Positions 1 to 39,719 of a stretch of 39,719 bases of DNA are shown here, in pieces (position 1 is the stretch's first letter; every line of letters starts with the position of its first letter). Source of the DNA: Ignavibacteriales bacterium (GTDB taxonomy: Bacteria > Bacteroidota > Ignavibacteria > Ignavibacteriales > Ignavibacteriaceae). The position numbers and the translations under genes are program-made. Below the pieces are notes generated by a model. It had not been told where the DNA came from and made no database searches. It was given only the letters and a program-made list of their open reading frames with translations. The stretch spans positions 34,772 to 74,490 of the forward strand of contig PLLW01000021.1 in NCBI GenBank assembly GCA_003141435.1. Direction: 5' to 3'.

Positions 1-1064
1 GCAGCGTTAATAAAATCCTGAACAATCAGAAAATATCCTGCAAACTCCATTTTCTTTATTGTTGCTAACTCAAATTCAAACCGCTCTTTTATTTCACCTG
101 TTATAGTAGGAAATTTTTTATTCAGACCTTCTTTCGCAAGAAGTTCCAAATAATCATCCAATGTACGGGCGGGAGAATCTTCAGGAATCGGGAACTTGGG
201 GAATTGATAACCATCGTTATCAAGCTTAAAATCTATTTTGGAATCTATTTCAAGAGTATTTTCTATAGCACCGTGATAGTTTTTAAACAGCTTTTTCATT
301 TCATCAGCTGACTTAAAATAAATCTGGTCAGTGCCATATCTTAACTGCCTGTAATCAGTTCCGTTTTTATCTGATAACAAGAGAAGAATATTGTGAGCTA
401 AGGCATGGTCTTTTTCTATGTAATGACAGTCATTAGTAGCGACTAATTTAATCCCCAGTTCCTTTGCTAATTTAGGCATCCCCTCAAGGACAGGTTTTTC
501 GACTTCCATGTTGTGATCTTGAATCTCAAGATAGAAATCATCGCCGAAAATTTCTTTATAGATCTTTGCTGTTTCCCTAGCCCCTTCATAATCGTTGTTA
601 ACAAGCTGAGAAGCGACAATACCTCCAGCACAGGCAGATGTACAAACGAGTCCTTCACAATATTTTCTTAAAAGTTCAAGATCGATCCGCGGTCTATAAT
701 AAAATCCTTCTGTATGCCCCAAGGTTGATAACTTTGAAAGGTTATTATATCCAATTTTATTTTTGGCTAAAAGGATAAGATGATTATAATGCTTGGTTCG
801 TTTTTTACCTTTAACATCATCCTTGCCTCTGTCAAACCGACTACCTTGAGTAACAACATAGGCTTCCATCCCCAGGATCGGTTTTATTCCTGCATCCTCT
901 GCCTTTTTAAAGAACTCAGCAATTCCATACATGACACCATGATCAGTAAGCGCGACGGATTGCATGCTCTGTTTGACAGCAGCATTAACAAGTCCTTCGA
1001 CAGTACAAGCACCATCCTGCAAACTATAATGAGTATGATTATGTAAATGAATAAAATCTGACAT
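1..1064 (-). CDS. dnaE: DNA polymerase III alpha subunit, N-terminal part (runs off the left edge)
   Basis: Replicative DNA polymerase catalytic subunit. Only the first 354 codons are in the window; the frame is open from the ATG at 1062-1064 to base 1. The visible part is the PHP domain and the beginning of the polymerase region. PHP metal-ligand motifs are all present: HLHNHTHYS near residues 6-14, LTDHG near 39-43, the GMEAYV glutamate near 65, TSACAGG near 140 and NDCHYI near 200. This differs from the degenerate PHP domain of E. coli DnaE and suggests a metal-binding, possibly proofreading, PHP domain, as known for some other bacterial DnaE1 proteins. The 95 bases upstream, shared with the end of dut, show no convincing promoter. 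Identity is certain; exonuclease activity is inference. Confidence 0.96.
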   Translation of the reverse strand, partial: MSDFIHLHNHTHYSLQDGACTVEGLVNAAVKQSMQSVALTDHGVMYGIAEFFKKAEDAGIKPILGMEAYVVTQGSRFDRGKDDVKGKKRTKHYNHLILLAKNKIGYNNLSKLSTLGHTEGFYYRPRIDLELLRKYCEGLVCTSACAGGIVASQLVNNDYEGARETAKIYKEIFGDDFYLEIQDHNMEVEKPVLEGMPKLAKELGIKLVATNDCHYIEKDHALAHNILLLLSDKNGTDYRQLRYGTDQIYFKSADEMKKLFKNYHGAIENTLEIDSKIDFKLDNDGYQFPKFPIPEDSPARTLDDYLELLAKEGLNKKFPTITGEIKERFEFELATIKKMEFAGYFLIVQDFINA

Positions 1065-1159
1065 GAGAAAATAAACGTGTGTTATGAGCGTTGAATAAAC
1101 TTATAGAGTATTTAATTAAAAATACATATTGACAGTAAAGATTTTTTTACTCTGGACAA

Positions 1160-1615
1160 TTATTCTTTCCCGGTATGTCCGAAGCCGCCTGTCCCTCTTT
1201 TGCTTTCATTAAGTGAATTTCCTTCAACAAAATTAGCCCTGAATACTCTGGAGATAATCAATTGAGCGATCCTTTCACTTTTTTGTATAGTGAAGTCTTC
1301 TTTACCAAAGTTAATCAATAATATTTTTATTTCTCCACGATAATCGGAATCAATAGTTCCGGGAGAGTTTAATATACCGATTCCGTGTTTAGCTGCAAGT
1401 CCGCTTCTTGGTCGTACCTGAATCTCGTAACCATGAGGTATCTCGACTGATAAATTTGTCGGGACAATCGCAACTTCTCCAATCTTGACAATAAGGGGTT
1501 CCTGAACAGCAGCTCTTATATCCATTCCTGCACTTCCTTCAGTTGCATATTCAGGAAGAGGGATGTCATTATATTCTTTGCTTATTCTTTTAATTTTAAT
1601 ATTTATATTATCCAT
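1160..1615 (-). CDS. dut: dUTP diphosphatase
   Basis: Hydrolyses dUTP to dUMP and diphosphate, keeping uracil out of DNA and supplying dUMP for thymidylate synthesis. At 151 residues it has the usual length of the homotrimeric family. All five motifs are visible: AGMDIRA at 29-35, PRSGLA at 69-74, GTIDSDYRG at 86-94 with the catalytic Asp and Tyr, the QKSERIAQ segment at 111-118, and the C-terminal RGTGGFGHTG at 140-149, the glycine-rich flap that closes over the substrate. The start codon overlaps the stop of the upstream flippase gene by one base (TAATG), which implies translational coupling. Next in the same direction, after 95 bases, is dnaE, so two DNA-metabolism genes close this minus-strand block. 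Confidence 0.97.
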   Translation of the reverse strand: MDNINIKIKRISKEYNDIPLPEYATEGSAGMDIRAAVQEPLIVKIGEVAIVPTNLSVEIPHGYEIQVRPRSGLAAKHGIGILNSPGTIDSDYRGEIKILLINFGKEDFTIQKSERIAQLIISRVFRANFVEGNSLNESKRGTGGFGHTGKE

Positions 1616-3075
1616 TAATGAGCCAGTCCAATCTTTTTCTTAATAAATCCCAATTCCTTTTTATCAAAAACAAATAAAAGCAAAGAACATATAAAGCTTA
1701 CCAGAATCAATATTTTGTATGTAAACAATAAATGATGGGCAAACATAAGATAATAATAAACTGATCCGGAGATAAGAACAAAACTTAAGGTTTTAATCAC
1801 CTTCCCCTTTTCATAATTTATTTCATAGAATCGTTGAGTGATTATATAAACCATCACAGCCATAACAAGATAACTTGCAAGTGTTGCAAGAGCGGCTCCA
1901 ACTATACCCCAGACTGGGATGAGTAAAAAATTAACTCCAACATTTATTGCTGCGCCTATGCCAGTTATAATTGGAACATATGAACTTTTTTCTTCAATAA
2001 ACATTCCGGCTGATAGGACGTAGTACATTCCATTAAAAAGATAACCAAACAGAATTATCGGCACTATTATCAGTCCACTCCAAAATGCAGGACCAACTAT
2101 AGTTCTGCCAAGTATATGGAACTTGACAATATCATCAATAAACAATGAGAGGAATATAAGTATTAAGCTGCCAGCTATTGTAAAGTAAGTAAGTATTTTA
2201 GAAAATACCTGTTTAATATTTTTCTCTTGGGCATTCTGAAAAAAGAATGGCTGCCAGGCATACTGGAACATGCTGACAAACAGCATCATAAAAATTCCCA
2301 GTTTATAGTTTGCTGAATATATTCCGGAAGTATGCAGATCAGTCAGTTGAGTTAAAATAGGTCTGTCTATCCCTTGAATCATAATCGAACTTAGCCCAGC
2401 CGGAAGAAAAGGAAGTCCGAATTTGAGTAGTTTTTTCAGAATTGGAAGATCAATAATTATTTTAAATGACCTCAATATTGAGGGGGACAGCAGAATAAGC
2501 GTTAAAGCTGAAGATGCAAGGTTACTAATGAAGATAGCTTCAACTCCCCATCTAAGTTTAACAATAAGAATAAAATTAAGTGTAATATTTAATAGTATTC
2601 CTATGAATTTAAATAAAGCAAATTTTTTAGCTTTTCTTTCAATCCTTAATTTTACAAACGGGATAATAGTTAGCGAGTCAAGAAACAGGATGAGGGAAGT
2701 ATAAAATATTAAATAATAGTAGGCCGGAGGAATCTCTAGTAAACTGAATATTGGCTTTTTGAATATGATAACAAGCAGACAGATAAAAAAAGAAACTATC
2801 ATCACTGTAAGATAGGGAGTTGAAAAATTATTTTTATCTTCATTACTGCTTTTAACATTCACAGCATATTTCATGTATGCAGTATCCATTCCAAAGAGAA
2901 GGATAACATTCAGGATTGAAATGAAGACATAAACCTGACTTTGTATTCCATATTCGAATGGTCGGAATAAATTAGTATAGATTGGAACAAGAAGGAAATT
3001 AAGAAACCTGCCAACCATGGTGCTTATTCCATAAACGGCGGTATCCTTTGTGAGCTGTTTTATTTTATCGAGCAT
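1615..3075 (-). CDS. Polysaccharide flippase (MATE/MOP superfamily, Wzx-like)
   Basis: A 486-residue integral membrane protein with about 12-14 hydrophobic segments. The N-terminus (KDTAVYGISTMVGRFLNF, about residues 9-26) is typical of the polysaccharide-biosynthesis branch of the MOP exporter superfamily. These proteins flip polyprenyl-diphosphate-linked oligosaccharides, or lipid II, across the inner membrane. The gene overlaps nadC by 11 bases upstream and dut by one base downstream, so it sits in a mixed housekeeping operon, apart from the dedicated Wzx/Wzy/Wzz block. A second flippase gene lies at 14291-15724. Which glycan each one moves cannot be read from sequence; a MurJ-like role is not excluded but I see no MurJ-specific signature. 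Confidence 0.88.
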   Translation of the reverse strand: MLDKIKQLTKDTAVYGISTMVGRFLNFLLVPIYTNLFRPFEYGIQSQVYVFISILNVILLFGMDTAYMKYAVNVKSSNEDKNNFSTPYLTVMIVSFFICLLVIIFKKPIFSLLEIPPAYYYLIFYTSLILFLDSLTIIPFVKLRIERKAKKFALFKFIGILLNITLNFILIVKLRWGVEAIFISNLASSALTLILLSPSILRSFKIIIDLPILKKLLKFGLPFLPAGLSSIMIQGIDRPILTQLTDLHTSGIYSANYKLGIFMMLFVSMFQYAWQPFFFQNAQEKNIKQVFSKILTYFTIAGSLILIFLSLFIDDIVKFHILGRTIVGPAFWSGLIIVPIILFGYLFNGMYYVLSAGMFIEEKSSYVPIITGIGAAINVGVNFLLIPVWGIVGAALATLASYLVMAVMVYIITQRFYEINYEKGKVIKTLSFVLISGSVYYYLMFAHHLLFTYKILILVSFICSLLLFVFDKKELGFIKKKIGLAH

Positions 3076-3922
3076 GAATCCTACTTAATTCAACTTCAAG
3101 CGAGATGTCGAGTGCCTTAACACTATGAGTTAAAGCCCCCACTGAAATAAAATCCACACCTGTTTCGGCAATATCCTTTACTGTATAGAAATTAACACCT
3201 CCCGATGCCTCAACTTTACATTTACCATTTATCATACTGACTGCTTTTGCCATTTCAGCTAATTCGAAATTATCCAACATAATTATATCGGCGCCAGATT
3301 GGAGAGCTTCGGCCACTTCCAAAAGATTTGTAGTTTCAACTTCAATAAGAAAATTTGTTGATTTAAGATCCTTGCAGTCCCTGCATGCTTTAACGGCTTT
3401 CGTAATAGAACCTGCAACCGCAATATGATTATCCTTAATCAGAAACATATCATAAAGACCCATCCTATGATTCTCACACCCACCTATTCTAACTGCAAGC
3501 TTGTCAATAATCCTTAAACCGGGCACGGTTTTTCTGGTATCAATTATCTTTGCTTTTGTATGTTTAACCTTATCCCTGAACTGAAATGCCATAGTAGCAA
3601 TTCCGCTCATCCGCTGCATAAAGTTAAGAGCTGTCCTTTCAGCAGTTAAAATGGAAGCGGCACTTCCCTCAACTATTGCAGCAATATCTCCATTTTTAAC
3701 AAGGTCTCCATCTTTCTTGGATCTAAGAAAAACCAAGTCCTTATCGACAATTTTAAATACTTGTTCAGCGACATCAATACCTGCAATAATCCCATCGTCT
3801 TTTATAAGAAAAATTCCCTTCCCTAAAATATTATATGGAATTGTAGCTTTTGTTGTAACATCCCCCGCACCTATATCCTCATTCAGGGCAGTAATAACAG
3901 TTGTTATAATATCTTCAATCAT
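3065..3922 (-). CDS. nadC: Nicotinate-nucleotide pyrophosphorylase (quinolinate phosphoribosyltransferase)
   Basis: Converts quinolinate and PRPP to nicotinate mononucleotide, CO2 and diphosphate, the entry of de novo NAD synthesis. At 285 residues it is full length. Family motifs in order: EDIGAGDVTT at 15-24, ERTALNFMQRMSGIAT at 95-110, DTRKTVPGLR at 128-137, GGCENHRMG at 147-155, LIKDNH at 161-166, a MLDNF segment, EASGGV, and SVGALTHS near the C-terminus. These line the quinolinate and PRPP pocket in the family. The start overlaps the stop of the upstream thioesterase gene by four bases (ATGA) and the 3' end overlaps the flippase gene by 11, so translation is probably coupled in both directions. 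No nadA or nadB is visible here. Confidence 0.97.
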   Translation of the reverse strand: MIEDIITTVITALNEDIGAGDVTTKATIPYNILGKGIFLIKDDGIIAGIDVAEQVFKIVDKDLVFLRSKKDGDLVKNGDIAAIVEGSAASILTAERTALNFMQRMSGIATMAFQFRDKVKHTKAKIIDTRKTVPGLRIIDKLAVRIGGCENHRMGLYDMFLIKDNHIAVAGSITKAVKACRDCKDLKSTNFLIEVETTNLLEVAEALQSGADIIMLDNFELAEMAKAVSMINGKCKVEASGGVNFYTVKDIAETGVDFISVGALTHSVKALDISLEVELSRIHAR

Positions 3923-4329
3923 TTTTTAAAATATTTCATTAAAGTATTAACATAAAATTCCGGGGGTCTGCACGCTTTTTTAGTGGCTGTTTTTATAAAA
4001 GCAAGAATTGAGTAACCTTCTGCAACAATAAGTCCATTCTCTTTAAATACTTTATAATCAATATGTACCTTGGGAGAATTTATTTCACTCACAGAAGCTT
4101 CTACAGTAAGCAGCTCGTCATAAAAGGCGGCATTTTTATATTTTATTGAAATTTCCATTACAGGCATTTCAATACCATTGTCTTCAATAGTTTTATAAGG
4201 AAGGCCATAATATCTGAGCATTTCTGTTCTGGCAACTTCAAAATATTCTATATACTTAGCATGATGAAGAAATTGCATTTTATCAGTTTCGCAAAAGCGC
4301 ACGCGAATTTCTGTTTTGTAGGATATCAT
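3919..4329 (-). CDS. Acyl-CoA thioesterase, YbgC/4-hydroxybenzoyl-CoA thioesterase family
   Basis: A single hotdog-fold domain of about 136 residues. The family signature is VRFCETDKMQFLHHAKY near the N-terminus; the Asp in ETD is the usual catalytic residue. This is followed by the long-helix segment YFEVARTEMLRYYG. The family hydrolyses short-chain or aromatic acyl-CoA thioesters in the cytosol; the substrate here is unknown. The frame stays open to an ATG at 4353, but the ATG at 4329 gives the usual short N-terminus. Neither has a clear Shine-Dalgarno. A perfect TAAATTTG -7 element lies at 4372-4379 on the minus strand, but I see no TTG at the right distance. The 3' end overlaps nadC by four bases. 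Position beside accA hints at lipid metabolism, which is only contextual. Confidence 0.87.
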   Translation of the reverse strand: MISYKTEIRVRFCETDKMQFLHHAKYIEYFEVARTEMLRYYGLPYKTIEDNGIEMPVMEISIKYKNAAFYDELLTVEASVSEINSPKVHIDYKVFKENGLIVAEGYSILAFIKTATKKACRPPEFYVNTLMKYFKK

Positions 4330-4455
4330 AATTTTATTCAGGAGATTAAACATTCACAAAACAAATTTATTAAAAAGGAAAGAGAAATTCTTATATACAT
4401 TTCTATTAAGAAAAATATAAAAGAATTTTGCCGGACTTAAAATAAAGAAAGGAAT

Positions 4456-5406
4456 TTATTCTACGAATTGTCCCATTTTACCAAATTTTTCGAGTCTGTT
4501 TTCGACCAGTTTTTCCGGTTTTAATCTGACCAAGTAGGATAATTCTTCAACGATGACTTTTTTTAGGAGAATTGCTGCTTCTTTATGGTTTGTGTGTGCG
4601 CCTCCGACAGGCTCAGGAACAACTCGGTCAATTAATTTTTGCTCAAGCAAGTCAGGCGCAGTAAGTTTTAAAGCTTCGGCTGCCTGTTCTTTAAATTCCC
4701 AGCTTCTCCATAAAATACTAGAACAAGATTCAGGACTTATTACAGAATACCAGCAATTTTCAAGCATCAGGATCCTGTTACCAACGCCAATTCCCAAAGC
4801 TCCACCACTGGCACCTTCTCCGATGATAATCACAAGAATCGGTACTCTGAGTTTGCTCATTTCAAACAAGTTGCGGGCTATTGCTTCTGCCTGACCTCTT
4901 TCTTCGGCTTCCAAACCCGGGAAAGCTCCAGGAGTATCTATCATTGTGATAACCGGTTTATTAAACTTCTCAGCCAATTTCATAAGTCGCAAGGCTTTCC
5001 GATATCCTTCAGGATTAGGCATACCGAAATTCCTGAAAACATTTGATTTTGTATCGCGTCCCTTCTGATGCCCAATAATCATTACATTAAAATTATCAAT
5101 CTTCGCAAAACCCCCGACTATGGCTTTGTCATCCTTAAAGTTCCTGTCGCCATGCAACTCGACAAAATTTTCGGTCATCAGGTAAACATAGTCCAGTGTA
5201 TAAGGTCTATCCGGATGACGCGCGAGTTGCACTCTCTGCCACCTCGTCAAATCATTAAATAGGTTTGCCTTCAATTTTTTAACCTTTTCCTCAATCCTAA
5301 CTATCTCCTTTTCAAGATCCAAACTTCCAGAAAACTTCCTCATCTCATCAATTTTTGCTTCAAGTTCAAAGATCGGTTTTTCAAAATCCAACACTGTCTT
5401 AGCCAT
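4456..5406 (-). CDS. accA: Acetyl-CoA carboxylase carboxyltransferase subunit alpha
   Basis: Transfers the carboxyl group from biotin to acetyl-CoA together with AccD, forming malonyl-CoA for fatty acid synthesis. The reading frame extends to 5427, but the family N-terminus [19 protein letters not shown] begins at the ATG at 5406, so that start is chosen (316 residues). Crotonase-fold motifs are intact: [60 protein letters not shown] and [12 protein letters not shown]. The start lies two bases after the stop of the GT2 fusion gene, so accA appears to be translated from the tail of a polysaccharide operon. AccD, AccB and AccC are not in the window. About 125 bases separate it from the next gene downstream. 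Confidence 0.97.
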
Positions 5407-5408
5407 AA

Positions 5409-7394
5409 TTATTTCCGGGTTCCCCACATTTTAATAAGTGTCTTTCCCAATATTTCAATATCCAGCCAGATATTCTGATTCTTAGCATAATAAATATTCA
5501 ATTTTTCAGAATCTTTTCCTTCGCTACCTTCAATATACCAAAGACCTGTTATTCCTTCCTTTCCTAAATATAATTCATTAAAATTTATATTTTCTCTGGG
5601 ACCGACAAAACTGAACTCACCAATGAATACTTTTGGAATTTTAAGAACAAATTTCTGAAACTCGTTCTGCTTTTTATTGATGTGGACGATTAAATATATA
5701 AAAGGATATATAAAAAACAAAGTCGAGAGTGAGAGAATGAAATCAAAGACACGTTTAATAAGCTTAATTATTGGACTTGAAATATTATAATTTAGCTCAA
5801 TTATAGGAGTATCATCAAGAATGGAAACTGATGTTTTGCCCATAAGAAAGTCCAGATTGTTCCCAATCAGCTTAAAATCTATGCTGTCATACTGGCTTTT
5901 GGATACAATTGTCATTATCTCATTGTAAGAAAGCTCTAATGATGATAATATTACTTCATTTATTTTGTTGTCCATTATCACCTTATTTATATTTTCAGTA
6001 CTGCCTAAAACTTCCAGTCCATCTATTTCCTCCCCCACTTCTTTATTTGTATTACTTATCAGACCGATCACATTATGAAGGTCAGTGTGTTTAAGTTTTA
6101 ATTTATTAGCAATCGCGGTTGTCTGTTTATTTATACCGACTACTAATGTCCTACGTTGCAGCCCTTCTTTATTATTGGAACCTAAATTGAAAAGGATTTT
6201 AGCAAAAATACGCCAGAATGTAAGAGAAAAGAAAAGAGTAAAGTAAGTTAAAACTATAACTCCCCTGCTATATGCAAAATCCTTAAAGAAAAAAGAGAGA
6301 GAAGTTACGAAGAAAAAACTTATAATTATTGCACCAAAATTTTTTAGGATAGTAAATCCATATCTTTTATAATTTCCAGTAAGACCGGTTATAATAATAT
6401 GAATGATACCGGGAAATAAATAAACAATTGGAAGACTGTAATGAGGAAACCCTACCCATTTACTTTTAAAAAATACATATGCTTTTTCTGAACCCATAAG
6501 TGTTAAATCATAAAACACAAAGTCCAAGATAATTGCCAGCAAAACAAGTTTTCGTTTACCAAGGAAAGCAAATAATTTTCTGAAGATAATTGCTGACTGC
6601 AGGATTACACCTACAAAGAAAGAACCCGATAAATGTTTTTTAACGAAAAGATGCATTGCGCTGTAAAATATTTTAGTTTCATCCAAACCGCTTCTTTTTG
6701 TGCTTTCGCCTTTATAATGAATTATCTGGGTTGAATGTACATAAAATACTTTATACCCTGATTTCTGAGTCCTGTAACAAAAATCAAGATCCTCGCCGTA
6801 CATGAAAAACTTCTCATCAAGACCCCCAATTTTTTCATATAAATCCTTCCTGAACATCATAAATGAGCCAGAAATAGCATCAACTTCATAGGTTTTGTCC
6901 GGATCAAGATAAGTAAGATTGTACCGGGCAAAAATCCTGCTTTCGGGGAATAAATTACTTAAACCGGTAACTTTGCAGAAAGAGGTCCATGGCCCAGGGA
7001 AACTTCTTCGGCAAGCAAGCTGAAGGGTTCCATCGGGATTTAGAATCTTACATCCGGCTAAACCTACTAGAGAATTTTCTTCAAAGAATCGAATCATTTT
7101 TTCAAAAGTATCTTCACTTACAAGAGTATCAGGATTTAGTAGAAGGATATATTTCCCTTTTGCCTTCTTCATCCCAATATTGTTAGCTTTGCTGAATCCC
7201 AGATTCTTGTTGTTTGCAATAAGATTAACTTCAGGAAATTTTTCTCTTATAAACTCAACACTCCCATCATTAGAAGCATTATCGACAATAATAATTTCAC
7301 GGTTTATTTTGATAGAGGATTTACTTATTGAATGAAGAAGGTTCTGAAGGAATTCTTTTACATTATAGTTAACAATAATTATAGAAATGTCCAA
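5409..7394 (-). CDS. GT2 glycosyltransferase fused to a degenerate polyprenyl glycosylphosphotransferase
   Basis: Residue numbers count from an upstream ATG at 7442. Residues 18-270 are a rhamnosyltransferase-like GT2 domain: [19 protein letters not shown], the donor-site region LLNPDTL near 102-108, and ISGSFMMF with [19 protein letters not shown] near 190-224. About 300-415 hold hydrophobic helices, 430-530 a CoA_binding_3-like Rossmann segment ([10 protein letters not shown]), and 548-677 a sugar-transferase-like tail with one membrane helix and FSFVGPREN at 610-618. The catalytic core expected between that helix and VGPR, including KFRSM and the Asp-Glu dyad seen in the neighbour at 8172-9575, is absent. 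I therefore read the second half as a catalytically dead phosphotransferase acting as a membrane scaffold. The TTG at 7392-7394 follows AGGTGA and avoids a 40-base overlap, so it is preferred over the ATG. Confidence 0.85.
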
Positions 7395-7402
7395 GACATC
7401 AC

Positions 7403-8122
7403 CTACAAGCTCCCGAATAAACTTTTTAATCTTAATTTCCAAACCATAGTAATGGCTTCGCGAACTATCTTTTTAGACATTTTTGATTTCCCCTTTACCC
7501 TGTCAAAAAATACGATGGGGATCTCACCGATACTAAAGCCTTTTTTCCAGGCTTTATAAGTCATTTCAATTTGAAATGCATAACCGTTTGATTTTATCTT
7601 ATTAAGGTTTATTGCCTGCAGAACTTCTTTCCGGAAACATTTAAATCCTCCGGTAGCATCTTTAATAGGAAGACCGGTAATGACTCTTGTGTACCAGTTA
7701 GCAAAATAACTTAAAAGCAGCCTGCCCATGGGCCAATTGACAACATTTACACCTGATATATACCTGCTACCTAACACAATATCATATTTTTTTATTGCTT
7801 TCAGGAAGTTTTTAATTTCTTTAGGATCGTGTGAATAATCGCCATCCATCTCAAAAATATAACCATAATTGTTTTCTAAGGCATATTTAAAACCATCAAT
7901 ATAGGCAGTCCCTAATCCCATCTTTTGAGGGCGTTTAATAAGCTTTAACCCCTGCATGGTGTTACTCAATTCTTCAACATAATGACCAGTACCATCAGGA
8001 GAATTATCATCGACTATTAGAATATCCACATTCTTATTTCTGCTAAAGACATCCGGAATTAATTTCTGAATGTTATCCAGTTCGTTATATGTCGGTATAA
8101 TTATGAGCGAGTGTTCGTTCAT
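7403..8122 (-). CDS. Polyprenol-phosphate mannose synthase-like glycosyltransferase (GT2)
   Basis: A 239-residue GT2 enzyme of the dolichol-phosphate mannose synthase (DPM1) type. The A fold starts IIIPTYNELDNI, followed by the family hallmark VDDNSPDGTG near residues 37-46. The metal-binding region is EMDGDYSHDP near 91-100, then LGSRYISG, and DATGGFKCF near 155-163. These enzymes move mannose or glucose from a nucleotide sugar to polyprenyl phosphate on the cytoplasmic face, giving donors for periplasmic glycosylation. No C-terminal membrane helices are seen, as in the short soluble bacterial forms. The stop codon overlaps the ribosome binding site of the downstream fused GT2 gene, so the two are probably coupled. 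The sugar and acceptor are unknown; a simple undecaprenyl-phosphate glycosyltransferase is the alternative. Confidence 0.88.
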   Translation of the reverse strand: MNEHSLIIIPTYNELDNIQKLIPDVFSRNKNVDILIVDDNSPDGTGHYVEELSNTMQGLKLIKRPQKMGLGTAYIDGFKYALENNYGYIFEMDGDYSHDPKEIKNFLKAIKKYDIVLGSRYISGVNVVNWPMGRLLLSYFANWYTRVITGLPIKDATGGFKCFRKEVLQAINLNKIKSNGYAFQIEMTYKAWKKGFSIGEIPIVFFDRVKGKSKMSKKIVREAITMVWKLRLKSLFGSL

Positions 8123-8171
8123 GCCGGATTAAATCCTATTCTTTTAAATAATTGGTCTGAAACAAATATAT

Positions 8172-9575
8172 TTAATTATAATGTCCTTTTGCAAACAAAA
8201 CGACAAAAATTGTTCGGAATAATATTTTAAAATCCATTCTTAGGGACATATTTTCAATATAAAAAAGGTCATATCTGAGTTTTATCTTAACATCTTCGAT
8301 GGATTCATCATATTTATGTTTTACCTGAGCCCAGCCTGTAATTCCGGGTCTTACCTTTAATCTTCTTTTATAATAGGGTATTTCCTTTGAAAGCATTTCA
8401 ACAAAATACGGCCTTTCAGGGCGGGGACCAACCAGGCTCATTTCTCCTTTCAATACATTAATCATCTGGGGAATTTCGTCAACCCGCACTTTTCGAATAA
8501 TTTTGCCAATATGAGTAATCCGCGGATCATTTTTAGTACTCCAAACAGGACCTGAATGTTTTTCGGCATCTTGCTGCATCGACCGGAACTTAATCATTTT
8601 AAACAATTCGCCATCTATACCACATCTTGCCTGTTTAAAGAATACTGAGCCGGAACTATCAATTTTTATAGCAAGGGCTGTAATTATCAATGCCGGAGAT
8701 GTCAAAATCAAAATGAAGAGAGAAACGAAAACATCAATTATTCTTTTAAGTCCTTTTTCCCATTCAGGCATTAACTGAGGCATAATATCGATAAGAGGTA
8801 TACCGTAAATTTGTGCAGTCCTTGCCTGACCACTTAAAATCTCATAAAGATTAGGAACAATTTTGAGACCGACATTTTTAGGTTCGCATTCAGAGATAAC
8901 GTCAACCAGGAGGTTGCGATTGTCCTTCTCTAAAGCAATAATAACCTCTTTAGCGTTGTAAATGTCAATCAGAGAACTTAAATCTTTAATGGTACCCCGT
9001 ACTTCTATCCCTTTATATGATTTATTAAGATTAATCTTATCAACCGCAGCATAAGCGGCAGCATCAAGACCGAGGGCTCTGTGTTCAAGAATCTGATCAT
9101 GGACTTCATTCGCCGTGGGATTAAAACCTACAATAATAACATTTCGCCTTCCTATTCCTTTAATAATAAGACTGCGCTGGAAACTCCGAATAAGAATTCT
9201 TCCTCCTCCGACAAAAAAGAAGAAAAGTCCCCAATAAATAAAAATCAAAATTCTTGATTCCGAGTTAACATTATGAGTATAATCATCAAGAAGAATTAAA
9301 AAGAAAAGAACAAATATTCCGACAAAAGTAGATTTAAATAAAGTAGTGAGCTCATCGAACCTTGAGGAGGCAAACCATGTTCTATACATTCCGACAAAAG
9401 TAAAAACTAACAGCCAGTAAAAATAAAGAGCAATCATCGGCACAGAAAATTCAGGTAGGATGAGGATATCAAACCAGCCTGTTTTAATCCGAAGTATAAA
9501 GTAAATTATAAACGAGATATTTATAGTCAAAAAATCAGTTATCAGGATTATTATTTTTTCAGTACGGCGATTCAA
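8172..9575 (-). CDS. Exopolysaccharide polyprenyl glycosylphosphotransferase (initiating enzyme)
   Basis: Transfers a sugar 1-phosphate from a UDP-sugar to undecaprenyl phosphate, the priming step of repeat-unit assembly. At 467 residues it has the complete WbaP-like layout: four N-terminal membrane helices (about 8-130), a CoA_binding_3 Rossmann-like domain (about 143-270, NVIIVGFNPTANEV), a re-entrant membrane helix (about 278-305) and the catalytic domain. Active-site motifs are intact: FFKQARCG near 312-319, KFRSM at 329-333, VDEIPQ with the Asp366-Glu367 dyad, SLVGPRPERPYF at 380-391 and RPGITGWAQV at 409-418. It is the only complete phosphoglycosyl transferase in the window and probably primes the glycan made by the surrounding genes. 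Its start directly abuts the stop of the upstream membrane GT2. Confidence 0.95.
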   Translation of the reverse strand: MNRRTEKIIILITDFLTINISFIIYFILRIKTGWFDILILPEFSVPMIALYFYWLLVFTFVGMYRTWFASSRFDELTTLFKSTFVGIFVLFFLILLDDYTHNVNSESRILIFIYWGLFFFFVGGGRILIRSFQRSLIIKGIGRRNVIIVGFNPTANEVHDQILEHRALGLDAAAYAAVDKINLNKSYKGIEVRGTIKDLSSLIDIYNAKEVIIALEKDNRNLLVDVISECEPKNVGLKIVPNLYEILSGQARTAQIYGIPLIDIMPQLMPEWEKGLKRIIDVFVSLFILILTSPALIITALAIKIDSSGSVFFKQARCGIDGELFKMIKFRSMQQDAEKHSGPVWSTKNDPRITHIGKIIRKVRVDEIPQMINVLKGEMSLVGPRPERPYFVEMLSKEIPYYKRRLKVRPGITGWAQVKHKYDESIEDVKIKLRYDLFYIENMSLRMDFKILFRTIFVVLFAKGHYN

Positions 9576-10769
9576 TTATATCCTTACTGTAGATTGCCAA
9601 AAAGCTGTCTGTTTTTTTCTTAAAAATCTGACTATTCCTAAAAGTAAACCGATATTCATATATACAAAATAATAACACATGGTGAGAAATATTAAATTTA
9701 TCCCAAGTTTTTTACTTATAAAACCTAAACATGCTAAGGCATAAAATGTTATTTGTGCAAATAATAAATACAGAAAAAATGTATTATAGAATGCTAAATA
9801 AAGATTTGATACAGAAAGTAATATTAACAGAAGAGGGGTAAACCATCTAACAATTTTATGTGACCAAAGTGCGTAAGAAATTATCCCAAATCTAGGCTTA
9901 AGTAATTCTTTAATATATTTAATTGACGAAAGATCGATTGCATTATTTCTAATCCTTCTCTTATTTTCAATTTTAATATCAGAAGCAATTTCTTCACTGG
10001 CAATTGCAGTTTTTTCATATAAAAATAATTTATTTTGTTCAAGAATCTTAAGGGATATAAAGAAATCGTCCATTACCGGAGAATCAGTAGGAATGGGAAT
10101 AAAAAGATCTTTTCTAATACTGTAAATACCGCCATTTGCCCCGATCAAATATCCAAGTTTTCCTTCATTTCCTTTGATCCAGTTTTCAATTTCCCAGTAT
10201 TTTGATTCCAGGTTTCCGCTTTTCAAAGCTTTTTCATGTCCGAGAAGCAACAGCCTTCCACTTACGCCTCCTACATTTTTGTCGGCAAAACTACTAATTA
10301 ATTTGGATATAGCATCGGGAGAATAAATCGTATTAGCATCACTAAAAATTAATATCTCCCCTTTTGCATATTTTACGAGATCATTTAGAACATTCGATTT
10401 CCCTCTTCTTTCATTAAATATAAGAAACTCTATATTTGGAATTTCTTCCTTTAATTTTTCGATTATATTATTAGTATTATCCGTAGATTGATCCGAACCT
10501 ATTACAAACTGGATTTTTGAATGATCATAATCAGTTTTAAAAAGCTGCCGGAGAGTATTTTCAATTACATTTTCTTCATTATAGACAGAAATAATTATTG
10601 AAATGTCCGGTAAATAGTTCGGATCTTTAAATATTCTCTTTTTTTTGATACTACCAACAATAAAAATAGTTAGAGGATATACAAGATAGGAATGGATTAA
10701 AAGAAACAACACTAAAAAAAAAGCAAATTCAACAATCAATGGTGTTTTTCCATAAAAATTTAATATCAA
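9576..10769 (-). CDS. Membrane GT2 glycosyltransferase (cellulose synthase/poly-GlcNAc synthase-like)
   Basis: A 397-residue processive-type GT2 protein. One N-terminal membrane helix (about 11-38) is followed by a cytoplasmic GT2 domain: IIISVYNEENVI, VIGSDQSTDNT, LIFSDANTIY with the metal-binding Asp, GANGGIYSIRKDLF and SPVMDDFFISLKI with the acceptor-site Asp-Asp. Three or four C-terminal membrane helices follow (about 305-385). The Gln/Arg-x-x-Arg-Trp motif of true cellulose synthases is not obvious, so the enzyme may add a single sugar. The frame's first codon is a TTG at 10767-10769 with no Shine-Dalgarno; another TTG ten codons in is also possible, so the start is uncertain. It heads the minus-strand glycan block and is divergent from the GT9 gene at 10852. 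Confidence 0.87.
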   Translation of the reverse strand: MILNFYGKTPLIVEFAFFLVLFLLIHSYLVYPLTIFIVGSIKKKRIFKDPNYLPDISIIISVYNEENVIENTLRQLFKTDYDHSKIQFVIGSDQSTDNTNNIIEKLKEEIPNIEFLIFNERRGKSNVLNDLVKYAKGEILIFSDANTIYSPDAISKLISSFADKNVGGVSGRLLLLGHEKALKSGNLESKYWEIENWIKGNEGKLGYLIGANGGIYSIRKDLFIPIPTDSPVMDDFFISLKILEQNKLFLYEKTAIASEEIASDIKIENKRRIRNNAIDLSSIKYIKELLKPRFGIISYALWSHKIVRWFTPLLLILLSVSNLYLAFYNTFFLYLLFAQITFYALACLGFISKKLGINLIFLTMCYYFVYMNIGLLLGIVRFLRKKQTAFWQSTVRI

Positions 10770-10796
10770 TTATTAAAATAACTAAAAAGCGCTTCC

Positions 10797-10827
10797 TTGA
10801 AAAATAAGAATAATAAACATAGATTGT
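10797..10827 (+). promoter_or_regulatory. Candidate promoter for the plus-strand GT9 gene
   Basis: TTGAAA at 10797-10802, a 17-base spacer and TAGATTGT at 10820-10827, a 6/8 match to the Bacteroidota -7 consensus TAnnTTTG. It lies about 25 bases before the GT9 start within an 82-base divergent intergenic region. AT-richness makes chance matches likely, so support is moderate only. Confidence 0.4.
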
Positions 10828-10851
10828 TTTATTTAAAATAAAAGGTTTTTA

Positions 10852-11925
10852 ATGACTGTATATACCGACTGTTTATATTTCAAGGGAGACCTCCCTTGCG
10901 GACCCCATAAAGAATCAGGAATTCATTGTAAAGGATGCCCATTTTACAGAAAAACAGGCTTAAAAATACTTATTATTAAACTAGGAGCAATAGGTGATGT
11001 AATCAGGACTACACCATTATTAAGAAAACTGAAGGAGATCCATCCTGATGCAAAGGTTTTTTGGTTAACATATTCTCCAGGAATATTAAGTAGAAATTGG
11101 GCAAACAAAGTTTTAGAGGTTAATCAAGAAAACATTGAATTTATTAAACAGATCGAATTTGACTGGGTTATCAATTTAGATAAGGATCCTTTGGCAATAT
11201 CACTCATCCTCAGAGTGAAAGCGAAGAAGAAATCGGGATTTGTTATTGACGAATGGGGGAATGCCAGTCCAATTTCCTCTAAAGCTGAAGAACATAAATG
11301 GCTTACCGGAATTTTCGATGACCTTAATAAGCTAAACAAGAAGCATTATGTAGAAGAAGTATTTGATATGTGCGGATTTGATTTTAAAGATGAAGAATAT
11401 ATTATTGAAATACCGCAAAACAAATATGAATGGAATATAGAAAAGACCAAAAAAGTTATCGGGCTGAATACCGGATGTGGGGGGAGATGGACATCTCGTC
11501 TATGGCCAAGAGAATATTGGATTAAACTTGCTAAAGATTTAATAAAAGAGAATTACGAAGTAATTGTTTTAGGTGGTGAACAGGAACACGAAAAGAACAA
11601 ATCGATCTCCGAACAAAGTGGGGCTAAATACCCTGGTTATTTCCCTCTTAATACATTTATATCTTTAATCGATCAGTGTGATTTGGTGGTAACCTCAGTA
11701 ACAATGGCAATGCACCTAGCAATAGGTTTAAAGAAACAATTGATTCTTTTTAATAACATTTTTAATAAAAACGAATTTTACCTTTATGGGAGAGGGAAAA
11801 TACTAGAACCAGAATTTGAATGCGGTTGTTATTATACCCCTATTTGTGAAAATAATTGTATGCAGTATATATATCCAAAGAAAGTTCTTGCTGAAATAAA
11901 TAAACTTTTTGTCAAATCACTTTGA
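10852..11925 (+). CDS. GT9 (heptosyltransferase-like) glycosyltransferase with N-terminal cysteine cluster
   Basis: A 357-residue ADP-heptose:LPS heptosyltransferase-family protein. The GT9 core begins near residue 37 with KILIIKLGAIGDVIRTTPLL. The C-terminal half has GLNTGCGGRWTSRLWP, IVLGGEQEHE and the nucleotide-site region DLVVTSVTMAMHLAIGL. It differs from the usual family in a 35-residue N-terminal extension with Cys7, Cys16, Cys26 and Cys29 plus His19 and His25, and in a C-terminal Cys324, Cys326, Cys332, Cys336 cluster. C-terminal cysteines are common in GT9, whereas the N-terminal set looks like a small metal-binding or disulfide module. It is the only plus-strand gene in this 18-kb minus-strand stretch. 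Its 3' end converges on the GT4 gene with a nine-base gap and no terminator hairpin. Confidence 0.88.
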   Translation: MTVYTDCLYFKGDLPCGPHKESGIHCKGCPFYRKTGLKILIIKLGAIGDVIRTTPLLRKLKEIHPDAKVFWLTYSPGILSRNWANKVLEVNQENIEFIKQIEFDWVINLDKDPLAISLILRVKAKKKSGFVIDEWGNASPISSKAEEHKWLTGIFDDLNKLNKKHYVEEVFDMCGFDFKDEEYIIEIPQNKYEWNIEKTKKVIGLNTGCGGRWTSRLWPREYWIKLAKDLIKENYEVIVLGGEQEHEKNKSISEQSGAKYPGYFPLNTFISLIDQCDLVVTSVTMAMHLAIGLKKQLILFNNIFNKNEFYLYGRGKILEPEFECGCYYTPICENNCMQYIYPKKVLAEINKLFVKSL

Positions 11926-11934
11926 ATAGAAAGT

Positions 11935-13128
11935 TCATTTTATTAATTCTTTGTATTTGTTTTCGAACTGAAGTGCCACATTCTCCCAAGTATAGTTATC
12001 CCGAACAAATTCTCTTGCAGATTTTATTAACTTACCAGCATTCACTTTATCATAAAAAACATTAGATATTTTATTAACAAAATCTTCTTTATTATCCGCT
12101 ATTAGTATATGTTCATTGTCTATAACATCAATACCTTCTTTTCCTATTGTTGTAGAAATAATACTCTTACCTAACGCCATAAGTTCTATAATTTTTATCC
12201 TCATACCTCCCCCAACTCTCAATGGAACTATAGCAACCTGCTTATCAGAAATTTCTGAAAATATATCCTCAACATAACCCCGGACTATGATATTATTTTT
12301 TAGCAGGGAATTTATTCTTAAATTTTCACTCCCTTTTCCATATATGAACAATTTAACATTTGGTATTTTGTTTATAACTTTTGGAAAAACTTCATCCAAG
12401 AACCAATTTAATCCGTCAAGATTTGGGAGCCATTTTAGTGAACCGATATGAAATAGAGAAAAAGGGATTGTCTCTTTTGATGTAAATTTCAGAAGTTCAG
12501 GATCAATCCCAGCTGGAATAACTGATGTTTTAATTTTAGGATTATAATGTAATATTTCATTTTCATCTTCCCTGGTTATCATTATACAATTATCAAATTT
12601 CCCACAAATCATCGGTTCATATTTAAGAAATTTCTTGTACTGCAGAAGAGCGTATGTTCTTAAGAAAGGATTCGAATCATGTTCGGCGAATCTTTTCATA
12701 ATCCTCATTTCGACATTATGTTCTCTTAATACTACAGGCACATCCTTTATGTTCTTAATGATATCAATTGTCCAACCCATATGTGCATGGTCAACATGCA
12801 CAATATCGACTTCATAATTCTTCAGAAACCATACTAAAAATTCCTGCATCTCCTTCCTAATAAATTTTGCTATATTATATGGTATTGGGGAAAGAAGGTT
12901 TATCAGTGCTTTGGGGATGTTATTATCTGTCTGAACATTTAAAATATGAGGAGTACAGATATTTTTAAGAGCATTGAAAGAACTATTATAATCACAATGC
13001 TTCCTATAGACAGCAAAATCTATCTTATTTCCTCGTTGATGAAGATAATTAGTAATGCCATAAATACCTATTCTACCACCGTCATCCAAAGGATAAGGAA
13101 TCTGGGGAGCTATCTGAAGAATTCTCAT
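11935..13128 (-). CDS. GT4-family glycosyltransferase
   Basis: A 397-residue GT-B retaining glycosyltransferase. The N-terminal acceptor domain starts RILQIAPQIPYPLDDGGRI, with the glycine loop near residues 17-20. The C-terminal donor domain has FHIGSLKWLPNLDGLNWFL near 228-246, KLFIYGKGSEN, VRGYVEDI, and the nucleotide-sugar signature VPLRVGGGMRIKIIELMALG near 303-322 followed by EGIDV. The layout resembles family members of exopolysaccharide and exosortase-associated clusters that transfer hexoses to lipid-linked intermediates; donor and acceptor are unknown. It is the last gene of the Wzz-Wzy-Wzx operon, starting three bases after the upstream GT9 stop. Confidence 0.9.
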   Translation of the reverse strand: MRILQIAPQIPYPLDDGGRIGIYGITNYLHQRGNKIDFAVYRKHCDYNSSFNALKNICTPHILNVQTDNNIPKALINLLSPIPYNIAKFIRKEMQEFLVWFLKNYEVDIVHVDHAHMGWTIDIIKNIKDVPVVLREHNVEMRIMKRFAEHDSNPFLRTYALLQYKKFLKYEPMICGKFDNCIMITREDENEILHYNPKIKTSVIPAGIDPELLKFTSKETIPFSLFHIGSLKWLPNLDGLNWFLDEVFPKVINKIPNVKLFIYGKGSENLRINSLLKNNIIVRGYVEDIFSEISDKQVAIVPLRVGGGMRIKIIELMALGKSIISTTIGKEGIDVIDNEHILIADNKEDFVNKISNVFYDKVNAGKLIKSAREFVRDNYTWENVALQFENKYKELIK

Positions 13129-13131
13129 AAG

Positions 13132-14274
13132 TTATTGATTTTCTTTCAAGTTTGTTTTATCCAAAAACGCCTTTATTCCCTCTTCTATCTCTTCAGGGGT
13201 GTTCAAATCAACACAAGGCATCAGAGGATATTTACATGTTATCTGTTTGCACGGGTAGCATTCTAATTTTTTATGATAAAATTTTACTTTTCCTCCCTGA
13301 GGACTAAATTTAACTATTTCACCAGGACCCATTAATCCTATAGTCGATACATGCGCCTGTGCCGCAATATGCATAGGGCTACTGTCATTACAAACAGCTA
13401 TTACAGAATTAATAATTAGAATAATTGATTCCCGTAAAGAAATTTTGCCTACCTGATTACAGAAAATATTCCGGTTTTCATTTTGGATTACTTCCCCAAT
13501 TTCAGATTCGTCCTTTGATCCAATTATTATCGTTTTCAAAGCGTATTCATTAAATAAAAATCTGCCAATTATTATAAAATTACCAGCTTTCCATCTTTTG
13601 AATTTCCATGATGCGCCAGGATGTATTATAGCATATTTCCCCTTTTCTAAAGAATTGTTTTTTAGAAAATCCATTAGCCATAGCAATTCTTCTTCTGATA
13701 GTTTAAAATAGTCCCCGAAATATTTATAGGACTTAATGAGAGATGAGACAATTTTTTTATTTGTTTCAATTTCGTGCTGCAAAATTTCGTTGTTTTTATT
13801 AAGCAGATAATTTAATATTTCCTCAATTTTAATTTTCAACCTTATTGTACCCCTGTCGACCCTCATTAAGGGATAAATATAGAGTGAATAAAAAATTGAG
13901 CATATATCATCCCGAAAACCAACAACCAGATCTATCTTGTTTTTTTTTAATTCTTTAAATAATTTTTTTCTTTCTTTCGGCGAAGTAACTATTTTTTTAT
14001 CCCGAGAATAGACAGGGCTATTATAAACTAAGACTTTATCAACCAAGGGAGAATTGATAAACAAATCCACATTCCATTCCCCTGTGAGTAAGGTAATATT
14101 TGCTTCTTTATATTCACTTCGGATATTTTCCATTGCGCTAAAGGTTAAAACCATATCCCCCAAATGATCAAGCCTTATTAAAAGAATATTTCTGAACATC
14201 TTGCCCCTGCTTCTTTTAAAGACATTTATTAAAAGTGTCACAAAGGAAGATATTATAAAACGAAGGTATTCCAT
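13132..14274 (-). CDS. GT9 (heptosyltransferase-like) glycosyltransferase
   Basis: A 380-residue GT9 protein of the WaaC/WaaF type. The GT9 core starts NILLIRLDHLGDMVLTFSA near residue 29. The donor domain holds YAIIHPGASWKFKRWKAGNF near 217-236, IIIGSKDESEIGE, and AVCNDSSPMHIAAQAHVSTI near 292-311 for nucleotide binding. The C-terminal cysteine cluster CYPCKQITCKYPLMPC is typical of the family. A hydrophobic N-terminus (about 5-20) could act as a membrane anchor; an ATG at 14199 (residue 26) would remove it. Sugar specificity cannot be assigned. It lies 16 bases after the upstream flippase gene and three bases before the GT4 gene, clearly in one operon. Confidence 0.9.
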   Translation of the reverse strand: MEYLRFIISSFVTLLINVFKRSRGKMFRNILLIRLDHLGDMVLTFSAMENIRSEYKEANITLLTGEWNVDLFINSPLVDKVLVYNSPVYSRDKKIVTSPKERKKLFKELKKNKIDLVVGFRDDICSIFYSLYIYPLMRVDRGTIRLKIKIEEILNYLLNKNNEILQHEIETNKKIVSSLIKSYKYFGDYFKLSEEELLWLMDFLKNNSLEKGKYAIIHPGASWKFKRWKAGNFIIIGRFLFNEYALKTIIIGSKDESEIGEVIQNENRNIFCNQVGKISLRESIILIINSVIAVCNDSSPMHIAAQAHVSTIGLMGPGEIVKFSPQGGKVKFYHKKLECYPCKQITCKYPLMPCVDLNTPEEIEEGIKAFLDKTNLKENQ

Positions 14275-14290
14275 TATTTAATTGACCAAA

Positions 14291-15724
14291 TTATAAGCTT
14301 TTAGCCATAATAATTTCCCTGAATGATTCTATATCTAATATTTTTGTTTTAATTAATAATAATGCGGCCAAAGAAAGGAGCAAAGCAGAAATTGCATATA
14401 AATTTATTGATAGGAACGATAATAAATAAAAACTCAGAAAAATGACCAACACAATTGAAATAAACTTAATAGTTAATTCTGAAATTTTTAATTCCCCAAG
14501 GAATTTTTCCACATAATAACTGTAAAAGATAAATATTATAATTTCCGTTATCAATAGAGCGACACATGTTCCCATGAAAGAATATTTAGGAATTAATAGA
14601 TAATTCAAAGAAATATTAACCCCTGAAGCCACAGATAAAGTGATAGCACAATATCTTTGTTTATTAGCGGCTATTAAAATATGGCCCAGAATGTAATTAT
14701 ATCCTAAAGGTAAAATTGTCCATATTAAAAAAATCAGTCCAGAATATCCGGATCTATACTCACTTCCAAAAATCAAATAATTTATATTATAACTGTTAAA
14801 TGCGATTATGATTACGATCGGGAAAGAGATAACCGTTATAAAATTTAGTAGATTTTTAACAAGCTTAATAATGTATGGGTTATCCTCATTATATTTTTTG
14901 GAAATAATAGGAAATGCAGTTGCCATTATGACAGCAGGAAGCAGGAAATACATCTCTATAATCCTATGGATAGAACCGTATATTCCTATTATTTCTTTGC
15001 TTCCGCTGATATAGTTCAGGATCAAAACATCAACCCTGAAATATGCCATAATGAAAACATTCATTAGAACAAGAGGCAGGGAACTTTTAAGGATATATCT
15101 TAATGACTCGAGCTGCGGCAAACCAATTTTAAGTTGATAATGTTTTTTTAAAGTGAAAAGGAAATAAACAAATGATATTAGATTCCCGGCTAATAAAGCA
15201 AATAGAAAACAGATTAAATTGGAAGAATAAATTAAGCTTATAAAACCAAATACAACAATAATCAGTTTTTCAAAAACCAATAACTTGGAGTATAGAGAGA
15301 AATTATGAAAGGCTGATATCAGTGATCTAAAAAATTGAAGTAATATTACAGTTGTCTGAAATAATAGGATGATAATTAATGTTGTGATAATAACTTTATT
15401 TGCATTGAACAACCAGTAATAGACAATTATTCCAGCTATTATTAGCAATGTAAAGAATATCCTAAACAGAAATACCACATTAAAGAAAGGATTAAGTTTT
15501 TCATTCTTAACGGATACATCTCTAACAGCAATATAGTCAAGTCCAAAATCTATTAATATTGATAATATTATGACAATTGAAAAACAATAGGTGTATATTC
15601 CGAATTGATAAACCCCTAATTTTCTTGCGGCAAAAACAAACAACGCAAGCCATAATGGTTTGGTTATTAAGTTAGCAATTGCTACGAGAGAAAACGAATG
15701 GAAAAAAGATCCTGCTTTTTTCAA
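14291..15724 (-). CDS. O-antigen/repeat-unit flippase (Wzx-like)
   Basis: A 477-residue polytopic membrane protein with about 12-14 hydrophobic helices and few charged loops. The N-terminus (FSLVAIANLITKPLWLALFV, residues 11-30) and the FAARKLGVYQFGIYTYCFS segment are typical of Wzx/RfbX flippases, which carry undecaprenyl-diphosphate-linked repeat units to the periplasmic face. Position between the Wzy-like polymerase (four bases upstream) and two glycosyltransferases gives the assignment extra weight. It is only distantly similar in sequence to the other flippase at 1615-3075, so the two probably carry different glycans. Confidence 0.92.
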   Translation of the reverse strand: MKKAGSFFHSFSLVAIANLITKPLWLALFVFAARKLGVYQFGIYTYCFSIVIILSILIDFGLDYIAVRDVSVKNEKLNPFFNVVFLFRIFFTLLIIAGIIVYYWLFNANKVIITTLIIILLFQTTVILLQFFRSLISAFHNFSLYSKLLVFEKLIIVVFGFISLIYSSNLICFLFALLAGNLISFVYFLFTLKKHYQLKIGLPQLESLRYILKSSLPLVLMNVFIMAYFRVDVLILNYISGSKEIIGIYGSIHRIIEMYFLLPAVIMATAFPIISKKYNEDNPYIIKLVKNLLNFITVISFPIVIIIAFNSYNINYLIFGSEYRSGYSGLIFLIWTILPLGYNYILGHILIAANKQRYCAITLSVASGVNISLNYLLIPKYSFMGTCVALLITEIIIFIFYSYYVEKFLGELKISELTIKFISIVLVIFLSFYLLSFLSINLYAISALLLSLAALLLIKTKILDIESFREIIMAKSL

Positions 15725-15728
15725 AAAA

Positions 15729-17033
15729 TTAGACTTTTTTAATTATTAAAGATTTATTATGGGCAGACTTCTTTATAATAGGTATGACAACATATAATAT
15801 AGCTATGGCAAAATAAAGATCAGGACTTCTTATGATTAAAGAAAAAAAAGTTAAAGTAACTATAGCGAAAAGTGATGTCAGAATAATAAAATCATAGATA
15901 TTTCCATTTCGGAAAAAACGAATAAAGAATATCGAAGTTATAAAGCTTAACAAATAGGGCCCAATAAAAAAACCAAGGTAACCAAAATCGGCGTGCAGTT
16001 CTCTTAAATAAGTAGAGGAATTTGTCCACATGGGTATATAATATCCCTTCTGATGAAAGGGCACTTTTTCTGCTAAATGAAACTTAGCCAGAAAGTTGTA
16101 AACGGGTTCGAGCGTGTTTTCTCCAAACCTCGTATGTTCCGACTCAAGATCAAGATATTTACTGAAAACACCAATATGCGCTGAAAGGTAAAGATATATA
16201 GATGGAGATATTATTAAATTGCCTTTAAATTCGGATAATTCAGTTTTGCTACCTTTATATGTTTCATATGATCCTCTAAATAACCTCACTATAGAAGCGG
16301 AGACAACAATTAAAACGACAGCAACAATAAAAACCAAAATCATTTTCAGTTTATTGGTGGAGAAAGATGTTTTAGAATAATTCTTATATAGGAATAGAGA
16401 GCATATAAAAATGATAAATGAAATTAAAATACCAATTCTTGCAAAGTTAGACATATCTCTTAAAATAACAGCAATCAAGAGAATACTGGCTGCAAAAGTA
16501 ATTTTTCCTTTATAAACAGTATAAATGCCTGCTAAGATCAATCCAGCATATCCGAATCCACCCATATAAGGTAAGAGACCGGGAATTTCAGAATCTACTC
16601 TCATTCGATAGATCTCATTGGCAGATAATAATATTTTTACAAGACTGCCATATAAATGAAAGAGAACATACCAGTTCCAAAGAGCCGCCGCTAGACTAAT
16701 GAATCCAATGATATAAAGAATTAAGCCAAATGATTTTCCTCCATCAGCAAAGAGAGCACTAAAGCTATTGGTTAATTTATTAGTAGTTCTCCCTGTTTTA
16801 TATAATAATAAAGGAGTTATGGAACCTATAAAAAATATCAAATAAGCAATAATTATGACAAACCAAGCTTCCGGTTTAATATCATAATAATCAAGCAATC
16901 TGAGTTCATAAAGGAAAAGCATTCCTCCCCAGACAAAAGTATAAACAGCAAGATGATTAAACCAAAATTTGAAAATCAGTCTACTTGCTATAATACCGAC
17001 AATAGCGAAAAAGGAAATAAGAAAGAGGCTCAT
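15729..17033 (-). CDS. O-antigen polymerase-like membrane protein (Wzy-like)
   Basis: A 434-residue protein with about 11-12 hydrophobic helices and one large periplasmic loop around residues 255-350 containing GSYETYKGSKTEL and LYLSAHIGVFSKYLDLES. The 'oligosaccharide repeat unit polymerase' group has this layout: helices, then a long loop with conserved Arg and His, then helices. Wzy joins lipid-linked repeat units in the periplasm. Wzy proteins diverge strongly, so the call rests on topology plus position between Wzz (four-base ATGA overlap upstream) and Wzx. Its nearest relatives may simply be annotated hypothetical membrane proteins. Confidence 0.82.
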   Translation of the reverse strand: MSLFLISFFAIVGIIASRLIFKFWFNHLAVYTFVWGGMLFLYELRLLDYYDIKPEAWFVIIIAYLIFFIGSITPLLLYKTGRTTNKLTNSFSALFADGGKSFGLILYIIGFISLAAALWNWYVLFHLYGSLVKILLSANEIYRMRVDSEIPGLLPYMGGFGYAGLILAGIYTVYKGKITFAASILLIAVILRDMSNFARIGILISFIIFICSLFLYKNYSKTSFSTNKLKMILVFIVAVVLIVVSASIVRLFRGSYETYKGSKTELSEFKGNLIISPSIYLYLSAHIGVFSKYLDLESEHTRFGENTLEPVYNFLAKFHLAEKVPFHQKGYYIPMWTNSSTYLRELHADFGYLGFFIGPYLLSFITSIFFIRFFRNGNIYDFIILTSLFAIVTLTFFSLIIRSPDLYFAIAILYVVIPIIKKSAHNKSLIIKKV

Positions 17034-18238
17034 TTAATCTTAAAAGATAATGCGGTTTTCCTAAAGAACCGGCTTTCTTTTTCTTCAAATGGATTTTGAT
17101 AAATTTCTCTTACTACAGCTGATTCAGCTCTTAGTGAGACTAATATTAAAAAGAAAAAACCAAGAGATGTTAACCCCAGAATAATCAAACCTCTTTTAGG
17201 AGTATATTTTAATTGAGGAGGTGCAGCTTTATCGATAATAATCACTGTAGGAATACTTTTCTGCTCTTCAACCTTAGCCTGTTCATACATAGGTAGAATA
17301 TATTCCATTAGTTTTGTCTGCATTTCTATATTTCTGAAATTTCTGTAATAATTTAAGGTCATGTCGGGTATTTTTTTAAAGGGAAAGAATACATTTGACT
17401 CTTCGGATAACTTAGAAGAGTTTTTTAGTTCATCTATCTTATCTTTAAAATAATTGGTTTCTTTTTGAAGAAGAAGAAATTGTGGGGAATTTTCACCTAA
17501 TTGACTTTTTGCTAAATCAGCAGCAATTTGTTTTTGAGCGAACTGAGCTTCTAATTCGGCAGATGACTTAATGGCTACTGCTAACTGCTCGGGGACAGCA
17601 AAAATACCATATTTTTTTTGAAAATTATACATAGAATCTTCAGCATTTTTCAAATCCGAGACGTTCTGAAAATATCTCTTTTCAATAAATATTTTGTTAT
17701 TAGAGGCTGTCCTAGTATTAAGATTAATATTCATACTGTCAACCAGAAAGGCAAAATAATTTGCAATATCGGCACATAGTCGAGGGTTTTCATTGACCAC
17801 ATTAATATCAATCATGCCGTAAGCATTAGTTTCAAAGGATAAGTCACCCTGGAAATCCTTTATAGCCTTGTCAACATTACCATCCTTTATTTTATAATAA
17901 TCCAATAAATTAAATTTTGCGATTGTATTGACAAGTGCAGTTCGGCTGTTAAGAAGACCTAATAAAATATCTTCTGAAGTTGAAGAAATGCCTAATAATT
18001 TGGTTCCAATAGTGGAAGCAGAAGATTTACCTGACATTAATCCGCTTAAACCAGATAATCCCATATTAGCTTCAGGAGGTATAACCAAGCTTGCTGTCGC
18101 CCTGTAATTATTGGGTAAAAGAAATGCAAAGACCGAAGCAATTAGGATAATTAAAATCAAATTAAATATGAAGAACTTCTTCCATTTTAGCAGGACATAA
18201 ATAAATTCACTAATTTTTGAAGATTTCTGATTATCCAT
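17030..18238 (-). CDS. Polysaccharide chain-length determinant (Wzz family)
   Basis: A 402-residue polysaccharide co-polymerase. A first membrane helix at about 22-44 (FIFNLILIILIASVFAFLLP) leads into the Wzz domain start NYRATASLVIPP. A long periplasmic region is helical with coiled-coil character at about 195-280. Then the family signature AAPPQLKYTPKRG just precedes the second helix (LIILGLTSLGFFFLIL, about 352-367). A short cytoplasmic tail follows, without the tyrosine-kinase domain of Wzc-type proteins. The segment MGLSGLSGLMSGKSS near 59-73 is a flexible low-complexity stretch often seen in Bacteroidota homologues. It is the first gene of the operon, downstream of a candidate minus-strand promoter. 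Confidence 0.9.
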   Translation of the reverse strand: MDNQKSSKISEFIYVLLKWKKFFIFNLILIILIASVFAFLLPNNYRATASLVIPPEANMGLSGLSGLMSGKSSASTIGTKLLGISSTSEDILLGLLNSRTALVNTIAKFNLLDYYKIKDGNVDKAIKDFQGDLSFETNAYGMIDINVVNENPRLCADIANYFAFLVDSMNINLNTRTASNNKIFIEKRYFQNVSDLKNAEDSMYNFQKKYGIFAVPEQLAVAIKSSAELEAQFAQKQIAADLAKSQLGENSPQFLLLQKETNYFKDKIDELKNSSKLSEESNVFFPFKKIPDMTLNYYRNFRNIEMQTKLMEYILPMYEQAKVEEQKSIPTVIIIDKAAPPQLKYTPKRGLIILGLTSLGFFFLILVSLRAESAVVREIYQNPFEEKESRFFRKTALSFKIK

Positions 18239-18271
18239 TCTGGTTTTATATCCGAATTAAATATTATTCTT

Positions 18272-18303
18272 TAAATTTAATACATTTTAATCGGTTAAAA
18301 CAA
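18272..18303 (-). promoter_or_regulatory. Candidate promoter with internal palindrome for the Wzz operon
   Basis: On the minus strand TTG (18301-18303) is followed after 21 bases by TAAATTTA (18272-18279), a 7/8 match to TAnnTTTG. The spacer contains the palindrome TTTTAAtcggTTAAAA at 18285-18300, placed where a repressor could block polymerase. The wzz start is 34 bases downstream. Matches are modest in AT-rich DNA. Confidence 0.35.
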
Positions 18304-18334
18304 TAATAATATTAACCTGTTTTGAGAATAAAAC

Positions 18335-18364
18335 TTGACAATATGTATATATTTATTATTTTTG
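18335..18364 (+). promoter_or_regulatory. Promoter P1, Bacteroidota-type
   Basis: TTGACA at 18335-18340, a 16-base spacer and TATTTTTG at 18357-18364, a full match to the TAnnTTTG -7 consensus. The predicted start is near 18370. It points rightward into a structured RNA and the 91-residue ORF. Confidence 0.65.
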
Positions 18365-18369
18365 TAAGA

Positions 18370-18484
18370 AAAAAGGTTGCTTTTATCGAGTGATTTGCTA
18401 CAAGGCATAGAATTTTAATTTTTCTTATTATGTATTGTAGCATTTTTGTGCCGATTTAGGGATATTTTCCTAATCGGTTTTTTC
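18370..18484 (+). ncRNA. Putative structured leader or small RNA, about 115 nt
   Basis: Bounded by promoter P1 and an intrinsic terminator. It holds a long hairpin: TGCTACAA at 18396-18403 pairs perfectly with TTGTAGCA at 18435-18442. After one mismatch the stem continues for about six more pairs (including G-U) towards an AT-rich loop. The terminator stem follows. No start codon with a ribosome binding site lies inside. It may be a free small RNA or an attenuated leader of the 91-residue gene. A weak second promoter-like pair (TTG 18512-18514, TACGATTTG 18534-18542) between terminator and gene would favour the former. I do not recognise a known RNA family. Confidence 0.5.
18451..18483 (+). 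terminator. Intrinsic terminator ending the P1 RNA
   Basis: CCGATTTAGG (18451-18460) pairs with CCTAATCGG (18469-18477) with one bulged T and an eight-base loop, followed directly by six T at 18478-18483. It lies upstream of a gene, not after one, which is the reason to suspect attenuation or a small RNA. Confidence 0.7.
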
Positions 18485-18578
18485 ATTAATTGAAACTTTT
18501 TTAGAAGGAGATTGTATATAGAGTAGAGTTTGATACGATTTGTAAAGTTGTGATTAAACAATATAAAGGAGCGCCACG

Positions 18579-18854
18579 ATGAAAGTGATGAAGGCTAAAA
18601 TGGATAATCCCTTGTCTGAGTTGATCAGCGATGATATCTATGAATTGTTAAGTTCACATGGACTCATTGATGCAAAATCTGTAAGAGATTTCCAAATAAG
18701 AAAGAAATTCAGACAATTAAGAGCCAGTAAAGTTAGTGCCGGTGACGCTATTGATACTATTAGGGAACATTATCCTTATCTGCAGTTTGATACCATCAGA
18801 AAAATAGTATATCAGATAAGCATCCCGACCGCAAAAGAAAATAATAAATCTTGA
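18579..18854 (+). CDS. Small protein of unknown function, possible helix-turn-helix
   Basis: A 91-residue soluble protein that I do not recognise. The start is supported by a strong Shine-Dalgarno, AAAGGAG at seven bases before ATG. The sequence is charged and probably all-helical: helices at about 10-26, 32-48, 54-65 and 68-80. The last two (AGDAIDTIREH, short turn YPYL, then FDTIRKIVYQ) look like the DNA-binding pair of a helix-turn-helix, with the basic stretch RKKFRQLR at 41-48 before it. There is no signal peptide or membrane segment. The gene stands alone between two promoter-RNA-terminator units, and promoter P2 overlaps its stop codon. A DNA-binding regulator is the best guess, at low confidence; coding status itself is well supported. 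Confidence 0.75.
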   Translation: MKVMKAKMDNPLSELISDDIYELLSSHGLIDAKSVRDFQIRKKFRQLRASKVSAGDAIDTIREHYPYLQFDTIRKIVYQISIPTAKENNKS

Positions 18855-18881
18855 CAAATGTACGCCAGGATTATATCTTTA
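18851..18881 (+). promoter_or_regulatory. Promoter P2, overlapping the end of the 91-residue gene
   Basis: TTGACA at 18851-18856 spans the stop codon of the upstream gene. A 17-base spacer leads to TATCTTTA at 18874-18881, a 7/8 match to TAnnTTTG. The predicted start falls at about 18886-18888, exactly where a base-paired RNA element begins. Geometry is nearly the same as in P1. Confidence 0.6.
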
Positions 18882-18885
18882 ATAT

Positions 18886-18966
18886 GACTCTTTCAAACGG
18901 GTACTCCCCTGCCCTTTGATGATAACGAGTCGGCCCAGTAATCTCAATTACTGGGCTTTAATTTTA
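18886..18966 (+). ncRNA. Putative structured leader or small RNA, about 80 nt, ahead of the DUF3098-eutN-dprA operon
   Basis: From the predicted P2 start the RNA folds as nested stems: GACTC (18886-18890) with GAGTC (18927-18931), TCAAA (18893-18897) with TTTGA (18915-18919), and GGG (18899-18901) with CCC (18912-18914). These enclose the loop at 18902-18911, with an asymmetric internal loop at 18920-18926. One base later a perfect terminator hairpin starts. Promoter, compact fold and terminator in 115 bases look like a riboswitch-type leader or a small RNA. I could not match it to a known riboswitch class; a plain 3' UTR of the upstream gene is the dull alternative. Confidence 0.5.
18933..18966 (+). 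terminator. Strong intrinsic terminator
   Basis: GCCCAGTAAT (18933-18942), loop CTCA, ATTACTGGGC (18947-18956): a perfect 10-bp stem, followed by the T-rich run TTTAATTTTA. It lies 18 bases before the DUF3098-like gene start, so it either ends the upstream transcript or attenuates the downstream operon. Confidence 0.85.
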
Positions 18967-18984
18967 TTTAATTTGGAGTTATTG

Positions 18985-19281
18985 ATGGCGAAAACTGTAA
19001 AGAGAAAACCCCTTCGTACGACAAAGAAAATATTAGCTTCCCCCTTTTCAATTTATTGGAAAAAAGAAAATTATATAATATTGATAACAGGTGCGATATT
19101 TCTTATAATCGGATACTTTGTAATGAGTATTGATCCCTGGAACAGTACACCAGCCATTGTTGTTTCTCCGATTATTCTACTGATTGTTTATATTCTTATT
19201 GTACCAGCGGCAATTCTTTTCAGAAAGAAGGGCAAGGAAGATAAGACCGAGGGGGAAGAAATTGCTTCTGGCAAAAGTTAA
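18985..19281 (+). CDS. DUF3098-like small membrane protein
   Basis: A 98-residue protein with a basic N-terminus (KTVKRKPLRTTKK) and two membrane helices at about 31-47 (IILITGAIFLIIGYFVM) and 60-80 (VVSPIILLIVYILIVPAAILF), then a charged tail. The hairpin of two helices joined by a short polar loop resembles the DUF3098 family of Bacteroidota, whose function is unknown. The frame is open further upstream, to 18916, but the ATG at 18985 has GGAG six bases before it and follows the terminator, so it is chosen. The gene overlaps the EutN-like gene by 20 bases and begins an operon that ends with dprA. Confidence 0.75.
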   Translation: MAKTVKRKPLRTTKKILASPFSIYWKKENYIILITGAIFLIIGYFVMSIDPWNSTPAIVVSPIILLIVYILIVPAAILFRKKGKEDKTEGEEIASGKS

Positions 19282-19534
19282 AGGAAATATAGTTTCCACA
19301 CAGAAAAACGAAAACCTTAAAGGACATAAACTTCTTTTAGTTCATCCAATTGATCTTGAGGGAAATTACTTAGGGGAAAAGGATATCATTGCGATAGATC
19401 TTATTGATTCTGGGATTGGGGATACTGTAATTGTAACGCAGGAAGGGGCTGCTGTAGTTCAGATTTTGGGACATAGAAGGGCACCGGTTCACTCAATAAT
19501 TGTAGCAAACGTAGATGAGATTAATTTAGCTTAA
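19262..19534 (+). CDS. Orphan EutN/CcmL-family (microcompartment vertex-like) protein
   Basis: A 90-residue single-domain protein. LLAKVKGNIVSTQKN at the N-terminus, LKGHKLLLVHPID near 19-31, IAIDLIDSGIGDTVIV near 43-58 and PVHSIIVANVDEI near 74-86 follow the EutN/CcmL/BMC-P pattern. These proteins form pentamers that cap the vertices of bacterial microcompartments. The best start is the TTG at 19262-19264, preceded by GGGGGA, which gives exactly the family length; the frame upstream has a non-family extension. No hexameric BMC-H or BMC-T shell protein is encoded in this window, so a microcompartment cannot be claimed; the protein may be a repurposed pentamer or serve a shell encoded elsewhere. 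It sits 13 bases before dprA. Confidence 0.82.
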   Translation: MLLAKVKGNIVSTQKNENLKGHKLLLVHPIDLEGNYLGEKDIIAIDLIDSGIGDTVIVTQEGAAVVQILGHRRAPVHSIIVANVDEINLA

Positions 19535-19547
19535 CTCAATTTTTTAT

Positions 19548-20669
19548 TTGACTAAATTGTCTTTTAATGACCTAGTAAACCTGCGGCTTTTACTTTCTGT
19601 GGAGGGTATTGGTCCGGGCAAATTACGAAACCTGCTTAAGCAATTCAGGTCTCTCCAGAATATATTGTCTTCCGATTACAAAACCTTAACTTCAGTAGAG
19701 GGGATCAGCACTAATCTTGCCAAAAGAATAATCCAATCAAAAGTTATGAAGGAGGATATCCGAACCAAGGTTGACGAAGAGATAGGTAAACTATCAAAAT
19801 TGGGAGCAAGAATAGTTACGATTTGGGATAGCACATATCCATCAATTCTTAAAAAAATCTATGATCCTCCCCTATTATTATATGTAATTGGCGAATTTGC
19901 AGAGCAGGATAATTATGCGATTTCGGTAGTCGGGACAAGGGTACCTACTAATTATGGAACGGTTCAAGGTGAAAGGATTGTCGAAGATCTGGCACATCAG
20001 AATATAACAATAGTAAGCGGACTTGCCCGAGGAATTGATTCTATTGCACACAAAACGGCATTAAAGAACGGAAGCAGGACGATTGCGGTAATCGGATCGG
20101 GATTAGATGTTATATATCCACCTGAAAACAAAAAACTGTTCAATGAAATTGCAGAGAAGGGAGTTATAATATCCGAATATCCGTTAGGGGCAAAACCGGA
20201 TGCTCAGAATTTTCCAAAGAGGAACAGGATTATTTCAGGTCTTTCACTTGGGTGCCTTGTTGTAGAAACGGCATTGTCGGGTGGGGCTATGCAGACAGCA
20301 GCATTCGCTTTGGATCAAAACCGGGAGGTATTTGCGATTCCCGGAAATCTTGGAGTAAGACAATCCGAAGGGACAAATATGCTTATTCAGAAAGGGGAGG
20401 CAAAGCTTGTCAATAACGCTGAAGATATACTGGTGGAACTTGAACTTAAATTAAAACCAGTAATCGGGAAGAATATACCAAAGCCAACAGTTGAACTAAA
20501 TTTATTCGAAGAGAGAATACTAAATTCATTAGATGGGGAACCGCAACAAATAGATAACATTTCATCATTGACACAACTTTCTACTTCAGAGTGCCTGGTG
20601 CATCTTTTATCTTTGGAGTTTAAGGGTTTGGTAAAGCAGCTACCGGGGAAAATATTTTCCAGGATTTGA
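19548..20669 (+). CDS. dprA: DNA-processing protein DprA (Smf)
   Basis: Single-strand DNA-binding protein that loads RecA during natural transformation. At 373 residues it has the full three-part form: an N-terminal helix-hairpin-helix/SAM-like region (LLSVEGIGPGKLRNLL near 14-29), the Rossmann DprA core, and a C-terminal winged helix (about 310-373). Core motifs are YAISVVGTRVPTNYG near 123-137, IVSGLARGIDSIAHKTAL near 154-171, AVIGSGLDVIYPPEN, ISEYPLG, FPKRNRIISGLS and VVETALSGGAMQTA. The start is a TTG at 19548, 13 bases after the EutN-like gene. It converges on rarA with 24 bases between the stops. Whether the organism is competent cannot be judged; no com genes are here. Confidence 0.96.
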   Translation: MTKLSFNDLVNLRLLLSVEGIGPGKLRNLLKQFRSLQNILSSDYKTLTSVEGISTNLAKRIIQSKVMKEDIRTKVDEEIGKLSKLGARIVTIWDSTYPSILKKIYDPPLLLYVIGEFAEQDNYAISVVGTRVPTNYGTVQGERIVEDLAHQNITIVSGLARGIDSIAHKTALKNGSRTIAVIGSGLDVIYPPENKKLFNEIAEKGVIISEYPLGAKPDAQNFPKRNRIISGLSLGCLVVETALSGGAMQTAAFALDQNREVFAIPGNLGVRQSEGTNMLIQKGEAKLVNNAEDILVELELKLKPVIGKNIPKPTVELNLFEERILNSLDGEPQQIDNISSLTQLSTSECLVHLLSLEFKGLVKQLPGKIFSRI

Positions 20670-20693
20670 AATTTCTGCAATTTATAGGGGTGA

Positions 20694-21986
20694 TTAGTAC
20701 TTCTTTTTACCTTTCCAGAGTTGTTTGAGTCTTTCTTTGAGGGTTTTTTCCTGACCAAGTTCTGTGGGGTGGTAGTACTGTTTTTCTTTCATTTCGTCCG
20801 GGAAGTAATTTTCGAGCAGGAAATGATTTTCATAATCGTGGGGATATTTATAATCCTGACCATAGCCGATTTCTTTCATAAGTTTGGTTGGCGCATTCCT
20901 AAGGTGAATAGGAACACCATATAGGGGAAAATTCCTGACATCTTCATAAGCTTTTTCTAATCCCATGTAAGAGGCGTTGCTTTTGGGAGATGAAGCAAGA
21001 TAGGTTGTGCATTGCGCCAAAATAATTCTTGCTTCAGGCATCCCTATTTTATCGATTGCACTGAAGGCGGCTTCTGCAAGTACCAATCCATTCGGTGAGG
21101 CGTTGCCAATATCTTCAGATGCCAGAATAATAAGTCTTCTTGCAATGAACAAAGGATCTTCTCCCCCTTCAAGCATTCTTACCAGCCAGTAAAGTGCGGC
21201 ATCGGGATCGCTACCTCTAACACTTTTTATGAAAGCAGAAATTACATTATAGTGCTCTTCGCCCGATTTATCATATAATATATTTTTCTTCTGGACAATA
21301 TTTTCAAGTACTTCTTTTGAGATGTTTATTTCTTCAGAATTTATTTCCTGAATTACTGCAGCTTCGAATATGCTTAACAATGATCTTGCGTCGCCGCCTG
21401 AGAGATAGATCAGGAATTCGAGATCAATATTCTTAATATTTAAAGAGGAAAGGAACTCGTCTTTGCTTATGGCAGAATATAAAATATCCTCGAGTTCTTT
21501 TTTTGATAATCCTTCCAATATATATATGCGAGCTCTTGATCTTAGGGCTGGTATCACTTCAAAGGATGGATTTTCAGTAGTTGCACCAATTAAAATAAGC
21601 AATCCTGACTCAACTGAATTAAGGAGTGCGTCTTGCTGTGCTTTGTTGAACCGATGGATTTCGTCTATGAAGAGGATCGTTCTTTTATTCATTGTTTTAT
21701 TCTGAACGGCAATCTCGATTATGCCTCTAATATCTTTTACACCTGAAGACACAGCATTGAGCTGATGAAACTCTGAACCTGTTTGAGCCGCAATAATTCT
21801 TGCGATTGTTGTTTTGCCGGTACCCGGAGGTCCCCACATAATAAAAGAACTAACCGTATCATGTTCTATCATGTTTCTTAAGGGTTTGCCTTTACCGAGC
21901 AAAGTATCCTGCCCCTTAAAATCATCGAGGGTGTCAGGTCTGACTCTTTCGGCTAAGGGAATCTGCGGAATAGATAGATTTTTCAT
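20694..21986 (-). CDS. rarA: Replication-associated recombination protein A (MgsA/RarA AAA+ ATPase)
   Basis: A 430-residue clamp-loader-related AAA+ ATPase that acts at stalled replication forks. Visible parts are [18 protein letters not shown] at the N-terminus, Walker [10 protein letters not shown] near 54-62, Walker [19 protein letters not shown] near 104-121, sensor [10 protein letters not shown] near 134-143, and the C-terminal tetramerisation region with [33 protein letters not shown] and [11 protein letters not shown]. Length and motifs match the family. It is transcribed alone on the minus strand, preceded by a 570-base non-coding region and facing dprA. Confidence 0.96.
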
Positions 21987-22244
21987 ATACTAAAGTAAAA
22001 AAAATTAAGCAGATTTAGGGCTTGAAAGAATTTTATATGGTACTTTGACAATTCTATGGGTTCTTTGTATAACCTCTCAAAAGAGCTAATTGATGGTTGT
22101 TAATTTTCAAATTTTCCCATTAATAAGAGAAAGGTGATAGGCTGAAATTCTTATATTTGATAAAACCAAAGAATAGATTCATACTCAATTAGTCAAATTT
22201 GAAATGGCATGAAAGTTGTGGCTATATTAAGATAGAAGAAATAA

Positions 22245-22290
22245 CTGAGAAATAGGGATATAGTTATATTTGTTGTTGTAGATTTCTCAG
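22245..22290 (-). terminator. Inverted repeat, possible terminator of the metF-ddl-ftsB transcript
   Basis: CTGAGAAAT (22245-22253) and ATTTCTCAG (22282-22290) form a perfect 9-bp stem, with a smaller ATATAgtTATAT hairpin inside the 28-base loop. Read on the minus strand the stem is followed by TTATTTCTTC, a moderate T-rich run. It lies about 270 bases beyond the FtsB-like stop, so the role is uncertain. Confidence 0.35.
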
Positions 22291-22422
22291 AGTTTATAGC
22301 TTACCTACCCTCCTAAAATAATAATTCTACGGATTTCTACGGATTTTTCTCGTTACTCCAATGGGGATGAGCAGTGGATGTCGGCAGGACGACAGCAGTA
22401 GAACCACATTAAAGCCACAATA

Positions 22423-22533
22423 AAAGCATAGAAAATTGATATTCCTAGCGGATGAGGTATTTATTTGGGGAGGATATAAAGCATAGAAAATTGATATTCT
22501 TAATGGACTGAGTATAAACTTTTGGGGATACAG
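22423..22533. repeat. 55-bp imperfect tandem duplication
   Basis: The two copies begin with an identical 22-base block (22423-22444 and 22478-22499, starting AAAGCATAG and ending GATATTC) and stay alignable through a TTTGGGGA box. A GATGAGGTA box in the first copy reappears near 22540. Two copies with diverged second halves suggest an old local duplication. Confidence 0.7.
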
Positions 22534-22558
22534 TATTGCCTGATGAGGTAGAAGAATA

Positions 22559-22852
22559 TTATTTTGTAATGATTTCGATGACTTTTTCCCCTTTTCTCAT
22601 CATACCGTATTTTTCCCGAGCTGTTTTTTCAATTTTGGCGGGAACTTTTCTTTCGAGGGAATCGACCTCATTCTTTAATGATTTATTTTGTTCATTAACT
22701 ATTTGTATTTCCTTTTGAGATTCGCGAACCTCTTCTTGCAGTCTAAAGTATCTCAATAAGCCAAATTCATTAAAAAGGATGAACATTATTCCTATAAATA
22801 ATAAGGCAACAATACTTGTAATTTTAATATTTAATTTTTTGAAGAATGACAT
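22559..22852 (-). CDS. FtsB/DivIC-like septum formation initiator
   Basis: A 97-residue bitopic membrane protein. The short cytoplasmic N-terminus is followed by one helix at about 11-28 (ITSIVALLFIGIMFILFN), then a periplasmic coiled coil at about 35-70 (heptads in LQEEVRESQKEIQIVNEQ and SLKNEVDSLERKV). The family tail IEKTAREKYGMMRKGEKVI at about 74-92 carries the Tyr-Gly-Met signature. Such proteins bridge FtsL and FtsQ in the divisome. The start overlaps the ddl stop by four bases (ATGA). Pairing with ddl here, not with ftsQ in the dcw cluster, still links it to wall synthesis and division. Confidence 0.9.
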   Translation of the reverse strand: MSFFKKLNIKITSIVALLFIGIMFILFNEFGLLRYFRLQEEVRESQKEIQIVNEQNKSLKNEVDSLERKVPAKIEKTAREKYGMMRKGEKVIEIITK

Positions 22853-23853
22853 TATAGACTAAGTTTAACAATTCGTTCAATTAATTGTTCAAAAGAGATT
22901 CCCACAGCTTTAGCCATTTTAGGGACGAGGCTTGTAGAAGTCATGCCCGGTAAGGTATTTACTTCCAGACAGTAAATTTCCCATTTTGAATTTACCCTAA
23001 AATCTATTCTTCCATATCCTTCACAGCCAATTACTTGAAATGCCATTAAAGCCTGAACCTTTAGTTTTTCAAATACATCTTTAGGAATTTCAGCGGGAAC
23101 TATATATTCGCTCATACCAGAAGTATATTTGCATTCATAATCATATAATCCATGTTTGGGTTTGATTTCGAGAGCAGGAAGAGCGGTACCCTCTATAATG
23201 CCAACTGTTATTTCGTGACCATCGATATATTCTTCGATCAATGCTTTATCGGAGAAATCCAAAGCCAGATTAACAGCAGCAACAACTTCAGATTCATCTT
23301 TACAAATTGTAAGTCCAACTGTTGAGCCCTGATCATTCGGTTTGATAACGCATGGAAAACCCAAGTTTTTCTTAATCATTTCGAGAACCTTGTCAGGTTC
23401 AAAATTATTTTTAGTAACAGAGATCCATTTAGGAGTTTTTATATTATAATGCTGAAAAAGTATTTTGGACATTATCTTATCCATTGACAAGGAACTAGCC
23501 AATACTTTTGAACCGGTATATTTTTTCCCTCTTAATTCAAGCAAGGATTGAATGGTTCCATCCTCGCCCCATTTGCCATGGAGACCAAGAAATACGAGGT
23601 CAATATTATCGAGCAGTTTTGAGTTTACTGTTTCAATATAGTTTTCATTAGACAAAGGGGCATAATCTTTTTCAGTAAAGAAATCGTTAATATCCTTTGG
23701 TTGATTTACTCCGTAAGCAGGATTCAATAAAATGACTTTATGCCCAAGATTTGTAAGGGCTGCATATATTGATTTTGAGGATGATTTTGATACTTCTTTC
23801 TCAGGAGAAGTTCCTCCCAAGAAAAGTGCTATGTTCAAATTATTATAGTTCAC
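22852..23853 (-). CDS. ddl: D-alanine--D-alanine ligase
   Basis: ATP-grasp enzyme that makes the D-Ala-D-Ala dipeptide for MurF. At 333 residues it is full length. Motifs: ALFLGGTSPEKEVS near 9-22, LHGKWGEDGTIQSLLE at 91-106, YTGSKVLASSLSMDK near 112-125, IKPNDQGSTVGLT at 170-182, EEYIDGHEITVGI at 207-219, GRIDFRV at 281-287 and LEVNTLPGMTSTSLVP at 296-311, which supply ATP, Mg and product-site residues. It directly abuts the class II aldolase gene upstream and overlaps the FtsB-like gene downstream. In many bacteria ddl is inside the dcw cluster; here it is relocated to the metF operon. Confidence 0.97.
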   Translation of the reverse strand: MNYNNLNIALFLGGTSPEKEVSKSSSKSIYAALTNLGHKVILLNPAYGVNQPKDINDFFTEKDYAPLSNENYIETVNSKLLDNIDLVFLGLHGKWGEDGTIQSLLELRGKKYTGSKVLASSLSMDKIMSKILFQHYNIKTPKWISVTKNNFEPDKVLEMIKKNLGFPCVIKPNDQGSTVGLTICKDESEVVAAVNLALDFSDKALIEEYIDGHEITVGIIEGTALPALEIKPKHGLYDYECKYTSGMSEYIVPAEIPKDVFEKLKVQALMAFQVIGCEGYGRIDFRVNSKWEIYCLEVNTLPGMTSTSLVPKMAKAVGISFEQLIERIVKLSL

Positions 23854-24510
23854 TTAAAATATATTCCTTTCGTCTATTTCTAATCCGTAAGCTGATTTGG
23901 CAACTGATAGCAGCTCTTTTACTCTTTCAGGAGAAAGCTTATTTTCGCCTCCCAGTAATTGTGTTATGAAAAGAGTTTTAGCTGTATGTTCGAGCTTTTC
24001 CATTTTATAATAAGCATCCCTTAAGGTCTTACCGAAAGTAACCGCACCATGGTTTTGAAACAAGAGAGCCCAGGCATAATCGATATATGGCTCCATGCTT
24101 AACGGAAGCTCATCAGTTGAGGGAGTGGAGTATTTACATAATGGCACCTTGCCAAGCGTTAATAACACCTCAGGGAAAACCGGTTCTGTTAATCCTTTAC
24201 CAGCTGCAGCAAAAGCTGTTGCATAAGTGGGATGGCAATGAACCACTGCTCTTACTTCCGGTCTTTTTGCATAAGAGTAGAGATGAATTTTATACTCGGT
24301 AGATATCTTCCCTTTCCCGTTTATAATTTCCCCGGCAAAGTTGATTTCCATAATGTCACTTTCTTTGACATCCCCTTTACAAACTCCAGATCTTGTAATC
24401 AGGATTGAATTATTTTCAGTAATAACGGAAATATTTCCATCGTAAGCTGAAACGAATCCCTTTTCATAAACCTTATGACAGATTTCTACAATTGCATTTC
24501 GGTCCGGCAT
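23854..24510 (-). CDS. Class II aldolase (L-fuculose-phosphate aldolase/ribulose-5-phosphate 4-epimerase family)
   Basis: A 218-residue zinc enzyme of the FucA/AraD fold. Residues visible: SAYDGNISV near 21-29 with the backbone-binding Asn, TRSGVCKGD near 39-47 for the substrate phosphate, Glu72 in KISTEYKIH as likely catalytic acid/base, and zinc ligands His91 and His93 (VVHCHPTYAT) and His154 (FQNHGAV). The family cleaves or epimerises phosphorylated sugars such as fuculose 1-phosphate. The substrate here is not assignable; a methylthioribulose-phosphate dehydratase or a decarboxylase-like member is the alternative. It overlaps the oxidoreductase gene by 25 bases and abuts ddl, so it is inside the metF-ddl operon. 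Confidence 0.88.
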   Translation of the reverse strand: MPDRNAIVEICHKVYEKGFVSAYDGNISVITENNSILITRSGVCKGDVKESDIMEINFAGEIINGKGKISTEYKIHLYSYAKRPEVRAVVHCHPTYATAFAAAGKGLTEPVFPEVLLTLGKVPLCKYSTPSTDELPLSMEPYIDYAWALLFQNHGAVTFGKTLRDAYYKMEKLEHTAKTLFITQLLGGENKLSPERVKELLSVAKSAYGLEIDERNIF

Positions 24511-25490
24511 TTACCTTCCAGCTGTTCCATTAATTTCAAATTTATCCATCCGTCTTCGCCGGTTACAAGAGGTTTCTGGTTATTCAGGAAGGAATTCTGT
24601 ACTGATTTAAGAAGATAAAAAAACTTATTCCCTCTTTTGCGGAAGGATTTTTTAGCTTCACCCTCAAGCAGGATAATTAGTTTAGCGGGTGAATTCTTCA
24701 CTCCGATTAAATTTTCGATACCAAGCGCACCTTTATGACCAAGAATCTCGATCCTATTAAAACCTTTTATATTATTATAAGAGACATTGAATGATCCATA
24801 ACCGCTTTCTTCAAATTTGACCATACCCATTCCGAAATCATCGACTTCACTTTTATAAATGATATTATCATATACACCATTTATAGAAGATATCTCCCCA
24901 CCGAAGAAACGGAGAAGATCAATCATATGAGTACCAAGATCTCTTAACGCACCCCCACCGCTTTGTTCCTTCTGAAACCTAAAGTTTGGACCAGGGGGGA
25001 AATCGATATTATAATTTACGCTTATTGAAACAAGCTTACCAAGTATCTGGCTATCGAGTAATTCTTTTGCTTTAGTAATTATAGGATGAAAACGAATGGG
25101 ATAGTTAATAGCAAATTTTACATTATTTATCTCGCAGGCTTTTACCATTTCCTCTGCCTGAATGGAATCCATCGCAATAGGTTTTTCGCAAAGAACATGT
25201 TTACCAGCCTTTGCGGCTTTAATGACCTGATCGTGGTGATGGAAGTTAGCGCTGGAAATATAAACCGCGTCAATATCTGATTTCAGAAACTCATCAAAAT
25301 TGCTGAAATGGTTAGGCACACCGAATTTATCTGCTATAGATTGAGCCCTTTCCAGATTGTTACTGAATACAGATTGGAGAGTACTTTTTCGTAAGAGAGA
25401 AAGAGTTGGAATGAAATTGAATTCGGCGTATCTACCAAGTCCTGCTACACCCCATTTCAGTTTTTTAATACCAGGTCTTCTTAATTTCAT
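24486..25490 (-). CDS. Gfo/Idh/MocA-family NAD(P)-dependent oxidoreductase
   Basis: A 334-residue sugar or inositol dehydrogenase-like protein. The Rossmann dinucleotide site is KWGVAGLGRYAEFNF near 13-27, then the segment AVYISSANFHHHDQVIKA. The family hallmark HVLCEKPIAM near 93-102 contains the catalytic-region Lys. The C-terminal alpha/beta domain begins FAINYPIRFHPII and has GGGALRDLGTHMIDLLRFFG near 178-197 with the expected Asp and His. The substrate is unknown. Direct coupling to a class II aldolase suggests the pair works on one sugar or sugar phosphate; that is an inference from order only. It starts six bases after metF. Confidence 0.9.
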   Translation of the reverse strand: MKLRRPGIKKLKWGVAGLGRYAEFNFIPTLSLLRKSTLQSVFSNNLERAQSIADKFGVPNHFSNFDEFLKSDIDAVYISSANFHHHDQVIKAAKAGKHVLCEKPIAMDSIQAEEMVKACEINNVKFAINYPIRFHPIITKAKELLDSQILGKLVSISVNYNIDFPPGPNFRFQKEQSGGGALRDLGTHMIDLLRFFGGEISSINGVYDNIIYKSEVDDFGMGMVKFEESGYGSFNVSYNNIKGFNRIEILGHKGALGIENLIGVKNSPAKLIILLEGEAKKSFRKRGNKFFYLLKSVQNSFLNNQKPLVTGEDGWINLKLMEQLEGKCRTEMQL

Positions 25491-25496
25491 TTTTAT

Positions 25497-26462
25497 TTAT
25501 GCTGTTTCCTTGAACAGTTTAAGCCTATTCATAAGCATTTTTACTGGTTTTGAATTCTGCATGATATAAAAGTGAACGCTGGGAACTCCATGATTCAACA
25601 ATTCTTCTACCTGTTTTGCCGCCCATTCTACACCAATATCGGTGACATGTTCTGTTTTAGCGGCATATATTTCATCAGCAAGTTGTTCCGGGATATTTAT
25701 ATAAAAATTACGAGGTATGTTAATAAGATGCGATTTGTTAGTAATTATTTTGAGACCCGGAATAATAGGGACGGTAATACCTTCTTTTCTGCACAAATCG
25801 ACGTAATCGAAATACACTTTATTATTGAAGAACATTTGGGTAACTATATAGTCAGCGCCCGCATCAACTTTCTCCTTAACAAACTTAATATCGGTTTTGA
25901 GATTTGGCGCTTCATAATGTTTTTCCGGATAACCACCGACACCGACACAAAAGTTAGAGGGTTTGGCATCCATGAGATTTTCTTCAAGATATTTACCGGA
26001 GTTCATTGCAGTAATTTGTCTTACAAGATCGGCAGTAAGATAATTAGCGCTTTTCCCCTCAGGCACAGGTTTTTCATAGCCGTTATCATCACCACGGATA
26101 GCTAAAACATTTTCTATTCCCAAATAGCTTAATTCAATTAGAAAATCCTCAGTTTCTTCGCGGGTAAATCCTTTAGTAAGAATATGCGGGATAGCTTCAA
26201 TGTTATATTTATTCTGAATCAAAGCACAAATTCCCAAAGTACCAGGTCTTTTTCTTTTAATTTTCTTTTTAATTCCCAAAGGAGTTTCTTCATAAATAAC
26301 TTCAGCAGAATGACTTGTTATATCTATAAAGGGTGGGCGGTATTTTATAATATCCTCCAGAACAGTCAATAAACTTTTGATATCTCCCCCCCGTTTGGGC
26401 GGAATAAGTTCAAAACTTATAAGAGGTTCAGTTGCTTTTGCTAAATGCTCTATTACTTTCAT
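25497..26462 (-). CDS. metF: 5,10-methylenetetrahydrofolate reductase
   Basis: FAD-dependent reduction of methylene-THF to methyl-THF, the methyl donor for methionine synthesis. The 321-residue TIM-barrel protein shows ISFELIPPKRGGDI near 15-28 (catalytic Glu in FELIPPKR), FIDITSHS near 45-52, HILTKGFTREETEDFL, NVLAIRGDD near 138-146, the FCVGVGGYPEKH segment near 191-202, VDAGADYIVTQMFFNN near 217-232 and PIIPGLKII. It is the first gene of a tight five-gene operon running through the oxidoreductase, aldolase, ddl and FtsB-like genes, with a candidate promoter just upstream. No S-box riboswitch is visible in its short leader. Confidence 0.96.
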   Translation of the reverse strand: MKVIEHLAKATEPLISFELIPPKRGGDIKSLLTVLEDIIKYRPPFIDITSHSAEVIYEETPLGIKKKIKRKRPGTLGICALIQNKYNIEAIPHILTKGFTREETEDFLIELSYLGIENVLAIRGDDNGYEKPVPEGKSANYLTADLVRQITAMNSGKYLEENLMDAKPSNFCVGVGGYPEKHYEAPNLKTDIKFVKEKVDAGADYIVTQMFFNNKVYFDYVDLCRKEGITVPIIPGLKIITNKSHLINIPRNFYINIPEQLADEIYAAKTEHVTDIGVEWAAKQVEELLNHGVPSVHFYIMQNSKPVKMLMNRLKLFKETA

Positions 26463-26487
26463 GTTGTTATTTAAATTATACGCTTTA

Positions 26488-26514
26488 CAAATTTAATATA
26501 TATTGCAAAAACAA
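26488..26514 (-). promoter_or_regulatory. Candidate promoter for the metF-ddl-ftsB operon
   Basis: On the minus strand TAAATTTG (26488-26495) is a perfect TAnnTTTG -7 element, with TTG at 26512-26514 sixteen bases upstream, three shorter than in P1. It lies 25 bases before the metF start. The poor spacing keeps this moderate. Confidence 0.4.
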
Positions 26515-26589
26515 AATAGTGATAATTTATAACTAATATTATACAGTATTGCTTTTATATGATGCTAATGGTAAGAATTTAATGGTGAA

Positions 26590-29049
26590 TCAGGGAGATG
26601 CAGCTTTTTTAATAGTCAAAATATTTTTATTCTTTCTTATTGAAGTTTCATCTGTTTTAATTTTAATATATCCGCCGTTAAGCCACATATTGCTCATATC
26701 CCTGTAGTGAGGGCTCATCACATTTCCGGATTGACCTGTTGTTAATACAAGATAAAACTCATCAGGGTTGGCAAAATCAAATATATAACGCATAGATGGA
26801 CCGACATTATTCTCGAAATCTGAATGACCAAACCTGGGATATTTTTTTATGCTTTCACTAAATGGATATTCTGTATTAAATATGGTGGTTCCGTCACCAC
26901 CAATTCTGAATGGACCGATATTGATATATTTATCGAGTAGTGAGGAAAACCCTGCGAATGAATGTTTAAATGTTGCTTTATGAAGGTCACCCCATTGCCA
27001 CATTTTAACATCTTTTCCATATTTATCTTCAAGTTCAGTTAAGGCATCGACCAGGCTTTTTCTTATTATTTCATTCCGCGTCTCAATTTGAGGGGTTTTA
27101 ACATCGTCCCACCAGGTGTTAGTAGAATCCTCAAGAACCTGCATAACGCTGCGGTAGGGAACATTTGGCATAAATACAAATTCATTAAAAAGATCATGCC
27201 CCATTTCATCATAATAAATATTCTTCAATAGATATTTAAAGAACACAGCATATATGGAAGGAACCTGGCTGTCTTCATTAAAATCGTAATTCCAATCTCC
27301 CAAAAGCTCGAGAGCAAGCTTAAGATTCTGATCAGTAATCTTTTTATCTTGGAAGGCATTCAGAATGTAAGCAGTAATCTTTTGCGCATAAGGAGAAACC
27401 TGGTCAAGTTGGTATTGTTCATAATCAGCGACAGAATGTTTTTCTTTAGAAGTAAGAAGCCGGGTGATTCTCTCAATTCTTGATGAGGGTTCCCATAAAT
27501 TAGAAATATGATATTTAAACTCTTTAACTGTTTTGTTATTAGCGGAGGCTATATAATGCTGAGGAGGATTGAATAAAGAGGGCAATTCAGACTGGGGGAC
27601 AAAACCTTTCCAGTCATATTTATCAGTAGTCCCGTCATAAACAAAAGTAGGAGAGTTATATTCTCTAATAGGCAACTTAGCGCCAAAGAGATATCCAATA
27701 TTGCCGGTCTTATCTGAGTAAACGAAATTTTGTCCCGGAACATTAAACATCTGTACTGCCGACTTGAATTCGTTCCAATTCTTTGCCTTATTTATTTTAT
27801 AGAATGCAAAGAGTTCATCGCTGAAATCATTCCCTGTCCATCTCATGCTTATGGGGGGAGAATTAAATCCTTTATCTTTATAAAGAATAGAATAAGGATG
27901 AATATCAGAAATAATAGGACCCCGGTGGGTAAGCTTTATTTCGAAATCAACATCCTGCTTATTTTTTACTTTAATTTTTTCTTTATAAGAGATTAAGTTT
28001 TTCCATTCCCCATTGTAAAGATATTTCTTTTGGGTAGAATCTAATTTTTCGACATAAAAATCGGCATCATCAGCCATAATATTGGTAAGTGCCCAAGAGA
28101 TATTATCATTTTTACCTATAACAATTCCGGGAACACCGGGTAAAGTGACCCCAGCACATGTTTCTTTACCACTTTTAATTACCGCAGCATACCATCTTCC
28201 AGGGGCACTATATTCAAGATGGGGATCATTCGCTATAATTGGTTTGCCGCTTTGTGATTTGGTACCATCCACTACCCAGTTATTGGACCCGATATGAGTA
28301 CCTGTCAATCCAATATACTCCCGGAAATCTCTATCTGTTTCTACAAGTCCCTGATCTATTGAGGATAACGTATTTAATTCAGAGGGTATTATATATGGGG
28401 CATTCTCCTGATAATTAGGAAGGATTTTTTTTACTTTATCTTCACCCAATTTCAGAACGAGATCTGAGAATGAAAAGTCAACCCACCAGCTTATATTAAG
28501 CTGCCAAGCCATCATTCTTATAACCAGAAGACTATGTTCAGGTTTCCACTCATAAGGATCATATCCGAGCACATCAAATTCAACCGGATAGTGCCCCTTG
28601 GCTTTTCTTATATAAAGGTTTACACCATTGGAATAGGCTTTAAGCAGATTGAGACTCACAGGGTTTAGTTTCTCAAGATTTTCCAAAGAATTTCTTTTCA
28701 AGCCAACTGTTAAAAACATTTTATCAAACGGAATGGCTTCTTGTCCAAGGATTTCACTTAGTCTTCCTTCACCAGCCCGTCTAGCAATGTCCATTACAAA
28801 TAATCTCTCCTGTGCATGAAGATAGCCCAATGCAAAAGCAGCATCTTCATCATTCTGTGCAATAATATATGGAACCGCAAGCGAGTCGCGATAAATCTCG
28901 ATATTATTAGAAATGTTTACGACATTTAAAACCCCCCGATATTGTGGAAGAGAGGCAGACAACATTTTATAAAATATGATCCCTCCTACAAAAAGAACAA
29001 GGACAAATGTTATAATTAGACTAATTACTATTTTTGACCAGCGAGGCAT
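26590..29049 (-). CDS. Penicillin acylase-family N-terminal nucleophile hydrolase
   Basis: An 819-residue Ntn-hydrolase precursor. An N-terminal membrane helix (about 6-28) serves as signal anchor. The alpha-chain region has PYIIAQNDEDAAFALGYLHA near 60-79 and RRAGEGRLSEILG near 90-102. The self-cleavage site is THIGSNNWVV, so Ser255 becomes the free N-terminal nucleophile of the beta chain. After it come SGKPIIANDPHLEY near 267-280, GVPGIVIGKNDNISWALTN and other family blocks. The family deacylates penicillins, cephalosporins or acyl-homoserine lactones in the periplasm; the true substrate cannot be told. It appears to be a single-gene transcript; 127 bases separate its end from metF. Confidence 0.95.
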   Translation of the reverse strand: MPRWSKIVISLIITFVLVLFVGGIIFYKMLSASLPQYRGVLNVVNISNNIEIYRDSLAVPYIIAQNDEDAAFALGYLHAQERLFVMDIARRAGEGRLSEILGQEAIPFDKMFLTVGLKRNSLENLEKLNPVSLNLLKAYSNGVNLYIRKAKGHYPVEFDVLGYDPYEWKPEHSLLVIRMMAWQLNISWWVDFSFSDLVLKLGEDKVKKILPNYQENAPYIIPSELNTLSSIDQGLVETDRDFREYIGLTGTHIGSNNWVVDGTKSQSGKPIIANDPHLEYSAPGRWYAAVIKSGKETCAGVTLPGVPGIVIGKNDNISWALTNIMADDADFYVEKLDSTQKKYLYNGEWKNLISYKEKIKVKNKQDVDFEIKLTHRGPIISDIHPYSILYKDKGFNSPPISMRWTGNDFSDELFAFYKINKAKNWNEFKSAVQMFNVPGQNFVYSDKTGNIGYLFGAKLPIREYNSPTFVYDGTTDKYDWKGFVPQSELPSLFNPPQHYIASANNKTVKEFKYHISNLWEPSSRIERITRLLTSKEKHSVADYEQYQLDQVSPYAQKITAYILNAFQDKKITDQNLKLALELLGDWNYDFNEDSQVPSIYAVFFKYLLKNIYYDEMGHDLFNEFVFMPNVPYRSVMQVLEDSTNTWWDDVKTPQIETRNEIIRKSLVDALTELEDKYGKDVKMWQWGDLHKATFKHSFAGFSSLLDKYINIGPFRIGGDGTTIFNTEYPFSESIKKYPRFGHSDFENNVGPSMRYIFDFANPDEFYLVLTTGQSGNVMSPHYRDMSNMWLNGGYIKIKTDETSIRKNKNILTIKKAASP

Positions 29050-29332
29050 GATTTAAGTTAATTACTTTTTATTATTTATCATTTATGCGTTTAGGGATCT
29101 TATTTAGAATTCACTCAATCAACCTTAATTTACTGAGTTTGTGAAGAAAGGAAGGAAGAAGCAAGTTATTATAATAACTAACAATAATGGATTTACGAAT
29201 TTTTTAAGTTCCTCCATAACCTGCTTCCATATATATATTTAATATATTAACTTAAATTTTTATTTTTAGATTTCAAACAAAAGCCGTTAATTAAATACTG
29301 ACATTTTAATTTTTATTAAAGTTGATATTATA
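29050..29332. other. Divergent intergenic region between the acylase and aspartokinase genes
   Basis: This very AT-rich stretch of 283 bases must hold promoters for both flanking genes. I found no pair with correct spacing; the best -7-like box on the plus strand is a TATTTTTA near 29260 without a TTG partner. No hairpin with a T-run and no small ORF stands out. Confidence 0.5.
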
Positions 29333-30535
29333 ATGATGAAATGCATTGTACAAAAATATGGCGGTACCAGCGTCGCAGATATTGACAAGATTAAACTTAT
29401 CGCAGAGAAAATAGCAAAGACAAAAGAAGAAGGATATAATATTGCAGTCGTTGTGTCTGCAATAGGAAAAACGACTGATCAATTAATTGAAATGGCGAGG
29501 TTAATTTCTCCCGATCCCCCCAAAAGAGAATTAGACATGCTATTAAGTACAGGAGAGAGAACTACAATGGCGCTGCTATGCATAGCTTTGCACGAATTAG
29601 GAATTGAAGCAGTTTCCTTGACAGGTTCACAGGCAGGAATTATTACAAATGATGTACATAATGATGCAAAAGTAATTGAGGTCCGTCCCTTCCGGGTACA
29701 AGATGAAATGGAGAAAGGCAAGGTAGTTGTTGTTGGAGGATTTCAAGGAGTGAGCTATCGAAGGGATATAACCACACTAGGACGCGGCGGATCGGATACA
29801 ACAGCAGTTGCTTTGGCGGCCGCTCTTAATGCTGATAGATGTGAAATATATTCCGATGTCCCCGGGGTATTTTCTGCTGATCCCTCTATAGTGACTAAAG
29901 CAGAACATCTTCCTGAAATTTCTTATCAGCAAATGCAGGAAATGAGTCTTGCAGGTGCAAAAGTAATGAATGCTGCGGCAATTCAATTTGCTAAAGAATC
30001 TAATATAGCTATATATGCAAGGAGTACTTTTGAACCAGGGAAAGAAACTATTATCAGAAGATTACCTACAGGAATACTGCAAGGAGTAAAAGCAGTTGTC
30101 AGTGAATTAGAAATAGTAAGAATAATATTATTCGGAAGAAACGCAGAGGATAATTTTAAGAAGATATTATCATTTTTCAGTAAAAACCAAATACCTATTA
30201 AAGAATTAAATTATTTTACTAATTCCGACAATAAGATTAATATTTCTTTTATTATTTCATATTCGAATATTTATGGCTGGGAGAAAGTAAAGGAACAATT
30301 ATTAAGTATGTTTCCAGAATTTATACAATTCGATGAATTATTTTCGACGATTTCCCTCATTGGAGAGGGCTTGACAAAAGATGTTGATATTCTTAATGCT
30401 ACGATTTCTTATTTAGAGCAAAACCATATAAAGATATATGGAGTAGTAACTACATCTTTCAGAATATCTCTTCTAATCGAAAGAGAGAAAATTAAAGAAG
30501 CAGTAAAATTTTGCCATAAAAAGTGGATAGAGTAA
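29333..30535 (+). CDS. lysC: Aspartate kinase
   Basis: Phosphorylates aspartate, the first step towards lysine/diaminopimelate, threonine and methionine. The 400-residue monofunctional form has the kinase domain (about 1-250) and two ACT domains (about 255-400). Motifs: [11 protein letters not shown] near 6-16, [14 protein letters not shown] near 39-52, LLSTGERTT near 70-78, GGFQGVS near 134-140, [16 protein letters not shown] near 146-161 and [12 protein letters not shown] near 173-184. The ACT part is more diverged, with [16 protein letters not shown] the recognisable segment, so feedback by lysine or threonine is likely but not specified. Two adjacent ATG codons (29333 and 29336) are possible starts. 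No homoserine dehydrogenase domain is fused. A YihY-like gene follows after 68 bases. Confidence 0.96.
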
Positions 30536-30603
30536 ATTAAAATTTGTATTAAAACATGAATATAATTTTTATTATCTTATTACATTATTGGTGGGTATAA
30601 TAT

Positions 30604-31488
30604 ATGGCTAAATCGCCTCAGTTTGCAAAATTTAAGATTTTTGTAACTCATTATCTCGGTGGGCTATATAAACGTGTTGATGATCATCACGTATTTCTTA
30701 ATGCGAGTGGTCTGGCATTTGAGTTATTTTTATGTATTATTCCTTTTATACTGATCATTTTCGCGGTTTTGGGAAGTATTCTTGCATCAAATAATATTCA
30801 ATACCAGATAAATCTTTTAATTGATACTATAATACCTTATTACGAGTATTCTGAATTTGTTAAGAAAATTATTTTTGCACGTATTAATGAAGTAATCGAA
30901 TATAAAACTATAGCCGGTATTATAGGCGGATTTGGGCTATTCTTTGCAGCAAGTGGTCTTTTTAGCAGCATGCGCACGATATTAAACCAAGTATTCGGAA
31001 GTACAAAAAATGTTAATCTTCTACTTGGAAAATTGCGTGATTTTGCTCTTGTTGTTATGGTTATTCTGATTTTCTTTTTAGCCACAATTTGCGCTCCTAT
31101 TATTGATGTATTAGCACAATCAGCCGGTCAATTCAACGAACTCGAATTTTTTAAGGCACCTATATTTCAACATTTCTTTCTTACTTTACTTTCATTTACT
31201 ATAATTTTTCTGGTTTTTTCAGTCCTATATATAACTGTACCATTAAAGAAATTAAGAAAACGGGCTATTATTGTAAGCGCTTTTTGGGCGGCATTACTTT
31301 GGGAAACCGCAAAGCAGTTATTTGGTTATTATCTTTACCATTTTTCCTCATTTGGTAAGATATACGGAACATATGCTTTAGTAGTAGTAGTAGCATTCTG
31401 GATATATTTTTCTTCAGTAGTTTTTATAGTAGGAGCCGAGATCGGAAAGTTGTTTCAGGAAAGGCAGGATCCAGCTAATTTACATTGA
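30604..31488 (+). CDS. YihY/BrkB (UPF0761) family inner-membrane protein
   Basis: A 294-residue protein with about six membrane helices. Family features include the N-terminal HHVFLNASGLAFELFLCIIP block near 23-42, where the family usually has an Ala-x-Ala-Phe-like motif. They also include the FAASGLFSSMRTILNQVFG segment near 115-133, LYITVPLKKLRKRAIIVSAF near 207-226, and the C-terminal YGTYALVVVVAFWIYFSSVVFIVGAEIG near 256-283, given here as the most conserved part. The role is unsettled; an early claim of RNase BN activity for the family was withdrawn in favour of another gene. It converges with ftsZ, with 208 bases between them in which I see no convincing terminator. Confidence 0.9.
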   Translation: MAKSPQFAKFKIFVTHYLGGLYKRVDDHHVFLNASGLAFELFLCIIPFILIIFAVLGSILASNNIQYQINLLIDTIIPYYEYSEFVKKIIFARINEVIEYKTIAGIIGGFGLFFAASGLFSSMRTILNQVFGSTKNVNLLLGKLRDFALVVMVILIFFLATICAPIIDVLAQSAGQFNELEFFKAPIFQHFFLTLLSFTIIFLVFSVLYITVPLKKLRKRAIIVSAFWAALLWETAKQLFGYYLYHFSSFGKIYGTYALVVVVAFWIYFSSVVFIVGAEIGKLFQERQDPANLH

Positions 31489-31696
31489 AAGTTTGATAGC
31501 TTTATAATCATTGAAGGATGATCTTCATTTCAAGGATCTGTTAACATTCAATTTATGAGTTTATTCAGAAGAAGTTAGCAGTAGCTCACCTCGTCATCAT
31601 AATATTGCCGAACTTATTTTAACTAAAAAAATATGACAGTATAGTTTTATTTATTTATTGCCTATTAAAAATAATTACTAAATAATATTTTACCAA

Positions 31697-32965
31697 TCAA
31701 TCCATTATCATCCTTAAAAATGAAGAACTGTCTTCTTCCTCAGAATTAGTCTCCTCTTTCTTATTATCCTTATCCCTTGCCCAGTTGTATCTTGACGATT
31801 CAAAATTAAACCCGGTTTGGGGTGCTTCTTCTTCCTTATCAATGGATGACTTAGGACTTTTTACTCTTAAGATAGTGGGGACTTCAAGATCTTCAGTATC
31901 AACATCTTTGGGTTCCATGAAATTAAAACCACCCCTGAAGAATTCCTTTTCTTTTGGTTTGGCAGTTATTGATTTCCCTTTTTCGGAAAATGCCTGATGG
32001 GAACCTTCAAATCCAGTAGCTATAACTGTATAAGAAACATAATCGTTCATCTCTTCTTTTCTTACACATCCAAAAATAACATTAGCTTCTTCGCCTGCAG
32101 CATCAAAAATAACATTATTACCTTCATTTATTTCCTGCATAGTAAGGTTACTAGAACCAGTTACATTTAACAGTACGCTCTTCGCTCCTTTAATATTGAT
32201 ACCTTCCAACAGAGGACTGGAAATAGCCTTTTGCGCTGCTTCAATAGCTCGGTTCTCTCCGCTTGCTATACCGCATCCCATTAATGCTTCTCCGCTTTGA
32301 TTCATAACTGACCTTACATCGGCAAAATCGACATTTATTAATCCTTCGACAGTTATGATATCTGCTATTCCTCGCGTTGCCTCATATAATATTTCATTTG
32401 GCTTATCAAATGCAGCAAAAGCGTTGGTATTAGGATCAAGAATATTGAGCAATCTTTCATTTGGAATTACAATTAAACTATCAACGTATTGTTTTAACTC
32501 TTGTATTCCCTGCTCGGCATTAAGCATGCGTTTTTTCCCTTCCCATCTGAACGGTTTGGTAACTATTCCAACAACAAGAGCTCCAAGGCTCTTTGCGATT
32601 GATGCAATAACCGGGGCTCCTCCTGTTCCAGTGCCTCCTCCCATTCCAGCAGTAACAAAGACCATATCACTACCTGAAAGAACTTCTGTTATCCTTTCTC
32701 TGTCTTCTTCAAGAGACTTTTTTCCAACATTAGGATCCGCTCCGGCGCCTAATCCTCTTGTTATAGTTGAACCGACTTGTATCTTATGGGTTGCGGTACT
32801 GCTGTTAAGAACCTGTGCATCGGTATTAATGGCAACATATTCTACACCATTTAATCCTTTTTTTATCATGCTTTCAACAGCATTACATCCGCCCCCACCA
32901 ATACCTACAACTTTTAGAACGGCCGACATGGTTTTTTCTTTGTCGAGAGTAGCGAATCTGGTCAT
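31697..32965 (-). CDS. ftsZ: Cell division protein FtsZ
   Basis: Tubulin-like GTPase that forms the Z ring. The 422-residue protein has VVGIGGGGCNAVESM near 19-33, the GTP-binding signature GMGGGTGTGGAPVIA near 110-124, VIPNERLL, NVDFADVRSVM, and the T7-loop and C-terminal GTPase regions. A roughly 90-residue acidic/basic linker follows, and then the C-terminal peptide SSSFLRMIMD, a variant of the usual (D/E)IPxFLR sequence that binds FtsA and ZipA-like partners. The start at 32965 is fixed by a strong AGGAGG. It is the last gene of the dcw cluster, 18 bases after ftsA. Confidence 0.98.
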   Translation of the reverse strand: MTRFATLDKEKTMSAVLKVVGIGGGGCNAVESMIKKGLNGVEYVAINTDAQVLNSSTATHKIQVGSTITRGLGAGADPNVGKKSLEEDRERITEVLSGSDMVFVTAGMGGGTGTGGAPVIASIAKSLGALVVGIVTKPFRWEGKKRMLNAEQGIQELKQYVDSLIVIPNERLLNILDPNTNAFAAFDKPNEILYEATRGIADIITVEGLINVDFADVRSVMNQSGEALMGCGIASGENRAIEAAQKAISSPLLEGINIKGAKSVLLNVTGSSNLTMQEINEGNNVIFDAAGEEANVIFGCVRKEEMNDYVSYTVIATGFEGSHQAFSEKGKSITAKPKEKEFFRGGFNFMEPKDVDTEDLEVPTILRVKSPKSSIDKEEEAPQTGFNFESSRYNWARDKDNKKEETNSEEEDSSSFLRMIMD

Positions 32966-32969
32966 GTAA

Positions 32970-32975
32970 CCTCCT
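32970..32975 (-). promoter_or_regulatory. Strong ribosome binding site of ftsZ
   Basis: AGGAGG on the minus strand, four bases before the ATG. Most genes in the window have weak or no Shine-Dalgarno, so this near-perfect site suggests high translation of ftsZ relative to ftsA and ftsQ. Confidence 0.8.
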
Positions 32976-32983
32976 GGTTTTTT

Positions 32984-34228
32984 TTATAATTCATCAAAAA
33001 ACTGTTGTATTCTTTTAACAAACTGAGACAGTTTGTTTGAACCTTTTATCTTTGCAGGTTTTATAATTTGATACTCACTGGATTTACCTCCAGGAATGCC
33101 TTTTATTAAACCTGCTACTGTAGCAAATTCCGGGCTTTCTATTTCATTTGAAAGTCCCGAACCAAGTTCCTGGGGAACTCCTATTCTTGCAGGAAGTCCA
33201 AAGACTTCCTCTGCCAGTTCCGTACACCCCTTAAGTAATGAGCCTCCACCGGTTAATACTATCCCAGCTTTTATTTTATTTTTAAATCCGGCACTTCTGA
33301 TTTCATTATCAATAAGGACAAAGAGTTCTCTCATTCTCAAACTGATAATTTGAGTTAACAAGCTGATAGGAATTTTAGTGTTTCCTCTAGCCCCCACACC
33401 TCTAATTAAAATATCCTCTTCTCTAATAATTGCAGATTCAGTAGCAAATCCAAAATCCTTTTTAAGTTTTTCCGCTTCTTCAGTGACTACACCAAGAGAT
33501 TCCCTGATATCATTGGTAACCTGGTTTCCAGCAACACCAATGACTTTTGTATGTTTAATCGCCTTATTATGGAAAATAGCTATATCAGTTGTTCCTCCTC
33601 CGATATCAATTAAGGCAACCCCGAGATCTTTTTCACTTTCTTCAAGAACTGAAGAACTAGATGCTATTGGCTGTAAAATATAATCCTGAATATGAAGCCC
33701 AGCACGTTCAACTGATTTTTTAATGTTCTGCATAGCTGGAATTGATGCTAAAACAATATGATTACTTGCTTCAAGTCTAGAACCAGAAATACCGATTGGA
33801 TTTTCAATACCCCCCTGATAATCTACCGAAAATTCTTCCGGAATAATATGAAGAATTTGCCTATCAGAAGGAATCCTAATAGTTCTTACGTCAGCTTCCA
33901 ACCTTTCCAAGTCTGCTTTTGTAATTTCCTTTTCATCATTGCTTATAGTGATAAAGTTCCGATGCCTCATACTTGTTATATGTTCACCGGCAACTCCAAC
34001 ATTAACTAATGTTATATTAATCCCTGCTCTGTTACATGCGATTGCGGTAGCTTCCTTAATGGCTTCCGCTGTCTTGGATATATTCGCAACCAGTCCTTTA
34101 TGAAGACCTTCGGATGGCGCTATACCAAACCCCAATATATCAAACCGATTATTGTCTAATTTCTCAGCAATGACAACACATACCTTCGTTGTTCCTAAAT
34201 CAAGTCCAGCAATTATATTTTTTTTCAT
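32984..34228 (-). CDS. ftsA: Cell division protein FtsA
   Basis: Actin-like protein that tethers FtsZ to the membrane. The 414-residue protein starts IIAGLDLGTTKVCVVIAE (phosphate 1 loop near 4-21). It then has the SHS2 (1C) region, SIPAMQNIKKSVERAGL near 162-178, the second phosphate loop GVALIDIGGGTTDIAIF near 202-218 and AGIVLTGGGSLLKGCTELAE near 318-337 (adenosine site). It ends with a basic amphipathic helix (KLSQFVKRIQQFFDEL) for membrane attachment. The start overlaps the ftsQ stop by four bases and ftsZ follows after 18, giving the canonical ftsQ-ftsA-ftsZ order. Confidence 0.98.
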   Translation of the reverse strand: MKKNIIAGLDLGTTKVCVVIAEKLDNNRFDILGFGIAPSEGLHKGLVANISKTAEAIKEATAIACNRAGINITLVNVGVAGEHITSMRHRNFITISNDEKEITKADLERLEADVRTIRIPSDRQILHIIPEEFSVDYQGGIENPIGISGSRLEASNHIVLASIPAMQNIKKSVERAGLHIQDYILQPIASSSSVLEESEKDLGVALIDIGGGTTDIAIFHNKAIKHTKVIGVAGNQVTNDIRESLGVVTEEAEKLKKDFGFATESAIIREEDILIRGVGARGNTKIPISLLTQIISLRMRELFVLIDNEIRSAGFKNKIKAGIVLTGGGSLLKGCTELAEEVFGLPARIGVPQELGSGLSNEIESPEFATVAGLIKGIPGGKSSEYQIIKPAKIKGSNKLSQFVKRIQQFFDEL

Positions 34229-34992
34229 TCAGTTAAACCCGTTATTTCAGCCTGCTTGACATAAACTTCATTTGCAAATCTTAGATCAATATAGTCGCTA
34301 TCCTGGATTAAACTATTTCCATCCATAATTCCCTCCCACATTAGTTCAAGGTGCACCATTTTTCTTGCTTCCTCTCCGCGACCAAAAACAATATGGGTTT
34401 TTAGTCCAGTCAAGTTCAAAATAATATCACCTCCCATTCGTAAATCAATTTCAGAAATTCTTTTATATATATTCATATCGATTTTTTTTGCCGCAACAAT
34501 AATTTTAAATGCCTCAATCACATCAGAATTTTTAATGAAACCCAAGGGTTTGATCTTATAATTTTCGATTGAATTCCTTATTACCGGTAAATCTGCAAGT
34601 TTTGTATCAGAGAATATGGGTAAAACCTGAAAATCTTCAGTTAAAAAATATGGTTCAGTATTATTTAGGATTATAGCCATTATATTTTTTTCAGACAATA
34701 GTATTTTAGCATTGTTACCATTTTCTTCGACATCTACCCGGTTGATATATGGATGTTTTTCAAACCTATCCTTTATGAACCTAAGGGGTAAATTATGATT
34801 AAACGAAAGATCATTCAACCGTGCAAACATTAAATAATCATTCCCATTAAGAAAATTATTACCAGATATTTCAATCGTTTCAATATTTCCTTTATTGATT
34901 TTCTTTGCTGAGAAAAAAGTTAAATAAAGTATACATGAAATTAATAGAATAAAGAGAACTGTTCCTAATATTTTTCCATAATTTTTATGCAT
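34225..34992 (-). CDS. ftsQ: Cell division protein FtsQ
   Basis: A 255-residue bitopic membrane protein: short cytoplasmic end, one helix at about 9-27 (ILGTVLFILLISCILYLTF), then a POTRA domain at about 37-107 (IETIEISGNNFLNGNDY ... RFEKHPYINRVDVEENG) and an FtsQ-type beta domain to the end. FtsQ links FtsB/FtsL to the rest of the divisome. The sequence is diverged, as usual for this protein, but topology, length and position between murC and ftsA make the call firm. It starts five bases after murC. Confidence 0.93.
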   Translation of the reverse strand: MHKNYGKILGTVLFILLISCILYLTFFSAKKINKGNIETIEISGNNFLNGNDYLMFARLNDLSFNHNLPLRFIKDRFEKHPYINRVDVEENGNNAKILLSEKNIMAIILNNTEPYFLTEDFQVLPIFSDTKLADLPVIRNSIENYKIKPLGFIKNSDVIEAFKIIVAAKKIDMNIYKRISEIDLRMGGDIILNLTGLKTHIVFGRGEEARKMVHLELMWEGIMDGNSLIQDSDYIDLRFANEVYVKQAEITGLTE

Positions 34993-34997
34993 ATTAA

Positions 34998-36368
34998 TTA
35001 TTTTTTTAACATTGCCACAAATTTCTTACCATATTTCCAGATATCTCCAGCACCCATTGTAATAATAATATCATCTTTCCGTTTTATGTTCATGAGGAAA
35101 GAAGGAATATCATTTTTGTTTTCCAGATAAACAACGTTTTTGTGTCCGAATTTTTTAGCAATATCAGCAATAAGTTTTCCACTAACTCCTTCAATTGGTT
35201 CTTCTCTTGCAGGATAAACATCCGTACAGATAAATATATCAGAGTTGAGGAAGGATCTTCCAAATTCTTGATAAAAATCTTTTGTCCTTGAAAACAAGTG
35301 TGGTTGAAATACTGCTATCAGCCTCCTGTCCCATCCTGCTCTGATTGCAGCTAATGTTGCACTTGTTTCGGTGGGATGATGTGCATAGTCATCGATGACA
35401 AGAATATCCTCGTCATATTTTGTTTCAAATCTTCTGTATACTCCCGTAAATGATTCCAGTGCTTTTCTTATAACATCAAATTTGACACCTAATTCTGTGG
35501 CTATGCAAACAGCAACTAACGAATTCTTAATATTGTGTAGGCCAGGAATTTTTAAATTAATTCTTCCCAATTCCACTCCCCGGTATTTAACTGTATATGA
35601 ACTTGTAAACGCATGTTGAGCAATATCAATTGCTCTAATATCTGCCTGTGTTGTTAAACCATACGTTAGAATCTTTTTATTGATGAATGGAATTATATCC
35701 TGCAATGCCGATTCATCAAGGCACAAAACCACAAACCCATAGAAAGGCACTTTATTTGCAAACTCAATAAAAGCTGTTTTTATATCTTCCAGGTCCTTGT
35801 ATGTATCGAGATGTTCTTTCTCCAAGGTAGTGAGAGCTGCGATAGTAGGAGTAAGTTTCAAAAAGGTTCTATCAAATTCGTCTGCTTCAACGACAATAAA
35901 TTCTCCCTGCCCGAGCCGGGCGTTAGTACCACCTAAGCCACTGAGTTTCCCCCCCACAATGATGGTTGGATCTATGTGCCCTTCAGTTAGTGTTAATCCA
36001 ACCATTGAAGTGGTGGTAGTTTTCCCATGAGTTCCTGCTATTCCTATTCCATATTGCATCCGCATACATTCGGCAAGCATTTCTGATCTTTTAATAATCG
36101 GAATTTTTCTTTCTAATGCTGCTTTTACCTCGGGATTATCAGTATCAACAGCTGAAGAATAAACAAGTACGTCAGCATTATTAAGATTGTCAGGGGAATG
36201 CCCTTCGTAAATTTTAATACCGATATCACTAAGTCTTTTAGTTATATCGCTGAGTACCCTATCTGATCCTGATATTTCAAATCCCCGGCTAAGTAAAATC
36301 TCTGCAATACCACTCATGCCTATACCGCCGATACCGACGAAATGAACTTTCTTAATATTCTTAAACAT
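34998..36368 (-). CDS. murC: UDP-N-acetylmuramate--L-alanine ligase
   Basis: Adds L-Ala to UDP-MurNAc using ATP. The 456-residue Mur ligase has all three domains: the N-terminal UDP site KKVHFVGIGGIGMSGIAEIL near 5-24, the central ATPase P-loop GIAGTHGKTTTTSMVG near 108-123 with the VEADEFDRTF segment near 160-169, and the C-terminal domain with VYRRFETK, IDDYAHHPTE near 323-332 and FQPHLFSRTKDF. It is complete and typical. The start overlaps the small membrane-protein gene by eight bases upstream. murB, which often follows murC, is absent here. Confidence 0.97.
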   Translation of the reverse strand: MFKNIKKVHFVGIGGIGMSGIAEILLSRGFEISGSDRVLSDITKRLSDIGIKIYEGHSPDNLNNADVLVYSSAVDTDNPEVKAALERKIPIIKRSEMLAECMRMQYGIGIAGTHGKTTTTSMVGLTLTEGHIDPTIIVGGKLSGLGGTNARLGQGEFIVVEADEFDRTFLKLTPTIAALTTLEKEHLDTYKDLEDIKTAFIEFANKVPFYGFVVLCLDESALQDIIPFINKKILTYGLTTQADIRAIDIAQHAFTSSYTVKYRGVELGRINLKIPGLHNIKNSLVAVCIATELGVKFDVIRKALESFTGVYRRFETKYDEDILVIDDYAHHPTETSATLAAIRAGWDRRLIAVFQPHLFSRTKDFYQEFGRSFLNSDIFICTDVYPAREEPIEGVSGKLIADIAKKFGHKNVVYLENKNDIPSFLMNIKRKDDIIITMGAGDIWKYGKKFVAMLKK

Positions 36369-36837
36369 TGGACGCTTCCAACTTGTTTTTCAGATTCTGG
36401 AATTCAATAATTAAATCACTTTCATTTTCATAATCATATGGCCTAATAATGACAGGTCGTTTCCGCTTTTTTAATATTATTCTGATCAATCTAAAAGCTC
36501 TATTTGAATTCCCTTCTCTTTCCCTGAATAATTTAATATATGCTATTTGTTCGAACATAATTGATTTAGTTTTAAACCTGTTTACAAAAGTTATTGCATC
36601 TTCAGAAATTTCAAGATGCCTGTTTTTATATAAATTATATAATAATGCGATAATCGAAACCAGAACTATAATTCCAAAAAAATATATTATAGGATCATTT
36701 GTTACAAGTCTATAAGATCCTTCAACAAATTCACCTCTTATTATTACATAAATCAGAAAAACTACGAGATAAATTATCGTAGATTGATAATAAAAGGACA
36801 TGTTATATTTATAAATATTTCTTTTAATATTTACCAT
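36361..36837 (-). CDS. Small two-helix membrane protein with a PH-like tail, inside the dcw cluster
   Basis: No name can be given. From the ATG at 36837 the protein has 158 residues; the frame opens upstream to 36882, but that would overlap murG by 59 bases, against 14 here. Two hydrophobic helices are visible, TIIYLVVFLIYVII and YFFGIIVLVSIIALLYNL. A cytosolic tail of about 85 residues follows. Its beta-rich pattern (HLEISEDAITFVNRF, SIMFEQIAYIKLF, RLIRIILKKRKRPVIIRP) and final helix resemble bacterial PH-like domains. Those domains usually sit after two helices in proteins of unknown role. The position between murG and murC, with overlaps on both sides, suggests a function in envelope synthesis or division. 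Confidence 0.75.
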   Translation of the reverse strand: MVNIKRNIYKYNMSFYYQSTIIYLVVFLIYVIIRGEFVEGSYRLVTNDPIIYFFGIIVLVSIIALLYNLYKNRHLEISEDAITFVNRFKTKSIMFEQIAYIKLFREREGNSNRAFRLIRIILKKRKRPVIIRPYDYENESDLIIEFQNLKNKLEASNV

Positions 36838-37933
36838 CTTTACAATAATCAATAGCGTTATTAGCGATGACTTGTACAGCATTTATTTTGTATAAGGATC
36901 TTGCATTTCTACTAATTTCATCCAGATAATTATTATCCTTCAATATTTTCAAAATGTTTTCAGAAAAAGTATCAAGCAAATTATTATCTTCCAGAAGCAC
37001 AGCAGCATTTCTATCCGAAAGAGATTTTGCATTGTAATACTGATGATTTTCTGCCACATTAGGTGAAGGAATAATGATAGCGGGAATACCTAAGGCTATA
37101 ATTTCAGCAATTGTTGTAGCACCAGCTCTAGATACTAAGAGATCACAAGCTGAATAAGCAAGATTCATATTATCGATAAAATCTTTTATAATAATATTCT
37201 TTGAACCAAGGTGGTTATATAATTCAAAATAATTTCCCCCTGTCTGCCAGATAATATTTATCTCCCCAGAACGATTAGATTTAATAAAATTTTCGACAGC
37301 TTTGTTAATAGAGGCAGCGCCAAGACTTCCCCCGAGAACGAATACTGTTTTATTATTAGGATCTAACCCAAAATGTTTCAGAGCATCACTTTTATTAATC
37401 TTAATTAAGCTTTCCCTAACCGGATTTCCAGTAATATTTAATTTATCTTTATTCTTGAAATATTTTTTCGAGTCTTCAAAACTAAGATGAATTTCAGATG
37501 CATATCTTTCAAGTAATTTTGTTGTAACTCCCGGATAACTGTTCTGTTCAAGCAAAATGATCTTTGCTCCAATAATAGAAGATGCCCAGATTGCAGGTCC
37601 AGAAACGTATCCTCCGGACCCAATAGCAACCTTAGGTTTAAATCTCATATTAATTAACAATGACTGTACTAGAGAAATACTTAATTTTAATGGAAATAAT
37701 AAGTTTTCGAGATTCAATTTTCGGGAAAAACCTTTTATCCAAATCGAACTGAATTTAAAACCCAATTTAGGAACTACTCTACCTTCTATTTTAGATCTTG
37801 TACCTACAAACATAATTTCAGCATCTGGCAACATTTTTCTGATTCTTTCAGCAACAGCTATCGCCGGGAACAGATGCCCTCCTGTTCCTCCACCAGCAAA
37901 AAGAAACCGATAATTGCTACTTGATTTTTTCAA
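36824..37933 (-). CDS. murG: Lipid II synthase MurG
   Basis: Transfers GlcNAc from UDP-GlcNAc to lipid I at the inner membrane face. The 369-residue GT28 enzyme shows the three glycine loops of the family: FAGGGTGGHLFPAIAVAERI near 12-31, GSGGYVSGPAIWAS near 104-117 and VLGGSLGAASINKAV near 199-213. It also has EQNSYPGVTTKLL and the donor-site stretch LVSRAGATTIAEI near 266-278 followed by IIIPSPNVAENHQ. Length is typical. It overlaps ftsW by four bases upstream (ATGA) and the small membrane-protein gene by 14 downstream. Confidence 0.97.
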   Translation of the reverse strand: MKKSSSNYRFLFAGGGTGGHLFPAIAVAERIRKMLPDAEIMFVGTRSKIEGRVVPKLGFKFSSIWIKGFSRKLNLENLLFPLKLSISLVQSLLINMRFKPKVAIGSGGYVSGPAIWASSIIGAKIILLEQNSYPGVTTKLLERYASEIHLSFEDSKKYFKNKDKLNITGNPVRESLIKINKSDALKHFGLDPNNKTVFVLGGSLGAASINKAVENFIKSNRSGEINIIWQTGGNYFELYNHLGSKNIIIKDFIDNMNLAYSACDLLVSRAGATTIAEIIALGIPAIIIPSPNVAENHQYYNAKSLSDRNAAVLLEDNNLLDTFSENILKILKDNNYLDEISRNARSLYKINAVQVIANNAIDYCKDGKY

Positions 37934-39060
37934 AGCGTTACCTCTTTGGTCTTTTTAGTCTCATAACCGACTTGCGCTTTCAAATTGTTAGATAAAGCAA
38001 TATTTATCAGAATACCTATTGAGATGCACATAAATATTAAAGAAGTACCCCCATATGAAATAAACGGGAGGGGTATTCCTGTAGTAGGTACGAGACCAAT
38101 GGAGACAGCTACATTTACAAAAGCATACATAACGATAGAAAAAATAATTCCGAATGCCAATAACTGACCAAATTTATCCTTAGTTTTTTTGGCAATTAAT
38201 AATCCTGCAATAAACAACGAGAGAAAACATATCAGCAATAGGATTGAACCAATAAATCCCATTTCTTCGCCAAGAATTGCAAAAATAAAATCGCCGTATG
38301 CTTCGGGTAAAAAAAGATTGCTTTGCTGGCTATGCCCTATTCCGACACCTAACAAACCTCCACTTCCTAAGCCAAGTATAGCTTGTTTAACCTGGATGTT
38401 AATATCCCTTCCAGTATGCAGGCTAGTTATAAATGTTAAGATTCTATTGCGTGAATGGGTGAATAACATTGCTGCAATACCGCCAAAAAAGAAGCAGAAC
38501 AAAAGCGATGAGAAAATATGTTTTAACTTTGCACCGCCGACAAAAAGTATTCCAAGACTAGTAGCCAGCACTAATAATCCATTACTAATATTAGGTTGAA
38601 CTAAAATCAATCCTGAAATCAATAGTGCCCAAACAAAAAGATATAAGTAACCTTGCCTAAAGTTTGTAATTAATTCATTTTTTCCTTCAATTAAAACAGC
38701 AAGATGAATTATTAAAATTAATTTCGCCACATCAGCCGGTTGGAAAGACATAACTCCTAAATTAATCCATCTGCCAGCGCCTTTTATATTAGGAGCAAAA
38801 ATCAGAGTAGCCAGAAGAAGAAAGGTAATAGCTATTATAGCTTGTTTGCTATATTTTTTATAAAATTCATACGGAATTGCACTGAAAAGCACCATTAAAA
38901 TTAAACCCAGCAATACTTTTACAAGGTGTGAATTTGATAAATGAAACAGGCTATCAAACTTAAAGACGCTATAAGTACTACTAGCACTCATTACTATAAT
39001 AGTGCCCAGCAATATCATTGCAAAGGAATCAAAAAATATAAAAAATCCTAATTTTTTCAT
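37930..39060 (-). CDS. ftsW: Peptidoglycan glycosyltransferase FtsW (SEDS family)
   Basis: Polymerises lipid II at the septum with its partner FtsI. The 376-residue protein has about ten membrane helices. SEDS features: ASSTYSVFKFDSLF near 26-39, GAGRWINLGVMSFQPADVAKL near 94-114 with the conserved Arg-Trp and Gln-Pro-Ala/Ser-Glu/Asp-like patch, and VQPNISNGLLVLATSLGILF. Also present are SNLFLPEAYGDFIFAILGEEMGF near 246-268 containing the likely catalytic Asp, and TGIPLPFISYGGTSL near 328-342. RodA is the close paralogue; position between murD and murG favours FtsW. It overlaps murD by one base and murG by four. Confidence 0.95.
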   Translation of the reverse strand: MKKLGFFIFFDSFAMILLGTIIVMSASSTYSVFKFDSLFHLSNSHLVKVLLGLILMVLFSAIPYEFYKKYSKQAIIAITFLLLATLIFAPNIKGAGRWINLGVMSFQPADVAKLILIIHLAVLIEGKNELITNFRQGYLYLFVWALLISGLILVQPNISNGLLVLATSLGILFVGGAKLKHIFSSLLFCFFFGGIAAMLFTHSRNRILTFITSLHTGRDINIQVKQAILGLGSGGLLGVGIGHSQQSNLFLPEAYGDFIFAILGEEMGFIGSILLLICFLSLFIAGLLIAKKTKDKFGQLLAFGIIFSIVMYAFVNVAVSIGLVPTTGIPLPFISYGGTSLIFMCISIGILINIALSNNLKAQVGYETKKTKEVTL

Positions 39061-39719
39061 TATAGCTTCTTAACTGCTTCCTTAAAAACTCTTCCTCTAT
39101 GCTCAAAATTCTGATACATATCAAAACTAGCACATGCAGGAGAAAGTAAAACAATATCATTTTCTCTTGCTTCTTTATTTGCAGCGGATACAGCTGATTC
39201 CATTGACGACTGTAATTCAACCTTAACCATGCCATGGAAAAAATTAAATATCTTGTCTGCTGATGATCCGATTGCATATATTTTCTTAACTTTTTCCTTT
39301 ACCAGTTCTTTGATCTGATTATAGTCATTTCCTTTATCTTGTCCACCAAGGATTAAAAATATCGAATTATTAAAACTACGAAGGGCATACCAGACAGAAT
39401 CAATATTAGTAGCCTTAGAATCATTTATAAATTTGACACCATTAATTTCCCTTACAAACTCAAGCCTATGTTCAACTCCCTGAAAGTCACCCAAAGCATC
39501 TTTTATTTTATTATTGTTAAGCCCCATTATTTTAGCGGCTATAATAACGGACATAGCATTTGCGTAATTATGTTCTCCTTTCAGATTAATATTTCCCAAG
39601 GGACATTTAAATAATTCCTTTCCGTTTTCCATATAATAGATAATATCCGCACTGCAATAACAACCATTGTCTACCTTTTCTTTCAAAGAAAAATAAAATG
39701 TCCGGCTCTTGTGTTCAGT
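39060..39719 (-). CDS. murD: UDP-N-acetylmuramoylalanine--D-glutamate ligase, C-terminal part (runs off the right edge)
   Basis: Adds D-Glu to UDP-MurNAc-L-Ala. The frame is open to base 39719, giving the last 219 codons of about 450. The visible part covers the end of the central ATPase domain (LKGEHNYANAMSVIIAAK) and the C-terminal domain: GVEHRLEFV, FINDSKATNIDSVWYAL with the conserved Asp-Ser-Lys-Ala-Thr-Asn, LILGGQDKG, and the final LLSPACASFDMYQNFEHRG signature. There is no internal start to consider; a TTG at 39686 is only an in-frame Leu codon. The stop overlaps the ftsW start by one base. Confidence 0.96.
   Translation of the reverse strand, partial: TEHKSRTFYFSLKEKVDNGCYCSADIIYYMENGKELFKCPLGNINLKGEHNYANAMSVIIAAKIMGLNNNKIKDALGDFQGVEHRLEFVREINGVKFINDSKATNIDSVWYALRSFNNSIFLILGGQDKGNDYNQIKELVKEKVKKIYAIGSSADKIFNFFHGMVKVELQSSMESAVSAANKEARENDIVLLSPACASFDMYQNFEHRGRVFKEAVKKL

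Follow-up and report, generated by a model that had tools for sequence, protein, structure and literature searches.

Introduction

In large phosphoglycosyl transferases (Lg-PGTs), the main contact of the homodimer is a beta-hairpin that lies between the DUF and the catalytic domain and is swapped between the subunits, and WbaP is a homodimer with such a domain-swapped hairpin (PMC10942596). The roles of the accessory domains of Lg-PGTs were introduced as unclear in the same 2024 study, in which a class of bifunctional monoPGTs (Bi-PGTs) is named after O'Toole et al. 2021 (PMC10942596). Catalysis by monoPGTs is defined by an Asp-Glu dyad (PMC10519829). In PglC, a salt bridge between Lys7 and Asp169 pins the re-entrant helix and Pro24 breaks this helix and is implicated in polyprenol binding (PMC6133551), while Arg88 and Arg145 are the arginines that bind the phosphate of Und-P (PMC10519829).

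Fusions of a glycosyltransferase (GT) with a PGT are already known as such; the one described here carries a pseudo-PGT that is kept phylum-wide. In the open-access literature searched, no description of a GT joined to a PGT without its catalytic function was found.

Results

Layout of the fusion gene

The window, i.e. the whole stretch of 39,719 nucleotides that was analysed, comes from an Ignavibacteriales bacterium. One of its genes encodes an apparently active GT2 transferase joined to what appears from its sequence to be a pseudo-enzyme derived from an Lg-PGT. The gene, its parts and the intact PGT nearby are as follows.

5409..7394, minus strand: GT2-pseudoPGT fusion gene, 661 aa from a TTG at 7394
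6678..7391, minus strand: GT2 domain of the fusion, NPD and GED motifs apparently intact
6153..6545, minus strand: transmembrane bundle of the pseudo-PGT (AF2 helices)
5853..6152, minus strand: CoA_binding_3 / PF13727 domain ('DUF') of the fusion
5799..5852, minus strand: beta-hairpin region of the fusion, collinear with 'YEILSGQARTAQIYGIPLIDI' of the neighbour PGT
5676..5774, minus strand: re-entrant membrane (anchor) helix of the fusion, with K563-R564, D567 and P580
5607..5675, minus strand: site of the lost catalytic core in the fusion, about 23 residues against about 75 in the neighbour
5412..5606, minus strand: C-terminal remnant of the fusion, VGPR...GITG...YYAKNQ..LD.EI
8172..9575, minus strand: intact large PGT (EPS_sugtrans, TIGR03025), a conserved neighbour

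The mechanical ORF of the fusion runs from 7442 to 5409 (677 aa) and its numbering is used for all fusion residues. The start at 7394, already given in an earlier note on this DNA, is a good one because AGGTGAT lies just 5' of the TTG and because its position matches the N-terminus of the homologues. Pfam searches returned Glycos_transf_2 (E=3.5e-27), CoA_binding_3 (E=2.9e-13) and Bac_transf (E=1.4e-11). The last match covers only positions 96-177 of the 179 of the profile, compared to 1-178 in the intact neighbour.

The GT2 half has the hallmarks of its class, a PF00535 domain with the nucleotide/metal and catalytic-base motifs. Residues D54, N55, N103-P104-D105 and E217-D218 are present in 47/47 rows of a phylum-wide alignment, where the motifs N103-P104-D105 and G216-E217-D218 are invariant or nearly so. 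When the model of the whole fusion was searched with VIA-align, only rows dominated by the GT2 were obtained, with Z scores of 22-25 to the WrtF fucosyltransferase, RmlT and a Leptospira GT; a phmmer search gave RmlT with E=6e-11. Resemblance to the WbbL-type rhamnosyltransferase model TIGR01556 is weak (61 bits for a cut-off of 200.55). GT2-only paralogues, with about 32-39% identity to the GT2 half, are found upstream in many fusion loci (for example L038:11-1030, L057:3571-4392 and L060:1158-2003).

The catalytic core of the PGT half has been lost

The earlier note described the second half as built on the plan of a polyprenyl glycosylphosphotransferase, and all the elements of this plan were recovered here: the bundle, PF13727, the anchor helix, VGPR and the C-terminal helices. 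In a profile-profile comparison (hhalign), this half is collinear with residues 9-463 of the neighbour PGT family (E=2e-38) and the gap in the alignment is the active-site segment of the PGT. The segment of the neighbour that is absent from the fusion comprises VFFKQ, KFRSM, an Arg and the Asp-Glu segment. Of the 27 positions conserved at >=95% in the PGT core (residues 309-379), 25 are deleted or replaced and two are kept (P603 and G608), both outside the active site. The positions lost include K329/F330/R331/M333 of KFR.M, the invariant D366/E367 of DEIPQ and R361, the counterpart of PglC Arg88, where L600 stands in the fusion; the WAQV region of the PGT is not kept either. Another stretch of about 12 residues has been deleted between VGPR and GITG (the VGPRP-to-PGITG segment). 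The absence of KFRSM and of the Asp-Glu dyad, pointed out in the earlier note, is thus documented by aligned position, and so is the shortening between the anchor helix and VGPR, where about 23 residues were counted instead of the 15 or so first estimated.

To delimit this loss, 118 homologous proteins from Ignavibacteria, Rhodothermales, Balneola-like organisms, Bacteroidia and Calditrichota were scanned for K[FL]R[ST]M and [DE]E[LIM]PQ; neither motif was found in any of the 118, anywhere in the protein (the names Balneola-like and Flavobacterium-like are deduced from kinship). No homologue retaining the core was found among 39 phylum-wide examples, chosen mainly as one per family with the largest ORFs included, nor in L188-L193, and members from most families with full-length matches all lack it. 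Outside Bacteroidota, the sampling reached Calditrichota (L106). The search for gap-sharing homologues proposed in the earlier note gave a uniform answer: homologues with a retained core, which the note had named as a refutation, did not turn up in this sample, and the clean loss of a core within an open frame and between conserved flanks that it had described extends across the phylum. Two trivial explanations were discarded: an isolated deletion, frameshift, assembly error or chance event, because 118/118 homologues share the same loss, and an alternative core elsewhere in the ORF, as no KFRSM- or DExPQ-like motif occurs in the 118 proteins. The complete Bac_transf domain, KFRSM and the rest of the core that characterise a large monotopic PGT are wanting in the fusion, and its PGT half is predicted to be catalytically dead because the Asp-Glu dyad is lost.

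The remnant is conserved

Within a set of 74 homologues, about 93-100% keep D307, Y358, R393 and R411 in the transmembrane bundle, G436 in the DUF, K563, D567 and P580 in the anchor helix, and S611, V613, G614, G630, G633, Y652, N655, D661 and I664 in the C-terminal part; in the hairpin, G535 is kept in 100% and P546 in 93% of the same set. PF13727 was found in 73/74 fusion members. In the 47 phylum-wide rows, S392-R393 and R411 are invariant, and R393 and R411 are conserved in true Lg-PGTs too. K563-R564, P580 and D661 align with Lys7-Arg8, Pro24 and Asp169 of PglC, and the equivalents of K7, R8, P24 and D169 are kept in 36, 46, 45 and 46 of the 47 rows, respectively, position 563 being K or R in 44/47. 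Individual members have lost features that are otherwise kept; L168, for example, has no helix-break proline.

In AF2 models, the fusion (mean pLDDT 84) shows a GT-A domain followed by a helical bundle, a Rossmann-like DUF, the hairpin, a broken helix and short C-terminal elements, and the order of secondary structures in its PGT half is that of the intact PGT model (pLDDT 77). The hairpin is of low confidence in the fusion model and was assigned as WbaP-type by its position between the DUF and the catalytic domain. Foldseek matched the fusion model to WbaP of S. enterica (8t53, E=1.8e-11). In close pairs, dN/dS is about 0.04-0.2 for the PGT remnant versus about 0.03-0.08 for the GT2, as a simple NG86 estimate that is noisy for the short anchor segment. 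By this measure the PGT remnant is under purifying selection. It has the two attributes of a pseudoenzyme, conservation under selection and absence of the catalytic residues of its family.

Distribution and graded erosion of the PGT part

The fusion gene is present in 155/164 genomes of the order (threshold E<=1e-60) and in 108/109 of the good ones, nearly always in single copy. Phylum-wide, a profile match was obtained in 295/389 good genomes, part of these being GT2-only matches, and 80 loci were collected from GTDB genomes including Ignavibacteria, Calditrichota, Rhodothermaceae, Bacteroidales and Chitinophagaceae.

These members can be ordered by what is left of the PGT part. Stage 1, made of Balneola-like fusions (L167, L168, L177, L179, L181, L185) and of that from Calditrichota (L106), has extra residues past the anchor helix, with a VFFK-like stub in some; these longer-insert fusions are apparently an intermediate of core loss. 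The stub is absent in stage 2, which includes Ignavibacteria and relatives, and the C-terminus is degraded in stage 3, the Bacteroidales/Chitinophagales types. In stage 4, Flavobacterium-like proteins of 388-428 aa (L194-L198) consist only of GT2 and a compact DUF, without transmembrane bundle and anchor helix, and most of them carry the hairpin motif '[FIV]IG[SPK].S'. Finally, L199-L205 have no PGT part beyond GT2, the orthology of the weakest being uncertain. In a tree of the PGT part, all PGTs fall into a single clade (support 1.0) that contains no fusion, and the fusions nearest to it are the least eroded, stub-bearing ones. This topology fits a single origin and a single loss, and the simplest account of the distribution is one early loss of the active site in the Bacteroidota/FCB lineage, shared by the whole family.

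Graded erosion, and the families that keep nothing beyond GT2, could be taken as a sign of evolutionary baggage: the second activity of a bifunctional GT-PGT would have disappeared, and what is left would be tolerated only because folding requires it. The low dN/dS and near-invariant residues of the remnant, together with retention of the fusion throughout most of the order, make this very improbable. The series ends in GT2 plus DUF and therefore argues that the DUF and hairpin, rather than membrane anchoring, are the most durable contribution of the PGT. A membrane-only version of the platform proposed in the earlier note is not the most conserved part of the design, since the Flavobacterium-like members dropped the membrane parts.

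Presence of the DUF at all stages of erosion is also what would be expected of a ligand module, in which the DUF senses a uridine nucleotide and/or the re-entrant helix holds polyprenol, so that the GT2 is regulated or fed without docking. An effect of UMP has been reported for WbaP, whose DUF may sense UMP (PMC10942596), and the helix-break proline, linked to polyprenol in PglC (PMC6133551), is among the residues best kept in the phylum-wide rows. Against this, the Und-P arginines Arg88 and Arg145 of PglC have no evident counterpart in the fusion, given the L600 replacement and the loss of WAQV, and the membrane helix is gone in stage 4; we consider such a module quite unlikely.

The fusion lies in a conserved gene block

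In the window, genes lie on one strand in the order GT2tm-PGT-DPM1-like-fusion-accA-thioesterase-nadC-flippase-dut. Those used as markers, besides the PGT and the fusion, are:

7403..8122, minus strand: DPM1-like GT2 (polyprenol-phosphate-hexose synthase-like, a name given by resemblance), between PGT and fusion
4456..5427, minus strand: accA, the neighbour most widely conserved beside the fusion
1615..3075, minus strand: Wzx-type flippase, conserved downstream

Upstream are a GT4, a GT9, a second flippase, a possible polymerase without Pfam match and a weak Wzz match. Because of these GTs, flippases, possible polymerase and Wzz match, the fusion locus is, as judged by gene content, Wzx/Wzy-like. 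The GT9 (heptosyltransferase-like) gene at 10852-11925, on the opposite strand, encodes a cysteine-rich N-terminus (CGPHKESGIHCKGCPFY) and has close homologues upstream in L048, L059 and L085. A penicillin amidase family protein (26590-29049, E=5e-218) is unrelated to the fusion.

Neighbours were counted up to 6 kb from the fusion, the PGT only if on its strand, and at testable loci only. In 51 near relatives, a PGT was found in 49 (46 by a strict motif test), the DPM1-like gene in 46, accA in 50 and the flippase in 41. In 27 distant loci, the corresponding numbers are 14 (10 by the motif test), 13, 24 and 5, so that 13/27 have no PGT within 6 kb. A PGT was nevertheless present somewhere in the genome in 20/20 genomes searched, most of them without a PGT beside the fusion. 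In the Balneola-like group (L167-L185) the order is altered to fusion-PGT-DPM1-accA, which indicates that linkage to the PGT outlasts rearrangement, and in two Flavobacterium-like members the fusion homologue has a PGT gene at a distance of about 4-5 kb. With few exceptions, near relatives have the DPM1-like gene (7403-8122) between the PGT and the fusion. accA (4456-5427), although a gene of fatty-acid synthesis, stays beside the fusion more consistently than any other neighbour across the phylum, and the flippase followed by dut (1160-3075) is conserved downstream.

Discussion

A crippled fusion that is kept phylum-wide, usually beside a working starter enzyme, suggests a docking part rather than a catalyst. 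The reading that we prefer, with a probability of about 0.47, is that the pseudo-PGT scaffold is a docking module for the true PGT (8172-9575), from which Und-PP-sugar would be handed to the GT2. The PF13727 domain and the swapped-hairpin element would associate with the DUF of the 8172-9575 enzyme, the fusion taking the place of its homodimer partner, while the re-entrant helix and the transmembrane bundle would hold the GT2 at the cytosolic face of the membrane. Und-PP-sugar would then pass directly from the PGT to the GT2 for addition of the second sugar, and the resulting lipid-linked glycan would move on to the flippase. Retention of the dimer module favours docking on a true PGT. This is close to the earlier proposal of a platform that passes the primed lipid from the 8172-9575 enzyme: tight synteny with the PGT and the retained hairpin speak for it indirectly, and the distant loci without a nearby PGT, like the loss of the membrane parts in Flavobacterium-like members, speak against it.

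A homodimer of the fusion would be an equally plausible use of the hairpin. The pseudo-PGT would in that case dimerise the GT2 with itself at the membrane, and the neighbouring PGT would be a pathway partner that is left untouched. Such an arrangement has a precedent in the WbaP homodimer, which uses the same hairpin (PMC10942596), and would account for the fusion loci where no PGT is near. It does not readily explain why the fusion is so strongly linked to an intact PGT in the majority of near relatives, and anchoring is not invariant, since Flavobacterium-like members kept the DUF and hairpin without bundle and anchor helix. We regard it as somewhat unlikely.

The docking reading can be extended to a docking subunit that replaces half of an Lg-PGT homodimer by swapping of the DUF hairpin, giving a complex of two enzymes by which the first disaccharide is assembled on undecaprenyl phosphate. 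The PGT/DPM1-like/fusion/flippase block would then be an ancestral pathway of glycan initiation, near-universal in Ignavibacteria and relatives; in this full form the proposal is unlikely. The block might be linked to the core-glycan machinery of Bacteroidota protein O-glycosylation, whose core flippase was reported as unknown (PMC12871550), and a tie of the flippase-dut pair to that flippase is possible. The link is kept as a lead only, since the sole match in some families of Bacteroidia (e.g. f27) is a different GT2.

These observations bear on how the initiating enzyme hands lipid-linked sugars to the transferase that acts next, and on the role of the conserved PF13727 domain in Lg-PGTs. 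The fusion family is a natural phylum-wide experiment in which the core was removed and the accessory domains were kept, in some lineages down to DUF and hairpin, and the pattern of erosion suggests that DUF and hairpin form a module that has its own function.

Comparison with known systems

Three kinds of known enzymes resemble the fusion. WbbL/RmlT-like GT2 transferases share with it a GT-A fold with NPD and GED motifs, but identity is only about 17-24% and scores are under every NCBIfam cut-off, so no donor or acceptor is assigned to the GT2; none of the matched GT2 structures is reported with a pseudo-PGT, unlike the fusion. Large monotopic PGTs of the WbaP/WcaJ/EPS_sugtrans type share the helix bundle, the PF13727 DUF, the dimer hairpin, the re-entrant helix with its KR...P motif, VGP and the C-terminal Y..N....LD..I, whereas the fusion lacks KFRSM, the Asp-Glu dyad, the remaining catalytic segment and the Und-P-binding arginines and has an N-terminal GT2. 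Bi-PGTs have in common with the fusion a PGT unit joined to a second enzyme domain. By definition, the monoPGT core to which the functional domain of a Bi-PGT is attached is catalytic; the gene described here has the attached domain but no such core, and only its GT2 partner is a plausible catalyst.
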